From Leucobacter musarum subsp. musarum (GTDB lineage: Bacteria; Actinomycetota; Actinomycetes; Actinomycetales; Microbacteriaceae), in assembly GCF_001273845.1 (NCBI RefSeq), contig NZ_JHBW01000087.1, forward strand, positions 806,001 to 870,000: a stretch of 64,000 nt of DNA, given 5' to 3'. The notes below the pieces were generated by a model. The model had not been told where the DNA came from and made no database searches. It was given only the letters and a program-made list of their open reading frames with translations. Every line of letters starts with the position of its first letter. Positions within the stretch are counted from its first letter, which is position 1. Positions 1 to 64,000 of this stretch are shown in pieces. A program made the position numbers and the translations under genes.

Positions 1-2
1 CT

Positions 3-734
3 GACCGGGTCGCGGTGCTGGGCGCTGGAGCCGCTGAACGGCTCGGGGTGAACCGCGTCACGGGGCAGCCGGCCATCTTCATCGACGATCACGCGTATAC
101 GGTCATCGGCATACTCGATGCCGTGGGCACACGGAAGCCCCTGCTCGACTCGGTGATCGTGCCGATTTCGACGGCGCGCGACGAGCTCGGCATCGCCGCC
201 GCCGAGAGCCTCGACATCCGCATCGCCGTAGGTGCGGGAGAGGTGGTCGCGCACCAGGCTCCGATCGCCCTCAGCCCGAACTCCCCCGATGGCTTCACGG
301 TCGGCGCACCGTCATCGTCGAGCGCGCTGCGTCAGGGCGTGCAGGCCGACGTCAATGTGCTGTTCCTCGCGATCGGCATCGTCGCGCTCATCGGCGGTGG
401 CATCGGCATCGCCAATGTCACCCTGCTCTCCGTGTCCGAGCGACGCGGAGAGATCGGCCTGCGCCGCGCCCTCGGCGCGCGCACGCGCGACATCGCCCAA
501 CAGTTCATGCTCGAATCTCTGACCACCGGTGTGCTCGGCGGGCTCATGGGTGTGGTGGTCGGGCTCTTCGCCCTGATCGGCGTGTGCCTCGTGCAGCAGT
601 GGACGCCGGTCATCGCACCGTGGGCCGCGCCGGTCGGGGTCGCCGTCGGCGCACTGGTGGGGCTCGCCGCCGGCGGCTACCCCGCGATCAAAGCCGCGCG
701 CATCGAACCCGTCGATGCGCTCCGCGACGGCTAG
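3..734 (+). CDS. ABC transporter permease, MacB/FtsX type (5-prime truncated)
   Basis: The last 243 codons of a permease whose start lies before the window. The visible part begins in the extracytoplasmic MacB_PCD-like region and ends with an FtsX domain: three hydrophobic segments, with the SERRGEIGLRRALGARTRD loop after the first of these, which in this family contacts the ATPase. The C-terminal end, AARIEPVDALRDG, is the usual tail of MacB permeases. Such proteins work with a cytoplasmic ATPase in mechanotransmission or export of peptides and lipoproteins rather than classical import; the partner gene is expected upstream. Substrate unknown. The next gene converges from the other strand 17 bases away, and I see no terminator hairpin in that short gap. 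Confidence 0.85.
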   Translation, partial: DRVAVLGAGAAERLGVNRVTGQPAIFIDDHAYTVIGILDAVGTRKPLLDSVIVPISTARDELGIAAAESLDIRIAVGAGEVVAHQAPIALSPNSPDGFTVGAPSSSSALRQGVQADVNVLFLAIGIVALIGGGIGIANVTLLSVSERRGEIGLRRALGARTRDIAQQFMLESLTTGVLGGLMGVVVGLFALIGVCLVQQWTPVIAPWAAPVGVAVGALVGLAAGGYPAIKAARIEPVDALRDG

Positions 735-751
735 CCCCGACCTCGCTGGGA

Positions 752-2248
752 TCAGCGCTTCCCGGCCTGCCAGTCGGAGACCGCGCGTCGCTCCTCAGCG
801 ACCTTCTCCACATGCTCAGCGCGCAGTCGCGCGTGCTCCGGGTTCTTGCGCAGCACCAGGTAGCCGATAGCGACGACGAGGAACCAGACCGGTGTCGCGA
901 TGAGCCCCGCGAGCGTATCGGGATCCTGCGTGAATGCCCAGAGCAGGAAGACGAAGAACGCGATCACGACGAACGGCATCGTGCGGCCCAGGGGCATCTT
1001 GAACCGGCTCTGCTCGTGGTCCTGCGGACGCCGGCGGCGGTACACCAGGTAGCTGATGAGAATCATGGTCCAGACGAACATGAAGCACAGCGACGAAATC
1101 GTGGTCACGATCGAGAACCCGGTCGACTTGTCGAGGCCGGTGAGCAGCAGCACGAGCGAACTCAGCAGCAGCACCCCCGTGAGGAACAGCGCGTTGCGCG
1201 GCACCTTCGCTCGCGTCAGTTTCGCGAAGAGACGCGGAGCGTCGCCGCTCGTCGCAAGCGTGTAGACCATGCGCGACGTCGAGTAGATGCCCGAGTTTGC
1301 CGACGAAGCGGCCGACGTCAACACGACGAGGTTGACGAGGTGGGCCGCCGCGCCGATGCCCGCGAGCGAGAAGAGCATGACAAACGGCGACTCGTCTTTG
1401 CTGAACGCGATCCAGGGCACCACCGACATCAGGATGACGAGCGAACCCACGTAGAAGAGCAGGATGCGAATCGGGATGGCATTGATCGCCTTCGGCAGAT
1501 TGTGCTCCGGGTTCTTCGTCTCGGCGGCCGCCGTGCCGACGAGCTCGACGCCAACGAAGGCGAAGACGGCGATCTGGAAGCCCATGATGAAGCCCATGAA
1601 TCCGCCACCGAAGAACCCGCCGCCGACCGTGAACAAGTTCGCGAACGAGGCCGTGGCTTCGACGGTGCCGCCCGAATGGGTGTCGGTGTACTGGTTCGTG
1701 AAGCCGGTCGCGATGAGCACGATACCGGCGACGATGAGCGCAACGATCGCAACGATCTTGATCATCGCGAACCAGAACTCGGTCTCACCGAAGCCGCGCA
1801 CCGAGGGCAGGTTGAGCAGCATCAGCAGCACGATGATGGCGACCGCCGGAATCCAGCTCGGCAGCACCGGCAACCAGTACTTCACGTAGACGGAGGCGAT
1901 GACGATGACATCGGCGACGCCCGTGACCACCCAGCAGAACCAGTAGGTCCAGCCGACGAAGAACGCGGCAGCGGGCCCCAAGATGTCGCCGGCGAAGTCC
2001 GCGAAGTTGCGGTAGTGGGTGCGGCTCAGCAGCAGCTCCCCCATGGCGCGCATGACGAAGTAGAGCATGAAGCCGATGATCATGTACACCAGCACGACCG
2101 AGGGTCCGGCGACCGAGATGGTCTTGCCCGACCCCATGAAGAGCCCCGTACCTATGGCCCCGCCAATGGCGATCAATTGAATGTGCCGATTGCTCAGCGC
2201 CCGTTCGAGCCCGTTCCCCGGTGTGTTCCGAGTTTCAGATTGCAGCAT
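752..2248 (-). CDS. cycA: Amino-acid permease, CycA-like (D-alanine/D-serine/glycine:H+ symporter)
   Basis: A 498-residue APC-superfamily transporter with about 12 membrane segments. The N-terminal stretch SNRHIQLIAIGGAIGTGLFMG and the next two helices (VYMIIGFMLYFVMRAMGELLL, then GWTYWFCWVVTGVADV) closely follow E. coli CycA, which imports D-alanine, D-serine and glycine with protons. I therefore prefer CycA over the AnsP/GabP branches, although exact substrate is an inference. The open frame extends 11 codons further upstream; the ATG at 2248 is chosen because it gives the family-typical N-terminus and has an AGAGG-type sequence just upstream. The gene is transcribed alone, away from the EamA gene behind it. 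Confidence 0.85.
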   Translation of the reverse strand: MLQSETRNTPGNGLERALSNRHIQLIAIGGAIGTGLFMGSGKTISVAGPSVVLVYMIIGFMLYFVMRAMGELLLSRTHYRNFADFAGDILGPAAAFFVGWTYWFCWVVTGVADVIVIASVYVKYWLPVLPSWIPAVAIIVLLMLLNLPSVRGFGETEFWFAMIKIVAIVALIVAGIVLIATGFTNQYTDTHSGGTVEATASFANLFTVGGGFFGGGFMGFIMGFQIAVFAFVGVELVGTAAAETKNPEHNLPKAINAIPIRILLFYVGSLVILMSVVPWIAFSKDESPFVMLFSLAGIGAAAHLVNLVVLTSAASSANSGIYSTSRMVYTLATSGDAPRLFAKLTRAKVPRNALFLTGVLLLSSLVLLLTGLDKSTGFSIVTTISSLCFMFVWTMILISYLVYRRRRPQDHEQSRFKMPLGRTMPFVVIAFFVFLLWAFTQDPDTLAGLIATPVWFLVVAIGYLVLRKNPEHARLRAEHVEKVAEERRAVSDWQAGKR

Positions 2249-2314
2249 GAACCTCTGCGTTCCTTTCTCTCTCCGCATCATTGCGGCGTATCACTGGTAC
2301 TTCCCAAAGCCAGG

Positions 2315-3217
2315 CTAGCGCGGAACGAAGGAGCGCAATTGCACGGCGCGCGGCGCCACCTGCCCGGCGAGCATCGCCAGCAGCGCGAGCGCGAAGCCAC
2401 CGATCTGCAGCGTGGTGAGGGCCTCGCCGGCGATGCCGGCACCGAGGAGCGCGGCGACGAGTGGTGAGAGCAGGCCCAGCAGCGCCGTTGCGGTGACGGG
2501 CAATTGCCGAATGCCGGCCATCCAGATCGTGTAGCTCACGAGCGCACCGGCGAGACCCAACCACAGGTACCCCGCGATCGCCGGGCCGTCGACTCCCGCA
2601 GGCACGCCATCGATCAGCAGCGCAGGTGTGAGCAGCACGATGCCCGCCGCGGTGAGTTGCCACCCGGCAAACCCGATCGCCGAGACTCCGGCAGGGCGCC
2701 CCCAGAGTTTCGCGAGCACGACTCCGGACCCCATCGAGGCGGCGCCTGCGAGCCCGGCTGCGATGCCGATCGCGTCGAGACCGGCCCCGGGGCCGAGCAC
2801 GACGAGCCCCACGCCGATCACCCCGACGACGCCCCAGAGCACCCGCCAGCTCGACAGTCGCTCGCGCAGGATCAGCACGGCGAGCACGGCGACCACCATG
2901 GGCTGGGCAGCGCCGAGGGTCGCCGCGACGCCCCCGGGCAGATGTTGCGCCGAGAGGAAGAGCAGGGGGAAGAACGCGCCCATGTTGAGCGTGCCGAGCA
3001 CCAGACTCTTCCACCACCACGAGCCTTTCGGCAGTGTGCGTGCCACCCCGAGAGCGATCAGACCGGCGGGAAGCGCCCGCATGAGCGCGGCGAAGAATGG
3101 GTGCCCGGGCGGCAGCAGGTGAGTGGTGACGATGTACGTCGAGCCCCAGATCGCGGGGGCGAGCGCGGTGAGCGCGGTCCAGCCGAAGCGTGAGGACACC
3201 GCTGAGAAGTTCTGCAT
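2315..3217 (-). CDS. EamA/DMT-family transporter
   Basis: A 300-residue protein with ten predicted membrane segments arranged as two EamA repeats; the first begins with ALAPAIWGSTYIVTTHLLP, the WGS-x-Y motif typical of the family. Members export amino acids, purines or other metabolites; nothing here fixes the substrate. An in-frame extension of 23 codons exists upstream, but the ATG at 3217 starts directly before the first helix and is preceded by GGAGAG. It is divergent from a LysR regulator 79 bases away, the classic arrangement for a regulator controlling an exporter, so the LysR product probably controls this gene. Confidence 0.85.
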   Translation of the reverse strand: MQNFSAVSSRFGWTALTALAPAIWGSTYIVTTHLLPPGHPFFAALMRALPAGLIALGVARTLPKGSWWWKSLVLGTLNMGAFFPLLFLSAQHLPGGVAATLGAAQPMVVAVLAVLILRERLSSWRVLWGVVGVIGVGLVVLGPGAGLDAIGIAAGLAGAASMGSGVVLAKLWGRPAGVSAIGFAGWQLTAAGIVLLTPALLIDGVPAGVDGPAIAGYLWLGLAGALVSYTIWMAGIRQLPVTATALLGLLSPLVAALLGAGIAGEALTTLQIGGFALALLAMLAGQVAPRAVQLRSFVPR

Positions 3218-3255
3218 GCACCGAGTCTCTCCGCGACCCTGTCCATGCGTCCAAC

Positions 3256-3291
3256 ACATATGTTGCATGGAATCCATGATCTGCAATCATG
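3256..3291. promoter_or_regulatory. Candidate LysR operator region
   Basis: Between the divergent EamA and LysR genes lie two inverted repeats: ACATATGT (3256-3263) and CATGAT-ctgca-ATCATG (3275-3280 with 3286-3291). The second carries further matching bases outside and ends 5 bases before the LysR start codon, so a protein bound there would cover the LysR translation start. Symmetry and location are seen directly; binding is inferred from the usual autoregulation of LysR genes. Confidence 0.45.
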
Positions 3292-3296
3292 AATGT

Positions 3297-4181
3297 ATGG
3301 AACTGCAGCAGCTCAGGTACGCGGTCGCGCTCTCCGAGGAGCGCAGTTTCACGAGAGCCGCAGAGCGCTGCTTCGTGGTGCAGTCGTCACTGAGCCACCA
3401 GATCAAAGCGCTTGAGCGCGAAGTCGGCGTCGACCTCTTCGCTCGCACCAGCCGACGCGTCGAGGTGACGGCCGCCGGCGAAGCCTTCGTTGCGGCCGCG
3501 AGGGCCGCAGTCGACGCGGCGGATCGCGCGGCCGCCGACGCGGTCGCCGCCGCGGGCGAGATCCGGGGCAGCCTCGCGATCGGCATGATTCCGACCGCGA
3601 CACGGCTCGACATCCCCGCAGCACTCCGCGAGTTCCGCGACCTGCATCCCTCGGTATCCGTGTCGCTGCGTGTGGGCGGAAGCGACGTGTTTCTCTCCGA
3701 GATCGCGTCCGGAGCCGTCGACATCGCGATACTGGGTCTCCCCGAGTCGACCGTGCCTACCGGCGCCGCGTTTCGAGAGCTCGCCCGCGAACGTCACGTG
3801 GCCGTCGTCGCCCCTGATCATCGGCTTGCACGACGGCGGCGACTTGACCTGGCCGATCTGGCGGATGAGCCGGCCATCGACTTCCCCCGGGGTACGCCGG
3901 GTCGCGCGCAATCCGACGGCGCGTTCCAAGCGGCCGGCGTGCAGCGCTCGGTGATGTACGAGGCGATGAGCACCGGGTTGACCCTCGAACTCGTGCGGCA
4001 GGGACTCGGGGTCGCGCTGCTTCCCCCAAACACGATCCGTTCCGAACCCAGCATTCGCGAGATTCCAATCACCGATGGGCCCGCCCGCGTCGAGTATCTC
4101 GCGTGGAGCGAGTTCAATCCCAGCCCGGCGGCACGCGCATTTCGCTCCGTGCTCGATCGTGCCGCACCGCGATCCGTCTGA
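3297..4181 (+). CDS. LysR-family transcriptional regulator
   Basis: A 294-residue protein. Residues 1-60 form the LysR winged helix-turn-helix (MELQQLRYAVALSEERSFTR, then SSLSHQIKALEREVGVDLF), and residues 90-290 the periplasmic-binding-protein-like effector domain. The start at 3297 fits the family N-terminus exactly; no Shine-Dalgarno is evident, which together with the inverted repeat directly upstream suggests a leaderless or autorepressed message. Its likely target is the divergent EamA transporter. Effector unknown. Confidence 0.9.
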   Translation: MELQQLRYAVALSEERSFTRAAERCFVVQSSLSHQIKALEREVGVDLFARTSRRVEVTAAGEAFVAAARAAVDAADRAAADAVAAAGEIRGSLAIGMIPTATRLDIPAALREFRDLHPSVSVSLRVGGSDVFLSEIASGAVDIAILGLPESTVPTGAAFRELARERHVAVVAPDHRLARRRRLDLADLADEPAIDFPRGTPGRAQSDGAFQAAGVQRSVMYEAMSTGLTLELVRQGLGVALLPPNTIRSEPSIREIPITDGPARVEYLAWSEFNPSPAARAFRSVLDRAAPRSV

Positions 4182-4193
4182 CACAATGGGGGC

Positions 4194-4829
4194 ATGACGT
4201 CAGCCCGCGCCAGCGCCGCCCTCCGGGGTACGGCCGCAGCGGCGCTGGCGACCTTTGTCGCACTGCTCTCGCATGTCGCGGGCGGCGGCGAGGTTCCGGG
4301 GGTGCTCGGTATCGTCGTACCGCTGGTGCTCTCGACGCTCGTCTGCGTCGGGCTCGCCGGTCGCAGACTGTCGCTCCCCCGGTTGACGATCTCCGTCGCG
4401 GCCAGCCAGTTCCTCTTCCACGCGCTCTTTATTCTCGGCGCGACGAGCGCGCCCGCCTCGAGCTCCGCGTCGGCGATGCCGAAGCACGTGCACGCCATCA
4501 CGACGAGCTTCGACCCGTCGACCTCAACCACCGCGCATCTCGGACATGCCGGTGCCGCAATGTGGATCGCGCACGCCATCGCATGTCTCCTCACTGTCGT
4601 CGCGCTCTCTTGCGCTGAGATGTCGCTCGCCTCGTTGGCCGCACTGGCGCGACTCCTGGTGTCGAGCCTGTCTCGGCTGCGGCCAGTCTCCCCCGAGATT
4701 TCCGAGGCTTCTGCGTCGGTGGCGCGACCCACCCCGTTCCACGATTCCAGCGCGGTGGTCTTGCCGCTCGGCGTGTATCCCTCGGTGCACGAGCGTCGTG
4801 GTCCTCCGGCGCTGACCGCTTCCTGCTGA
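4194..4829 (+). CDS. Polytopic membrane protein of a copper-handling cluster
   Basis: A 211-residue protein with about four hydrophobic segments (roughly residues 10-30, 38-58, 65-85 and 120-145). Histidines cluster near the membrane: MPKHVHAI near residues 100-107 and TAHLGHAGAAMWIAHAIA near 117-134. I do not recognise a named family. It begins 13 bases after the LysR stop and lies upstream of CopC and PCuAC-like genes on the same strand; small His-containing membrane proteins often occupy this place in actinobacterial copper loci. A role in copper sensing or passage is inference from context. The C-terminal 60 residues are hydrophilic and low in complexity. Confidence 0.7.
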   Translation: MTSARASAALRGTAAAALATFVALLSHVAGGGEVPGVLGIVVPLVLSTLVCVGLAGRRLSLPRLTISVAASQFLFHALFILGATSAPASSSASAMPKHVHAITTSFDPSTSTTAHLGHAGAAMWIAHAIACLLTVVALSCAEMSLASLAALARLLVSSLSRLRPVSPEISEASASVARPTPFHDSSAVVLPLGVYPSVHERRGPPALTASC

Positions 4830-5072
4830 ACCGCCCCGTCTGCGCCGCGAGGCGCGTCGCACTGCCCTGAGTACGGGGCGCGACGCGCGTGCTGCGCACG
4901 GGCGACTGCGACGTGCGCGCGATACCCGTACGACCGATGCGACGTATCGGACTCGGTCGCACGCTGGCCCTGCGCGCCCGCATCCGGAGGCAACTCGATA
5001 CCGCACGCATGCACGCGAGCGCTCGAGCGGCACCCATCGATGACCCTCATCACCGCTTTGAGAGGCACGGCT

Positions 5073-5768
5073 ATGCCCGGCACCCCGCCCACACGTTCTC
5101 CTGACCCCGCACGACACCGATGGCGTCTTCGCGGCCGATCCCCGCGCAGGGCCCCGAATGCTCGCGGGCGGATCGGCGCGATCGTGCTCGTCGCGGCCGC
5201 ATTCCTATTCGGGAGCGCGGCACCCGCGTTCGCGCACGATCAGCTGGTGTCGAGCACTCCCGCCGAATCGGCGCGCCTGGCCTCAGCTCCGACGGAGATC
5301 TCGCTCGAGTTCTCCGACCGAGTGCTCACCGTCGGCGCGGTCGTGCTGCTCGTCGATCAAGATGGCACGGAGTGGGTGAACGCCGCGCCTGAGCTCGATG
5401 GACCGCAGGTGAGCGTGCCGGTGGACAGCGACCTGCCTGACGGGAACTACGAGGTGCGCTGGCGCGTGGTCTCGTCCGACGGTCACCCGATCAGCAGCGT
5501 CATTCCGTTCACGGTCGGAGATGGGGCGCCGACCTCGGACCCCGCAGCTCCGTCGAATCCGACGGCCACCACTCCGGCGCCTCCGAGCGAAGCCGTGATC
5601 CAGACCCCCGAGGCATCGGCTGACTCCGTGTCGCGGGCGACGAGCACCGGAAACGTCTGGCGCACGGTCATCATCGGGATCGGCGGTGCCGCAATCGCTC
5701 TCCTCGGGTTCGCACTCTGGTCGCGCAGGAAGCGGCGACCCCACCCCGCATCGGATGCGTCACGCTGA
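5073..5768 (+). CDS. CopC-domain copper-binding protein, membrane anchored
   Basis: A 231-residue exported protein. A long basic N-terminus and hydrophobic helix end at AFA-HDQL, a good signal-peptidase site that would expose an N-terminal histidine. The CopC beta-sandwich follows (HDQLVSSTPAES, EISLEFSDRV, VRWRVVSSDGHPISS). The mature N-terminal His plus the Asp and His of SSDGHP match the Cu(II) site known in CopC proteins. After a Pro/Thr/Ala-rich linker comes one C-terminal membrane helix and a basic tail, so the domain sits outside the membrane. The ATG at 5073 is preferred over 5040 because GAGAGG lies 6 bases upstream. It probably passes copper to or from the following PCuAC-like lipoprotein. 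Confidence 0.88.
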   Translation: MPGTPPTRSPDPARHRWRLRGRSPRRAPNARGRIGAIVLVAAAFLFGSAAPAFAHDQLVSSTPAESARLASAPTEISLEFSDRVLTVGAVVLLVDQDGTEWVNAAPELDGPQVSVPVDSDLPDGNYEVRWRVVSSDGHPISSVIPFTVGDGAPTSDPAAPSNPTATTPAPPSEAVIQTPEASADSVSRATSTGNVWRTVIIGIGGAAIALLGFALWSRRKRRPHPASDASR

Positions 5769-5816
5769 CGTCGATCCGAACTCATGTATCTTCACCTCAC
5801 GCTGAAAGGCATCACT

Positions 5817-6383
5817 ATGTTTGCACGCACCACCATCGCCCCGACCGTTGCCCTCACTGCAGCCGCGCTGCTCGCTCTGACCGGCTGCAGCCCGACGTCC
5901 ACGGATACGCAGTCGTCGGCCGACGCCCTCGCCGGCGCCTCGGTCAGCATGGAGAACGGTTGGGTCAAGGCCGCCGAGAGCGGCATGTCGGCGGCGTTCG
6001 GCGAGCTCGAGAACACGGGCTCCAGCGACGTCACTGTCGTTTCCGCGACGACCGAAGCTTCGACATCCCTCGAGCTGCACGAGACCGTCGAGAACGAAGC
6101 GGGCGAGATGATCATGCGCGAGAAGACGGGCGGGTTCGTCATCGCCGCGGGTGACAGCCTGTCGCTTGAGCCCGGTGGAAACCACATCATGCTGATGGGG
6201 CTGACCGAACCGCTCCAGGCAGGTGACGAGGTCACGTTCACCCTGACCTTCGCTGACGACTCCACGTACGAGTACACCGTTCCCGCGAAAGATTATGCGG
6301 GAGCGAATGAGAACTACGAGGGCGGCGACGACATGGACATGACCATGGATGAGCACGCCGATATGGGCGGTCACTCCGAATGA
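5817..6383 (+). CDS. PCuAC-family copper chaperone lipoprotein
   Basis: A 188-residue protein with a lipoprotein signal (lipobox LTGC, Cys near residue 24). The PCuAC (DUF461) fold follows: VSMENGWVKAAESGMSAAFGELENTG, then a His of LELHE, Met residues in GEMIMRE, and the conserved NHIMLMGL, giving the His...Met...His-x-Met copper-ligand order. Family members deliver Cu(I) to the CuA site of cytochrome oxidase. The C-terminus is rich in Met, His and acidic residues (DMDMTMDEHADMGGH), a likely second metal site. Start at 5817 has GAAAGG upstream and gives the signal peptide directly at the N-terminus. The stop overlaps the start of the peroxidase gene by four bases, so the two are translationally coupled. 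Confidence 0.9.
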   Translation: MFARTTIAPTVALTAAALLALTGCSPTSTDTQSSADALAGASVSMENGWVKAAESGMSAAFGELENTGSSDVTVVSATTEASTSLELHETVENEAGEMIMREKTGGFVIAAGDSLSLEPGGNHIMLMGLTEPLQAGDEVTFTLTFADDSTYEYTVPAKDYAGANENYEGGDDMDMTMDEHADMGGHSE

Positions 6384-7624
6384 GCACCGATCAGACGACC
6401 GGAAGCGGTCGGCCTGGCATGAGTCGGCGGGGGCTCCTCTTCGGAGGGGCCGTCGCCGGCATCGGCGCCGCCGTTGCGGTGGGCGCTGATACGCTACTGA
6501 ACCGATCACCGCAGCGCGATGCGAGCGCTGCGCTCGATGCTCCGGCGCCACTCCATGGAGGCCAGACGATCGCCTTCTATGGCCGACACCAGGCGGGAAT
6601 CGCCACGACGCCCCAGGCGCACGCAACGTTCGTCGCGCTCGATCTGCACGATGACACTGATCGCGACGCGCTGCGGCGCATGATGCAGATTCTCACCGAA
6701 GACGCCGCGCGGCTGACGCAGGGTGATCCCGCACTCGCCGACTCCGAGCCCGAGCTCGGCACGGTGCCCGCTCGGCTCACGGTGACATTCGGCTTCGGCC
6801 CGCAATTCGTCACGCGAGCTGCGGGATCAGCCGCCCTCCCCGAGTGGCTCGGGCCGCTGCCCGCATTCACCATCGATCGCCTGGAGCCGGCATGGAACGA
6901 CGGCGACCTGCTGCTGCAAATCGCCTCGGACGACGCGTTCACCGTGGCCCACGCCACCCGCATGCTGCTGAAAGACGCGCGCAGTTTCGCGTCGGTGCGG
7001 TGGAGCCAGACCGGGTTTCGCCGCGCGCTCGGCTCCGAGCAGCCGGGCACCACGATGCGCAATCTGTTCGGTCAGGTCGACGGAACGTCGAACCCGAAAC
7101 CTCAGGACGCCGACTTCGACGCGCTGGTATGGGCTACCGAGGGCTGGCTCGCCGGCGGCACGAGCTTCGTGCTGCGCCGCACGCACATGAACCTCGACAA
7201 GTGGGATCGGCTCGATCGCAGCGGCCGGGAGCAGTCGGTCGGGCGCACGCTCGCCAACGGCGCGCCGCTCACCGGGGTGCGCGAGCACGACGAGCCCGAT
7301 TTCGCGGCGAAAACGAGCATCGGGTTCCCGGTGATTCCCGAGTTCTCGCACATTCGGCGGGCGCGTTCGGAGAACACCGACGAGCGCATCTATCGCCGAG
7401 CGTACAACTACGACCACGCACCAGCCGGCTCCGAGATTTCGGATAGCGGGTTGCTGTTCGTCTCGTTCCAGGCCGACGTCACGAAGCAGTTCGTGCCCAT
7501 TCAGCGCCGCCTCGACGAGCTCGACCTGCTCAACGAGTGGACCACGCCGATCGGCTCGGCGGTGTTCGCGATTCCCCCGGGCTGCGCCGAGGGCGGCTAC
7601 ATCGGCGAGACGCTCCTCGCATGA
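6380..7624 (+). CDS. Dye-decolorising (DyP-type) heme peroxidase, Tat-exported
   Basis: A 414-residue protein. The N-terminus carries a twin-arginine signal (MSRRGLLFGG, about residue 14) followed by a hydrophobic Ala/Gly segment. The diagnostic GxxDG motif is GQVDG (about residue 232), supplying the catalytic Asp; FSHIRRAR (His about 324) is the expected proximal heme ligand region. Such enzymes oxidise dyes, lignin-like phenols or Mn, and in EfeB release iron from heme; there are no efeU/efeO genes here. The start codon overlaps the PCuAC-like stop, so peroxidase and copper chaperone are one operon. Folded export by Tat fits cytoplasmic heme loading. Confidence 0.93.
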   Translation: MSTDQTTGSGRPGMSRRGLLFGGAVAGIGAAVAVGADTLLNRSPQRDASAALDAPAPLHGGQTIAFYGRHQAGIATTPQAHATFVALDLHDDTDRDALRRMMQILTEDAARLTQGDPALADSEPELGTVPARLTVTFGFGPQFVTRAAGSAALPEWLGPLPAFTIDRLEPAWNDGDLLLQIASDDAFTVAHATRMLLKDARSFASVRWSQTGFRRALGSEQPGTTMRNLFGQVDGTSNPKPQDADFDALVWATEGWLAGGTSFVLRRTHMNLDKWDRLDRSGREQSVGRTLANGAPLTGVREHDEPDFAAKTSIGFPVIPEFSHIRRARSENTDERIYRRAYNYDHAPAGSEISDSGLLFVSFQADVTKQFVPIQRRLDELDLLNEWTTPIGSAVFAIPPGCAEGGYIGETLLA

Positions 7625-7649
7625 CCCGAACGGCATCACCTTGAAAACG

Positions 7650-7685
7650 CACGCAGGCGCGCACCCGAGAGTGCGCGCCTGCGTG
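7650..7685. terminator. Bidirectional terminator hairpin between DyP gene and ssrA
   Basis: A 15-bp perfect stem (7650-7664 with 7671-7685) with a 6-base loop, lying between the converging peroxidase gene and tmRNA gene. No clear U-tract on either side, common for actinobacterial terminators. Confidence 0.8.
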
Positions 7686-7725
7686 TCCACACGGGGTCAC
7701 CCCCGCCACATGATGCGAACGTATC

Positions 7726-8097
7726 GGTGGAGCCGCGGGGAATTGAACCCCGGTCCACTTCGACGATTCCGTGCCTTCTACGAGCGTAGTTCGTGCAAGC
7801 GTTCTACTCGGCCCCGCACGTTGTCACGAACACCTCGTGCGACAGGCCCAGTTCCAGTAAAAGTCCCGATACGCCCTGAAACGCGACGCACCAGCAAGCC
7901 TCCTAAATGACGCCAGGAAACCGGGGCGGAGGCCCACCCGACCTGACGGACTCGGTCTCGTGCTTAGGCAGCGAGAGCGAAGTCGGTGCGCTTTACGTTT
8001 GCACCTATTGTTTGCGAAGGGCGTTTACGAGATAACTCCGCGTCCTCGGCCCGCTTCTCACAGTCTCAAAATCGACGTGTCGAAACCGATCGGCCCC
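7726..8097 (-). ncRNA. ssrA: tmRNA (transfer-messenger RNA)
   Basis: The 5-prime end (GGGGCCGAUCGGUUUCGACA, from 8097 downward) and the 3-prime end (T-arm GGGGUUCAAUUCCCC, then CGGCUCCACC) pair as the tRNA-like acceptor stem of a one-piece tmRNA of about 372 nt. The encoded tag reads ANVKRTDFALAA then UAA (8002 down to 7964), with the ALAA ending recognised by ClpXP. The genome gives ACC at the 3-prime end followed by G, so the terminal A of CCA must be added after transcription. With SmpB, made from the same strand nearby, it rescues stalled ribosomes and tags the nascent chain for degradation. Confidence 0.97.
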
Positions 8098-8103
8098 GTA
8101 TGT

Positions 8104-8178
8104 GCACCGGATATTCCGGTGCAGTCGGGACGTTCGCATCATGCGCTGTGGAATTTTCAGTTCCGGTGCGAGCACCGG
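8104..8178. promoter_or_regulatory. Repeated CCGGTGC inverted repeats upstream of ssrA
   Basis: Two perfect 7-bp inverted repeats built from the same heptamer: GCACCGG-atatt-CCGGTGC (8104-8122) and CCGGTGC-ga-GCACCGG (8163-8178). The first sits immediately upstream of the tmRNA 5-prime end, where its promoter must be, and the second lies between it and the tetR gene. Promoter position is inferred; the repeats are seen. They could be operator sites for the neighbouring TetR protein or merely the tetR terminator. Confidence 0.4.
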
Positions 8179-8210
8179 CGCAACCGGCGTTCACCGGAGC
8201 ATTCAGCCTA

Positions 8211-8903
8211 TCAGCGCGACGTGCGCGAGGCGACCCCGGTCGGTGTCGCAGCGTCAGCGCTCAGCGAACTCGGATCGATACCGAGCGACCAACCGGCGAC
8301 GTCGGCGACGAAATGACGCGATGACGGGTGATCGAACGGGTGCGCGTTATTCGAGTAGGCCCCGACTGCGTCAACGGCCAGGTAGATCCGCGTACTCGCG
8401 GCGACGGCGTCGGCGGCGGTGAAGGCACCCGCCGCCACTCCCGACTCGATCAGATCGACCATGCGGTGACGATCGAGCGTCTCCTGCTCATCGATGACGG
8501 CCGCGAGGCGCGGCATGAACCGGGCCAGATGACGCGCATTCAGCCACAGTCTGCAGAGCTCGAGCGCTTCGGGGCTCTCCGCCCGCTGCACGAAACCCGC
8601 CATGCGCGTCAGTGGTGGCGCATCGGCGTCAGCAGACCCGAAGAGCCAGTCGCGCTCACGGGTGACCGCGAGCACGAACGCATCGACGACGAGGTCGTCG
8701 ACCGCCGGAAAGTAGTGTCCGATCAAGCCGGGGCGCACCCCGAGCGGCTCCGCGACCGCGCGCAGGGTGATTCGCTCGAGGCCGCCGGTCAACGCGATTC
8801 GCGCGGCTTCCTCGACGATCTCGGCGCGACGCGCCTCCGCCGATTTGCGCACACGGCCCGACGGCCGCGCCGTCTCGACCGGTGCCGACGCGTCGTGCGG
8901 CAC
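8211..8903 (-). CDS. TetR-family transcriptional regulator
   Basis: A 230-residue protein. Residues 20-75 carry the TetR helix-turn-helix (AEIVEEAARIALTGGLERITL, then VRPGLIGHYFPAVDDL), with a ligand-binding helical C-terminal domain that resembles the BetI branch. The open frame runs far upstream inside smpB, but no ATG occurs there; the GTG at 8903, five bases after the smpB stop, is the sensible start and implies translational coupling. It interrupts the usual smpB-ssrA adjacency. Target unknown; candidates are its own transcript and the CCGGTGC repeats just downstream. Confidence 0.8.
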   Translation of the reverse strand: MPHDASAPVETARPSGRVRKSAEARRAEIVEEAARIALTGGLERITLRAVAEPLGVRPGLIGHYFPAVDDLVVDAFVLAVTRERDWLFGSADADAPPLTRMAGFVQRAESPEALELCRLWLNARHLARFMPRLAAVIDEQETLDRHRMVDLIESGVAAGAFTAADAVAASTRIYLAVDAVGAYSNNAHPFDHPSSRHFVADVAGWSLGIDPSSLSADAATPTGVASRTSR

Positions 8904-8908
8904 GTCGC

Positions 8909-9385
8909 TCAGTCGCCCATCCGGTTGCGCTGGCGCATGGCGCGCTCGGCTTCGCGCTTGTCTTGCTGCTCGCGCAGCGTCTGACGCTTGTCGTACTCGC
9001 GTTTGCCTCGCGCGAGCGCGATCTCGACCTTCGCGCGGCCGTCCAAGAAGTAGAGGCGCAACGGCACGACTGTCACGCCACCCTCGCGCGTCTTCTGAGA
9101 GAGCTTGTCGATCTGCTGCCGGTGCAGCAGCAGCTTGCGCTTGCGACGCGGTGCGTGGTTCGTCCACGAGCCGTTGAGGTACTCGGGGATGTACGCCGCG
9201 TCGAGCCAGGCCTCACCGTGCTCGAAGAACACGTACCCGTCGACGAGCGACGCGCGCCCCATGCGCAGCGACTTCACCTCGCTGCCGGTGAGCACCATGC
9301 CCGCCTCGTACGTGTCGAGAATCTCGTACTCGTGCCGAGCCTTCTTATTCGAGGCGATCAGCTTTTCGCCGGTCTCCTTGGGCAT
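8909..9385 (-). CDS. smpB: SsrA-binding protein SmpB
   Basis: A 158-residue basic protein of the family's usual length. The N-terminus ([30 protein letters not shown]) and middle ([25 protein letters not shown]) are characteristic of the SmpB beta barrel that holds the tmRNA elbow, and the C-terminal tail ([22 protein letters not shown]) is the part that enters the mRNA channel of the stalled ribosome. ATG 9385 is preceded by a GAAAGGAAG-type ribosome binding site. It is the fourth gene of the prfB-ftsE-ftsX-smpB series. Confidence 0.97.
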
Positions 9386-9432
9386 GGCACTTCCTTTCTC
9401 GCGCGGACGGACCTCCCAGCATACCGCGCCGG

Positions 9433-10347
9433 CTACACCCGCAGGTATCGCGTGATGGCGATCTTCGCCGCGATCGCCGAGAGGACGACGCCGACCAGGA
9501 TCAGGATCGGGGGCACGATCAGCGATTGCTCCACGGTGATGTAACTCGTGAACGGCACCTCGCTGACCAGGAACCCCTGCACGAAGAACTTCACGATGGC
9601 GACCGAAGCCGCACTCGCGAGCACCGCGCCGATGAGCGCCGCGATAATGCCTTCCAAGATGAAGGGGGTTTGAATGAACCGGTTCGACGCGCCGACCAAA
9701 CGCATGATGCCGATTTCACGGCGCCGAGAGTACGCCGACAGTCGGATCGTCGTGGAGATCAGCAGCATCGCGGCGATGAGCATCAGACCCGCAATGGCGA
9801 TCGCGGTGTAACTCGCTGCGCCGAGGAAGAGGAAGATGCGGTCGAGCAGGCTTCGCTGATCGGAGACGCTCTGCACGCCGGGGATGCCGGCAAAGGTCTC
9901 CTGGATGATGTCGGAACGCGACGGGTCTTTCAGCTTGATCCAGAACGTCTGGTTGAGCTGCTCCGGCTTCGTGATCTCGACGATCGGGTTGCCCTCGAAC
10001 TGCTTCGTGAACTCCTCATACGCCTGATCGTGATCGACGAAGAAAGAATCCTCGATGTAGGGCGCGAGAGTATCCGAGTCCAGGGCGGCCTGCACCGCGG
10101 CGATCTCTTCCTCCCCCGCGTCCGAACCCGAGCACGTCGCGCTCTGGTCGTAATCGGTGCAGAGGTACACCGCGACCTGAGCGCGGTCGTACCAGAACGT
10201 CTTCATCTGCTGCACCTGCAGCTGCATCAGAATGGCGGCACCGACGAACGTGAGCGACACGAACGTCACGAGCACCACCGAGATCACCACGGAGAGATTG
10301 CGGCGGAAGCCGCTCCACACCTCGCCGAGTACGAGTCCCACCCTCAT
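9433..10347 (-). CDS. ftsX: Cell-division ABC permease FtsX
   Basis: A 304-residue protein with four membrane segments. The first helix is followed by an extracytoplasmic domain of about 120 residues (residues 50-170) holding two cysteines ([10 protein letters not shown]) that may form a disulfide; in actinobacteria this domain activates peptidoglycan hydrolases of the RipC type at the septum. The C-terminal FtsX domain includes [19 protein letters not shown]. The start overlaps the end of ftsE by four bases, giving coupled synthesis of the FtsEX complex. Confidence 0.96.
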
Positions 10348-11510
10348 CGAACCGGCCCCACATCCGTCTGGTCATCGTCTTTACGCTTGAGGCCGAGGTG
10401 CTCGGCGAGACTGCCCGTCTCGGCCATCTGCACCGGATCCAAGGGCTTTCCGGGCTCGAGGAACGTCGGGATGCGCTTGCCCCCGCGATCCTGAGCATGC
10501 ACGGTCTCGTCGAGATCGTCGTCATCCCCGAACGGGTGCGGCTCCTCGAAGACCGAGGCCTCACGCACCGGCGGAGTCGCTTCGCCGTCGTCCGTGGCCG
10601 GCGCATCTGCGCTCGGGACCTCGGCAGGCTCAGGGATCGCAGCGGCGGCCACGACACTCGCGGCGGCCTCGGCGAGCTCGGGTTCGCGCTCGGTCGCCTG
10701 CTGCACGACGGCGGCCTGCGGCAAGTCGCCGATCAGTTCAGGGGCGAGCGCGGCGCGCACGACGGCCTCAGAGGTGCGCAGCACCTGCACCCCGGCGTCA
10801 GAGAGATCTGCAATCGGGATCGAGGCGGTCTGGCCGTATCCGCCGCCAACCTCGTCACGCACCACGACGCCCTGCGAGAGCTCCACGACGCGCTGCTGCA
10901 TGATGTCCACGAAGGTGGCCTCGTGCGTCGCCATCACCACGGTCGTACCGGCAGCGTTGATCGCGCGCAGCAACTGCATGATGCCGAGGCTCGTGGCAGG
11001 GTCGAGGTTGCCCGTGGGCTCATCGGCGAGCAGGATCGCCGGCTTATTGACGATCGCGCGCGCGATGGCAACGCGCTGCTGCTCACCGCCCGACAGCTCG
11101 TGCGGAAAGCGCTTCGCCTTGTTCGCCAGCCCGACCATCTCGAGCGTGTCGGGCACGGCCTCCTGAATGAAGCCGCGCGACTTGCCGATCACCTGAAGCG
11201 TGAAGGCCACATTGTCGTACACGGTCTTGTTCGTGAGGAGACGGAAATCTTGGAACACGGTTCCGAGGTTCCGACGGAAGTACGGAACCTTGCGCGAGGA
11301 GATCTTGCTGAGGTCTTGCCCCAGCACGTGAATCTTCCCGGCACTCGGCTGATCCTCACGAAGGATCAACCGCAAGCAGCTGGATTTCCCAGAACCGGAT
11401 GCGCCCACGATGAAGACGAACTCGCCGCGGTCGACCTTGAGGTCGATGCCGTCGAGTGCCGGTTTCGCGGTGCCCCGGTATTTCTTGGTGACGTTCTCGA
11501 AGAGGATCAT
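10344..11510 (-). CDS. ftsE: Cell-division ATP-binding protein FtsE with long C-terminal extension
   Basis: Residues 1-225 are a standard ABC ATPase: Walker [10 protein letters not shown] near residue 36, signature [14 protein letters not shown], Walker [13 protein letters not shown] and the switch His in ATHEA. With FtsX it couples ATP hydrolysis to septal peptidoglycan cleavage. The protein is 388 residues, about 160 longer than typical FtsE (about 225). The added tail is Ala/Pro/acidic rich ([17 protein letters not shown], then FGDDDDLDE) and ends with a short conserved-looking segment near residues 350-388; it is probably disordered and cytoplasmic. Confidence 0.96.
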
Positions 11511-11585
11511 GACGAGACGACTGTACGCCCTCGCGCCCGCGCGACGCCCCAGGCGCGCTGCGACGCGCGCGCTTCGGGCGAACTC

Positions 11586-12695
11586 TCAGTCGTTCTTCGA
11601 CAGTGAGCGCCACCGGATGCCGGCGGCGATGAAGCCGTCGAGGTCACCGTTGAACACGGCTTCGGGCTGCGACGCCTCGTGGCCGGTGCGCAGGTCCTTG
11701 ACGAGCTGCTGCCCGTAGAGGAAGTACGAGCGGATCTGGTCGCCCCAGCTGGCGGTGATGCTGCCGGCCAGCTCCTTCTTCTTCGCGGCTTCCTGCTCGC
11801 GCTGCAGCAGCAGCAGGCGCGTCTGCAACACGCGCATGGCCGCCGCACGGTTCTGAATCTGCGACTTCTCGTTCTGCATCGACACGACGATGCCCGAGGG
11901 GAGGTGCGTGATGCGCACTGCGGAGTCGGTGGTGTTCACCGACTGGCCACCGGGGCCCGACGAACGGTACACATCGACGCGGATATCGGTCTCGGGCACG
12001 TCGACCTCGGTCGCCTCCTCGAGCAACGGGATCACTTCTACGCCCGCGAAGCTGGTCTGGCGCTTGTCTGCGGAGCCGAAGGGGCTGATGCGCGCGAGGC
12101 GGTGCGTGCCGGCCTCGACCGAGATGGTGCCGAACGCGTAGGGCGCGTCGATCTCAAAGGTGGCCGACTTGATGCCCGCACCCTCCGCATACGACGTGTC
12201 AAGCACTTTCGTCGGGTAATCGTGCTGCTCAGCCCAGCGCAGATACATGCGCAGCAGCATCTCGGCGAAGTCGGTCGCGTCGTCGCCCCCGGCACCCGAG
12301 CGGATCGTGACCACCGCGGCGCGCTCGTCGTACTCCCCCGAGAGCATCGTCTGCACCTCGAGATCTTGAATCACCTTCTCGAGCGCGGCCAGTTCCTCGG
12401 TCGCCTCCGCCGCCGAATCCTCGTCGTCGGCCTCCTCGGCCAGCTCGATCAGCACCTCGAGGTCGTCGAGGCGCTGCTCGACACCGCGCAGACGCTTCAC
12501 GCGCGCCTGGCGATGCGATAACCCGCTCGTGACCTTCTGCGCGGCCGCAGGATCGTCCCAGAGGTCGGGCGCCGCCGCCTGCTCTTCAAGCTCGACGATC
12601 TCGCGATCGAGCTTCGGCAGATCCGTCACCGCGGCGATATCGGCGTAGGTGGAGCGAAGCGCGCGGATGCGGGCGGAGAAATCAAGGTCGAGCAT
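11586..12695 (-). CDS. prfB: Peptide chain release factor 2
   Basis: A 369-residue class I release factor. The stop-codon recognition tripeptide is SPF ([12 protein letters not shown]), which marks RF2 (UGA/UAA), and the peptidyl-tRNA hydrolysis motif GGQ occurs in [16 protein letters not shown]. The frame is continuous from the N-terminus, so the programmed +1 frameshift used by E. coli prfB is absent. The ATG at 12695 is taken; a TTG three codons upstream is possible, and neither has a clear ribosome binding site. It heads the run prfB-ftsE-ftsX-smpB on the minus strand. Confidence 0.96.
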
Positions 12696-12726
12696 GAGGC
12701 CCAAGCTTACTCGCCGCGCACCCGCC

Positions 12727-14184
12727 TCAGATCACGGCGTCGGAGATGCTGGCCGCGCCGACCGCCTCCCCTTCGCTGCGCCAGGCCTCGGCGAGTCGCG
12801 ACACCGCCGCGATCAGCGTGGACTCCGGCGCCGAGAACGGCAGCCGCACAAAACGCTCGAAGGTGCCCGGGCTGCCAAAGCGGGGGCCGGGCGGCAGGTG
12901 CACCCCGTAGGCCGAGGCGGTGCGGCTGAGTCGCGTGCTCGCTCGCGAGCCGAGGTCGGCCCACACGCACACGCCTCCGCCCGCCGCGGAGAGCCGCCAC
13001 TCGGGCAATTCGAGCGCGACACGCTCCACCAGCACGCGGTGGCGTTCGGTGAGCTGCGCGGAACGCTCGGTGAGAATCTCGTCGTACTGCTCGAGAGCCA
13101 GCAGCGCGAGCACCTGCTCCCACGTACCCGTTCCGAGATCGCCGACCCGGCGCGCGGCCTCCAACCGCACGATCAGATCGGGTGCCGCACGCACCCACCC
13201 GACGCGCATCCCGCCCCAGACTGTCTTCCCGAGCGACCCGATGGTCAGGATCGCATCCTCATGATGCGCCTGCTCCGCGAACGCCGCGAACGGCCGCAAA
13301 GTGCGGGGCTCCCCCAGCGTCAACTCGGCGGTCGTCTCATCCGCGATGACGTAGCCTCCCTGACCGGCGAGCACCGTGATGAGTCCGCGCTTGACCCCAT
13401 CGGGCATGGTGAGGCCGGTCGGGTTGTGATGATCCGGAATCAGGTAGGTGAGCTTGGGGCTCGTACGCTCCGCGATCTCGAGCAATGCCGCGGCGTCGTA
13501 CGGCTCCGCCGCCAAGGGGCCGCCGATCGGCAGCTCAGCGACGAGCGCCCCCGTTGCGGCAAGCGCCTCCCGTGCGTGCGGATAGCTCGGCGATTCGATG
13601 AGACTCCGATCGCCGCGCCGCAGCAGTGTGCGGGCGATGAGGAAGATCGCGTGCTGCGCACCCAGCGTCACCATGATGTGCTCGGGCGACGTCGGCAAGC
13701 CGCGTGCGGTGTAGCGATCGGCGATCGCAGCACGGAGCGCCGGGAGGCCAAGCGTGTCGTATCCGATCTGCGCGAATGCCTCCGGGTGCTCCGCCATCGC
13801 TCGGGCGTTGAGCGATGCCATGCCGTTCCAGGGCTCGGGGCACGCGCTCGACAGATCGATGCCGGCACTCGCGCCCGCCCACAGGCCCGCCCGCGGCCCG
13901 CCACCACCCCGCACCACCGTGCCCGAGCCGCGACGCGAGGCGACGACGCCGAGCTCGCGCAGCCGCTGATACCCAGCCGCGACCGTGGTGCGGCTGACGC
14001 CGAGGGCGTCGGCGAGCGGCCGCTCGGCCGGCAGCGTCGTGGCCGGAGCGACCCGACCGTCGCGCACGAGCAGCGCGATGCTCTCCGCAAGCTCACGGTA
14101 GCCGTGCCCGTTGCCGCGCCAGGCACCCAGTAGCTCCGCGAGTCGCCGGGCGCCCAGTCGCTGCGGGGTCCACATTTCGTTCAT
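12727..14184 (-). CDS. MocR-type regulator (GntR HTH fused to class I aminotransferase fold), YczR-like
   Basis: A 485-residue fusion. Residues 20-90 form a GntR winged helix ([42 protein letters not shown]); residues 105-470 are a fold-type I PLP domain with [13 protein letters not shown] and the probable PLP lysine in [13 protein letters not shown]. Such proteins are transcription factors that use PLP as effector and are usually not active transaminases. The divergent neighbour is a YczE-type membrane protein, and this pairing matches the YczR subgroup of MocR regulators known to sit beside yczE. An ATTGGC/GCCAAT inverted repeat lies between the two genes. Confidence 0.9.
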
Positions 14185-14201
14185 CAGGCCACTCTATGCA
14201 G

Positions 14202-14227
14202 ATTGGCATCTTGTCGACAAGGCCAAT
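14202..14227. promoter_or_regulatory. Candidate MocR/YczR operator
   Basis: A symmetric site in the 61-base divergent spacer: ATTGGC (14202-14207), the perfect palindrome TTGTCGACAA (14211-14220), and GCCAAT (14222-14227). It stands out as AT-richer than its surroundings. Position between regulator and target suggests both promoters are controlled here; binding is inference. Confidence 0.55.
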
Positions 14228-14245
14228 TAGCGGTGAACTAGCTCC

Positions 14246-14899
14246 ATGTTCGCTCGACTCGCACGACTCATCCCCGGCCTCCTGCTCTACGGAGTCGCCG
14301 ACGCCTTCATGATCCGCGCCGCCGTCGGCGTCGACCCCTGGACCGTCTTCGCCCAGGGTCTCTCGCTGCAGACCGGACTCGGCATCGGGATCCTCACCAA
14401 CATCGTCGGCGTACTCGTACTGTTGCTCTGGTGGCCGCTGCGGCAGAAGCCCGGAATCGGCACCGTGCTCAATATCCTGCTGGTCGGGCCCGGGATCGAG
14501 CTCGGTCTCTGGCTGCTCCCCACCCCGCAGACGCTCGTCGTGCGCATCCTCTTCTTCGCGATCGGCCTGCTGCTGCTCGCCATCGCCAGCGGCATCTACA
14601 TCGGCGCAAACCTCGGCCCCGGCCCCCGCGATGGCCTCATGACCGGCATCCACCGCCGCTTCGGCAGCCCGATCTGGGTCGGCCGCACCGGCGTCGAGAT
14701 CACCGTGCTGCTCATCGGCTGGTGGCTCGGCGGCAACGTCGGCGTCGGCACCGTCGTCTTCGCGGTACTCATCGGGCCGCTCTGCTCGATCACACTGCCG
14801 CTCTTCGCGGGTCGGGCGATCCGGCGCCCCGCGACCGCCCCCGAAGCAGACACGACGAAGCCCGCCGCATCAGACCGAGAAGCACCGCTCCCCAACTGA
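14246..14899 (+). CDS. yczE: YczE/YyaS/YitT-family membrane protein
   Basis: A 217-residue protein with about five membrane segments. The family signature appears at the N-terminus (PGLLLYGVADAFMIRAAVGVDPWTVFAQG) and in the ANLGPGPRDGLMTGI segment near residue 125. Function of the family is not established; members are suspected transporters regulated by PLP-sensing MocR proteins. The C-terminal 30 residues are hydrophilic. Divergent from the MocR gene, which very likely controls it. Confidence 0.88.
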   Translation: MFARLARLIPGLLLYGVADAFMIRAAVGVDPWTVFAQGLSLQTGLGIGILTNIVGVLVLLLWWPLRQKPGIGTVLNILLVGPGIELGLWLLPTPQTLVVRILFFAIGLLLLAIASGIYIGANLGPGPRDGLMTGIHRRFGSPIWVGRTGVEITVLLIGWWLGGNVGVGTVVFAVLIGPLCSITLPLFAGRAIRRPATAPEADTTKPAASDREAPLPN

Positions 14900-14926
14900 C
14901 GCGACGGGCCTCGCCCGTGCGGTGCG

Positions 14927-16342
14927 CTACACCTCGTCGCTCACCTTATTGAATCCGGTAACCGGCTGACTCTCATCGAATGACGCCACCTTGCGGCGGA
15001 ATCCCTTCGTCAGGAAGACGAGGTAGATCACGCCGATGCCCGTCCAGATCAGGCCGCCCAGCAGTGCGTGGCCGTCGAGGTTGACCCACAGCAGCCCCGT
15101 CAGCAACGTGCCGACCACCGGCATCACGATGTAGGTGAAGATGTCCTTCGGCGTGCGGCGGCGGCCCTTGCGAATCGCGAACCAGGCGATCACCGACAGA
15201 TTCACGAACGTGAACGCGATCAGCGCGCCGTAGTTGATGTACGCGGCGATCATCTCGAGGGTGAACGCGATCGCGAGCAGCGAGATCGCACCCGTCAGCA
15301 CAATGTTGAAGGTCGGGGTGTGCGTCTTCGGATTGATGTAGCCGAAAACCTTGCTCGGGAGCACGTTGTTGCGCCCCATCACGAGCAGCATGCGCGACAC
15401 CGACGCGTGCGAAGCCAGCCCCGAAGCGAGCGTCGCCGCGAAACCGGCGGCCGTCAGCACCGCGGAGAACACCTTGCCGCCGACCAGCTCGCCGATGATC
15501 GGCAGCGTGCTGTCTTCGACGAACTGCATGTCGCCGCCAGGGGCGAACTCGTTCCAGTCGGCGAATCGCTGCTGCGTGAAGTAGCCGGCGATCAAGAAGA
15601 TCGCGCCGCCCAGCACCACGGTGAGCAGAATCGCCTTCGGCATGATCTTCGGGGTCTTCGCCTCCTCCGCGTACATGGTCACCGCGTCGAAGCCGATGAA
15701 CGAGAAGCACACGATCGTGGCGCCCGCGAGCACCGCACCGAACTCGACACCGCTGTGGAAGAACGGCTGGATCGTGACGACACCGTTGTTGCCTGCCCCA
15801 CCCGAGAGCTGCACGATCACCATGAAGACGAACACGGCCATCACGACGATGGAGAAGACGAGCAGCAGCATGTTGATGTTCGAGGTGCCGCGCATCGTGA
15901 GGTAGATGATGCTCGTCACGAAGATCACGTAGACGATGACCCAGACCGCGCCCGGAATGCCGGGGAAGAATGCCTCCAGGTAGCTGCGGATGATGAGGCA
16001 GTTCACCATGGGCAGCAGCATGTAGTCGATGAGTGCCGTCCACCCGACCACGAAGCCCACGTTGGGGTGCATGGATTCACGCGCGTACGTGTAGGCAGAA
16101 CCGGCGCTCGGAATGGCGCCCGCCATCTTGCCGTAGCTGACCGCCGTGAAGATCATCACGATCAGAGCCACCAGGTAGGCGAGCGGTACGACGTTGTTCG
16201 TATCGCGCGCAACGAGACCGAACGTGTCGAACACGACGGTCGGAGTCATGTAGCCGAGACCGAGGCCGACGATCGCCCACAGCCCGAGGCTGCGCTTGAG
16301 TCGGGCGCCGTTCGACGAGGCCGGAGCAGATAGTGCCGTCAT
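14927..16342 (-). CDS. PuuP-like putrescine (amine) importer, APC family
   Basis: A 471-residue transporter with 12 membrane segments. It shares long stretches with E. coli PuuP, for example VVFDTFGLVARD, MAGAIPSAGSAYTYARESMHP, GATIVCFSFIGFDAVT and LASGLASHASVSRML. PuuP takes up putrescine by proton symport. The gene is divergent from an Lrp regulator followed by a class III aminotransferase of the putrescine/omega-amino-acid group, which supports an amine substrate. Substrate remains inferred; other diamines or amino acids are possible. Confidence 0.85.
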   Translation of the reverse strand: MTALSAPASSNGARLKRSLGLWAIVGLGLGYMTPTVVFDTFGLVARDTNNVVPLAYLVALIVMIFTAVSYGKMAGAIPSAGSAYTYARESMHPNVGFVVGWTALIDYMLLPMVNCLIIRSYLEAFFPGIPGAVWVIVYVIFVTSIIYLTMRGTSNINMLLLVFSIVVMAVFVFMVIVQLSGGAGNNGVVTIQPFFHSGVEFGAVLAGATIVCFSFIGFDAVTMYAEEAKTPKIMPKAILLTVVLGGAIFLIAGYFTQQRFADWNEFAPGGDMQFVEDSTLPIIGELVGGKVFSAVLTAAGFAATLASGLASHASVSRMLLVMGRNNVLPSKVFGYINPKTHTPTFNIVLTGAISLLAIAFTLEMIAAYINYGALIAFTFVNLSVIAWFAIRKGRRRTPKDIFTYIVMPVVGTLLTGLLWVNLDGHALLGGLIWTGIGVIYLVFLTKGFRRKVASFDESQPVTGFNKVSDEV

Positions 16343-16599
16343 GTTCTCTCCTTCAAGAACAGCTGCTCCACTCGAGCGGTGTCGCGCAGAGTAGCTTCAC
16401 TGGGGCAATAGGGGGATCACCAAGCCATCATCTTGCACCCGTCGTGCGGACGCACGCAAGCGAACAGTCTGCACAGGGGTCAATTTTCCGAATGTGTGCG
16501 GTGAATTCACCTCCCCGAAATGTGGAAATAGGCTGAATATCTGCATTCATTCTTCGGATTCCTTTGCGCTTTCGGGTTTTCACTGCAAGAATCAGAAGC
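16343..16599. promoter_or_regulatory. Divergent promoter region with GGTGAATTCACC palindrome
   Basis: This 257-base spacer separates the amine importer from the Lrp gene. Its right half (16480-16570) is AT-rich for this genome and includes the perfect 12-bp palindrome GGTGAATTCACC (16500-16511), flanked by repeats of the type GAATGT/GAAATGT. Lrp proteins bind such AT-rich clustered sites. No gene is seen in it on either strand. Confidence 0.45.
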
Positions 16600-17067
16600 G
16601 TGAGCAGCAAACGCACTACGCCGGCGCTCGATTCCACGTCGAAGGCGATCATCGAGCAACTCCAGCGAGATGGCCGTCGATCGTACGCGGAGATCGGCAA
16701 GGCGGTCGGCCTCAGCGAGGCCGCCGTGCGCCAGCGCGTGCAAAAGCTCACGGATGCCGGGGTCATGCAGATTGTTGCCGTGACCGACCCGATGAGCCTC
16801 GGCTTCAGCCGCCAGGCCATGCTCGGCATCCGCGTATCCGGCGACACTAGGGTCGTTGCCGATCGCCTCGCCGAAATGTCGGAGATCGCCTACGTCGTAC
16901 TCAGCGCGGGCTCCTTCGACATCCTCGCCGAGGTCGTCTGCGAGGACGACGATGGGTTGATCGAACTGCTCAACGACCAGATCCGCAAGATCGAGGGCGT
17001 GGCATCGACCGAATCGTTCGTCTACCTTCAACTCACCAAACAGAAATACGACTGGGGAACACGATAA
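16600..17067 (+). CDS. Lrp/AsnC-family transcriptional regulator
   Basis: A 155-residue regulator. Residues 12-60 hold the winged helix (STSKAIIEQLQRDGRRSYAE, AVGLSEAAVRQRVQKLTDAG) and residues 70-150 the RAM effector domain. The GTG at 16600 is the best start; an upstream ATG at 16564 would add 12 residues unlike the family. The stop is two bases before the aminotransferase start, so the two genes are cotranscribed. Likely effector is an amine or amino acid handled by the neighbouring genes; this is inference. Confidence 0.87.
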   Translation: MSSKRTTPALDSTSKAIIEQLQRDGRRSYAEIGKAVGLSEAAVRQRVQKLTDAGVMQIVAVTDPMSLGFSRQAMLGIRVSGDTRVVADRLAEMSEIAYVVLSAGSFDILAEVVCEDDDGLIELLNDQIRKIEGVASTESFVYLQLTKQKYDWGTR

Positions 17068-17069
17068 CC

Positions 17070-18464
17070 ATGTCTTTTGATCCCACTGCAGCGGTAGACA
17101 CTGCCGCGCTCCAGGCTTCTGCCAAGAAGCACATGTGGCCGCACTTCACCAACCGCAAGGTGCTCAATGACGGCATCCCCGTCATCACCCGCGCCGAGGG
17201 CCACCACATCTACGACGCCGCCGGCAAGCAGTACATCGACGGCCTCGCCGGCCTGTTCGTGGTGAACGCCGGTCACGGCCGCGAGCGCATTGTGCAGGCC
17301 GCGGCCAAGCAGATGCAGCAGCTCGACTTCATGCCGATCTGGTCGTACGGCCACCCGGCAGCCATCGAGCTCTCGGAGCGCCTCGCGTCGTACGCTCCCG
17401 GCGAGATGAACAAGGTCTTCTTCACCACCGGCGGTGGCGAAGCTGTGGAGTCGGCGTTCAAGCTGGCGAAGCACTTCTGGAAGATCAAGGGCCAGCCGAT
17501 GAAGCACAAGGTCATCTCGCGCTCGGTCGCCTACCACGGCACCCCGCAGGGCGCGCTGGCCATCACCGGCATTCCCGACATGAAGAAGTTCTACGAGCCC
17601 CTCACCCCGGGCGGCCACCGCGTGCCGAACACGAACTTCTACCGCGCCGACGAGATGGGCGCGCCCTCGAACGACCTCGAGGCCTTCGGCCAGTGGGCCG
17701 CGAACCGCATCGAAGAGGCGATCCTCTTCGAGGGCCCCGAGACCGTTGCCGCCGTGTTCCTCGAGCCGGTGCAGAACTCGGGCGGCTGCTTCCCCCCGCC
17801 CCCCGGATACTTCAAGCGGGTGCGCGAGATCTGCGATCAGTACGATGTGCTGCTCGTCTCGGATGAGGTCATCTGCGCCTACGGCCGCGTCGGCGAGTTC
17901 TTCGCTTCGAAGGCACTCGGCTACGAGCCCGACATCATCACGTCCGCAAAGGGCATCACCTCGGGCTACGTCCCGCTCGGTGCGATGATCGTCTCGGACA
18001 AGGTGTCGGAGCCGTTCAACTCGGTCGACAACACCTTCTACCACGGCTTCACCTTCGCGGGTCACCCGGCTGCGGCGGCTGCGGCTCTCGAGAACCTCGA
18101 CATCTTCGAGGAAGAGGATCTCAACGGCCGCGTGCGCGAGAACAGCCCGCTGTTCCGCGCCGAGCTCGAAAAGCTGCTCGACATCGACATCGTCGGTGAC
18201 GTGCGCGGCGAGGGCTACTTCTTCGGCATCGAGCTGGTGAAGGACAAGGCCACCAAGGAGACCTTCAACGAGGAGGAGTCGGATCGACTGCTTCGCGACT
18301 ACCTCTCCCCCGCGCTGTGGGAGGCCGGCCTCTACTGCCGCGCCGACGACCGTGGAGACCCCGTCATCCAGCTCGCTCCCCCGCTGACCATTGGTCCGTC
18401 GGAGTTCGCCGAGATCGGTGGCATCCTGCGTAGTGTCTTGAAGGACGCGTCCTCCAAGATCTGA
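17070..18464 (+). CDS. Class III aminotransferase (putrescine/omega-amino acid--pyruvate type)
   Basis: A 464-residue PLP enzyme. Landmarks are FFTTGGGEAVESAFKLAK for phosphate binding, VSDEVICAYGRVGEFF carrying the Asp that contacts the pyridine nitrogen, and the PLP lysine in ITSAKGITSGYVPLGA (about K294). The closest named groups are SpuC-type putrescine:pyruvate and beta-alanine/omega-amino-acid:pyruvate transaminases. With the divergent PuuP-like importer this suggests amine uptake followed by transamination to an aminoaldehyde; the expected aldehyde dehydrogenase is not adjacent. Codon use is strongly biased to C/G, suggesting good expression. Confidence 0.9.
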   Translation: MSFDPTAAVDTAALQASAKKHMWPHFTNRKVLNDGIPVITRAEGHHIYDAAGKQYIDGLAGLFVVNAGHGRERIVQAAAKQMQQLDFMPIWSYGHPAAIELSERLASYAPGEMNKVFFTTGGGEAVESAFKLAKHFWKIKGQPMKHKVISRSVAYHGTPQGALAITGIPDMKKFYEPLTPGGHRVPNTNFYRADEMGAPSNDLEAFGQWAANRIEEAILFEGPETVAAVFLEPVQNSGGCFPPPPGYFKRVREICDQYDVLLVSDEVICAYGRVGEFFASKALGYEPDIITSAKGITSGYVPLGAMIVSDKVSEPFNSVDNTFYHGFTFAGHPAAAAAALENLDIFEEEDLNGRVRENSPLFRAELEKLLDIDIVGDVRGEGYFFGIELVKDKATKETFNEEESDRLLRDYLSPALWEAGLYCRADDRGDPVIQLAPPLTIGPSEFAEIGGILRSVLKDASSKI

Positions 18465-18486
18465 TCGCAGACCCCGATTCGGGATC

Positions 18487-18524
18487 GGTGTGGCCCCCTC
18501 GCCTGACGGCGTGGGGGCCACACC
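18487..18524. terminator. Terminator hairpin after the aminotransferase
   Basis: A 12-bp perfect stem (18487-18498 with 18513-18524) with a 14-base loop, 22 bases after the aminotransferase stop codon. Confidence 0.8.
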
Positions 18525-18550
18525 CGTTTCTGCGGGCGCCACGCGTCCGC

Positions 18551-18574
18551 GCCCGCGCCCGCGCCCGCGCCCGC
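18551..18574. repeat. Short tandem repeat, four GCCCGC units
   Basis: Four exact copies of the hexamer GCCCGC between the aminotransferase terminator and the long hairpin. Such GC hexamers are prone to slippage; no function is visible. Confidence 0.7.
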
Positions 18575-18582
18575 GCACCGGC

Positions 18583-18649
18583 GAGTGTGAGGCGAAACGC
18601 TGAGTGTGAGGGTTATTTGGCCTCACACTCAGCGTTTCGCCTCACACTC
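18583..18649. repeat. 29-bp perfect inverted repeat (long hairpin)
   Basis: Arms 18583-18611 and 18621-18649 are perfectly complementary over 29 bp around a 9-base AT-rich loop. Each arm itself contains the word AGTGTGAGG twice, so the structure is a repeat within a repeat. Its right end contains the first two bases of the stop codon (18648-18650) of the AbiEi-like gene. It could terminate both converging transcripts, but it is much longer than the other terminators and may be a dispersed palindromic element. Confidence 0.8.
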
Positions 18650-19661
18650 ACGACATTGAACGCCCGGATTCGAGGCGCGGCACGCGGAGACCAAACGCCT
18701 GCAGGCGGAGTCCGAGTGCACGCGCCGTGGCCGTGTGCCCCGGCTCCCATCGCGCCATCGTGAACTGAGTGACTCCGCGAATCTCATCCTCCCGTCGTTT
18801 CTCGCCGATCACGACCTGTTCCGCAGACCTACCGCCACGCATTGACGCGTCCGCGTATTTCATGACGCCGTCGACCTCTCCGAACATCCGCTGCCCGAGG
18901 AACTCGAAATCGACCCAATAGACGTCACCGCTCGGGCCGACGACACGCACCTGAATCTCCACCGGCACCTCCAAGCGAGCGAGCTGCAGACGGCTCACGC
19001 TTTCCGCTGGCGAGTCGGCGCGAGGATCGGCAAGCGCCAAGACCTGACGCGCTCGCCTGACACCGCGCTGCCCAGCGCAGAGCGCTAACCGCCGCGCATG
19101 CTCCGCCCGCCACGCATCGGTCTCCGCCGAAAGCCCCTGCCTGCACGAGCCAAATTGTCGACGCATTCCTGCGTCGGCGGCAGCAATCGCCGTCTCCATC
19201 GGGGCGAACCGCATCAGGTCGACCATCGTGCGATCGAGATTCGTGAGCCTCACGCCCGCGATGCTGACGATCTGCGATCCCGGCACGTCTGAGACATGCC
19301 GCTGGACCACACGTGAGCTCCTCCCCGGAGCCGCAGGCGGAGTGATGAGGTGGACGCGTTCATCGCGTTCTGCGACGAGCGGCAATCCCCAGATCGCGGC
19401 GGCAGACTGGTGCGAAAAGATCGGACGGGACGCTGCCTGCAGTTCTGCGACGGCGATGGCGCGTGCCAGCACTCGTTGCTCATGAAACCAGCCCCGCCAC
19501 GTCGCACGGTCAACGTAGCACCCGCGCATCACTCGAACGAGTCGTCCGTCGTGTTCCGCCGCACTCAGTGCATGCTCGGCAACATCGTCAAGTGCCGGCC
19601 GACCGAAGATCAGCATGCTTCGGGCGTTGTGGATTCTCGCGGCCACGTCTGCGTCAGTCAT
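18648..19661 (-). CDS. AbiEi antitoxin-like protein with possible Vsr/DUF559-like nuclease domain
   Basis: A 337-residue cytoplasmic protein. The N-terminal half resembles AbiEi-type antitoxin proteins (HDGRLVRVMRGCYVD, SHQSAAAIWGLPL, THE RLTNLDRTMVDLMRF-like segment near residue 140), where a winged helix is followed by a DNA- or protein-binding domain. The C-terminal part has YWVDFEFLGQRMFGEVDG and GEKRREDEIR, spaced like the Asp...Glu-x-Lys core of DUF559/Vsr-fold nucleases. No AbiEii-like nucleotidyltransferase toxin lies next to it, so a classical type IV toxin-antitoxin pair is not present. Orphan genes of this shape are frequent in Microbacteriaceae. Stop codon lies at the edge of the 29-bp hairpin. 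Confidence 0.6.
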   Translation of the reverse strand: MTDADVAARIHNARSMLIFGRPALDDVAEHALSAAEHDGRLVRVMRGCYVDRATWRGWFHEQRVLARAIAVAELQAASRPIFSHQSAAAIWGLPLVAERDERVHLITPPAAPGRSSRVVQRHVSDVPGSQIVSIAGVRLTNLDRTMVDLMRFAPMETAIAAADAGMRRQFGSCRQGLSAETDAWRAEHARRLALCAGQRGVRRARQVLALADPRADSPAESVSRLQLARLEVPVEIQVRVVGPSGDVYWVDFEFLGQRMFGEVDGVMKYADASMRGGRSAEQVVIGEKRREDEIRGVTQFTMARWEPGHTATARALGLRLQAFGLRVPRLESGRSMS

Positions 19662-19733
19662 TCAGATATCTTGTGGGCTCGACACCGATCTTCGAGTGCT
19701 ATCCACAGGTACTCGGTCGGAACGAGAACCCGC

Positions 19734-19772
19734 GCAGCATGTGAGCGCAGCATGTGAGCGCAGCGTGTGAGC
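19734..19772. repeat. Three tandem copies of a 13-bp unit
   Basis: GCAGCATGTGAGC at 19734-19746 and 19747-19759, then GCAGCGTGTGAGC at 19760-19772. It sits in the 196-base spacer between the divergent AbiEi-like gene and a membrane-protein gene and could serve as regulatory direct repeats. The core TGTGAG also recurs in the hairpin at the other end of the AbiEi-like gene. Confidence 0.75.
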
Positions 19773-19857
19773 GCGTGGCAGTTCCCCGACGCCGCAACAG
19801 GCACTCGCCACCCGACAGGCCTATCGTGACGGAGCGGCCGCGGATAAAATTCCTGAC

Positions 19858-20373
19858 ATGAGCAGCTTCGAGCCACTGCAGCCGATTCAGCAGCCCGCAT
19901 CTCCGCAACCGCCGCAGGGCACACCGCCCATGCAGTACGCCGCGCAGCAGCAGCAGCAGTACGCACCGCAACAACCGCACCAACCGCACCAACAATTCGC
20001 CGCCCAGCAGTTCCCCTCGCAGTACGCCGCCCCGACGCCGCAGCACCGCGGCACCGTCAGTGCCGGCAAGCTCAACGTTCCCGGCATCATCGCCCTCGCC
20101 GTGCTCGCACTGTCGTCGCTGATGTCGCTGTTTCTTCCGCTTCTCATGAGGATCGGAATGGAGTTCGACTCCTACACCTTCGCATCGACGATCTCCTGGA
20201 TCGTGAACGGGTCGACCATCGTCATTGCGGGCGTGCTCGCCATCATCGGGCTCGTCTCGAAGACGATGACCCGCTGGCGTTGGACGGCCATCGGGGCCGC
20301 GGTCTCCGCCGCCCTCGGAGCCCTGTCATTCGTGTTCAGCCTGTTCAGCGGGTTCTTGGCTGCGGCGTTCTAG
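19858..20373 (+). CDS. Pro/Gln-rich small membrane protein, DUF4190-like layout
   Basis: A 171-residue protein. Residues 1-65 are a disordered stretch rich in Gln, Pro, Ala and Tyr with repeats such as PQQPHQPHQQ and QYAPQ/QYAAP; residues 75-170 hold three hydrophobic segments separated by short loops. This layout is common among actinobacterial membrane proteins of unknown function, and I recognise no specific family. The start at 19858 has no strong ribosome binding site. It ends just before a bidirectional terminator shared with rpsO. Confidence 0.75.
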   Translation: MSSFEPLQPIQQPASPQPPQGTPPMQYAAQQQQQYAPQQPHQPHQQFAAQQFPSQYAAPTPQHRGTVSAGKLNVPGIIALAVLALSSLMSLFLPLLMRIGMEFDSYTFASTISWIVNGSTIVIAGVLAIIGLVSKTMTRWRWTAIGAAVSAALGALSFVFSLFSGFLAAAF

Positions 20374-20397
20374 TCACACGACGCCCCGAACAACGCA

Positions 20398-20431
20398 GAA
20401 GCGCCCGCCACCGTGAGGTGACGGGCGCTTC
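20398..20431. terminator. Bidirectional terminator between membrane-protein gene and rpsO
   Basis: Outer 10-bp perfect stem (20398-20407 with 20422-20431) with an inner CACC/GGTG pairing, between converging genes. Confidence 0.8.
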
Positions 20432-20479
20432 GCAGATGGTGCGTCAGGCGATCATGCGATCGCCGCGAACCTGAAACGA

Positions 20480-20749
20480 CTAGCGGCGCAGACCGAGGCG
20501 CTCGATGAGCGAGCGGTAGCGCGTGATGTCGACGTCCTGGAGGTAACCCAGGAGACGGCGACGCTGGCCGACGAGCAGCAGGAGGCCACGACGCGAGTGG
20601 TGGTCGTGCTTGTGCTCCTTGAGGTGCTCGGTCAGATCCTTGATACGACGGCTGAGCATCGCGACCTGAACCTCGGGGGAACCGGTGTCACCGGGCTTGG
20701 TTGCGTACTCATCGATGATCGCCTTCTTGACCTCTGCATTCAGTGCCAT
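20480..20749 (-). CDS. rpsO: 30S ribosomal protein S15
   Basis: An 89-residue protein of exactly the expected length, with [39 protein letters not shown] and the C-terminal [12 protein letters not shown] of S15. It binds 16S rRNA early in assembly of the small-subunit platform. The open frame continues 25 codons upstream, but ATG 20749 is preceded by AAGGGGA and gives the family N-terminus. The usual downstream partner pnp is not present in this window; the gene ends at a terminator. Confidence 0.98.
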
Positions 20750-20895
20750 AGGGATCCCCTTCCTCTTGCTGCGCGGCGCCTTCAGCGGGGTGCTGGGGCT
20801 CTCTTTATCCGCGGCCGTATTCACGGCAACCTGTACAGCTTAGCAGCATTCCCGCACTCATGCGCCACGCGCCCGCTGCCGCACCTGAAAACCTC

Positions 20896-20955
20896 GTCAC
20901 CAACTCGAAACACGATCGGTACGGCAGCGAAACTCCCGGGGAACGGCCACGAAAC
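20896..20955 (+). promoter_or_regulatory. GlnR-like nitrogen control box array upstream of amt
   Basis: Six 5-base half-sites separated by exactly 6 bases each: GTCAC (20896), GAAAC (20907), GGTAC (20918), GAAAC (20929), GGAAC (20940), GAAAC (20951). This matches the actinobacterial GlnR pattern gTnAC-n6-GaAAC repeated, here three times in series instead of the usual two. It lies 63-122 bases before the amt start codon, where GlnR activates ammonium transporter genes when nitrogen is scarce. The spacing is observed; binding is inferred. The same spacer also carries the rpsO promoter on the other strand. Confidence 0.7.
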
Positions 20956-21017
20956 AGCGACCGCGCACACTGGTCACACTGTGGCGGCCACGGCCCGCAC
21001 GAGAGAAAGGCAGCAGC

Positions 21018-22247
21018 ATGGAACTCACCCCCTCGGATGTGTGGACGCTGACCAGCGCAGCACTCGTCCTCATCATGACCCCGGGCCTCGCGCTCTTCTA
21101 CGGCGGCCTCGTCCGCGTCCGCTCCGTCGTCAACATGATGCTCTTCAGCGTCAGCGCCATGGGCGTCGTCGGAGTGCTCTGGATCCTCTTCGGATACAGC
21201 ATGAACTACTTCGCTGAAGGCGAGAGCGGGTTCGCCGGCAGCCCGTTCAAGGACTTCGGGCTCGTCAACACCGACCCGGCGAGCTTCATCGGGGTCGGCT
21301 TCGGCGCGGTCTTCGCCATGATCACCGCGGCTCTCATCTCGGGGGCGATCGCTGACCGCGTGGGCCTCGGATCGTGGGTGCTCTTCTCCGGCGTGTGGGC
21401 GACGTTCGTCTACTTCCCCGTCGCGGCGTGGGTCTGGGGCGGCGGCTGGATCCAGAACCTGGGCAGCACGCTCGGTCTGCCCGATGTGATCGACCTCGCC
21501 GGCGGCACGGTGATCCATATCAATGCGGGCGCCGCAGCACTCGCGCTCGCACTCGTCGTCGGCAAGCGCATCGGCTTCGGGAAGGGATCGCACCAGCCCC
21601 ACAGCATCCCGCTCGTCACGATCGGCGCCGCTCTCCTGTGGTTCGGATGGATCGGGTTCAACGGCGGGCTCGCAACGGAGACCGGCGAGGCCGGCTTGAT
21701 CCTGGTGAACACGCTCGCAGCACCTGCAGCGGGCATCATCGGCTGGATCATCGTCGACGCGCTGCGCGGCAAGAAGCCCGGCGTCATCGGCGCTGCGTCT
21801 GGTGCCGTGGGCGGCCTCGTCGCCATCACCCCCGCAGCTGCCAGCCTCTCTCCGGTCTGGGCACTGCTGCTCGGCTTCATCGCTGGCATGGCCTGCGCGT
21901 TCGCGATCGAGTGGAAGTACCGTCTCGGTTACGACGACTCGCTCGACGTCGTCGGTCTGCACCTCGTCGCCGGCGTCATCGGATCGCTCTACCTCGGCTT
22001 CTTCGCTTTCGACGACGGGTTGTTCACGGGCGGCGATGCCGGTCTGCTGCTGGTGCAAACGATCTCGGTGGTCGCGGTGATGGTGTACTCCTTCGTCGTC
22101 TCGCTCGTCATCGCGCTCGGCGTGAAGCTGGTGACTGGTCTGCGAGTTCCGCCGCAGGTCGAAGAGGCCGGCATCGACTTCGCCGCCCACGGCGAAGAGG
22201 CATACGCCTACGCAGAGCCCGAGGTGGTGAACGCGCAGCAGCGCTGA
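21018..22247 (+). CDS. amt: Ammonium transporter Amt
   Basis: A 409-residue channel with 11 membrane helices. The paired pore histidines are visible in GGTVIHINAG (about residue 168) and DVVGLHLVAGVIG, and the substrate-recruitment and gate region in FGYSMNYF and FGWIGFNGG. It conducts ammonium into the cell and normally forms trimers controlled by a PII protein. No glnK or glnD follows; the gene is monocistronic and ends at a terminator hairpin. ATG 21018 has GAGAAAGG upstream. Expression is probably under GlnR through the half-site array before it. Confidence 0.97.
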   Translation: MELTPSDVWTLTSAALVLIMTPGLALFYGGLVRVRSVVNMMLFSVSAMGVVGVLWILFGYSMNYFAEGESGFAGSPFKDFGLVNTDPASFIGVGFGAVFAMITAALISGAIADRVGLGSWVLFSGVWATFVYFPVAAWVWGGGWIQNLGSTLGLPDVIDLAGGTVIHINAGAAALALALVVGKRIGFGKGSHQPHSIPLVTIGAALLWFGWIGFNGGLATETGEAGLILVNTLAAPAAGIIGWIIVDALRGKKPGVIGAASGAVGGLVAITPAAASLSPVWALLLGFIAGMACAFAIEWKYRLGYDDSLDVVGLHLVAGVIGSLYLGFFAFDDGLFTGGDAGLLLVQTISVVAVMVYSFVVSLVIALGVKLVTGLRVPPQVEEAGIDFAAHGEEAYAYAEPEVVNAQQR

Positions 22248-22263
22248 TCCGTCTCACGTGAGC

Positions 22264-22295
22264 ACGGGGTCCGGTCGAAGAAGCCCGGGCCCCGT
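22264..22295 (+). terminator. Terminator hairpin after amt
   Basis: 11-bp stem with one G-T type mismatch (22264-22274 with 22285-22295), 17 bases after the amt stop. Confidence 0.7.
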
Positions 22296-22325
22296 TCTGC
22301 TGCGCCGACGCAGTAGGCTCGCCCT

Positions 22326-23168
22326 ATGAGCGACTCCACCGACGCACCCGCAACGCCCGCACACGACCCGCAAGCGCTCGCCGGCCTCGCCGCCGAGATC
22401 GCGCAGCAGGCCGCCACCCGAATTCTCGAACTGCGCGCACAGGGTGTCGCGGTCGCCGCAAGCAAGTCGAGCGCGGTCGACATCGTCACGGCCGCCGATC
22501 AGGAGTCGGAGCGCTTCATCGTCGCCGCAATTCAGGCTGCGCGACCGGATGACGGCATTCTCGGCGAGGAAGGCACCGGTATCACCGGGACGAGCGGGAT
22601 CACCTGGGTGATCGACCCGATCGACGGCACGGTGAACTACCTCTACGACCTTCCCGCCTACGCCGTCAGCATCGCCGCAACCGTCACCGACGCCGCCGCG
22701 TTCGCCGATGGCCGCCGAGCCATCGCCGGGGCTGTGTGCAACCCGCGCACCGACGAGTTGTTCGTCGCCTGGCAGGGCGGTGGCGCGACCCGCAACGGCG
22801 AGCCGATCACCATTACGGGTCAGGAGGATCTCGCGGTCTCACTCGTGGCCACCGGCTTCGGTTACACCGTCGAACGTCGCATCGAGCAGGCCGCCATGGT
22901 GTCTCGCCTGCTGCCGAAGGCCCGCGACATCCGACGTATCGGCTCGGCCGCCTACGACCTCTGCCTCCTCGCTGCGGGTCGTCTCGACGCGTATTTCGAA
23001 CGCGGGCTGCAGCCGTGGGACTACGCGGCCGGTGTGCTCATCGCCCGCGAGGCAGGAGCCCGACTTCTCGGCCGAGACGACGCTACGCCCCCGGGTGAGC
23101 CATTCCTCGTCGCAGGTGCGCCCAACCTGGTCGCAGAACTCCGAGACGTCGTGCTCGGCGGCGAATAG
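22326..23168 (+). CDS. Inositol monophosphatase family phosphatase
   Basis: A 280-residue protein with the complete Mg-dependent sugar phosphatase signature: ILGEEGTG supplying Glu, WVIDPIDGTVNYLY supplying two Asp, and LQPWDYAAGVLIAREAGA supplying the third Asp. Substrates in this family include myo-inositol 1-phosphate, histidinol phosphate (HisN), fructose bisphosphate and PAP; sequence reading alone does not separate these. In actinobacteria inositol phosphates feed mycothiol and phosphatidylinositol synthesis. Monocistronic between amt and a convergent permease gene. Confidence 0.9.
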   Translation: MSDSTDAPATPAHDPQALAGLAAEIAQQAATRILELRAQGVAVAASKSSAVDIVTAADQESERFIVAAIQAARPDDGILGEEGTGITGTSGITWVIDPIDGTVNYLYDLPAYAVSIAATVTDAAAFADGRRAIAGAVCNPRTDELFVAWQGGGATRNGEPITITGQEDLAVSLVATGFGYTVERRIEQAAMVSRLLPKARDIRRIGSAAYDLCLLAAGRLDAYFERGLQPWDYAAGVLIAREAGARLLGRDDATPPGEPFLVAGAPNLVAELRDVVLGGE

Positions 23169-23182
23169 CACGCACCGCCCCG

Positions 23183-23233
23183 AAACGCGAAGTGGGGTGC
23201 CGGATCGCTGATCCGGCACCCCACTTCGCGTTT
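23183..23233. terminator. Bidirectional terminator with 24-bp perfect stem
   Basis: Arms 23183-23206 and 23210-23233 pair perfectly around a 3-base loop between the phosphatase gene and the convergent purine permease gene. On the plus strand it ends in TTT. Confidence 0.9.
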
Positions 23234-23242
23234 GTCGGGCGG

Positions 23243-24727
23243 TTACACGCCCAGTGCGGCCTCGATCGGCCCGCGTGCGAAGAACAGCACGAAGCCGATC
23301 GCAACGACCCAGAGCAGCCAGTGGATACGCTTGACGTGCCCGGAGAGCGCGTGCACGAGCACCCAGGCAACGAAGCCCGCCCCGATACCGTTGGCGATCG
23401 AGTAGGTCATCGGCATGACGGCAACGGTGAGGAACACGGGCAGCAGCACGCGGAAGTCGGTCAGGTCGATGTGCTTGATCTGCGCCATCATCAGCGCCCC
23501 CACGATCACGAGCGCGGCCGCTGCAACCTCGGTCGGCACGATGTTGGTGAGCGGGGTGAAGAACATTGCGAGCAGGAACATGAGACCGGTCACGATGTTC
23601 GCGAACCCGGTGCGCGCGCCCTCGCCGATGCCGGCACCAGACTCGATGAAGACGGTGTTCGACGACGACGACGTCAGGCCGCCGGCGATCGCGCCGACGC
23701 CCTCGACGACGAGCGCTGACTTGAGGCGCGGAAAATTGCCCTTCTCGTCAGCGAGCCCCGCCTCACGCGACAGCCCGGTCATCGTGCCCATGGCGTCGAA
23801 GAAATTGGTGAACAGCAGGGTGAAGACGAGCATGACGATCGTGACCGCGCCGACCCGGCTCAGGTCGAAGCTCACCGCACCAACGAGGCTCAGGTCGGGC
23901 AGGCTGAACGGTGCTCCGCTGAGTGCCGGCACGGTGAGGCCCCAGCCACCGGGATTGTCAATGCCGGCACCGAGGTGCCAGATCGCCTCGACCACGACCG
24001 AGATGACGGTGCCGGCGACGAGGCCGATGAGTAGGCCGCCCTTGACGCGTGCGGCGACGAGTACGCCCGTGAGAATGAGCGTGATCACGAAGATGAGCGT
24101 CGGTACCGTCACGACCGAACCGCCGATACCGAGGCCCACCGGCGGAGACGCGCTGCCCGTCGAGGTCACGAACCCGGAATTCACGAACCCGATGAACGCG
24201 ATGAACAGGCCGATGCCCACGGTGATCGCAAGCTTCAGCTCGACGGGAACCGCGTCGAAGATCATGCGGCGCAGGCCGGTCGCCGCGAGCAGCACGATGA
24301 GCACACCATTGATGACGACGAGAGCCATCGCCTCGGGCCAGGTGACCTGACCCACGACCGAGAACGCGAGGAACGCGTTGATGCCGAGACCCGCCGCGAA
24401 CCCGAACGGCAGACGCGAGACGAGGCCGAACAGAATGGTCATGACACCTGCAGTGAGTGCGGTGACGGCACTGACCGCGGGGAATGACAGCGTGTCTCCA
24501 TTGACGTCGGCGCCGCTCGTCAGAATGATCGGGTTCAAGATGACGATGTATGCCATCGTCACGAAGGTCACGAGACCGCCGCGGACCTCGGTTCCCAACG
24601 TCGACCCGCGCTCCGAGATCTTGAAGTACCGGTCGACACCACCCCAAGCGCCCGAGGGCTGTCGCTCGTTCGTCACCTGCTGCGGGTCCGCCACGGGCCG
24701 CTCCAATCCGTCTTGCTGAGTGTCCAC
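23243..24727 (-). CDS. NCS2-family (AzgA-like) adenine/guanine/hypoxanthine permease
   Basis: A 494-residue transporter with about 12-14 membrane segments. Typical AzgA-branch features are YFKISERGSTLGTEVRGGLVTF near the N-terminus, ILTSGADVNGD, FGFAAGLGINAFLAF, and the SSSSNTVFIESGAGIGEGARTG loop near the substrate site. Members are proton-coupled purine base importers. The start is uncertain: GTG 24727 gives a 30-residue hydrophilic leader and no Shine-Dalgarno. It lies downstream of the FKBP gene on the same strand but a hairpin separates them. Confidence 0.9.
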   Translation of the reverse strand: MDTQQDGLERPVADPQQVTNERQPSGAWGGVDRYFKISERGSTLGTEVRGGLVTFVTMAYIVILNPIILTSGADVNGDTLSFPAVSAVTALTAGVMTILFGLVSRLPFGFAAGLGINAFLAFSVVGQVTWPEAMALVVINGVLIVLLAATGLRRMIFDAVPVELKLAITVGIGLFIAFIGFVNSGFVTSTGSASPPVGLGIGGSVVTVPTLIFVITLILTGVLVAARVKGGLLIGLVAGTVISVVVEAIWHLGAGIDNPGGWGLTVPALSGAPFSLPDLSLVGAVSFDLSRVGAVTIVMLVFTLLFTNFFDAMGTMTGLSREAGLADEKGNFPRLKSALVVEGVGAIAGGLTSSSSNTVFIESGAGIGEGARTGFANIVTGLMFLLAMFFTPLTNIVPTEVAAAALVIVGALMMAQIKHIDLTDFRVLLPVFLTVAVMPMTYSIANGIGAGFVAWVLVHALSGHVKRIHWLLWVVAIGFVLFFARGPIEAALGV

Positions 24728-24761
24728 TGAACAAGAAGACGGTACCACCGCCCACAGACGA

Positions 24762-24793
24762 CTGAGGCCGCCCGCGGGTGCGGACGGCCTCAG
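24762..24793 (-). terminator. Terminator hairpin after the FKBP gene
   Basis: CTGAGGCCG (24762-24770) pairs with CGGCCTCAG (24785-24793); further inner pairing is possible. It lies downstream of the FKBP stop on the minus strand. Confidence 0.65.
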
Positions 24794-24828
24794 CATTCAC
24801 CGCACGAGGCGGCGGGTTCGGGTCAGAT

Positions 24829-25200
24829 TCAGCTGACGCCGAGCAGATCAATGACGAAGATGAGCGTCTTGCCCGAAAGGGGATGACCACCCGAGGTGCC
24901 GTAGGCCTGCGCTGCAGGCACGATGAGCTTGCGGCGACCGCCGACCTTCATGCCGGGAATGCCGACCTGCCATCCCTGGATGAGTGCACGCAGCGGGAAG
25001 TTGATCGATTCGCCGCGGTTCCACGACGAGTCGAACTCTTCGCCGGAGTCGTACTCGACACCGAGGTAGTGCACGTCGACCGTCGAGCTGGCGAGCGCTT
25101 CCTCGCCGGAACCCTCCACGATGTCTACGATCTGCAGCTCAGCGGGCGCGGGGCCCTCCGGGAATTCGATCTCCGGCTTCGTCTTCGGTGATTCAGTCAT
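24829..25200 (-). CDS. FKBP-type peptidyl-prolyl cis-trans isomerase
   Basis: A 123-residue single-domain FKBP: VDVHYLGVEYDSGEEFDSSW, the conserved FPLRALIQGWQVGIPGMKVGG, then RRKLIVPAAQAYG and LIFVIDLLGV. It catalyses proline isomerisation in protein folding; with no signal peptide it is cytoplasmic. The open frame runs on upstream through unrelated sequence, but the ATG at 25200 matches the usual short actinobacterial N-terminus. Confidence 0.95.
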   Translation of the reverse strand: MTESPKTKPEIEFPEGPAPAELQIVDIVEGSGEEALASSTVDVHYLGVEYDSGEEFDSSWNRGESINFPLRALIQGWQVGIPGMKVGGRRKLIVPAAQAYGTSGGHPLSGKTLIFVIDLLGVS

Positions 25201-25389
25201 GAGTTCATTCTGCTGGATCTCCGAGCGATTCGGGCTCCGAGTTCGCCCAGAGGGAAACTGTGTCGCGAGCGCGAGGGTCAGAGAAGCGCGCCTCGTGCGC
25301 CCGCGAAGCCAGCGCAGCGCCCTACAAAGCGCAGGGCTTGAGACTGCACCGTACCTACAACCACCTTCGGCATCAGATACCCTGAGTGC

Positions 25390-26256
25390 GTGAGATTCGC
25401 ACACCTGATCCTTGATCCGCACTCCGCCCCCGTTCTCGTCGCCATCGACGCAGATCGCTACGTCGCGCTGCGTGACCTCGGGGAGGCGTTCGGCACCCTG
25501 CAGCAGCTCATCGAGGCCGGCGATGCCGCCCTGGAGCGCGTCCGCGCCGCCGCCGCATCGCTCCCGGCCGATGCGTGGAAGCCCGTCGCAGACGCGGAGC
25601 ACGCCCCGGCTGTCATCGGCGCACCGATCGTGCTCGCAGTGGGTCTCAACTATGACGAGCACGCGAGCGAGCTCAGCCTCGACAACGACTCGGGCCCGGT
25701 GCTCTTCTCGCTCTTCCCGAACTCCCTCGGAGCGCACGGCGGCCAGGTGCCGCTCGATGCCGAGGTCAGTGAAGAGGTCGACTACGAGGGCGAGCTCGGG
25801 GTCATCATCGGCAAGCCGGCAAAGAACGTCACGGCCGAAGAGGCGCTCGATTACGTCTTCGGTTACACCGCGATCAACGATGTGACGGCCCGCAACATCC
25901 AGTTCCAGGAGCCGCAGTGGTCGCGCTGCAAGTCGTTCGATGGCTTCACCCCGATCGGCCCGGTCGTTGTCACCGCCGACCAGATCCCCGATCCTCAGGC
26001 ACTGGCGCTGACTACCGACGTGAACGGTCTGCGGGTGCAAGACTCGACGACCGGCTTCATGATCCGCACGGTCGCGCAGCTCATCGCCTCGATTTCGCAG
26101 CAGGCAACGCTGCTTCCCGGCACCGTCATCTCGACGGGCTCCCCCGGTGGCGCCGGCCGATCGCGCAAGCCGCCGCTGTACCTGCGCCCGGGCACCGAGG
26201 TCACCGTGACCATCGAGGGCATCGGCGCACTCACCTCGCACTGCGTCGAGGCGTAG
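25390..26256 (+). CDS. Fumarylacetoacetate hydrolase (FAH) family protein
   Basis: A 288-residue protein with a metal site formed by EVDYEGELGVIIGKPAKNV (two Glu) and the Asp of GYTAINDVTARN, followed by KSFDGFTPIGP and the C-terminal TGSPGGAG. Family members hydrolyse or decarboxylate beta-diketo acids, for example fumarylpyruvate, 2-oxohepta-3-ene-dioate or oxaloacetate. The neighbours do not reveal a pathway, so the substrate is open. The GTG at 25390 is the start. It is divergent from FKBP; the 189 bases between hold no recognised motif. Confidence 0.9.
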   Translation: MRFAHLILDPHSAPVLVAIDADRYVALRDLGEAFGTLQQLIEAGDAALERVRAAAASLPADAWKPVADAEHAPAVIGAPIVLAVGLNYDEHASELSLDNDSGPVLFSLFPNSLGAHGGQVPLDAEVSEEVDYEGELGVIIGKPAKNVTAEEALDYVFGYTAINDVTARNIQFQEPQWSRCKSFDGFTPIGPVVVTADQIPDPQALALTTDVNGLRVQDSTTGFMIRTVAQLIASISQQATLLPGTVISTGSPGGAGRSRKPPLYLRPGTEVTVTIEGIGALTSHCVEA

Positions 26257-26328
26257 CCGCCTCGGCTCCCCGTGACACCCATTCATGATGCGGGTGGCTC
26301 GGGCGCAGTGAGACGGGCGCAGCAGCAA

Positions 26329-26374
26329 CGCGAATGGGCGGGGAGAATCAGCTGATCCTCCCCGCCCATTCGCG
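26329..26374. terminator. Bidirectional terminator between FAH gene and aspA
   Basis: 17-bp perfect arms (26329-26345 with 26358-26374) with a further ATCAGCTGAT palindrome in the middle, between converging genes. Confidence 0.85.
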
Positions 26375-26388
26375 TCTGAGCTCCCGCC

Positions 26389-27900
26389 CTACTTCGCGGG
26401 CTTCTTCGTGACCTCGGGCCCCTCGCCGTCCTCGAGCTTCTGCGGTGCGGCAATCGCGTTCTCCGCGATGATGTCGATCACGTCGGTCTCGGGTGCGAGG
26501 CCCGCGAGCTTCGACGGCTGCAGAATGTCGTCGAGCTGCGCCTGGTCGAGCAGGCCGCGCGAGGTGACGAGCTCGGAGACCTTTGCATTGGTGGCGAGCG
26601 CCTCCTTCGCCAGCTTCGCTGCCTCCGCATAGCCGATGACGGGCGCCAGCGCGGTGATCACGGTGACCGAGCGGGAGACCATGTCTTCCAGGCGGTCTTC
26701 GTTCGCGGTGATGCCATCGACACAGTTGACGCGCAGCGTCTGACACGCGCGCTCAAGCCACGTGATCGATTGGAAGAGCGAGTGCGCGATGACCGGCTCG
26801 AACGCGTTCAGCTGGAGCTGCCCGGCCTCGACCGCCATCGATACGGTGACGTCAGCGCCGGCGACTGAGTACGCCACCTGCGTGACGGCCTCAGGGATGA
26901 CGGGGTTCACCTTACCGGGCATGATCGACGAGCCTGCCTGGCGGGCGGGCAGGTTGATCTCGCCGAAGCCGGCCTGCGGGCCCGATGAGAGCAGACGCAA
27001 ATCGTTCGAGATCTTCGAGAGCTTCAGCGCGCTGCGCTTGAGCGCACCAGAGAAGGTCACGAAGACACCGGTGTCGCTGGTGGACTCGACCAGGTCGCCC
27101 GCGGTCTCGAGCGGCAGCTCGGTGATGTCGCGGAGGTGCTTGATGACGGCTTCTTTGTACCCGCGCGGCGCGTTGATGCCCGTGCCGATCGCGGTGGCGC
27201 CCATATTGACTTCGCGCAGCAGCGAGACGGCCTCGCGCAGTCGCTCGATGTCCTCGCGCAGCGTCACGGCGAACGCGTTGAATTCCTGGCCCAGCGTCAT
27301 GGGAACAGCGTCTTGCAGCTGCGTGCGACCGACCTTGATGATGTGGGAGAACTCGCGGCCCTTCGCGGCGAACGACTCGGCGAGCAGCCCAAGCTCATCG
27401 AGCAGGCTGCCGAGCGAGAACGCGAGCGCGATCTTGATCGCGGTGGGGTACGTGTCGTTCGTCGACTGGCTGTGGTTCGTGTGGTCGTTCGGGTTAATGA
27501 ACGCGTAGTCGCCCTTTGCGTGCCCCGCGAGCTCGAGCGCGCGGTTCGTGATGACCTCGTTCGCGTTCATGTTCGTCGAGGTGCCGGCACCGCCCTGAAT
27601 CACGCCGACCACGAACTGGTCATGCAGCATGCCCGTCTTGATCTCTTCGCAGGCGCGATCGATCAGGGTAGCGCGCTGCTCATCAAGTGCGCCGATCTCG
27701 AGGTTCGCTCGAGCGGCTGCCTGCTTCACGCAGGCGAACGCCCGAATGAAGTCGGGGTACACCGACACCGGGCGACGCGCGATCGGGAAGTTCTCGTGCG
27801 CCCGAGCAGTGTGCACCCCCCAATAGGCGGAGGCGGGGATCTCGACGCTGCCGAGAGAGTCCGTTTCAGTGCGGGTCTGTGCGGACAAGAAATCACTCAC
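26389..27900 (-). CDS. aspA: Aspartate ammonia-lyase (aspartase)
   Basis: A 503-residue member of the fumarase/aspartase superfamily. The signature loop is GSSIMPGKVNPVIPE, with substrate motifs GAGTSTNMNANEVITNRA, NHSQSTNDTYPTA and GRTQLQDAVPMTLGQEF; T-S-T-N-M-N-A-N-E-V-I favours aspartase over fumarase. It converts L-aspartate to fumarate and ammonia. It is about 25 residues longer than E. coli AspA because of a charged C-terminal tail (EDGEGPEVTKKPAK). The GTG start at 27900 gives the family N-terminus. Divergent from glycerate kinase. Confidence 0.93.
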   Translation of the reverse strand: MSDFLSAQTRTETDSLGSVEIPASAYWGVHTARAHENFPIARRPVSVYPDFIRAFACVKQAAARANLEIGALDEQRATLIDRACEEIKTGMLHDQFVVGVIQGGAGTSTNMNANEVITNRALELAGHAKGDYAFINPNDHTNHSQSTNDTYPTAIKIALAFSLGSLLDELGLLAESFAAKGREFSHIIKVGRTQLQDAVPMTLGQEFNAFAVTLREDIERLREAVSLLREVNMGATAIGTGINAPRGYKEAVIKHLRDITELPLETAGDLVESTSDTGVFVTFSGALKRSALKLSKISNDLRLLSSGPQAGFGEINLPARQAGSSIMPGKVNPVIPEAVTQVAYSVAGADVTVSMAVEAGQLQLNAFEPVIAHSLFQSITWLERACQTLRVNCVDGITANEDRLEDMVSRSVTVITALAPVIGYAEAAKLAKEALATNAKVSELVTSRGLLDQAQLDDILQPSKLAGLAPETDVIDIIAENAIAAPQKLEDGEGPEVTKKPAK

Positions 27901-28104
27901 CGTGAATCATGGCTCCATACTCGTGGAAAAGCGGCGACTGCCGCCGGGACGGGACTCAGCCTACCGTTCCCGCGCGCACGCGGGCAGCGGTTCACCCTGC
28001 GGCCGCATTATTGACGGAAACCGGCATCTGCGTACGTTCCTCGCCAGTGAAGATTCGGCGTGATGCACTGCTCCCAGACGCGGCTGATTCGATAGCGTGG
28101 AGAC

Positions 28105-29256
28105 ATGCGTATCGTCATCGCACCGGACAAGTTCAAGGGCTCGCTCGACGCCGGCGGAGTGGGTGCAGCGATCGCCGACGGAATGCGGTCGTGCCTTCCA
28201 GACGCAGACATCACCGTGGTTCCGATGGCAGACGGTGGCGAAGGAACGCTTGAAGCCGCAATCGCCAGCGGTTTCATGGAGCATTCCCTCATGGTGACCG
28301 GCCCGCTCGGGGCGCCGCTCAACGCCTCATTCGCTGTGCAGGATCACTTCGCGGTCATTGAGCTTGCTCGCGCTTCCGGGCTTGAACTCCTTCCGCCCGC
28401 GCACCGAAACGCACTCGCGGCGACGTCTCGCGGCACCGGAGAACTCATCGTCGCCGCGCTTGATGCCGGGGCCACGACCATTGTGCTTGCCATCGGTGGA
28501 AGCGCATCCACAGACGGCGGAGCCGGCATGCTCGCCGCCCTGGGCGCACGATTCTTCGACGAAGCCGACCACGAGCTTCCCGACGGGGGTGCCGCATTGG
28601 CACAGCTGCACCGCGTTGATTTTTCCCTTCTCGATCCGCGGATCACGACGACCCGATTCCTCCTCGCCAGCGACGTCGACAATCCGTTGCTCGGGCCGAG
28701 GGGCGCTGCGGCCGTGTTCGGGCCCCAGAAAGGGGCCAGCCGTACCGATATCGTGCTGCTCGAATTGGCACTCACGCGATTCGCGGCCCACGTTGTCAAG
28801 GAGTCGGCATTGGGCGGTGCCGCGTTCGATGCCACGACCTCCGCCGGTGCCGGTGCCGCTGGAGGCGTCGGATTCGCTGCACTCCACGTGCTCGGAGCGA
28901 CCCAGCGACCGGGCGTCGACATGGTCGCGGAGTTCACTCGGCTTCGCGCTCACTTGGCGGGGGCCGATCTCGTCATCACTGGCGAAGGTTCGTTCGATCG
29001 GCAGAGCATCGGCGGCAAAACCCCGGTCGGCGTTGAGCGTGCGGCGCGGTCCCTGCAGATTCCGACGATTGCCGTCTGCGGAACCACGACACTCCCCGAA
29101 TCCGACTGGCGTGCTGCGGGATTCGTGGGGTGCTACGCCGTGATGGATCTGGCTCCGAACCGCGCAGAGAGCATGCAGCACGCGGATCGGTATCTCAGAG
29201 AGATCGGGAGCGACATCGCAGGTCGGCTGCGCGACGAATCCCAGTCTCGCTCGTAA
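28105..29256 (+). CDS. Glycerate kinase (GlxK/GarK family)
   Basis: A 383-residue protein with the family hallmarks MRIVIAPDKFKGSLDA at the start, MADGGEGT, LAIGGSASTDGGAGML and VITGEGSFDRQSIGGKTP. It phosphorylates D-glycerate, giving 2- or 3-phosphoglycerate depending on subtype, and so feeds the enolase step. No glyoxylate-pathway genes (gcl, glxR) are adjacent, so its physiological source of glycerate is unknown. The 204-base divergent spacer to aspA shows no recognised site. Confidence 0.95.
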   Translation: MRIVIAPDKFKGSLDAGGVGAAIADGMRSCLPDADITVVPMADGGEGTLEAAIASGFMEHSLMVTGPLGAPLNASFAVQDHFAVIELARASGLELLPPAHRNALAATSRGTGELIVAALDAGATTIVLAIGGSASTDGGAGMLAALGARFFDEADHELPDGGAALAQLHRVDFSLLDPRITTTRFLLASDVDNPLLGPRGAAAVFGPQKGASRTDIVLLELALTRFAAHVVKESALGGAAFDATTSAGAGAAGGVGFAALHVLGATQRPGVDMVAEFTRLRAHLAGADLVITGEGSFDRQSIGGKTPVGVERAARSLQIPTIAVCGTTTLPESDWRAAGFVGCYAVMDLAPNRAESMQHADRYLREIGSDIAGRLRDESQSRS

Positions 29257-29301
29257 CCCCGCCCTGCCCGACTCAACATCGCTGGTCTGGACTGCTGAGC
29301 C

Positions 29302-30798
29302 TCACGCGGACGGATGATGCCGATCATCGTCGCGATCGTCCGGCTTCGTGCCGGACGTCGACTGCTCGAGCTCAGTCACAATTTCGCTGACGCCGATCGC
29401 ACCCGTCGCCGAGCTGCTCGACCCCTCCTGCGGCACCGACTCCCCCGCACCGATAATCGGTGCGGGCCTGGCCTCGCGACGTAGCACGGAGATCGGCGCC
29501 GTCAGCGTCTCGACCTGCGCGCTCGGATCGTCGTCGAGGCCCGGGCGGCCTGCGTGCGTGACCCGCACGTGCGTGCCATCGCGGTGGAACCGCAGGTTGC
29601 GCTCCGAGAACAACCACGCCAGGCCGATCCCGAACGCCAGCAGGCCCGCGGCAGCACTGATGAAGAGAGTAGACCGGGGCCCGAGGGCGTCGGCCGCGGC
29701 GCCGACCAGCGGTGCACCAATGGGGGTGCCGCCCATGAGAATCGCCATGTATAGAGCAAGCACTCGCCCGCGCACCGCCGGTGCGGCCGTCGTCTGCACG
29801 AACCCGTTTGCGGTGGTGAGCATGGTCGAGATCGCGAGCCCGAAGAACACGAGCGTCGCCGCGAACGTCCAGAAATTCGGCATCACGGCCGCGATGACAC
29901 TCACGATGCCGATGCCACCCACCGCGATGATCACCACTCGCATGCGCGCTGCCGGCCTGCGTGCAGAGAGCAGCGCGCCCGCCAGCGAGCCGATCGCGAG
30001 CACCGACGAGAGCAATCCGTAGTCGCTCGCACCCCGACCGAACTCGATCGCCATTGTCGACGAGATCACCGGAAAGTTCATGCTGAACGCGCCGACGAGA
30101 AAGACCATCGCGAAGATCACCAGCAGGTCGTGGCGGCCGCGCACGTAGCGGAACCCGGCAGAGAGCTGACGCCACTGCGACTCACGGCGCCCCGTCTGCG
30201 GCGGCTTGACCCGGCGGGTGCGAATCGCCGCGAGTGCGCCGAGCACGGCCAGGAATGAGACCGCGTTGATCATGAAGACCCAGCCCGAACCGATTGCGGC
30301 GATCAGCACACCCGCGACCGCGGGGCCGATCAGTCGTGCCGAGTTGAACGACGCCGAATTGAGCGCGACCGCGTTCGATGTCTGCTCAAGACCGACCAGG
30401 TCGGAGACGAAGGCCTGGCGCGACGTCGTGTCGAACGCGTTGACCACTCCGAGCGCGAGGGCGAAACCGTACAGATGCCACAGCTCGGCCTGGCCGGTGA
30501 TCAGAAGGAGCCCGAGTCCCGCAGCGAGCAGCATCAGGAGCGACTGCGTCACCATGAGCACGCGTCGACGGTCGAAGCGATCCGCCACTGCCCCACTGAA
30601 CGGTACGAGTAACAGCTGCGGGCCGAACTGCAGCGCCATCGTCGTGCCGACGGCCGCCGCATTCGTATCGGTGAGCTCGGTCAGCACCACCCAGCTCTGC
30701 GTCGTGGCCTGCATCCAGGCGCCGATGTTCGATACCAGCGCTCCGAAGAACCAGATGCGGTAATCGCGAACGGAGAGCGAGCGGAACATGGTTGACAC
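29302..30798 (-). CDS. MFS transporter, EntS/MFS_3 type
   Basis: A 498-residue protein with 12 membrane segments. The N-terminus SLSVRDYRIWFFGALVSNIGAWMQ and the loop GAVADRFDRRRVLMVTQ are typical of the MFS_3 branch that exports siderophores, macrolides and other compounds. After the last helix comes a 95-residue hydrophilic tail rich in Ser, Asp and Pro, which is unusual. GTG 30798 is preferred because GAGGAGG lies 11 bases upstream. Substrate unknown. Confidence 0.88.
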   Translation of the reverse strand: MSTMFRSLSVRDYRIWFFGALVSNIGAWMQATTQSWVVLTELTDTNAAAVGTTMALQFGPQLLLVPFSGAVADRFDRRRVLMVTQSLLMLLAAGLGLLLITGQAELWHLYGFALALGVVNAFDTTSRQAFVSDLVGLEQTSNAVALNSASFNSARLIGPAVAGVLIAAIGSGWVFMINAVSFLAVLGALAAIRTRRVKPPQTGRRESQWRQLSAGFRYVRGRHDLLVIFAMVFLVGAFSMNFPVISSTMAIEFGRGASDYGLLSSVLAIGSLAGALLSARRPAARMRVVIIAVGGIGIVSVIAAVMPNFWTFAATLVFFGLAISTMLTTANGFVQTTAAPAVRGRVLALYMAILMGGTPIGAPLVGAAADALGPRSTLFISAAAGLLAFGIGLAWLFSERNLRFHRDGTHVRVTHAGRPGLDDDPSAQVETLTAPISVLRREARPAPIIGAGESVPQEGSSSSATGAIGVSEIVTELEQSTSGTKPDDRDDDRHHPSA

Positions 30799-30908
30799 GG
30801 TACGAGCGACCTCCTCGGCTACCCTTCTACCTTACGCCCGCCCGACCGCTCGATCCCATGACCGTGTCGACGAGCGATTGCCGCACTCGGCGAGCGTGAA
30901 CGAGCGAC

Positions 30909-31781
30909 CTAGAACTTGCCGCCCATGTCGAGCAGGCGACGGATGCGATCGGGAATCGGCGGGTGGGTGGCGAAGAGGCGCTGCACCATGCCCGGCTTCA
31001 GTGGGTCGGCGATCCACAGGTGCGCCATGCTCGACTGCTGGCGCTGCAGCGGCTGCCCGTAGGTCGAGAGCTTGTGTAGCGCGCTGGCGAGTGCCTCGGG
31101 GTGACGCGTCGTCATCGCACCGGTGGCGTCGGCCAGGTACTCGCGCTGCCTCGAGACCGCGAGCTGCACGACGGTCGCGACGAGCGGCGCCACCAGCATC
31201 GCGACCAATCCGAAGATCAGTACGACCGGATTGCCGTTGTTGTTATTGCGACCGAAGAACGCCATGCGCACGAGCACATCGGCGATCATGCCGACGGCGA
31301 CCACGAGGCCGTACACGATCATCGACACGCGAATGTCGTAGTTCCGCACGTGACCGAGCTCGTGCGCCATGACGCCCTCAAGCTCGGGATCGGTCATGAG
31401 ATCGAGCAACCCGGTCGTCGCCGCCACCATGGCGTGTTCGGGGTCGCGCCCCGTGGCGAAGGCGTTCGGAGCCGGGTCGTTCACGATGTAAACCTCGGGC
31501 ATCGGGCTTCCCGTGGTGATCGACAGGTTTTCGACGATGCGGTAAAGCCGCGGGTGGTCGGCCTCGGTGATGCGCTGCGCGCCGCTCATCGAGATGGCCT
31601 GGCGCCCCGCCATGAAGTACTGAAACAGCGCGTACCCGATCGACACGACGACGACCGCGATCACAATTCCCGGCGAACGATAAATGGTCGCCGCCAGGTA
31701 GCCGAGCCCCCCGACGATGCCGAGAAACAGCAGAATGATCAGGAAGCTGTTGACCTTATTGCGGCGTATTGCCCGGTACAC
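30909..31781 (-). CDS. htpX: M48-family membrane metalloprotease HtpX
   Basis: A 290-residue protein with two N-terminal and two central membrane helices. The zinc site is HELGH in MAHELGHVRNYD, with the downstream glutamate in SRQREYLADATGA; ATHPPIPDRIRRL is the usual C-terminal motif. HtpX degrades damaged membrane proteins. It follows lemA by 12 bases on the same strand, the common lemA-htpX pairing. Confidence 0.96.
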   Translation of the reverse strand: MYRAIRRNKVNSFLIILLFLGIVGGLGYLAATIYRSPGIVIAVVVVSIGYALFQYFMAGRQAISMSGAQRITEADHPRLYRIVENLSITTGSPMPEVYIVNDPAPNAFATGRDPEHAMVAATTGLLDLMTDPELEGVMAHELGHVRNYDIRVSMIVYGLVVAVGMIADVLVRMAFFGRNNNNGNPVVLIFGLVAMLVAPLVATVVQLAVSRQREYLADATGAMTTRHPEALASALHKLSTYGQPLQRQQSSMAHLWIADPLKPGMVQRLFATHPPIPDRIRRLLDMGGKF

Positions 31782-31793
31782 GGCCCGCCCCGA

Positions 31794-32372
31794 TTAGAAC
31801 TGGATGCGCGGCGGCTCCGAGATCGAAGCAATGTCTTCGACCTCGAAGAACACGCGCTCCGTGAAGCCCATGCCGCGGGCGAACAGGGTGTTCGGAAACA
31901 CCTGAATCTTCGTGTTGTACTCGCGCACGCCACCGTTGTAGAAGCGGCGCGACGCCTGGATCTTATTCTCGGTGTCGACGAGTTCGCTCTGCAGCTGCAG
32001 GAAGTTCTGGCTGGCCTGCAGCTGCGGGTACGCCTCGGCCACTGCAAAGATGCTCTTCAGTGCCTGCTGCATGTGATTCTCAGCAGCCGATGCCTCAGCA
32101 GGGCCCTGCGCCGAGATGGTCTCCGCACGCGCCTTGGTCACGTCGTCGAACACGCTCTTCTCATGCGCGGCGTACCCCTTGACGGTCTCGACGATCGCCG
32201 GGATCAGGTCGGCGCGACGCTTCAGCTGCACCGTGATGTCGCTCCACGCCTCATCGACGCGCACGCGCAGCGTCACGAGCGAGTTGTACGTCGCCCAGAC
32301 GTACCCGATGAGCACTACAAGCACGCCGACCACGACGAGCGTGGCAATCAATCCACCAGACATGGTTGGCAT
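31794..32372 (-). CDS. lemA: LemA family protein
   Basis: A 192-residue protein: one N-terminal membrane helix (residues 8-27) and a helical bundle outside, with YNSLVTLRVRVDEAWSDI, VQLKRRADLIPAIVETVKGY and RRFYNGGVREYN as family marks. Role is not established, though it is regularly paired with HtpX and suspected to act in membrane protein quality control. Either ATG 32372 or ATG 32363 could be the start; neither has a good ribosome binding site. Confidence 0.95.
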   Translation of the reverse strand: MPTMSGGLIATLVVVGVLVVLIGYVWATYNSLVTLRVRVDEAWSDITVQLKRRADLIPAIVETVKGYAAHEKSVFDDVTKARAETISAQGPAEASAAENHMQQALKSIFAVAEAYPQLQASQNFLQLQSELVDTENKIQASRRFYNGGVREYNTKIQVFPNTLFARGMGFTERVFFEVEDIASISEPPRIQF

Positions 32373-32414
32373 CTTACCGGTGGCGGCATTGAATCTGCTG
32401 GGACCGGATGATGC

Positions 32415-32561
32415 TTACGGCGTCGCAGTCCGCGACCTCGCCAGCGCTCGTTCGCGCTGCGCTCGCTCACGGCGCAGACGGGCAGCCCGAACGCGCATCA
32501 GCACCGCAAAAACGACGGCGACGAGGATCGCGGCGACGAACACGAACTTGGCGAAGAGCAC
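32415..32561 (-). CDS. Possible 48-residue single-helix membrane protein
   Basis: From GTG 32561 the frame encodes VLFAKFVFVAAILVAVV and so on: one membrane helix (residues 3-24) followed by a very basic tail rich in Arg. It is upstream of and codirectional with lemA, in a 360-base region without other genes. Hydrophobicity pattern and basic stop-transfer support a real small protein, but the ribosome binding site is weak and the codon evidence short. Confidence 0.45.
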   Translation of the reverse strand: MLFAKFVFVAAILVAVVFAVLMRVRAARLRRERAQRERALARSRTATP

Positions 32562-32591
32562 GCGGTCAGCCTAGTCGACTCGACGTCCGGC

Positions 32592-32684
32592 TCAGTCACG
32601 CGACTCTGGCGGGCGGCGACTGCCGCGCAGCCATTGAACGAGCACGATCATTCCGAGCAGCAGCAGACCGAGCCCGAGAACCAT
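32592..32684 (-). CDS. Possible 30-residue membrane microprotein
   Basis: From ATG 32684: one hydrophobic helix (MVLGLGLLLLGMIVLVQWL) followed by RGSRRPPESRD. It precedes the 48-residue frame on the same strand by 30 bases. The layout of a helix plus basic tail is typical of bacterial microproteins, but the length is too small for certainty. Confidence 0.4.
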   Translation of the reverse strand: MVLGLGLLLLGMIVLVQWLRGSRRPPESRD

Positions 32685-32735
32685 GCGGCCACGCTAACAG
32701 ACCGGCACGAGGCATGCGCGCCGAATGAGAACTCA

Positions 32736-32812
32736 TGGTCCCCCCACAGGGATTCGAACCCTGACTGTGCCGATTTTAAGTCGGCTGCCTCTGCCAGTTG
32801 GGCTATAGGGGG
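32736..32812 (-). tRNA. tRNA with UAA anticodon (nominal tRNA-Leu), class I variable loop, CCA encoded
   Basis: A 77-nt cloverleaf: acceptor CCCCCTA (from 32812) pairs with TGGGGGG; D arm GCC...GGC; anticodon arm GCCGA-CTTAAAA-TCGGC, giving anticodon TAA at 32778-32776; variable loop only ACAGT; T arm CAGGG-TTCGAAT-CCCTG; discriminator A and encoded CCA (ending 32736). By anticodon it is tRNA-Leu for UUA codons, but leucine tRNAs normally carry a long class II variable arm, absent here. Confidence 0.9.
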
Positions 32813-32823
32813 CTCGTCCGATT

Positions 32824-32866
32824 CTCGCAGATTCTGCGAGGTCGAACGATCCGGCGCGAGCGCCGG
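32824..32866. repeat. Two small perfect hairpins between tRNA and pckG
   Basis: CTCGCAG-att-CTGCGAG (32824-32840) and CCGGCG-cgag-CGCCGG (32851-32866) lie immediately before the tRNA on its strand. They may act with the next hairpin as tandem terminators for pckG, shielding the tRNA gene. Confidence 0.6.
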
Positions 32867-32876
32867 GTACGAGTAA

Positions 32877-32904
32877 GCCCCGCCATTGGGCAGAACGGCG
32901 GGGC
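32877..32904 (-). terminator. Terminator hairpin after pckG
   Basis: GCCCCGCC (32877-32884) pairs with GGCGGGGC (32897-32904), about 38 bases downstream of the pckG stop on the minus strand. Confidence 0.75.
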
Positions 32905-32941
32905 CTACGGTCTCGGGGCGCCGGGCGAGCCGGCGCGAATG

Positions 32942-34792
32942 CTACGCGTCGCCGAGGCGGGCGCGGAGCTCGGTCAGCTGAGCGGAGAGCGCGGCCGGAA
33001 CCCGGTCACCGAACTGGCCGAAGAACTCCTCAGTCAGGTCGGCTTCGGCGAGCCACGACGCGGGGTCGATCGCGAACAGCTCGTCGAGATCGCTCTGCGG
33101 CACCTCGATGCCGTCGAGGTTGAGCTCACCGGCTGCCGGAATCGTGCCGACCGCGGTCTCGCGACCCTCGACCGACCCCTCGACGCTGCGAATAATCCAG
33201 TCGATCACGCGCGAGTTCTCGCCGAATCCGGGCCACAGGAAGCGACCGTCGGCACCCTTGCGGAACCAGTTGACCTGGAAGATCTTCGGTGCGTTCTCGC
33301 CGAGCTCTTCACCCATCTCGAGCCAGTGGCCCCAGTAGTCGGCCATGTTGTAGCCGCAGAACGGCAGCATGGCGAAGGGGTCGCGACGCAGCTCGCCGAC
33401 GGTGCCCTCCTGTGCCGCGGTCTTCTCGGACGAGATGGTCGCTCCGACGAACACGCCGTGCTCCCACGACAGCGACTTGGCTACGAGCGGCACGTTGGTC
33501 GCACGACGACCGCCGAAGAGGATCGCGTCGAGCGGCACGCCGTTCTGCTCGTACCAATCCTGCGCGAGCGTCGGGGTCTGCTGAATCGGCACGGTGAAGC
33601 GCGAGTTGGGGTGCGCGGCGACGCGACCCGACTCGGGCGTCCACGACTCCCCCTGCCAGTCGGTGAGGTGCGCGGGCACCTCATCGGTCTTGCCCTCCCA
33701 CCACACGTCGCCATCGTCGGTCAGCGCCACGTTCGTGAAGATCGTGTTGCCCCAGAGCGTTTCGACCGCGACGGGGTTCGTCGACTCGCCGGTGCCCGGT
33801 GCGACGCCGAAGAAACCGGCCTCGGGGTTGATCGCGTAGAGACGCCCATCGGTGCCGGGTCGCAGCCAGGCGATGTCGTCGCCGATGGTCTCGACCTTCC
33901 AGCCCGGAACCGTGGGCTGCAGCATCGCGAGGTTCGTCTTGCCGCATGCAGACGGGAATGCCGCCGACAGGTGGTACGCCTTGCCGCTCTCGGTGTTGGT
34001 CAGCTTGAGCAGCAGCATGTGCTCGGCGAGCCAGCCCTCGTTGCGGCCCATGACGCTCGCGATGCGCAGCGCGAAGCACTTCTTCGACAGCAGCGCGTTG
34101 CCGCCGTAGCCCGAACCGTACGACCAGACCTCGAGGGTCTCCGGGAAGTGCGTGATGTACTTGGTGTCGTTGCAGGGCCAGGCCACGTCTTCCTGACCGA
34201 ATTCGAGGGGCGCACCCACCGAGTGCACGGTGCGTACCCACTCGCCACCGGGAAGAATGCCGTCCAGCGCATCCTGCCCCATGCGCGTCATGATGCGCAG
34301 GTTGAGCACGGCGTAGGGCGAGTCAGTGATCTCAATGCCGAGCTGCGTGATCGCGCCGCCGACGGGACCCATCGAGAACGGTGCGACGTACATGGTGCGT
34401 CCGCGCATCGAGCCGGCGAAAAGCGGCATGAGTTCGCGCTTCATCGCGTCGGGGGCGACCCAATTGTTGGTCGGGCCGGCGTCGGCCTCATCGACCGAGC
34501 AGATGAACGTGCGATCCTCGACGCGCGCAACGTCGGAGGGGTTCGAGCGAGCCAGGAAGCTCCCCGGGCGCAGGTTCTTGTTGAGCGGGATCAACGTGCC
34601 CGCTTCGACCATCTCGCCGGTGATGCGATTCCACTCGTCTTGCGAACCGTCGCACCAGACCACATACTCCGGCTGCGTCAGCTCGGCGACCTCGGTCACC
34701 CACTGCAGCACTTCTTCGTTGGTCGTCGTCGCGCCGCTGCGAACGAGATCGGCAACCGTGTTCTCGGTATCGATGGTCTGGGTCAGTGCCAT
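32942..34792 (-). CDS. pckG: Phosphoenolpyruvate carboxykinase (GTP)
   Basis: A 616-residue enzyme of the GTP-dependent type. The kinase loop is [13 protein letters not shown], with [24 protein letters not shown] and [12 protein letters not shown] as further family motifs. It converts oxaloacetate to PEP and CO2, the entry to gluconeogenesis. ATG 34792 has GAGGAG 6 bases upstream; the open frame extends further but without support. It is divergent from a RamB-like regulator of acetate/gluconeogenic metabolism, whose product is a natural candidate controller. Confidence 0.97.
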
Positions 34793-34902
34793 GACGTGCT
34801 CCTCGGAATGTGACGCCGCCGGGCGAAGAACCGGCGACATGTCCATTCTGAGTGGGCCGTTCACCACCGATTCACCCTTTCACGCAGAAATTTTCGCCAT
34901 TT

Positions 34903-34917
34903 TTGACATATAGTCAA
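34903..34917. promoter_or_regulatory. TTGAC-atata-GTCAA palindrome over the RamB-like gene start
   Basis: A perfect 5-bp inverted repeat with an AT spacer, ending 3 bases before the ATG at 34921 and touching its AAGGA ribosome binding site. The flanking 34885-34915 is unusually AT-rich. Possible autoregulatory operator of the RamB-like protein, or a promoter element; not proven. Confidence 0.5.
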
Positions 34918-34920
34918 GGA

Positions 34921-36402
34921 ATGACCCCTGAAGTGCCCTCAACCACCTCTGGATTCGACGAGTCCGAACTCGACCGTCTCATCCTCGGGAAACGCATTCG
35001 TCACTTCCGCACCCGCGCAGGCCTCACGCTCGAACAGCTCGGCGAGCGGGTCGGTGTGGTCGCCAGTCAACTGTCGCTGATCGAGAATGGTCGCCGCGAG
35101 CCCCGCCTCGGGCTGCTGCAGAGCGTCTCCCGAGAGCTCGGCATCGATGCGGCCGAACTGCTCAAGCGCGAGGCTCCGGATCGCCGCAGCACCCTCGAGG
35201 TCGAACTCGAGCGCGCGCAATCGACGCCGACCTACTCACGGCTCGGACTCCCCCACGTGCGCACCCCGCGCACGTTGCCGGACGACACGCTCGAAGCCCT
35301 CGTGGGCCTGCACCGAGAGTTGGCCCGGCGATCCCGCGCCGCCGCAACGACCTCGGAAGAGGCACGACGCGCGAACACCGCGATCCGCATGCAGATGCAA
35401 GCACGCGACAACTACATTCACGACATCGAGCTCGTCGCCGCCGACCTCATGCGCCGCATCGGCCACACGCTCGGTGCTGTCACACACCGCGAGGTCGCGA
35501 TGCTCGCCGAAATGCTCGGATTCACCCTGATCTTCGTCGATGACCTCCCGTCGAATACCCGCAGCATCACCGACCTCGAGCACGGGCGCATCTACCTGCC
35601 TCCGGCGTCGATCCCGGGCGGCCACGGCCTACGCTCGCTCGCCCTCCAAGCCATGGCGCACCGTGTGCTCGGCCACTCCGAACCGTCGAGCTACGCGGAG
35701 TTTCTGCAGCAGCGGCTGCAGATCAACTACTTCGCGGCGGCGTGCCTCATACCCGAGGCTCGTGCTGTCGAGTTCTTGCAAGCCGCAAAACGCAACCGCA
35801 ATCTCGCCATCGAAGATTTCCGCGACGCCTTCGGTGTCACTCACGAAGCCGCCTCGCACCGGTTCACCAATCTCGCCACCCAGCATCTCGACCTTCGCGC
35901 CCACCACTACCGGGCCGACGGCGCGGGTGCCATCGTGCGGGGATATCAGAACGACGGTCTCCCCTACCCCGCGGATGACTCCGGGTCGATCGAGGGTGAA
36001 GTGCTCTGCCATAAATGGGGCGGCCGCACCGCGTTCAACCGGCGCAACCGCACCAGCGAGTTCTACCAGTACACGGACACCCCCTCGGGCACCTTCTGGT
36101 CGAGCGTGCAGACCGGCGATGCCGAACTCGGCCCGTTCGCGATCGCCTGTGGCGTCGCCTTCGACGATGCGAAGTGGTTCCGAGGTCGCGACACCACCGA
36201 GCGGCAGGTATCGACCTGCCCCGACCCCGCCTGCTGCCGCACGCCGGCGGACGGTCTGCTCACCAAGTGGCAGGGCAAGGCCTGGCCGAGCGCGCGCATG
36301 CACGCCCACGTGCTGTCACCGCTGCCGACCGGCACGTTCCCCGGCGTCGATGACACCGAGATGTACGAGTTTCTAGCGAAGCACTCGCCCGAAGCGTCCT
36401 AA
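34921..36402 (+). CDS. RamB/ScfR-type XRE-family regulator
   Basis: A 493-residue regulator. Residues 20-80 form an XRE helix-turn-helix (IRHFRTRAGLTLEQLGERVG, VASQLSLIENGRREPRLG); residues 150-310 resemble an ImmA/IrrE peptidase domain, but the expected HExxH is degenerate (MAHRVLGH), so it is unlikely to cleave; the C-terminal part is the ScfR-type domain with a Cys cluster TCPDPACCR. Related proteins (RamB, ScfR) sense short-chain acyl-CoA and control acetate, glyoxylate and propionate metabolism. It is divergent from pckG across 128 bases. Exact identity as RamB is inferred from architecture and context. Confidence 0.85.
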   Translation: MTPEVPSTTSGFDESELDRLILGKRIRHFRTRAGLTLEQLGERVGVVASQLSLIENGRREPRLGLLQSVSRELGIDAAELLKREAPDRRSTLEVELERAQSTPTYSRLGLPHVRTPRTLPDDTLEALVGLHRELARRSRAAATTSEEARRANTAIRMQMQARDNYIHDIELVAADLMRRIGHTLGAVTHREVAMLAEMLGFTLIFVDDLPSNTRSITDLEHGRIYLPPASIPGGHGLRSLALQAMAHRVLGHSEPSSYAEFLQQRLQINYFAAACLIPEARAVEFLQAAKRNRNLAIEDFRDAFGVTHEAASHRFTNLATQHLDLRAHHYRADGAGAIVRGYQNDGLPYPADDSGSIEGEVLCHKWGGRTAFNRRNRTSEFYQYTDTPSGTFWSSVQTGDAELGPFAIACGVAFDDAKWFRGRDTTERQVSTCPDPACCRTPADGLLTKWQGKAWPSARMHAHVLSPLPTGTFPGVDDTEMYEFLAKHSPEAS

Positions 36403-36433
36403 CGCCGCTGCAGCGCCTTCCGCCATCGCCGCT

Positions 36434-36506
36434 CGAATCGGTGTCACTTTGTGTAGTTGTGAGCGCCGATGTGCGCCCGCACACCGCAATTATTGACACC
36501 GATTCG
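36434..36506. repeat. 13-bp inverted repeats around a 47-base core
   Basis: CGAATCGGTGTCA (36434-36446) and TGACACCGATTCG (36494-36506) are perfect inverted repeats. The core holds a smaller hairpin (TGTGCG-cc-CGCACA, 36470-36483). It lies between the RamB-like gene and the ndh terminator. No coding frame fills it. Confidence 0.7.
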
Positions 36507-36550
36507 CGATGGGGAGAGAAGCTCGCTGCAGCGCGGCGGCGCGCAGCGCA

Positions 36551-36598
36551 GAAACGGGAGTGGCCCCGCAGCGGATGCTGCGGGGCCACTCCCGTTTC
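36551..36598. terminator. 22-bp perfect-stem terminator after ndh
   Basis: Arms 36551-36572 and 36577-36598 pair perfectly around a 4-base loop, 13 bases beyond the ndh stop on the minus strand and facing the RamB-like gene. Confidence 0.88.
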
Positions 36599-36611
36599 GA
36601 ACGGATTCGCG

Positions 36612-37943
36612 TTACGCCTTGGGGCGCGACGCGAACTCCTCGAAGATGTCGCGGGGCTGCTGCACCGCTTCGATGTTGACGACGTCGCGACCCAGGAAGA
36701 AGTGGGAGACCCAGCCGCCGAACACGCGCCACTTGCGCTCCCACGAGGGGATCGCGAGGCCGTGGTAGAAGCGGTGCGCGAGCCAGGCGAAGTAGCCCTT
36801 CATCGCGAACTTGCCCGACTGGAACACACCGGTGTTCACGCCGAGACCGGCAACCGCGCCGGCGTTCTTGTGGTTGTACTCGGCAACGCCTTCACCACGC
36901 AGGTCGGCGACGATGTTCTTCGCGAGCAGCTTGCCCTGACGCACCGCGTGCTGCGCGTTGGGCACGCAGAAGCCGCCGGGGCCGGGGGTCGACGAGATGT
37001 CGGGGGTCTGCGAGGTGTCTCCGGCAGTCCACGCACCGACGAGAGCCTCGCCCTCTTCGGTGGTGATGCGGAGCGACGGGCTGCCGATGACGTGCCCACG
37101 AGGGCCGATCGGCAGGTCGGTGCCGCGCAGGAACGGACGGGGCATGACGCCGGCGGTCCAGACGATCAGGTCGGACTCGTACTTCTCGCCGGTCGACAGC
37201 TCGATGTTGCCGTCGAGCGCCGACGAGAGCTGCGTGTCGAGGTGGATCTGCACGCCGCGGCGCGTCTGGTCCTTGACGACCCAGTCTGCCGTCTCCTGCG
37301 ACACCTCGGGCATGATGCGGCCCATCGCCTCAACGAGATGGAAGACCGTCTCGTCGAACGAGATCTCGGGGTAGCGACGCAGCAGCGAGGTCGCGAACGA
37401 GCGGAGCTCAGAGATTGTCTCGATACCGGCGAAGCCGCCACCGACTACCGTGACGGTGAGCAGGCGTGCGCGCTCGGCCGAGTCCTTGGGCAGCGACGCA
37501 GCGCGCTCGAAGTTGCCGACCAGGCGATCGCGCACGGCGACGGCCTCTTCGATGGTCTTCATGCCGATCGCGTTGTCGGCGATGCCGGCGATCGGGAAGG
37601 TGCGCGAGACCGAGCCGGTCGTGATGACGATGTGATCGTACGAGAAGTCGTACGCCTCGCCCACGTTCGGCGTGATCGTCACAGACTTCGTCGCGTGCGA
37701 GATGCCGGTCACCTTGCCCGCGATGTTCGCGGTCTTGCTCAGGTGACGGCGGCGCGCGACCACCGCGTGGCGGGGCTCGATCGAACCGGATGCGACCTCG
37801 GGGAGGAAGGGCAGGTACGCCATGTAGGGCAGCGGATCGACGATCGTGACCTCAGCCTCACCGGCGCGGAGCAGCTTCTCGAGCTTCCATGCGGTGTAGA
37901 AGCCGGCGTAGCCACCACCAACGATCAGAATCTTCTTCGCCAC
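36612..37943 (-). CDS. ndh: Type II NADH dehydrogenase (FAD-dependent NADH:quinone oxidoreductase)
   Basis: A 443-residue two-dinucleotide-fold flavoprotein. The first nucleotide site is KILIVGGGYAGFYTAWKLEK at the N-terminus (FAD), the second TVTVVGGGFAGIETISEL near residue 165 (NADH), and WTAGVMP plus AGDTSQ are later FAD contacts. A C-terminal amphipathic stretch near FAWLAHRFYHG would attach it to the inner face of the membrane. It passes electrons from NADH to menaquinone without pumping protons. GTG 37943 is chosen because AAGGAG lies 7 bases before it. Confidence 0.92.
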   Translation of the reverse strand: MAKKILIVGGGYAGFYTAWKLEKLLRAGEAEVTIVDPLPYMAYLPFLPEVASGSIEPRHAVVARRRHLSKTANIAGKVTGISHATKSVTITPNVGEAYDFSYDHIVITTGSVSRTFPIAGIADNAIGMKTIEEAVAVRDRLVGNFERAASLPKDSAERARLLTVTVVGGGFAGIETISELRSFATSLLRRYPEISFDETVFHLVEAMGRIMPEVSQETADWVVKDQTRRGVQIHLDTQLSSALDGNIELSTGEKYESDLIVWTAGVMPRPFLRGTDLPIGPRGHVIGSPSLRITTEEGEALVGAWTAGDTSQTPDISSTPGPGGFCVPNAQHAVRQGKLLAKNIVADLRGEGVAEYNHKNAGAVAGLGVNTGVFQSGKFAMKGYFAWLAHRFYHGLAIPSWERKWRVFGGWVSHFFLGRDVVNIEAVQQPRDIFEEFASRPKA

Positions 37944-38068
37944 GTAGCGATCTCCTTGCAGCAATCAGTGTCGGACCCGCAATGCGGGCACAGAAAAATC
38001 GGGCGCAACACGCCCGTGGAACAAGCTTATCGCCTTTTCACAGGTCCGCGTGACGAGAACTGAGGCGT

Positions 38069-38551
38069 TCAGCCGTTCCAGTCGCTTCGTGCGAGCGCCA
38101 AATCGCCGATCGGGTTGACGCCCGGGCCGGCGGCCAGCGCGTGACCGATGAGCGCATGCAGGCACTTGACGCGTGTGGGCATGCCACCGGCGCTCACCCC
38201 GGCGACCTCAGGTACCTCGCCCACGCTGTCGCGATCGGCGATGAACTGCTCGTGCGCGCGCTGGTACTGCGCGCGCATCTCTGCGTCTTCTGCCAGCAGG
38301 TCGTTGAACTCATTCATGACGCCCGCAGCTTCGAGGCGCGATGCCGCAGCAACCGCATCGGGGTGGCAGAGGTAGTAGAACGTCGGGAACGGAGACCCGT
38401 CAGGGAGTCGCGGCGCGGTTGCCACGACTGCCGGGCTTCCGTCTGCGGCACGGGCTGCGATTCCGATCACGCCGCGCGCTTCGCGCCCGAGCTGCTCGCT
38501 CACCGCCGCGATGTCGGCATCAGTGGGGGCGGTATAGGGCGGGCGGGTCAT
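38069..38551 (-). CDS. DUF501 domain protein
   Basis: A 160-residue soluble protein of the actinobacterial DUF501 family: LGREARGVIGIAARAADG, FPTFYYLCHPDAVAAASRLEAAGVM, and the C-terminal GGMPTRVKCLHALIGHALAAGPGVNPIGD with conserved His and Cys residues that could bind a metal. Function unknown. Its start overlaps the stop of the FtsB/DivIC-like gene by four bases, so it is coupled to a division protein downstream of eno, an arrangement conserved across actinobacteria. Confidence 0.9.
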   Translation of the reverse strand: MTRPPYTAPTDADIAAVSEQLGREARGVIGIAARAADGSPAVVATAPRLPDGSPFPTFYYLCHPDAVAAASRLEAAGVMNEFNDLLAEDAEMRAQYQRAHEQFIADRDSVGEVPEVAGVSAGGMPTRVKCLHALIGHALAAGPGVNPIGDLALARSDWNG

Positions 38552-39087
38552 TGCGGGTTCTCCTCGGAGGATGTCGCCGGGTCGACAGCGTCGGTACCCG
38601 AAGCGGGGTCAGTGGTCTGGGTGGGTGCGGTGCCCTCGTCGGTCGATGTCGCGGCATCGACCGGAGGCGCATCCGTGGTGCCGGCGCTCAAAAACGACGC
38701 GGTCAGCGTGCGGGCCCAGTTCGTTGGGATGCGCGAGAGTTCGGCTTCCGTCTCTTCATCGGATTCGACCGGCATCACGATGTCGTCGATGACGTTGAGC
38801 TGGGTCTCCCCCGGCATGACGTAGAACAAGCGATCGCGCGCCATGGCGCGCACATAGACCGGATCTTTCCACTTCGCTCGCTCGGCATCGATCGCATCGA
38901 CCGCTTCCTGGCTCTGCCGCACGCTTTCGCGCAGTTCAGAGATCTCTCGGCGCTGCTGCACGAACGTCGACAGGCTTGGGCTGACGATGACAGCACCTGC
39001 GAGCACGAGCACGACGACGACCACGGTGAATGCGCTGAACCGCAGGCTTGCAGCCCACGTTCCGATGTCATCGATCCAGCGTTTCAT
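38548..39087 (-). CDS. Septum formation initiator, FtsB/DivIC-like
   Basis: A 179-residue bitopic protein: short cytoplasmic N-terminus, one membrane helix (residues 19-40), a periplasmic coiled coil (QQRREISELRESVRQSQEAVD), then KDPVYVRAMARDRLFYVMPGE, the conserved end of the DivIC domain. Residues 115-179 are an extra acidic Thr/Ser/Ala-rich tail. It would act with FtsL and FtsQ in divisome assembly. Position between eno and DUF501 is typical of actinobacteria. Confidence 0.92.
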   Translation of the reverse strand: MKRWIDDIGTWAASLRFSAFTVVVVVLVLAGAVIVSPSLSTFVQQRREISELRESVRQSQEAVDAIDAERAKWKDPVYVRAMARDRLFYVMPGETQLNVIDDIVMPVESDEETEAELSRIPTNWARTLTASFLSAGTTDAPPVDAATSTDEGTAPTQTTDPASGTDAVDPATSSEENPQ

Positions 39088-39145
39088 CGTGGTCGTCGTC
39101 TCGTACGTGCGGGGTGTTCGTCAGTGAGACCGGGTGATTCCGGGC

Positions 39146-40950
<1,805 letters not shown>

Positions 40951-41067
40951 GGCATCCTCCAGGTTCGGCCCGCCCCGTCGGCGCGGCGCACTGGTAAGCG
41001 TGGCACCGCGCCGCCGTCGCGTCAATGCGCGAACGGCGTTGCGCGGGCCACCTGCAGCACGGCGTCG

Positions 41068-42378
41068 TCAGTCTGCGAGTGAGCGGAACTCCAGCGCGTC
41101 GGCATCGGCAACCCCGGCGCGAACGTTCGCGATGCTCGAGAACCCCTCCTCGGCCACGCGAGCGAGCAGGGGCTTCATGTTCTTCTGCCGCTTCTCGAGT
41201 CGCACACGGTGACCGCGCGACACCAGTTCACGCTTGAGCGCCAGGAGGTCGGCGAGTTCGACGTCGACGTCGACGATGAGCGCAACCGACTCTGGCCCGG
41301 TGGTCTCGGGCAGTTCGATGAGGTCGACGACGCGCTCAAACCCGATCGAGAAGCCGACCGCGGGCACGTCTTGCCCCAGGAAGCGCCCGACCATGCCGTC
41401 GTACCGGCCGCCGCCGCCCACCGAGCTGCCGGAGCCGGGGTGCGCGACCTCGAAGATGGTGCCGGTGTAATACCCCATGCCCCGCACGAGGGTCGGGTCG
41501 AACTGCACGCTGACCCCCTCGGGCAGGCTTCCGGCGAGTGCGTCGCCCAGAGCGGCAAGGTTGTCGACGCCCGCCTCGGCGGCGCCCTCGGGCAGCACCG
41601 CGGCAATCGCTTCACGGGTGAGGGCGATCCCGGCTCCGGATCCGTCGGCCCCGAGCAGCGGTTCGACCGCGGCGAGCACCGCGCCGATGCGCTCGGCCCC
41701 GGCTGCGTCGATCTCGCGGAGCTCTGCGACGACGCCCGAGGCGCCGATCTTGTCGAGCTTGTCGATCGTGATGAGTGCGCGATCGTGGGTTTCGGCGGGG
41801 AATCCGCAGTACTCGAGCAGGCCGAACAGGATGCGTCGATCGTTCACGCGAATCACGCAGCCGGCGAGCCCGAGCGCGGCAAGCGCCTGCGAGGTCGCCG
41901 TGATGAGCTCGATCTCGGCGAGCAGCCCGGCCTCGCCGATGATGTCGATATCTGCCTGCACGAACTGGCGGTAGCGACCCTTCTGCGGTCGCTCAGCGCG
42001 CCAGACAGGTGCGATCTGGATGGAGCGGAACACGGGCGGCAACTCTGCCCGATGTGAGGCGTAGAAGCGCGTCAACGGCACCGTCAGGTCGAATCGGAGT
42101 CCCAGATCGGCCAGCTGCTCGGCGTCGCCCGCCTCGGCGGCCGCGGCCAACGACTCGGGGCGGATCCCGCGCTTCAGAATGGAAAAGCTGAGCTTCTCGT
42201 TGTCGCCGCCGAGCCCGGCGTGCAGACGTGCGTAGTCTTCGACCACCGGGGTCTCGATCTCATCGAAACCGTGTGAGCGATACACGCTCTTGATGATCCC
42301 GAGCGCGTGCTCACGACGCGCCTTGTCAGCGGGAAGGAAGTCGCGCATGCCGCGCGGCGGGTTCACGGGTTGGGCCAT
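41068..42378 (-). CDS. hisS: Histidine--tRNA ligase
   Basis: A 436-residue class II synthetase: PRGMRDFLP at the N-terminus, motif 2 region FRSIQIAPVWRAERPQKGRYRQF, the histidine-binding RGMGYYTGTIFEV and motif 3 VGFSIGFERV, then an anticodon-binding C-terminal domain with KRQKNMKPLLARVAEEG. RFDLTVPLTRF is also present. It charges tRNA-His. Codirectional with mazG upstream, 68 bases away. Confidence 0.97.
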   Translation of the reverse strand: MAQPVNPPRGMRDFLPADKARREHALGIIKSVYRSHGFDEIETPVVEDYARLHAGLGGDNEKLSFSILKRGIRPESLAAAAEAGDAEQLADLGLRFDLTVPLTRFYASHRAELPPVFRSIQIAPVWRAERPQKGRYRQFVQADIDIIGEAGLLAEIELITATSQALAALGLAGCVIRVNDRRILFGLLEYCGFPAETHDRALITIDKLDKIGASGVVAELREIDAAGAERIGAVLAAVEPLLGADGSGAGIALTREAIAAVLPEGAAEAGVDNLAALGDALAGSLPEGVSVQFDPTLVRGMGYYTGTIFEVAHPGSGSSVGGGGRYDGMVGRFLGQDVPAVGFSIGFERVVDLIELPETTGPESVALIVDVDVELADLLALKRELVSRGHRVRLEKRQKNMKPLLARVAEEGFSSIANVRAGVADADALEFRSLAD

Positions 42379-42446
42379 GGTTCACCATTCTTCCACGGCA
42401 CCGAACGCACCACGCACCGCGCGGCGCCGGATCGCCCGGAGCCGCG

Positions 42447-43160
42447 TCACCCCTCGTCGTGCAGCACGCGCGCGGTCAGACGCTCCACCGCGAGTCGCAG
42501 TGCGCGATCGGGATCGACCCCGGCACGGTTCGCCTGCATGATCATGGCGAGCATGGAGTCACCGATGCCGAACTCTGCGAGGCGCTGCTCGTCGGGCCCG
42601 ATGACCGCCGCGAGCGGGTCTTCGGGCGAGCTGTCGCCCGCACCCGGATCCACCAGCCCGGCACGCTTCAGGCGCTCCACGACCTTCGCGGCACGGGCGA
42701 GTGTGGGCATTCCGGCCGGAATCCCCTCGAGGGGACCGCGAGACCCGCGCTCCTCCCCCGCCGCATCCTCTTTCAAGCGCTCCCACTCCGCGTGGAGCTC
42801 CTCAACGCTCATGTACCCGCGGTCGCCGAACACGTGCGGGTGACGCGACACGAGCTTGTCGTTCAGCGTGCGCGCCACACCGTCGATGTCATACCCCTCG
42901 CCGTCGCGCTCAGCGATCGCCGCGTGGAACAGCACTTGGTAGAGCACGTCGCCGAGCTCCGACTGCATCTCGTCGGCGGGCAGTTCTCGCTCGATCGCAT
43001 CGATGAGCTCAGCGGTCTCTTCGACCAAGAACTGTGTCAGCGATTCGTGCGTCTGCACCTCGTGCCAGGCGCAGCCTCCGGGAGCCACGAGCCGACGGAT
43101 CGTGGCCAGCAATGCATCGAAGGGATTCGGACGTCCGGCTGCAGCAGCTTCGCTCGTCAT
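42447..43160 (-). CDS. mazG: MazG-family nucleoside triphosphate pyrophosphohydrolase
   Basis: A 237-residue protein: CAWHEVQTHESLTQFLVEETAELIDAIE and ELGDVLYQVLFHAAIAE carry the E-x-x-E and E-x-x-D metal ligands of the first MazG domain; the C-terminal part is shorter than the second MazG domain of E. coli. It hydrolyses NTPs and dNTPs to monophosphates and probably removes aberrant nucleotides. It is codirectional with hisS. Confidence 0.9.
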   Translation of the reverse strand: MTSEAAAAGRPNPFDALLATIRRLVAPGGCAWHEVQTHESLTQFLVEETAELIDAIERELPADEMQSELGDVLYQVLFHAAIAERDGEGYDIDGVARTLNDKLVSRHPHVFGDRGYMSVEELHAEWERLKEDAAGEERGSRGPLEGIPAGMPTLARAAKVVERLKRAGLVDPGAGDSSPEDPLAAVIGPDEQRLAEFGIGDSMLAMIMQANRAGVDPDRALRLAVERLTARVLHDEG

Positions 43161-43264
43161 AATCTGACACCCTATCTGGCGCGCAAAGCCTGTGTGATTG
43201 CTGTTAGCCTAGTCGCGCCCCGGGGAATCACGTTGGGGCACCGACGAACAAGGGGAATCCACAC

Positions 43265-43747
43265 ATGGAAAAGAAGTCTGTCTTCAAGCTCGCCGGCGTG
43301 CTGGGCGCTGCCGCACTCACGCTCAGCCTCGCGGCGTGCTCGGGCGGCCAGAGCGTTGCAGAGGCCTGCCAGGTCGCGAACAGCACCGTGAACGACGCGA
43401 CGGGTGACCTGCAGAGCATCATGAGCGACGTCACCTCGGGCGGAGACCTCTCGACGGCGTTCGAGCCCATCAGCGCAGCACTCGATGAGGCCAAGTCGAA
43501 GGTCACGAACGAGGAAGTGTCGACGGCCCTCGCCGACGTCACCGCGCAGTTCAATGCGATGAGCGACACCCTCTCGGGCTTCGAGATCCCGGACACGAGC
43601 AACATCGATCCGACCGACCCGGAGCAGATGGCCGAGCTCGAGAAGTTCCAGGAGGAGTCGGCAGAGATCTCGACGAAGCTGCAGGAGCAGTCGACGGCAC
43701 TGACCGAGTCGGGCAAGAAGCTGCAGGAAGTCTGCAGCGCCGGCTGA
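43265..43747 (+). CDS. Small lipoprotein, coiled-coil rich
   Basis: A 160-residue protein with signal and lipobox LAAC (Cys near residue 25). The mature part is almost entirely helical with regularly spaced acidic and hydrophobic residues (EPISAALDEAKSKVTNEEVS, KFQEESAEISTKLQEQSTAL); two cysteines, in EACQVA and EVCSAG near the ends, could form a disulfide joining N- and C-terminus. I do not recognise a named family. It is the only plus-strand gene between mazG and mfd and has its own terminator, so it is an independent transcript. Role unknown. Confidence 0.8.
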   Translation: MEKKSVFKLAGVLGAAALTLSLAACSGGQSVAEACQVANSTVNDATGDLQSIMSDVTSGGDLSTAFEPISAALDEAKSKVTNEEVSTALADVTAQFNAMSDTLSGFEIPDTSNIDPTDPEQMAELEKFQEESAEISTKLQEQSTALTESGKKLQEVCSAG

Positions 43748-43762
43748 GTTAGGCATGGTGCT

Positions 43763-43803
43763 GGTCGGGCCCCGATTCCCAACGACGGAATCGGGGCCCG
43801 ACC
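43763..43803. terminator. Bidirectional terminator between lipoprotein gene and mfd
   Basis: 17-bp perfect arms (43763-43779 with 43787-43803) around a 7-base loop, between convergent genes. Confidence 0.88.
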
Positions 43804-43815
43804 TGTCTCACGGGG

Positions 43816-46800
43816 TCAGCTGGATGCGGGGGCGTCGGGCTCCAAGAGCGTGGTGAGCACGCGCGTCGTCCAAGCGACGATGTCGTTCTCGTCGCCGACG
43901 TGCTTCTGGCCCACGCCGGCGAGCGGGCTGCGCGATGACGCGGTACCACCGGGCAGCGGGATCTGCAGGCTCTCGGTCGCCTCAACGGTGCGTGAGCCCG
44001 GGTACATCCGGTTCATGCGCATGCGGCGCGAGTCGGGGAGCTTCACCGGTTCGATGCGCAGCGCCGGGCCCGCAGCGACGACCTTCGTCAGGCCGAGCCG
44101 CGAGGCGCGACGGCGCAGCGCCGAGACGGCGGCGAGCCGCTCGACCTCGGCGGGCGGCGCGCCGTATCGGTCGGTGAGTTCTTCGAGCACGAGCGCCACG
44201 TGTTCTTCGGGAGCCTGCGGGTGGGAGGCCGCCGAGAACTTCTGATACGCCTCGAGGCGCAGACGCTCGCTCTCGACGTACTCCTCGGGAATGTGGGCGT
44301 CGACCGGCAGTTCGAGCACGAGCTCGTGGGAACCGGCGACGTCTTCACCCTTAAACGTGCTGACGGCTTCGCCGATCATGCGCAGATACAGGTCGAAGCC
44401 GACACCGGCGATGTGGCCCGACTGCTCGCCGCCGAGCAAGTTGCCGGCGCCGCGCAACTCGAGGTCCTTCAGCGCGACCTGCATGCCTGCGCCGAGCTCG
44501 TTGTTCGTGGCGAGCGTGTCGAGGCGCTCATGCGCGTGCTCGGTGAGCGGCTTGTCGGGATCGTAGAGGAAGTAGGCGTAGGCGCGCTCGCGGCTGCGCC
44601 CGACACGACCGCGCAGCTGGTGCAGTTGGCTGAGACCGTACTTGTCGGCGGCATCGATGATGATCGTGTTGGCGTTCGCGATGTCGAGGCCGGTTTCGAT
44701 GATGGTGGTCGACACCAGCACGTCGAACTTGCGCTCCCAGAAGTCTTGCACGACCTGTTCGAGCTGGTGCTCGCTCAGCTTGCCGTGCGCCACGGCGACG
44801 CGGGCTTCGGGCACGAGTTCGGCGATCTGGTTCGCGATGCGCGTGATCGACTGGACCCGGTTGTGCACGAAGAACACCTGACCCTCGCGCAGCAGTTCTC
44901 GACGAATGGCGGCGGTGATCTGCTTGTCGCTGCGCGGACCGACGAACGTGAGGATCGGATGACGATCTTCTGGCGCGGTCGCGAGTGTCGACATTTCACG
45001 AATGCCGGTCACGGCCATCTCGAGCGTGCGCGGGATGGGCGTCGCGCTCATCGCGAGGATGTCGACGTTGGTCTTCAGCTTCTTGAGCGAGTCCTTGTGC
45101 TCGACGCCGAAACGCTGCTCCTCGTCAATGATGACGAGGCCGAGGTCTTTGTAGCGCACGCTCTCGGCCAGCAGCCGGTGGGTGCCAATGACGACGTCCA
45201 CGGTGCCGGCGGCAAGCCCGTCGAGGGTGTCGCGCGACTCTTTCTCGGTCTGGAATCGACTGAGCGGGCGCAGTCGCACGGGGAACCCGGCGAAGCGGTT
45301 CTGGAACGTCTCGAGATGCTGGTTCACGAGCAGCGTCGTCGGTACGAGCATCGCGACCTGCTTGCCGTCTTGCACCGCTTTGAACGCGGCACGCACCGCA
45401 ACCTCGGTCTTGCCGAAGCCGACGTCGCCCGCGATCAGGCGATCCATCGGAATCGACCGCTCCATGTCGCGCTTCACCTCGTCGATGGTGGTGAGCTGGT
45501 CGAGCGTCTCGGCGTACGGGAACGCTTCTTCGAGCTCGTGCTGCCACGGTGTGTCGGTGGAGAAGGCGAAGCCCTGGGATGCCACGCGCGCCGAATAGAG
45601 CTTCACCAGCTCGACGGCGATGTCGCGCACGGCCTTGCGCGCCTTCTTCTTCGCGGTCGCCCAGTCGCTGCCGCCCATCTTCGACAGGGCCGGGGCCTCG
45701 CCGCCGACGTACCGGGAGAGCTGATCGAGTTGATCGGTCGGCACGTACAGCTTGTCTTTCGGCATGTTGCGCTTGGTCGACGCGTACTCAAGCACCAGGT
45801 ACTCGCGCAGCGCCTTCGTCGCATCGCGCCCGATGCCGGTCGGCACCATCCGCTGCGTCAGCTCGACGAATTGGCCGATGCCGTGCGTCTCGTGCACGAC
45901 GTAGTCGCCCGGCACGAGCTTGAGCGGGTCGACGACATTCTTGCCGCGCCGTTTTGCGAGCTTCTGGCCGGCTGCCGCCTGCGCCCCGGCAGAGCGCCCG
46001 AAGAACTCGGCCTCGGTCGCGACGAGCAGGCGCGCTTCGCCGCTCTCGAAGCCTGACCAGGCGGTTCCGGCAACGAGGTAGACCACGCCGTCGTCGAGGG
46101 ACTCGGGCAGCTCATCGACGATGCGTGCGGCTGCGCCGGCCTCGGCCAGCACGTCGCGTGCGCGCTCCACGAGCCCGATGCCCTGTGCGGTGACGATCGC
46201 GTGCCAGCCGTCGCGCAGTCGCTCGCCGATGAGTCGAATCGCGGCACCGGTGGCTTCGCCGACCTGCGCCGGTCGCGGAAACACCCCGGCGTGCACGGCC
46301 AGCACCGACGGATCACTGGTCGACGCGACCGCGTCTGAGACAGCTTCGTCGCGCACGAAGTTGGAGACCGACCACCAGGGGCGCCCCGCTGAGGCGGCAC
46401 GCAGTTGGCCGATGGACAGCATGCCGCTGTCATCAACGGGCACCGGTGCGTCGGCACCCGCCGTTGCAGCCTGCCAGGCCGCCTCCAAGAACTCACGGTT
46501 CGTCTCGGCGAGGCTGACCGACCGGCTGGCCACGCGCTCTGGCGACGCGACGAGCACGGCGCCGCCCTCGGGCAGCAGTGCCGTCAGCGGCGAGACGCCA
46601 GGAAGCAGCTGCGGCAGCAGGCTCTCCATGCCCTCGACCGGGATGCCCTGACTGATCTTTTCGAGGAGCGAGCTGAGCGCCGGAAACTGCGGCAGGAGCT
46701 CGGCCGCTCGCGCACGCACGTCGGGAGTGAGCAGCAGCTCACGAGCCGGCCACAACTCGATACCGGGCAAGGGGTCGCCGGCACTGCGCTGATCTGAGAC

Positions 46801-47442
46801 CGCGAAGCGCTTGATCTGATCGACTTCGTCGCCGAAGAAGTCGACGCGCACGGCCTGTTCGGCCGTCGGTGGGAAGACGTCGAGGATGCCGCCGCGCACG
46901 GCGAACTCGCCACGACGCGTGACCATGTCGACGCGGGTGTACGCCGCATCGACGAGACCGCGCGCCACCGATTCGAGGCCGTCGGAATCGGTGCCAGCGG
47001 TGAGCACGATCGGTGAAGCCGCGGCCGCGTGCGGCGACACTGGCTGCAGCGCAGCGCGCACCGAGGCCACCACGATGAGCGGAACCTCACCGGTGTGCTC
47101 ACGCAGGAGGCGCAGAGCGGCGGCACGACGACCCACCGTTTCAGCGCTCGGGCTGAGCCGCTCGTGCGGCAGCGTCTCCCAGGCGGGGAATTCTGTGGCG
47201 ACGGCGTCGGGCACGAGCGATGCGAGCGCGCTGCGGAGTGCGTCGGCCTCGCGGCTGGTCGCGGCGATGACGAGCAGTGCGCCGCGATCGCCCCCGGCAC
47301 GGCGTCGGCGCAGCATGCCCGCGATCAGCGGGGCACGCAGCCCCTCCACGACAGAGAGCTCAACATCGGAGCCGCTCGCATCGAGCGCGGTGGAGAACGA
47401 CGCCGATGCCTCGAGCAGGTGATCGAGTCCCCGCAGCGTCAC
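43816..47442 (-). CDS. mfd: Transcription-repair coupling factor Mfd
   Basis: A 1208-residue protein with the full Mfd plan: UvrB-like N-terminal region binding UvrA (residues 1-400), the RNA-polymerase-interacting domain beginning [19 protein letters not shown], RecG-like translocase motifs with Walker [19 protein letters not shown] and DEEQ in [20 protein letters not shown], then a C-terminal TRCF domain. It removes stalled RNA polymerase at lesions and recruits excision repair. The GTG start overlaps the pth stop (GTGA), showing coupling. Confidence 0.98.
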
Positions 47443-48065
47443 TGCGCGCTCCGGCTGTGGAATCGCTGCTGTGCGGCGAGCAAGCCCTCATCGACGAGCG
47501 CTTCCGCGGCGTCTGCCGCATCTTCGAGCAGCACCCCGAGGTTTGCCCGCTCGGACGTGCCGAACGGCTTCAACACGAAATCTGCCGGGTCTTGCTGCCC
47601 CGGAGGCCGGCCGATGCCGATGCGCACGCGAAGAAACTCGGGCGTCGCGAGCGCCTTCGCGATGTCGCGGAGCCCGTTGTGACCGCCGTGGCCGCCGCCC
47701 TGCTTGAGCTTCACGGTGTCGAACGGGAGGTCGAGTTCGTCGTGCAGCACGATCACGCGCTCGGCGGGCACACCGAAGTACTTCGCGAGCGCGGAGGTCG
47801 GGCCGCCCGACGTGTTCATGTACCCGTTCGACTTGGCGAGCACGAGCTTGGGGCCACCGGGGCGCACGCGCCCCTCGGCGACGCGCGAACCGGTGCGGTG
47901 CGCCGAGAACCTGCCGCCGATGCGACCGGCAAGGACGTCGAGGGCCATCTGGCCGACGTTGTGCCGAGTGGCCTCGTATTTGGCCCCCGGGTTGCCGAGA
48001 CCCACGACGAGCCAGCTGTCATCGGACACGTGATCCTCTGCTTTCTTTCGCTTTCGCCAAAACAT
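47439..48065 (-). CDS. pth: Peptidyl-tRNA hydrolase
   Basis: A 208-residue Pth: VVGLGNPGAKYEATRHNVGQM with the catalytic His after the R-H-N, LAKSNGYMNTSG, HDELDLPFDTVKLKQGGGHGGHNGLRDI and RVRIGIGRP. It releases peptides from prematurely dropped peptidyl-tRNA. ATG 48065 follows GAGGGGA and gives a 14-residue basic leader; a shorter start at the later GTG is also possible. Codirectional after rplY, in the usual rplY-pth order. Confidence 0.96.
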   Translation of the reverse strand: MFWRKRKKAEDHVSDDSWLVVGLGNPGAKYEATRHNVGQMALDVLAGRIGGRFSAHRTGSRVAEGRVRPGGPKLVLAKSNGYMNTSGGPTSALAKYFGVPAERVIVLHDELDLPFDTVKLKQGGGHGGHNGLRDIAKALATPEFLRVRIGIGRPPGQQDPADFVLKPFGTSERANLGVLLEDAADAAEALVDEGLLAAQQRFHSRSAQ

Positions 48066-48123
48066 TCGTTCCCCTCTCGGCACCCATCTTCGCAGGCGCC
48101 TCCGACATTCACGGAGAAACGAA

Positions 48124-48165
48124 CGGCCCGCCGGTCGGCGACGCATCGCCGAGCCGACGGGCCCG
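48124..48165 (-). terminator. Hairpin after rplY
   Basis: TCGGCGA (48135-48141) pairs with TCGCCGA (48146-48152) and an outer GGCCCG/CGGGCC pairing extends the stem with a bulge, between rplY and pth. Probably attenuates rather than stops transcription into pth. Confidence 0.6.
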
Positions 48166-48179
48166 TATTCGAGAGGAGA

Positions 48180-48767
48180 TTACTCCGCTGCGGCTTCCTC
48201 AGCCGACTCCTCGTCGTCAGCAGCCGCGCCGCGGGGCACGACGACGTTCACGATGAGCTGCTCGGGATCGCCCAGCAGGGTGGCGCCCTTCGGGAGCTCG
48301 ATGGCACCGGCGAGCACCTGAGCGCCCTCTTCGAGGCCCTCGACGCTGACCTCGATGTGCTCGGGGATGGAGGTCGCGGGGACGCTGAGGTGCAGGGTGT
48401 TGAGCTCTTGCAGCGCGTTGGTGCCCGAGAACGACTCACCGGTGACGTGCACGGGAACCTCGACGTCGACCGTCTCGCCCTTCTTCACGACGATGAGGTC
48501 GACGTGCTCGATGATCTGGCGCACCGGATCCTTCTGCACGTCCTTGACGAGCACGAGCTGGTTCTTGCCCGCGATGTCAAGCTCGATGATCGCGTTCTTC
48601 TGACGCAGGATCAGGCTCAGCGGGTGGGTGTCGATCGACACGTGGATCGGCTCCGTGCCGTGGCCGTACACCACTGCGGGGGTCTGGCCGGCAGCGCGGA
48701 GCTTGCGTGCAGCGCCCTTGCCGAAGTTGTCGCGTGCGTGGCCGACGAGCTGGTTGGTCTCGCTCAT
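48180..48767 (-). CDS. rplY: 50S ribosomal protein L25/Ctc
   Basis: A 195-residue long-form L25 (TL5/Ctc type): N-terminal 5S-rRNA-binding domain with KGAARKLRAAGQTPAVVYG and KDVQKDPVRQIIEHVDLIVV, followed by a C-terminal beta domain and an acidic Ala/Glu tail (DDEESAEEAAAE). ATG 48767 follows AAGGAG. Long forms double as general stress proteins in Gram-positives. Upstream of pth-mfd. Confidence 0.95.
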   Translation of the reverse strand: MSETNQLVGHARDNFGKGAARKLRAAGQTPAVVYGHGTEPIHVSIDTHPLSLILRQKNAIIELDIAGKNQLVLVKDVQKDPVRQIIEHVDLIVVKKGETVDVEVPVHVTGESFSGTNALQELNTLHLSVPATSIPEHIEVSVEGLEEGAQVLAGAIELPKGATLLGDPEQLIVNVVVPRGAAADDEESAEEAAAE

Positions 48768-48928
48768 ATTGATATCTCCTTGCGGGCTCTCGCCCAATGA
48801 GGGCGGTCTGGCCGCCGGAATTGGTGTCTCGCACTTGCGTAGCTACGCAGCAAGATGGCCCGCTGAGGCAGTCCGTCCCGCGTCGATCACGGGCTCGAAG
48901 GCCCCTCGCCGAAGTACAGCCACCGAGT

Positions 48929-49768
48929 CTACACCATGGTTTCCGACCGACCGGCCCGCTGCGGCGCGAGGTCGGCACGCGATGCACTCGGTGCCGCGGC
49001 GCGGCCGTGGATGCGGGTCGACAGCGATTTCGCCGCGGCACGCACTTCTGCCGCCAGGCCTGCCGCGACCTCGGGCGCCACGCCCGCTGCAGGATAGGTC
49101 ACTGCGATGGCGGCCACCGGCCACCCCCGGTGGTCGAGCACCGGCACTCCGATCGACGAGAGACCGGCGGTCACCGACCCCTCCTCCAATGCGTAGCCGC
49201 GCGTCGTCGTCGCGTCGAGCACGCTGCGGAGTCGGGAATAGCGGTCAATCCCGTCCGGGTCGTCGTGCCGATGCACGAACGCTTCGCGGTCAGGGAAGAG
49301 GGCGCGCACCTGTGCCTTCGGCAGCGCCGCGAGAATGGCGCGGCCGCTTGCGGTGAGCTGCATGGGCAGTCGCACGTCGACGTCGGTCACGAGCGGCGGC
49401 GACCCGGGAGCCCGCTCCTCGACGACGTAGAGCACATCCCGCCCGTGGGGAACGGCGAGGTGGCCGCTGAGCCGCACCCGATCGACGAGTGCGGCCAGCA
49501 ACGGGCGCCCGATGCGGGCGAGCGGCTCCTGGCGCTCGTACGCAGAGCTCAGCTCGACCGCGGCGATGCCGAGGCCGTACCGTCGCTCCTCGGGGAGGTG
49601 CATGACGAACCCGTGCTCCTGCAGTGTGTCGAGCAGGTGATACACCGTCGACCGCGGCAGGTCGAGCTGCCCGGCGATCATGCTCGCTGCGAGCGGTCCG
49701 CGCGAGCTCGCGAGCAGTCTGAGGATGCGCAGCGTGTGATCGGCTGCGGGAACCTTCGGCGTCACCAT
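48929..49768 (-). CDS. IclR-family regulator, probably of the hut genes
   Basis: A 279-residue regulator. Residues 8-70 are the IclR winged helix (LRILRLLASSRGPLAASMIAG, LPRSTVYHLLDTLQEHGFV) and residues 80-255 the effector domain (LTASGRAILAALP, GVAPEVAAGLAAEVRAAAKSL-type ending). It lies 34 bases downstream of hutH on the same strand, so it is probably cotranscribed and controls histidine breakdown; the effector is likely histidine or urocanate by context only. Confidence 0.88.
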   Translation of the reverse strand: MVTPKVPAADHTLRILRLLASSRGPLAASMIAGQLDLPRSTVYHLLDTLQEHGFVMHLPEERRYGLGIAAVELSSAYERQEPLARIGRPLLAALVDRVRLSGHLAVPHGRDVLYVVEERAPGSPPLVTDVDVRLPMQLTASGRAILAALPKAQVRALFPDREAFVHRHDDPDGIDRYSRLRSVLDATTTRGYALEEGSVTAGLSSIGVPVLDHRGWPVAAIAVTYPAAGVAPEVAAGLAAEVRAAAKSLSTRIHGRAAAPSASRADLAPQRAGRSETMV

Positions 49769-49802
49769 CTCCGCAGCCTATCCCCCGCAGCCGTGCCCGA
49801 CC

Positions 49803-51377
49803 TCACTCGAGCGGCGCGCCGAGCGCTCCGGCGACGGCGGCCGTGACCCGGCCGTTCGCCACGAATCCGTGGGCCGCGGTGATCGTCGGCGACAGGAACG
49901 TGTCGGTTTCGGGCGCGGGAATGCTGGTGCGGAACAGCGCGTGCACGGCCGCGGTCGCGGGCGCGGGATCGCCACCCCCGGCGAGCGCCCGGAAGTCGAG
50001 CGCACGGGTCGACGCGAGCAGCTCGATGCTGAGCACGCGCGCGAGCCCGTCGATCGCACGACGCAGTTTGCGCCCAGCGGCCCACCCCATCGAGACATGA
50101 TCCTCTTGCATGGCCGATGACGGAATCGAATCGACGGAGGCGGGTGCGGCGAGACGCTTGAGCTCGGAGACGATGCCGGCCGCCGTGTACTGCGCGATCA
50201 TGAGGCCCGAGTCGAGCCCGGCGTCGGCCGCGAGGAACGGCGGCAGACCGTGGTTGCGCGCAACATCGAGGAAACGGTCAGTGCGTCGCTCCGAGATGCT
50301 CGCGACGTCGGCGACGGCGATCGCGAGGAAGTCGAGCACGTAGGCGACCGGAGCGCCGTGGAAGTTGCCGTTCGATTCGACGCGGCCGTCGGCCAGCACT
50401 ACCGGGTTGTCGACCGCAGAGACGAGTTCGACGCCGGCAACGCGTGCGGCGTAGGCCGCGGTATCGCGCGCCGCTCCGTGCACCTGCGGAGCGCAGCGCA
50501 GTGAGTAGGCGTCTTGCACCCGCGTGAACTCGTCGTCGCGCGGGCGCTGCACGAGATGGGAGCCTTCGAGTACCCGACGCATATTGTGGGCGGCACTCGC
50601 CTGCCCCGGGTGAGGACGGAGGGCCTGCAGGTCGGCGGCGAACACCGCGTCGGTGCCGGTGAGCCCCTCGACGGAGGCAGCAGCAGCGATGTCGGCAACG
50701 GTGAGCAGCTGCGCGAGATCGGTCAGCGCCAAGCAGAGCATGCCGAGCATGCCGTCGGTGCCGTTGATCAGCGCGAGCCCCTCCTTCTCGGCGAGCACGA
50801 GCGGAGTGATCCCCGCTGCGGCGAGCGCATCGGCCGCGGCGACCGGAGTGCTGTCGGCGTCCGCGGAGGTGCGCACGTCACCCTCGCCCATGAGCGTGAG
50901 GGCGCAGTGCGCGAGCGGGCTGAGGTCGCCGGAGCAGCCGAGCGACCCGTACTCGTGGACCACCGGCGTGATGCCGGCATTCAGGATCGCCGCGTAGGTC
51001 TCGACGACGGCGACGCGCACGCCCGTGCGGCCGCTGGCCAGTGTGTTCAGACGCAGCAGCATCAGCGCGCGCACGACCTCGCGCTCGACATGGTCGCCGG
51101 TGCCCGCCGCGTGTGAGCGGATGAGGCTGCGCTGCAACTGCTGCCGCTTCTCGACGGGAATCTGCACGTTCGCGAGCGCCCCGAATCCGGTCGAAACGCC
51201 GTAGTGGGGGCGCGTGTCATCGGCAAGCTTCTCGATCACGCGGCGGCTCTCATCGACACGGGCGATCGCCTCGGGAGCGATCTCGACCGGCGCATCGTGA
51301 CGGGCGACCGCGACGACGTCGGCGATGGTCAGGGGGGCGGCGCCGAGAACGACGGCGGGTGCAGCGTGATCAGTCAT
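49803..51377 (-). CDS. hutH: Histidine ammonia-lyase
   Basis: A 524-residue MIO-type lyase. The cofactor-forming tripeptide is Cys148-Ser149-Gly150 in GSLGCSGDLSPLAHCAL, where most lyases have Ala-Ser-Gly; the Cys variant is, as I recall, usual in actinobacterial HutH. Other marks are YGVSTGFGALANV with the catalytic Tyr, and PQVHGAARDT. It converts histidine to urocanate and ammonia. Divergent from hutG, with probable operators between. Confidence 0.95.
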   Translation of the reverse strand: MTDHAAPAVVLGAAPLTIADVVAVARHDAPVEIAPEAIARVDESRRVIEKLADDTRPHYGVSTGFGALANVQIPVEKRQQLQRSLIRSHAAGTGDHVEREVVRALMLLRLNTLASGRTGVRVAVVETYAAILNAGITPVVHEYGSLGCSGDLSPLAHCALTLMGEGDVRTSADADSTPVAAADALAAAGITPLVLAEKEGLALINGTDGMLGMLCLALTDLAQLLTVADIAAAASVEGLTGTDAVFAADLQALRPHPGQASAAHNMRRVLEGSHLVQRPRDDEFTRVQDAYSLRCAPQVHGAARDTAAYAARVAGVELVSAVDNPVVLADGRVESNGNFHGAPVAYVLDFLAIAVADVASISERRTDRFLDVARNHGLPPFLAADAGLDSGLMIAQYTAAGIVSELKRLAAPASVDSIPSSAMQEDHVSMGWAAGRKLRRAIDGLARVLSIELLASTRALDFRALAGGGDPAPATAAVHALFRTSIPAPETDTFLSPTITAAHGFVANGRVTAAVAGALGAPLE

Positions 51378-51431
51378 GGATCGATCTCAGCGCACTCGCG
51401 ACCCAGCGACCACTGGATCGCGTGGGTGCGT

Positions 51432-51482
51432 GTCCGGGATTCCGGACAAATTGGTCGAAAGGGCCGATCTGGGATCCCGGAC
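51432..51482. promoter_or_regulatory. Candidate hut operator sites
   Basis: In the 241-base divergent spacer of hutH and hutG: the palindrome GTCCGG-gatt-CCGGAC (51432-51447), and 24 bases later GGGATCCCGGAC (51471-51482), which repeats the right part GGGATTCCGGAC (51436-51447) with one change and holds the palindrome GGGATCCC. Two related sites on one face suggest binding of the IclR-type regulator; inference. Confidence 0.55.
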
Positions 51483-51618
51483 GGGCGATTTCGCTCGGCC
51501 GATGCGTGGCGCGTGCCCCAAACGGCACACTGGGGTCAGCATCCCCGCGACGGCGCCACGATCCGCAACGATACCGATCGAGCGCCCGCACGAACCGATC
51601 GATCTTCCGAGGAGTCCC

Positions 51619-52569
51619 ATGGCCGCCACCCTGTCGCACGATCCGCTCTGGCCCCGCACCGGTGCCTGGCCCGTCAGCGCTGCCGCGGATACCGGGCCGA
51701 TCGACCTCGCGATCATTGGCGTGCCGACATCGCGCACCTCGCTGTCGCCCTCGAACGCGCACGAGACCCCCGCGGCGATCCGCGAGGCGATCCGGCGCTA
51801 CTCCGGTCATGTCGTCGCCCCCGGAGCACCGCATCGTCGCGGCTCCGAGTCACAGCTCGTGCTCGACGAGGCACTCACCATCGTCGACGCCGGCGATTGC
51901 ACCGACCCCGACACCGAGGCCGGTGAGCAGTCGGCCGCCTCGATGGTCGCAGCGCTCGCCGAGCGCGCCGCACTCGTCGTCGCGCTCGGCGGCGACAATG
52001 CACTCACCGTGCCGGCTGCGCTCGGCATCGCCGAAACCTCGCTCGGCACCGCCGGTCTGATCACGTTCGACGCCCACCACGATCTGCGTGATGGGCGCAG
52101 CAACGGCTCGCCTGTGCGCCGCCTCATCGAAGCGGGTCTCGACCCGCAGCGCATCGTGCAGATCGGCATCGCCGACTTCGCGAACTCCCGGGCCTACCGT
52201 GAACGGGCGCAGCAGCTCGGCATCACGGTGATCCACCGCGATGAGCTCCACGAGCGACCGATGCGCGACGTCGTCGCCGAAGCCCTCGAGATCGCCGGCG
52301 CCGGTGGCGGCCCGATCCATGTCGACCTCGATGTCGACGTTTGCGACCGCTCGGTGGCGCCCGGCTGCCCGGCGTCGATTCCCGGAGGCCTCCAAGCCCA
52401 CGAGCTGCGCACGGCGACCCGGCTGCTCGCCGCAGACGATCGCGTCCGCGGCATCGACATCGCCGAGGTCGATGCGACCGCAGACGCACCTGACGGCCGA
52501 ACCGTGCGACTCGCCGCTCTGCTCGTGCTCGAGGCTGCCGCCGGCCTCGCCCGCCGACTCGGACGCTGA
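51619..52569 (+). CDS. hutG: Formimidoylglutamase (arginase/agmatinase family)
   Basis: A 316-residue ureohydrolase. The Mn ligands are in VALGGDNALT (aligned to the family GGDH), FDAHHDLRDG and DLDVDVCDR. In the hut locus this family member hydrolyses N-formimino-glutamate to glutamate and formamide. The GGDN in place of GGDH is the typical variant of actinobacterial HutG-like proteins as I know them. ATG 51619 follows GAGGAG; the open frame upstream is not supported. Divergent from hutH and followed by a permease. Confidence 0.88.
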   Translation: MAATLSHDPLWPRTGAWPVSAAADTGPIDLAIIGVPTSRTSLSPSNAHETPAAIREAIRRYSGHVVAPGAPHRRGSESQLVLDEALTIVDAGDCTDPDTEAGEQSAASMVAALAERAALVVALGGDNALTVPAALGIAETSLGTAGLITFDAHHDLRDGRSNGSPVRRLIEAGLDPQRIVQIGIADFANSRAYRERAQQLGITVIHRDELHERPMRDVVAEALEIAGAGGGPIHVDLDVDVCDRSVAPGCPASIPGGLQAHELRTATRLLAADDRVRGIDIAEVDATADAPDGRTVRLAALLVLEAAAGLARRLGR

Positions 52570-52708
52570 CCGGCTCAGTCCCGCCCGCAGCTCAGCGCCT
52601 GAAGCGCACCACCCGACCCGCACGACCTCCGCCGATGCCCACCGGCGTCGCGGGGCGCGCCGTCGCGCCCGATTTCTCCCCTCCGTTCAACGACGAAAGG
52701 ATGATGCC

Positions 52709-54184
52709 ATGACCGTTCCGGCACCCGCATCGACCACCACCGCCGATCCCACGCCCGACCAGTCGGGTTCGCACTCGGGCCTGCAGCGCGGGCTGACGGC
52801 GCGCCACATCCGTTTCATGGCGCTCGGTTCGGCCATCGGCACCGGGCTCTTCATGGGATCGTCGGGAGCGATTCAGACAGCTGGGCCTGCCGTGCTGCTG
52901 GCCTACGTGATCGGCGGCGCGGCGGTCTTCATGGTGATGCGCGCGCTCGGTGAGATGGTCGTGCGCCACCCCGTCTCCGGTTCGTTCGGGCAATACGCCT
53001 CTCGATACATCCACCCGTACGCCGGGTTCCTGGTCGGGTGGACGTTCGCCTTCGAGATGTTCCTCGTCGCGGTCTTCGACGCCACCGCTATCGGCGTCTA
53101 CATGCGATTCTGGTTCCCCGACGTCTCGCAGTGGGTGTGGGTGCTCGCGGTCGTCTGCTTCATCGCCGCGATCAACCTCATCGGCGTCAAGGTCTTCGGG
53201 GAGCTCGAGTTCTGGTTCGCGCTCATAAAGATCGTCGCGATCATCGCCCTCATCGTTGCCGGCATCGGCATCATCCTGTTCGGATTCGGTGCCGCCGGCC
53301 ACGACCAGATGGGGCCGCAGAATCTCGTCGATCACGGCGGGTTCCTGCCGCACGGCGTGTGGGGGCTCCTCGCCTCTTTCACGATCGTGATGTTCGCCTT
53401 CGGGGGCATCGAGATCATCGGTGTCACCGCCGGAGAGGCGCAGAACCCGAAGCAGGTGCTGCCGAAGGCGATCAACTCGGTGCCCGTGCGCATCCTGCTC
53501 TTCTACGTGCTGACGCTCGGCGTGATCATGTGCATTCAGCCCTGGGTTGAGCTGACCGGCGAGACGAGCCCCTTCGTCTCCATCTTCGAGTCCGTCGGCT
53601 TCCAGGCCGCGGCAGCGGTCTTCAACGTCGTACTCATCACCGCCGCGCTCTCGGCGATGAACGCCGATATCTTCGGCGCCGGACGCATGCTGCACGGGCT
53701 CGCCGAGCAAGGCCAGGCCCCGCGCTCGTTCACGCGGACCACGCGCACCGGCGTGCCGATCATGACCGTCATCACCATGGTGATCGGCCTGCTTGTCGGC
53801 GTCGTGCTCAACTATTTCTACCCCGATCAGGTGCTGTTCCTGCTCGGCGCGCTCGCGACCTTCGCGACGGTGCTGGTCTGGCTGGTGATCCTCGTCGCCC
53901 ACATCCGCATGAAGGCCGAGATCGCCCGCGACCGTAGGCTGCCGAGCGAGTTTCCCGTGCCGCTGTGGCCGGTGGCCTCATGGCTCACGGTCGGATTCAT
54001 CGTGTTCGTGATCGTGATGGTCGGCATCGTGCCCGAGTCTCGGCCGGCGCTCTGGGTGGGGCTGATCTGGGTCGCCGCGCTGACCGCGTGCTACCTGCTC
54101 TTCGTGCGCGGCTCCGGCCGACGGCCGCACCAGCTCGTCGACCGTACCGAGCCCATCGCCATCGCTTCGACGCCCGAGCGCTGA
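52709..54184 (+). CDS. Histidine permease, HutT/ProY-like (APC family)
   Basis: A 491-residue transporter with 12 membrane segments. LQRGLTARHIRFMALGSAIGT, GGAAVFMVMRALGEMVV, VSGSFGQYASRYIHPYAGF and GVKVFGELEFWFALIKI closely follow Pseudomonas HutT and E. coli ProY. With hutH and hutG adjacent, histidine is the likely substrate. ATG 52709 follows GAAAGGA. Separated from hutG by 139 bases. Ends four bases before the convergent ung gene. Confidence 0.88.
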   Translation: MTVPAPASTTTADPTPDQSGSHSGLQRGLTARHIRFMALGSAIGTGLFMGSSGAIQTAGPAVLLAYVIGGAAVFMVMRALGEMVVRHPVSGSFGQYASRYIHPYAGFLVGWTFAFEMFLVAVFDATAIGVYMRFWFPDVSQWVWVLAVVCFIAAINLIGVKVFGELEFWFALIKIVAIIALIVAGIGIILFGFGAAGHDQMGPQNLVDHGGFLPHGVWGLLASFTIVMFAFGGIEIIGVTAGEAQNPKQVLPKAINSVPVRILLFYVLTLGVIMCIQPWVELTGETSPFVSIFESVGFQAAAAVFNVVLITAALSAMNADIFGAGRMLHGLAEQGQAPRSFTRTTRTGVPIMTVITMVIGLLVGVVLNYFYPDQVLFLLGALATFATVLVWLVILVAHIRMKAEIARDRRLPSEFPVPLWPVASWLTVGFIVFVIVMVGIVPESRPALWVGLIWVAALTACYLLFVRGSGRRPHQLVDRTEPIAIASTPER

Positions 54185-54188
54185 GCCG

Positions 54189-54887
54189 TCAGAACAGGGT
54201 CGCCTCGATTGACGGCAGAGACCAGTCAATCGGGGCGGCGCCCTGCGCCTCAAGCGCCGCGTTGGCTCGGCTGAACGGACGCGAACCGAAGAACCCCCGC
54301 GACGCCGACAACGGCGACGGGTGCGCGCTTTCGATGCGCGGGGTGTCGCCGAGCAGTGCGCCGACGGTTTGCGCGGGCTTGCCCCACAGGATCGCGACCA
54401 GCGGCCCTCCCCGCTCCGCGAGGGCGGTGATCGCGCGCGAAGTCACCGCCTCCCAGCCGCGACGCTGATGCGACCCGGCGTCATGAGCGGCGACGGTCAG
54501 CACCCGGTTCAGCAGCAGCACCCCTCGGTCGGCCCATGGTGTGAGGTCTCCGTGCGTTGCGGGCGCGACCCCGAGATCATCGGCGAGCTCCCGATAGATG
54601 TTACGCAGGCTCGGGGGCAGCGGTCGCACCCCCGGGTCGGTCGCGAATGACAGTCCGATGGCGTGGCCGGGAGTCGGGTAGGGATCTTGCCCCACGATGA
54701 GCACGCGCACCTCACCCATGGGTCTCTCGAACGCCGCCAGCACCCGTTCAGGGGCCGGCAACACGTCGATGCCCGCCGCCCGCTCCCCCGCCACGAATGC
54801 GTCGACCGCGGCGAGTTCGCCGGCGACCGGCGCCAGCGCCGCAGCCCAGTCATCGGCGATGCCGCGGCCCGATAGCATCCCGGTCAT
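54189..54887 (-). CDS. ung: Uracil-DNA glycosylase
   Basis: A 232-residue family 1 UDG: catalytic Asp in [34 protein letters not shown] and the minor-groove loop [18 protein letters not shown]. It removes uracil from DNA. The start overlaps the stop of the upstream SDR gene by four bases, so both are in one transcript. Confidence 0.97.
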
Positions 54888-55657
54888 TCGGCTTTCGGTG
54901 TCAGCGGCCCGCGATGGGTATGGAAGACGCTCGACTGCGCCACGGGGCGCAGCACGATCAGATCTTGGTTGACATGCGGCGGCTGCTCGAACGCGCCGAC
55001 GAGTACGCGCGCGACATCCTCCGCCGTGAGCGGCGTGACGTCGGCGTAGGGCTGCTCCGCCGCAGCGGCATCACCGCGCAGACGGTTGAGCGTGAACTCC
55101 TCCGTATGCACGAGCCCCGGGGCCAGCTCCATCACGCGAATGGGCTCCCCGCCGAGTTCGAGGCGCAGCACGTTCGTCACGGCGTGCGCCGCGTACTTGG
55201 CGGCGTTATATCCGCCGCCGCCCGGATAGGCGTCGAGCCCGGCAGTCGACGTGAGGTTCAGGATCGAGGCCCACCCCGAGCGGCGGGCGCCCTCGCGGAG
55301 CACCGGCAGCAGTGCGGCAGTCACCGAGCGGAGCCCAATCACGTTCACCTCGAACATGCGTCGCCAATCGTCGTTCGACGCGTGTTCGACCGATTCGACC
55401 CCCAGCGCACCTCCGGCGTTGTTGACGAGCGCCGTGGCGCCGCCGGTCGCGGCGACCTCTGCGGCGAGCGCGGCGACCTGCGCTTCATCGGTGACGTCGC
55501 AGACGACGACGTGTGAGCCCGTCTCAGCGGCGAGCGCTTCGAGCTTCTCGGCGCGACGCGCGACCGCCACGGTCTCCCAGCCGAGTTCCGCGAAGCGACG
55601 CGCCGTCGCCGCACCGATCCCTGAACTGGCCCCGGTGACCACCACTCGTCGCTGCAT
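54884..55657 (-). CDS. Short-chain dehydrogenase/reductase
   Basis: A 257-residue SDR: cofactor loop [28 protein letters not shown] with Asp suggesting adenine-ring contact, NNAGGALG, and catalytic Ser of ILNLTSTAG with YNAAKYAAH (Y-x-x-x-K). VARRAEK after the second strand favours NADPH. Substrate unknown; classical YdfG/serine-dehydrogenase-like members are closest in style. ATG 55657 has AGGAGG five bases upstream. Coupled to ung. Confidence 0.92.
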
Positions 55658-55828
55658 CACGTCCTCCTCGCTGCGTCATCGCGCCCACACCTGCGGGCCT
55701 GCTTCGAGCTTACGGGGTACGTTACGCAGTGCGACCGAACCCGTTGCCGGGCACGGGGCGCTCTCGTACGCTCAGAGCACCGCACCACCATCCACCGCTT
55801 CCGCTTCACACTCTTCGAAGGAGTCACC

Positions 55829-57154
55829 ATGACCGACCCGAGCGCCTGGGGATTCGAAACCCGCCAGATCCACGCCGGCCAGCAGCCCGATGAGACCGGC
55901 GCGCGAGCCGTGCCCATTCACCAAACGACTTCGTTCGTCTTCGACGACACTGCGCAGGCGGCGAACCGCTTCGCACTCGCCGAACTCGGCCCCATCTACA
56001 CGCGCATCACGAACCCCACGGTCGCCGTCGCCGAGGAGCGCATCGCCGCGCTCGAGGGGGGCACCGCCGCTCTCCTGCTCGCGAGCGGCCAGGCCGCATC
56101 GACTTTTGCCGTGCTGAACATCGCCAACTCCGGCGATCACATCGTCTCGTCGAGCTCGATCTACGGCGGCACCTACAACCTCTTCAAGTACTCGCTCGCG
56201 AAGCTCGGCATCGAGGTCACCTTCGTTGAAGATCAGGATGATCCGGCAGCGTGGCAGCGCGCCGTGCGGCCCAACACCAAACTTTTCTTCGCCGAATCGA
56301 TCGCGAACCCCCGCTCGAACATCCTCGACATCCGCACGGTTGCCGATGTCGCGCATGAGAACAGCCTGCCGCTCATCATCGACAACACCGTGGCGAGCCC
56401 CTACCTCGTGCGCCCCTTCGAGCACGGCGCCGACATCGTGCTCCACTCGGCCACCAAGTTCCTGGGCGGGCACGGCACAACCCTGGGCGGCGTCATCGTC
56501 GACGGCGGCACCTTCCCCTGGTCGCAGCACGCCGACAAGTTCCCCGGTCTCACCGAGCCCGACCCGTCGTACAACGGCGTCAGCTACACCGGTGCCGTCG
56601 GCGATGCGATCGCTTACATCATCAAGGCGCGCGTGCAGCTGCTGCGCGACCTCGGCTCGTCGATCGCACCCCACAGCGCATGGCTGCTGCTCCAGGGCAT
56701 CGAAACGCTGTCGCTGCGCGTCGAGCGCCACGTGCAGAATGCACAGGAGGTCGCCGAGTGGCTCGACGCGCATGACGACGTCGCATCGGTCTACTACTCC
56801 GGCCTGCCGTCGAGCCCCTGGTACGCCGCCGCGAACCGGTACGCACCGAAGGGCGTCGGCGCCGTGCTCTCGTTCGAACTCAAAGGCGGAGTGGATGCCG
56901 GACGCGCGGTCGTCGAGAACGTCGAACTCTTCAGCCACGTCGCGAACATCGGCGATGTGCGCAGCCTCATCATCCACCCGGCATCGACGACGCACTCGCA
57001 GTTGAGCCCCGAGCAGCAGCTCACCGCCGGGGTCACCCCCGGCCTCGTGCGCCTGTCGGTCGGCCTCGAGCACATCGATGACATCAAGGCCGACCTCGAA
57101 CGCGGGTTCGCGGCGGCCCGCAAGGTCGTCGCCGAGTCGGCGGCGCGAGCCTAG
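55829..57154 (+). CDS. metY: O-acetylhomoserine sulfhydrylase (MetY)
   Basis: A 441-residue Cys/Met metabolism PLP enzyme: GFETRQIHAGQQPDETGARA, YTRITNPTVAVAEERIAALEGG, the PLP lysine in HSATKFLGGHGTTLGG, and a length and long insertion typical of O-acetylhomoserine (thiol)-lyases and not MetB/MetC. It makes homocysteine directly from O-acetylhomoserine and sulfide. ATG 55829 follows GAAGGAG. metX follows 62 bases later, so the two steps are encoded together. Confidence 0.94.
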   Translation: MTDPSAWGFETRQIHAGQQPDETGARAVPIHQTTSFVFDDTAQAANRFALAELGPIYTRITNPTVAVAEERIAALEGGTAALLLASGQAASTFAVLNIANSGDHIVSSSSIYGGTYNLFKYSLAKLGIEVTFVEDQDDPAAWQRAVRPNTKLFFAESIANPRSNILDIRTVADVAHENSLPLIIDNTVASPYLVRPFEHGADIVLHSATKFLGGHGTTLGGVIVDGGTFPWSQHADKFPGLTEPDPSYNGVSYTGAVGDAIAYIIKARVQLLRDLGSSIAPHSAWLLLQGIETLSLRVERHVQNAQEVAEWLDAHDDVASVYYSGLPSSPWYAAANRYAPKGVGAVLSFELKGGVDAGRAVVENVELFSHVANIGDVRSLIIHPASTTHSQLSPEQQLTAGVTPGLVRLSVGLEHIDDIKADLERGFAAARKVVAESAARA

Positions 57155-57216
57155 CTCGCGCGCTTCGGGCGTAACAAACGGTGCCTCGGGGTGCTGCCAG
57201 GGCAGAATGGTGAGTC

Positions 57217-58422
57217 ATGGACTGGCAGACCCCCGAGGATTCGTTTCCGACCGACTTCATCACCGACGCGCAGCTGCGCGCGCTGATGGGTCGGCCGCCG
57301 ATCTCAGGCGGTTGGCGCGACGGTGATCCGGTCGGCGATCGCCAGTTCATCTCGATCGGCGAGTTCACCACCGAAACCGGTGGGCACCTGCCGCATGTTC
57401 GCTTCGCCTACGAGACGTACGGCGAGCTCAACGATCGTCGAGACAACGCGATCCTCGTCTTCCACGCGCTGACGGGCGACAGCCATCTCGTCGGCCCGGC
57501 ATCGGCGGGGCACTCGACCGACGGCTGGTGGGGCGAGATCGTCGGCCCCGGGCGACCGCTCGACACCGACCGCTACTGCATCATCGCGCCGAACGTGCTC
57601 GGCGGATGCCAGGGCACCACCGGCCCGGGATCGCTGGACCCGACCGGCCGCGAGTGGGGCGGGCGGTTCCCGTATTTGACCGTTCGCGATCAAGTCGCCG
57701 CGACCCGCCACTTCGCCGATGCACTCGGCATCGATCGCTTCGCTGCCGTGATCGGCGGGTCGATGGGGGGCATGCACGCACTCGAGTGGGGCATCGCGCA
57801 TCAGGATCGCGTCGAGCGTCTCGCGGTCATCGCTGCGCCGCCCGTCACCACCGCCGACCAGATCGGCCTGAATCTGGTGCAGCTCGAGGCGATCCGCTCC
57901 GACCCCAGCTACCGGGGCGGCAATTACTACGACTCCCCCGACGGCGTGGGGCCGCACCACGGTCTGGCGACCGCGCGCCGCCTCGCGCTGCTCAACTACC
58001 GCAGCAACACTGAGCTGGACGCGCGATTCGGGCGCGCCTGGCAGTCCGCGGTGAGTCCGCTCGGAGCGGGCGGGCGCTTCGCCGTCGAGTCGTACCTCGA
58101 CTTCCACGGCAATAAGTTCACTCGGAGATTCGATGCCGGCAGCTACGTGACGCTGGTACAGGCCATGAATTCGCACGATGTCGGCCGCGGACGCGGCGGG
58201 GTGCGCGCAGCACTCTCGACGCTCGAGCTCCCCCTCCTCGTACTCGGCATCCCGAGCGATCGGCTCTTCACCCTCGACGGGCAAGACGAGATTGCGCAGC
58301 ACAGCCCGGGCAGTCTCGACGGTTCACTCGCCACCCGCATCGATTCGCCGTTTGGGCACGATGCGTTCCTCATCGAATTCGAGCGCGTCGGCACGCAGCT
58401 GCGTCGTCTGCTCGCCGCCTGA
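57217..58422 (+). CDS. metX: Homoserine O-acetyltransferase
   Basis: A 401-residue alpha/beta hydrolase of the MetX group: NAILVFHALTGDSH, the nucleophile elbow GGSMGGMHALEW, and late catalytic Asp (IPSDRLFT) and His (GHDAFLIEF). It acetylates homoserine for the MetY reaction. Start ATG 57217 gives the family N-terminus. Downstream of metY on the same strand. Confidence 0.95.
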   Translation: MDWQTPEDSFPTDFITDAQLRALMGRPPISGGWRDGDPVGDRQFISIGEFTTETGGHLPHVRFAYETYGELNDRRDNAILVFHALTGDSHLVGPASAGHSTDGWWGEIVGPGRPLDTDRYCIIAPNVLGGCQGTTGPGSLDPTGREWGGRFPYLTVRDQVAATRHFADALGIDRFAAVIGGSMGGMHALEWGIAHQDRVERLAVIAAPPVTTADQIGLNLVQLEAIRSDPSYRGGNYYDSPDGVGPHHGLATARRLALLNYRSNTELDARFGRAWQSAVSPLGAGGRFAVESYLDFHGNKFTRRFDAGSYVTLVQAMNSHDVGRGRGGVRAALSTLELPLLVLGIPSDRLFTLDGQDEIAQHSPGSLDGSLATRIDSPFGHDAFLIEFERVGTQLRRLLAA

Positions 58423-58556
58423 ACGGGCTCGCAGGGAGTACTCGGGAGCCTCCCACCTATCGATCGTAGGCTCTCTCCATACGAACCGGCGCACTGCCGG
58501 TCGGGCACCATTCGCGTGGAGCCCATGACGGCATCGAAGGTAAGAGGAGCGGCAGC

Positions 58557-59147
58557 TTGACGATCTTGCATGCGCGCACCTCGGCGCGCGCTCTGGGAGT
58601 GGTGGCCACGGTCACGGCGGCGATCCCGCTCTGCCTGACCGGGTGCGCACCCGCCATCGACCTCAGCGCTCAGGCAGCCGAATTGCAGGCCGCTCCGGAT
58701 TCCGATCTGCTCACCATGCCGGTCGACCGCACCTACGACGTCACCGAGATCAATCTCATCGCCCCATTGGCGGCATCTGCACTCGGCTCAGCACTCGAGC
58801 ACCGCATCTCGTCGACCGGGTATATGGTCATCAACGACGGAATGATCACGGCCGCCGAATTGACGGTGAAGTTCGCGGACATGCCCGAGGCATCGTTCGT
58901 ACAGACGAAGCCCACCCGGCTCCTGGCGCAGTCAGACGACGAAATCGAAGCGATCAGCTCGGTCGGCACGCTCTCGGTCGGCAACGTCTCCCAGCCGAAC
59001 ACGTCGGTCGAACTCACCCCGACGGAGCTCAGCGAAGATCAGGCACAATTCGACGTCACTTTCGCGGTGCCCGACAACCTGCTGGCATCGACCGCAGGGC
59101 TGCCGTTCGACGAGGTTTCGGCGCACCTCGTGCTCGTCTCGCAGTAA
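58557..59147 (+). CDS. Predicted lipoprotein of unknown function
   Basis: A 196-residue protein from TTG 58557, chosen because GAGGAG lies 7 bases upstream and no ATG would keep the signal peptide. The lipobox is LTGC (Cys near residue 30). The mature part is beta-rich with alternating polar/hydrophobic residues (HRISSTGYMVIND, TAAELTVKFADMP, VGTLSVGNVSQP, FDVTFAVPDNL) and no cysteine beyond the anchor. I do not recognise a family. It lies alone between metX and the convergent DUF21 gene. Confidence 0.8.
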   Translation: MTILHARTSARALGVVATVTAAIPLCLTGCAPAIDLSAQAAELQAAPDSDLLTMPVDRTYDVTEINLIAPLAASALGSALEHRISSTGYMVINDGMITAAELTVKFADMPEASFVQTKPTRLLAQSDDEIEAISSVGTLSVGNVSQPNTSVELTPTELSEDQAQFDVTFAVPDNLLASTAGLPFDEVSAHLVLVSQ

Positions 59148-59196
59148 TCGCGGTCGGCCCGCCCCACCCACGCCCGGGCGGTGCGCGGCCAAGGGG

Positions 59197-60243
59197 CTAC
59201 GCGAAGCGCTGGCGACGCGTCGCGTCGTGGATCTCCCCGACGAGCTCCTCGATGACGTCCTCGAGAAACACGACGCCGAGCACGGCGCCGGCGTCGTCAT
59301 GGATGCGTGCGAGGTGAATGCCACGACCTTGCAACCTGGCGAGCACGTCTTCCAACTCCGTCGCGGCGCGGATCGATTCCATCTCGCGAATGCGCTTCCC
59401 GGGGATCGGCTGAGCGATACGCTCGTCGCCGAGGCGCACGAGATCCTTGATATGCACGTAGCCGTCAAGCTCTCCGGCTTCGTTCGCAATCGGATACCGC
59501 GAGAAACCATGCCGCGCGACCGCGGCCTCCACGTCTTCGGGGGTGGCGCCCGCCGGCAGCACGACGAGCCGCTCAGCGGGAACGAGCAAGTCGTGCGCCC
59601 GCTTCGTCGTGAATTCGAACGCGGCCGAGAGCGCACCGCTGCGGTCTTCGAGCACGCCCTCGCGCGTCGAATGACTCACGATACTCGCCACCTCTTCCAG
59701 CGTGAACGTGCTGTTGGTCTCCGACTTCGGCTCGACCCCGAAAAGCCGAAGCACCCCGTTGGCGACCGCATTCAACGCGGCAATGACGTGTTTGAGTAGA
59801 CGTGAAATCGCCACGAGCGGTGGTGCGAGCAAGAGCACCGCGCGATCCGGCATCGAGAACGCGGCGTTCTTCGGCACCATCTCGCCGAAGACAACGTGCA
59901 GATACGACACCCCGAGCAGCGTCAGCACGAACGCGACAATCGACACCGCCTCGGCAGGAATTCCCGTCCAGTGCAGCGGCCCCTCGAGCAGGTGGTGAAT
60001 CGCCGGCTCAGAGACGTTCAAGATGAGCAGCGAGCAGACTGTGATGCCGAGCTGACTCGTCGCGAGCATCAGCGTCGCATGCTCCATCGCGTAGAGCGCG
60101 GTCTGGGCGCGCTTCGACCCCGCCTCGGCACGCGGTTCGATCTGCGAGCGCCGCGCCGAGATCACGGCGAACTCGGCACCGACGAAGAACGCGTTCGCGC
60201 CGAGCAGCACGACGAGCCATACGATTCCGACCCAGTCGCTCAT
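59197..60243 (-). CDS. CNNM/TlyC-type DUF21-CBS membrane protein
   Basis: A 348-residue protein: three or four N-terminal helices of the DUF21 domain (VGAEFAVISARRSQIEPRAEAGSKRA, LATSQLGITVCSLLILNVSEP) and a CBS pair (residues 205-325, with VPAERLVVLPAGATPEDVE and VVFLEDVIEELVGEIHD). The CorC-type C-terminal domain is missing. Members are called hemolysins but are thought to move or sense Mg or Co. Overlaps the upstream paralogue by four bases. Confidence 0.9.
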   Translation of the reverse strand: MSDWVGIVWLVVLLGANAFFVGAEFAVISARRSQIEPRAEAGSKRAQTALYAMEHATLMLATSQLGITVCSLLILNVSEPAIHHLLEGPLHWTGIPAEAVSIVAFVLTLLGVSYLHVVFGEMVPKNAAFSMPDRAVLLLAPPLVAISRLLKHVIAALNAVANGVLRLFGVEPKSETNSTFTLEEVASIVSHSTREGVLEDRSGALSAAFEFTTKRAHDLLVPAERLVVLPAGATPEDVEAAVARHGFSRYPIANEAGELDGYVHIKDLVRLGDERIAQPIPGKRIREMESIRAATELEDVLARLQGRGIHLARIHDDAGAVLGVVFLEDVIEELVGEIHDATRRQRFA

Positions 60244-61568
60244 GCGTGATCCTCCGTTTCGGCGTCTGACGCTACCGGAGCGCTGGTGAAGCGCAGTCGC
60301 GCGATGCGACGCCCGTCCATGCGCATCACCCGCAGCGTGCCGCCGCCGGGCAGTTCGGCCTCATCGCCGGGTACCGGAATGCGGCCGAGTGCGTGCAGCA
60401 CGAACCCGGCTGCGGTGTCGTAGGCATCGTCTTCGGGAATCTCGATGCCGGTCTGCTCGCGCACCTCATCCGGGCGCAGATCGGCGGGGAAGCTCATCTG
60501 CTCGGCGGTGCCGACAACGCCTGCGGCCGCACGATCGTGCTCGTCGGCGACCTCGCCCACGATCTCTTCGACGAGATCTTCAAGCGTGGCGATACCCGCC
60601 GTGCCCCCATACTCATCGACGACGATCGCGAGTTGGAAGCCGCTGCCGCGCAGCTCTTCGAGCAACTGGTCGAGGTGCATCGTGTCGGGCACGCGAACTG
60701 CATCTTCCATGAGCGCGGCCACGGGAACCTCGTCGCGCTTCGCCCGTGGCACCGCGACGGCCTGCTTCACATGCACGACCCCGACGATGTCGTCGCGATC
60801 CTCATCGATGACCGGGAATCGCGAGAACCCGGAACGGCCCGACAGTTCGAGCACCGCCTTCGCCGATTCGAGGCGCTGCAGGCTCTCGACCTGCAGACGC
60901 GGCGTCATGACGTCGCCCGCAGTGAGTTCTGAGAAGCGCAGCGTTCGATCGAGCAGAGTCGCCGTATCGGCCTCGAGCAGGCCGGCTTCTGCGGAGTGCC
61001 GCACGAGCGACGACAGCTCTTGGGCGGAACGCGCACCCGAGAGCTCCTCCTGCGGTTCGATGCCCAATGAGCGCAGAATCCCGTTGGCACTGCCGTTCAG
61101 CACCAGTACGGCGGGCTTCAGCGTCGTCGTAAAGGCGGCCTGCGCGGGCATGACGAACCTCGCGGTGGGCAACGGACGCGAGATCGCGAAGTTCTTCGGG
61201 ACGAGCTCGCCCACGATCATGGAGAAGACGGTAGCGATCGCCACCGCGATCGGCGCGCTGATCGCGCGGCGCAGCTCCTCGGGTACACCCAGTGCACCGA
61301 GCGGCCCTCCGAGGAAATTGCTCAGTGCCGGCTCGAGGGTGTACCCGGCCAGCAGCGTCGTGAGCGTAATGCCGAGTTGCGCGCTCGACAAATGCGTCGA
61401 GGTGCGCGCAAGGCCGCGAATGACGCGATTGAGCCCGTGCTCGCCACCGGCGCGACGACGCTCAAGATCTTGACGGTCGAGCGCCACGAGCGAGAACTCC
61501 GCCGCGACGAAGATACCCGTGCCCAGAGTGAGGATCACTCCGATGAGCAGGAGGAGCCAGTCGTTCAT
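60240..61568 (-). CDS. CorC/TlyC-type DUF21-CBS-transporter-associated-domain protein
   Basis: A 442-residue paralogue of the next gene with all three modules: DUF21 (GIFVAAEFSLVALDRQDLERR, SSAQLGITLTTLLAGYTLEP), CBS pair (GDVMTPRLQVESLQRLE, DDIVGVVHVKQ, GGTAGIATLEDLVEEIVGEV) and the CorC_HlyC domain at the C-terminus (EDDAYDTAAGFVLHALGRIP). Probably a Mg/Na exchanger or efflux protein in the membrane. The two genes overlap by four bases, so they may form a heteromer. Confidence 0.92.
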   Translation of the reverse strand: MNDWLLLLIGVILTLGTGIFVAAEFSLVALDRQDLERRRAGGEHGLNRVIRGLARTSTHLSSAQLGITLTTLLAGYTLEPALSNFLGGPLGALGVPEELRRAISAPIAVAIATVFSMIVGELVPKNFAISRPLPTARFVMPAQAAFTTTLKPAVLVLNGSANGILRSLGIEPQEELSGARSAQELSSLVRHSAEAGLLEADTATLLDRTLRFSELTAGDVMTPRLQVESLQRLESAKAVLELSGRSGFSRFPVIDEDRDDIVGVVHVKQAVAVPRAKRDEVPVAALMEDAVRVPDTMHLDQLLEELRGSGFQLAIVVDEYGGTAGIATLEDLVEEIVGEVADEHDRAAAGVVGTAEQMSFPADLRPDEVREQTGIEIPEDDAYDTAAGFVLHALGRIPVPGDEAELPGGGTLRVMRMDGRRIARLRFTSAPVASDAETEDHA

Positions 61569-61811
61569 CCATGGCTCCGTGCAGAGACGTTGTGCCGCGC
61601 ATCAGCGCGGCCGATACTCGGAGGGTCTGAGGGTCTTCGAGAATCAACATCCATAGCCATCCGAGATTACCACCTGAACTCCCCGATCGCGCTGTGAGAT
61701 TTTACTCGGCGTCGAACAGATGGGCGTAGGCTTGTTACCGGTGCGGCTCAGGCGCCGTCACCTCACGACTACATCTATCTTGCATGCAGGGCACAACGAG
61801 AGGAAGTCGCT

Positions 61812-64000
61812 TTGGCGGAGCGCACGGAGACCACCAACCAGGCTGGTCCCGCAGGAGATTTCGGTGCAAACGCGTGGCTGGTCGACGAACTCTGGAAGCA
61901 GTTCCAGGTCGATAAGAACGCCGTCGATCGGTCGTGGTGGCCGGTCCTGGAGAAATACGGGGCAGAGCAATCGGGCGCACCCGCAGCGCCGGCGGCGCCG
62001 GCAAACGCCGCCCCCGCGACCGGGCCGAGCACGACCCCCATCACGACGCCGACGCAGCCGGCTCGCACCACGAAGGCAGCCCCCCGTGTCGCGCCGATCC
62101 CCGCAGATGCGCCGAGTCGGGCGCGCACGGCCACCGATTCCGAGCCGCTCGAAGAAGATGTCGTCACGGCGCTCAAGGGTATGGCTCGTACCCTCTCCAA
62201 GAACATGGATCAGAGCCTGACGGTGCCCACCGCGACCAGCGTGCGCACCATTCCGGCCAAGCTCCTGATCGACAACCGCATCGTCATCAACAACCATCTG
62301 CGCCGCAGCCGCGGCGGCAAGGTGTCGTTCACGCACCTCATCGGCTGGGCACTCATCCAGACACTCAAGGACTTCCCCAGCCAGAACGTCTCGTACGCCG
62401 AGATCGACGGCAAGCCCTCCGTGGTCGCCCCGGCGCACATCGGCCTGGGCATCGCCATCGACGTGCCCAAGCCCGACGGCACCCGCTCACTGCTCGTTCC
62501 CGCCGTCAAGCGCGCAGAGTCGCTCGATTTCAACGAGTTCCTCGCCGCGTATGAAGACCTCGTTAAGCGCGCACGCACCAACAAGCTCGGCGCAGGCGAT
62601 TTCCAGGGCACGACGATCTCGCTCACCAACCCCGGCGGCATCGGCACCGTGCACTCGGTGCCCCGTCTCATGCAGGGTCAGGGCAGCATCATCGGCGCGG
62701 GTGCGCTCGAGTACCCCGCCGAGTTCCAGGGCGCCTCGCAAGAGACGCTCAACCGCCTCGGTATCTCGAAGACCATCACCCTGACGAGCACCTACGACCA
62801 TCGCGTCATCCAGGGTGCCGGCTCCGGCGAGTTCTTGAAGCTCGTGCACGAGCGCCTCATCGGCAAGCACGACTTCTACGAAGACATCTTCGCCGCGCTG
62901 CGCATCCCGTACAAGCCGGTGCAGTGGGCGTCCGACATCCACGTCGACGTGTTCGGCGCGGTCGACAAGACCGCCCGCGTGCAAGAGCTGATCAACTCAT
63001 TCCGCGTGCGCGGCCACCTGATGGCCGATGTCGATCCGCTCGAGTACGTGCAGCGCACGCACCCCGACCTCGAAATCGAATCGCACGGGCTCACGTTCTG
63101 GGACCTCGATCGCGAGTTCCCGACCGGTGGCATCGGCGGCAAGCGCTCCATGCCGCTGCGCGACATCCTCGGCGTGCTGCGCGACTCGTACTGCCGCAAG
63201 ATCGGTATCGAGTACATGCACATCCAGGATCCGGCTCAGCGCCTGTGGCTGCGCGAGCAGCTCGAGGTGCCGTACGCCAAGCCGAGCCACGACGAGCAGA
63301 TGCGCATCCTCGAGAAGCTCAACGAGGCCGAGGCCTTCGAGACCTTCCTCCAGACGAAGTACGTCGGCCAGAAGCGCTTCAGCTTGGAGGGCGGCGAGAC
63401 CGTCATCCCGCTGCTCGACGCCATGCTCAGCGATGCCGCCGAAGACGGAGTCGATAGCGTCGACGTCGGTATGGCGCACCGCGGCCGCCTCAACGTGCTG
63501 TCGAACATTGCCGGCAAGACCTACGGGCAGATCTTCCGCGAGTTCGAGGGCGCGCAGGCGCACAAGGCCGGCTCCGGCGACGTGAAGTACCACCTCGGCA
63601 CCTCCGGGGTCTTCACGGCTCCGAACGGCACGCAGGTGCCGATCCACCTCGCCGCGAACCCCTCGCACCTCGAGACCGTCGATGGCGTACTCGAGGGCAT
63701 CGTGCGCGCCAAGCAAGATCTGAAGCCGATCGGTTCGTTCACCACGCTCCCGATCATCATTCACGGCGACGCGGCAATGGCGGGCCAGGGCGTGGTCTAC
63801 GAGACCATGCAGATGTCGCAGCTGCGCGGCTACCGCACGGGCGGCACGATCCACATCATCATCAACAACCAGGTCGGCTTCACCACGCTGCCGCTCGACT
63901 CGCGCTCGACCACGTACTCGTCCGACATCGGCAAGGTGGTGCAGGCGCCGATCTTCCACGTGAACGGCGACGACCCCGAGTCGGTCGTGCGCGTCGCGAA
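61812..64000 (+). CDS. kgd: Multifunctional 2-oxoglutarate decarboxylase/dehydrogenase Kgd (3-prime truncated)
   Basis: The first 729 codons of a protein normally about 1230 residues long. Residues 1-40 are the E1o N-terminal helix ([20 protein letters not shown]), then a Pro/Ala-rich linker, an E2-type acyltransferase domain (residues 115-350, with [17 protein letters not shown]), and the start of the thiamine-dependent E1 domain ([34 protein letters not shown]). This actinobacterial fusion replaces separate SucA and SucB. The start is TTG 61812 with GAGAGGAAG upstream. The 243 bases before it contain no gene. Confidence 0.95.

Follow-up and report, generated by a model that had tools for sequence, protein, structure and literature searches.

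A UAA leucine tRNA of class I shape in Leucobacter musarum, probably a member of an armless lineage common to bacteria and phages

The window analysed here, a stretch of 64,000 nucleotides of the Leucobacter musarum subsp. musarum genome, carries on its minus strand a tRNA gene (32736..32812) that combines a leucine UAA anticodon with the architecture of a class I tRNA. In all likelihood, the product is a normal leucine tRNA from an armless lineage that phages share, and it is charged by the single leucyl-tRNA synthetase (LeuRS) of the host. The ordinary host LeuRS would attach leucine to the UAA tRNA by recognising A73 and a D-loop/T-loop core formed by A15-U48, G18G19 and A20a, the long variable arm being dispensable. 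In a portion of the host's phylum, the armless lineage would substitute for class II tRNA-Leu(UAA), and phages would bear the same lineage with other leucine anticodons. Judged by its sequence, the UAA tRNA is a leucine tRNA by identity and a class I tRNA by shape.

On the minus strand, ARAGORN identifies positions 32736..32812 as a tRNA-Leu(taa), and Rfam RF00005 matches positions 32739..32812 with 56.7 bits (E 1.4e-9). The gene is 77 nt long. Its acceptor stem (CCCCCTA/TGGGGGG) has 7 bp with C1-G72 and is followed by the discriminator A73 (32739) and an encoded CCA. The anticodon stem GCCGA/TCGGC surrounds the loop CTTAAAA, which places UAA (32776..32778) at positions 34-36, and the T-arm is normal. 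The variable loop ACAGT (32764..32768) is 5 nt long, and its U48 faces A15. A variable loop of 4-5 nt with 7/5 acceptor/T arms is characteristic of class I and is found here; a class II variable arm would have at least 10 nt. The D-arm, GCCC/AACTGGCAG/AGGC (32787..32803), is of the leucine type, with a 3-bp stem, a C13.A22 mismatch, A14, A15, G18G19 and A20a; a paired 13-22, usual in class I tRNAs of the host genome, is absent. All stems are perfect in the sequence parse. ARAGORN, Rfam and the sequence parse confirm the structure given in an earlier note on this DNA (UAA in CTTAAAA, a perfect 5-bp stem, the 5-nt ACAGT and C1-G72), and the combination of class I architecture and a leucine UAA anticodon that the note describes is borne out by ARAGORN and the parse.

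The gene is flanked upstream by a GTP-type phosphoenolpyruvate carboxykinase gene (32942..34867, minus strand; Pfam PF00821/PF17297) and downstream by a LemA-family gene (31794..32372, minus strand; PF04011). Because a carboxykinase match lies near the tRNA in 18 of the 29 relatives' loci and a LemA match in 3 of the 29, the position of the tRNA gene is partly conserved. Elsewhere in the window, a tmRNA gene with the tag ANVKRTDFALAA occupies positions 7726-8097 of the minus strand.

The UAA tRNA is, as far as found, the sole dedicated UUA reader of the host. The host assembly comprises 124 contigs with a total of 3.44 Mb and has a completeness rating of 100%. An RF00005 search detected 47 tRNAs in it, and ARAGORN, applied to the loci of all 47, named five leucine tRNAs with the anticodons UAG, CAA, CAG, GAG and UAA. 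The first four are class II tRNAs of 83-86 nt, and only one UAA-anticodon tRNA was found among the 47. No class II tRNA-Leu(UAA) was detected in the host genome by RF00005 with ARAGORN or by a class II pattern search, and hence the UAA tRNA is not a second UUA reader. The earlier note had proposed a second, non-canonical reader of UUA, a view left unsupported by the lack of such a class II gene and by the other four tRNA-Leu, none of which has UAA. The same note had named the absence of a class II tRNA-Leu(UAA), together with normal charging by LeuRS, as findings that would speak against it, and the absence is what was observed as far as the host genome was searched.

UUA is indeed as rare in the host as the earlier note had expected. 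In genes picked by simple, heuristic open reading frame rules, it accounts for 4 of 18,897 codons in the window (in 4 of 54 genes) and for 30 of 115,950 codons in a 400-kb sample (in 22 of 307 genes). bldA of Streptomyces is a regulatory tRNA that reads the rare codon UUA, and the scarcity of UUA in the host would suit a similar role, in which a few genes with UUA codons are activated through the level of the tRNA. However, such rarity is expected at the host G+C content of 66-67%, and a bldA-like regulatory function is considered quite improbable.

The identity elements of the UAA tRNA point to leucine. A73, A15-U48, a D-loop ending in GGCAG and an unpaired 13.A22 are found together in all five host tRNA-Leu and in none of the 41 other unique tRNAs, in a comparison of 46 unique tRNAs that leaves unused two rows with a badly parsed T-arm (one tRNA-Met and tRNA-Phe). 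A 2023 review lists A73, A15-U48, G18G19 and A20a as important in E. coli tRNA-Leu, rates the long arm as not crucial and describes variants without the anticodon arm and the variable arm that are still active (PMC9976931). All of these determinants are present in the UAA tRNA. Among the class I sequences parsed, A73 is found in 139/139 and A15-U48 also in 139/139, the search pattern having fixed A15 for 80 of them and U48 for none. Plain identity is uninformative, the nearest other host tRNAs being tRNA-Glu(CUC) with 51/64 and tRNA-Lys(UUU) with 58/73 identical positions. The host genome has one LeuRS frame over the cut-off. The UAA tRNA very probably carries leucine, and we infer that LeuRS is the enzyme that charges it.

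A specialised or recoding tRNA, charged by a different synthetase so that UUA stands for an amino acid other than leucine, would also account for the class I shape. The acceptor end of the UAA tRNA begins with C1-G72, in contrast to G1-C72 in the other host tRNA-Leu, and C1-G72 with A73 is shared with the three host tRNA-Pro. However, the 119 unique class I sequences divide into 103 with G1-C72 or G1-U72 and 16 with C1-G72, which is a local trait. The D-arm and A15-U48 fit tRNA-Leu but not tRNA-Pro, which has G15-C48 in the host. A proline anticodon has G35 G36, and the UAA tRNA has A35 A36; tRNA-Pro-like charging was rejected on these grounds. No synthetase or aminoacyl transferase was found among the eight neighbouring genes checked, which also argues against recoding. 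Recoding is very improbable; nothing points to the unexpected amino acid suggested by the earlier note, and the leucine determinants are retained. Two other candidates were rejected as well. A stop-codon suppressor does not apply, UAA being here the anticodon, which pairs with UUA, and an allo-tRNA with 8/4 or 9/3 acceptor/T-stems does not apply to a tRNA with 7/5 arms.

Codon alignments within the genus bear on the same question. When a stretch around LeuRS was compared with a same-genus genome, eight host UUA codons, in genes picked by the same heuristic rules, aligned with three CUG, three CUC, one AUC and one GGC. UUA therefore falls on leucine in 6/8 codons, against recoding, and on Ile and Gly in the other two, in its favour; eight codons are too few to stand alone. 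For comparison, host UUG aligns with Leu in 348/403 cases and CUG in 1725/1917.

Class I tRNA-Leu(UAA) is conserved and under selection. Over 119 unique class I UAA sequences, including that of the window, pairing is intact in 2367 of 2380 stem cells, and both-sided, compensatory changes are seen in 18 of the 20 stem pairs. Because the class I pattern occurs in 89 of 100 relatives and the stems change in a compensatory manner over these 119 sequences, the class I UAA structure is more than a product of chance. A decaying or unexpressed gene that has lost its long arm would be consistent with the scan for sigma-70-type promoters and terminators around the tRNA gene, which gave no match. The perfect stems, the encoded CCA, the compensatory changes and the single copy, for which no substitute UUA decoder was found in the host, all argue against decay, leaving it with a nearly negligible probability.

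The lineage appears to be marked by C13.A22 and by a mostly conserved AGU at positions 46-48. Among the 114 unique class I sequences with a 5-nt loop, U48 is found in 114, A46 in 102 and G47 in 104. The pattern used to find 80 named loci fixed C12, C13, A14, A15, G18-A22 and the anticodon, so that agreement at these positions is built in for those loci and for most of the 119 unique sequences. C13.A22 is therefore quoted from the other 59 sequences, which were found without fixing the D-arm and comprise 29 from relatives and 30 from phylum loci (30 of 82 class I matches). The mismatch is present in 59/59 of them, whereas it is present in 0/28 class II sequences (28 called and parsed of 30 class II loci). 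This favours one lineage over recurrent arm loss among class II genes, which seems unlikely. Class I tRNA-Leu(UAA) would thus form one armless lineage of single origin.

The two classes of tRNA-Leu(UAA) are distributed in a nearly exclusive manner, as counted by eye from tables of matches to patterns distinguished by the spacing between the anticodon and the T-loop. Among 100 relatives, the class I pattern was found in 89, the class II pattern in 4, both in 0 and neither in 7, with reversed-pattern controls matching in 2/100 and 1/100 genomes. Among 396 genomes of the phylum, the corresponding numbers are 78, 227, 1 and 92. The class II search of the phylum genomes includes a few matches that are not tRNA-like, and its reversed-pattern control matched in 5/396 genomes; as these controls show, the patterns now and then match by chance. 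If the classes were independent, 44.7 phylum genomes would be expected to carry both; a single one of the 396 was observed (G210), and its class II match is, by eye, not tRNA-like. Because the genomes are related, probabilities calculated for this exclusivity are only a guide. The host's own family (f1) has class I in 6/6 genomes and class II in 0, and family f22 has class I in 11/14 and class II in 0; family f21 has class II in 11/11 and class I in 0. The armless tRNA appears to replace the class II form within part of the phylum, which the titles of most named loci identify as Actinomycetota.

The exclusivity is not strict. Among the 28 genomes of the class I named loci, where the reversed-pattern control matched in 5/28, the class II pattern matched in two. 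Rfam does not recognise the match in a cyanobacterium as a tRNA. The second match belongs to a metagenome-assembled genome (MAG) titled Rokubacteriota, which carries a class I UAA tRNA as well as a class II tRNA that is truncated at its 3' end; the latter lies at the end of another locus, in a second Gly-Cys cluster, so that both forms coexist in this MAG. Class I genes sit after tRNA-Cys, where E. coli has its class II leuZ, in MAGs with the titles Rokubacteriota (there with Gly as well) and Deltaproteobacteria. MAG positions with a class I UAA gene after tRNA-Cys, including Gly-Cys clusters, are L158:384-670, L180:1499-1655, L155:216-780 and L268:1203-1547. In a MAG titled Planctomycetota, the class I tRNA-Leu(UAA) also follows tRNA-Cys, at a distance of about 400 bases.

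The class I tRNA seems to need no special LeuRS, as it is found with both LeuRS types of the relatives. Relative to the host enzyme, the identity in these relatives, L500 and L501 among them, is about 61-100% for one type and about 46-53% for the other. The first type can be aligned over almost the full length of the 825-aa query with identities of 61% or more; the second matched it in separate parts and occurs mostly in open reading frames of about 950-1050 aa. The comparison of LeuRS type with tRNA class was counted by eye, and two genomes gave no LeuRS match at the limit applied. The class I tRNA accompanies either type (18 class I genomes have the second), and so does the class II tRNA (2 and 2). 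Accordingly, no association of the tRNA class with the type of LeuRS was seen among the relatives.

The meaning of UUA can also be read in Actinobacteria bacterium IMCC26103 (CP015604.1, titled complete genome; loci L439-L476), which has 38 tRNAs. Both of its UAA tRNAs and its CAA tRNA are class I, its UAG and GAG tRNAs are class II, and no class II CAA tRNA was found among the 38. The class I tRNA-Leu(CAA), which reads UUG, is 74 nt long. In alignments of 20 gene pairs between IMCC26103 and the host, with genes again picked by simple open reading frame rules, UUA falls on leucine in 109/195 positions and UUG in 63/118, alongside 63/113 for CUA, 47/77 for CUG, 91/145 for CUU and 31/67 for CUC. 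The comparison codon AUU falls on leucine in 39/221. By this measure, UUA is read as leucine in a genome that has class I UUA readers only, which speaks against recoding. UUA is also the commonest leucine codon of this low-G+C genome, with 3,109 of 12,207 leucine codons in 400 kb, and UUA and UUG together account for 5,181 of the 12,207, read by armless tRNAs. The armless lineage is therefore not tied to a regulatory role of the bldA kind.

Phages carry tRNAs of the same type. A BLAST search with the UAA tRNA matched 153 phage records, and among the matches listed all annotated ones are tRNA-Leu. Felix O1-like phages reach 82% identity over 74 of the 77 bases, and the match in one of them, wV8, is a class I tRNA-Leu(UAG). 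Nine further phage loci each have a class I tRNA-Leu with the anticodon UAA, UAG, CAA or GAG, and three of them also carry a class II tRNA-Leu; two phage tRNAs (L271, L274) were read one base off, and their entries for 15-48 and 73 were excluded. The phage tRNAs, from Felix O1-like, mycobacterial, Enterococcus, Bacillus, Pseudomonas and other phages, resemble the host UAA tRNA in being class I and in mostly having the same D-arm. They differ in that phages bear other leucine anticodons too, some also carry class II tRNA-Leu and some have another D-arm, as in the short tRNA-Leu(CAA) of phage Bonray.

Viral contigs were also scanned with the D-arm fixed and the anticodon and arm length left free, 80 loci being taken from at least 120 matching stretches. 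Among the matches listed, these loci hold 81 tRNAs with the D-arm, all class I, and 80 of the 81 have a leucine anticodon (46 UAA, 15 UAG, 13 CAA, 3 GAG, 2 AAG and 1 CAG). In the remaining one (L351:9348-9421), no clear anticodon is present, and ARAGORN reads no normal triplet. The D-arm thus goes with leucine anticodons in the viral sample listed, which again argues against recoding. Of 123 tRNA-Leu of at least 70 nt in the same 80 listed loci, 105 are short (no more than 80 nt) and 18 long. It is conceivable, though rather unlikely as a whole, that the armless lineage moves between bacteria and phages and has displaced the long-armed tRNA-Leu(UAA) in much of Actinomycetota, and that loss of the arm helps to escape toxins or nucleases recognising long-armed tRNAs while full LeuRS recognition is kept.

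The class II tRNAs encoded by E. coli leuZ and by Streptomyces bldA share with the UAA tRNA the anticodon UAA, A73, A14, A15-U48, a 3-bp D-stem and an unpaired 13.A22. The variable region of leuZ has 15 nt, however, as against 5 nt in the host UAA tRNA, and C13.A22 itself is a difference from the class II sequences parsed. Animal mitochondrial tRNA-Leu(UUR) likewise reads UUR without a long variable arm, but the bacterial UAA tRNA forms a full, well-paired cloverleaf, unlike its mitochondrial counterpart. The identity of human mitochondrial tRNA-Leu(UUR) is ascribed to A73 and A14 in a passage of PMC9976931. A short-variable-loop tRNA-Leu(TAG) is noted in a mycobacterial tRNA cluster in part of PMC6582537, and it is, like the UAA tRNA, a bacterial tRNA-Leu with a short variable loop. 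That tRNA, however, is an extra copy in the cluster, with a normal long-armed gene elsewhere, and the part concerned does not present it as a lineage or a replacement.

The earlier note took class II to be the form of all ordinary tRNA-Leu in bacteria. This premise agrees with review passages describing tRNA-Leu in this way (PMC9976931, PMC7609411, PMC4033280), but it fails for many of the genomes analysed here. A passage of PMC4033280 also calls bacterial tRNA genes surprisingly uniform. A part of PMC11541572 names tRNA-Leu-2, -3 and -5 of M. tuberculosis as long-looped, a wording that leaves room for a short-looped tRNA-Leu without saying so. No account of an armless leucine tRNA lineage was found in one open-access library, which lacks most subscription journals. 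If such armless tRNAs are leucylated as proposed, bacteria already provide a natural test of what LeuRS requires, and leucine tRNAs without the arm would be available for engineering. Work that assumes all tRNA-Leu to be class II, such as that on tRNA-targeting toxins or annotation rules, may then miss some.

Short tRNA-Leu genes also occur in larger arrays. In Cylindrospermum sp. NIES-4074 (L194:2790-3266), an array holds five short tRNA-Leu with the anticodons UAG, GAG, CAG, UAA and CAA, whose D-arms differ and some of which appear degenerate. An array of 26 tRNAs in a Chloroflexaceae MAG (L179) contains class I tRNA-Leu(CAA, UAA) beside class II tRNA-Leu(GAG, CAG).
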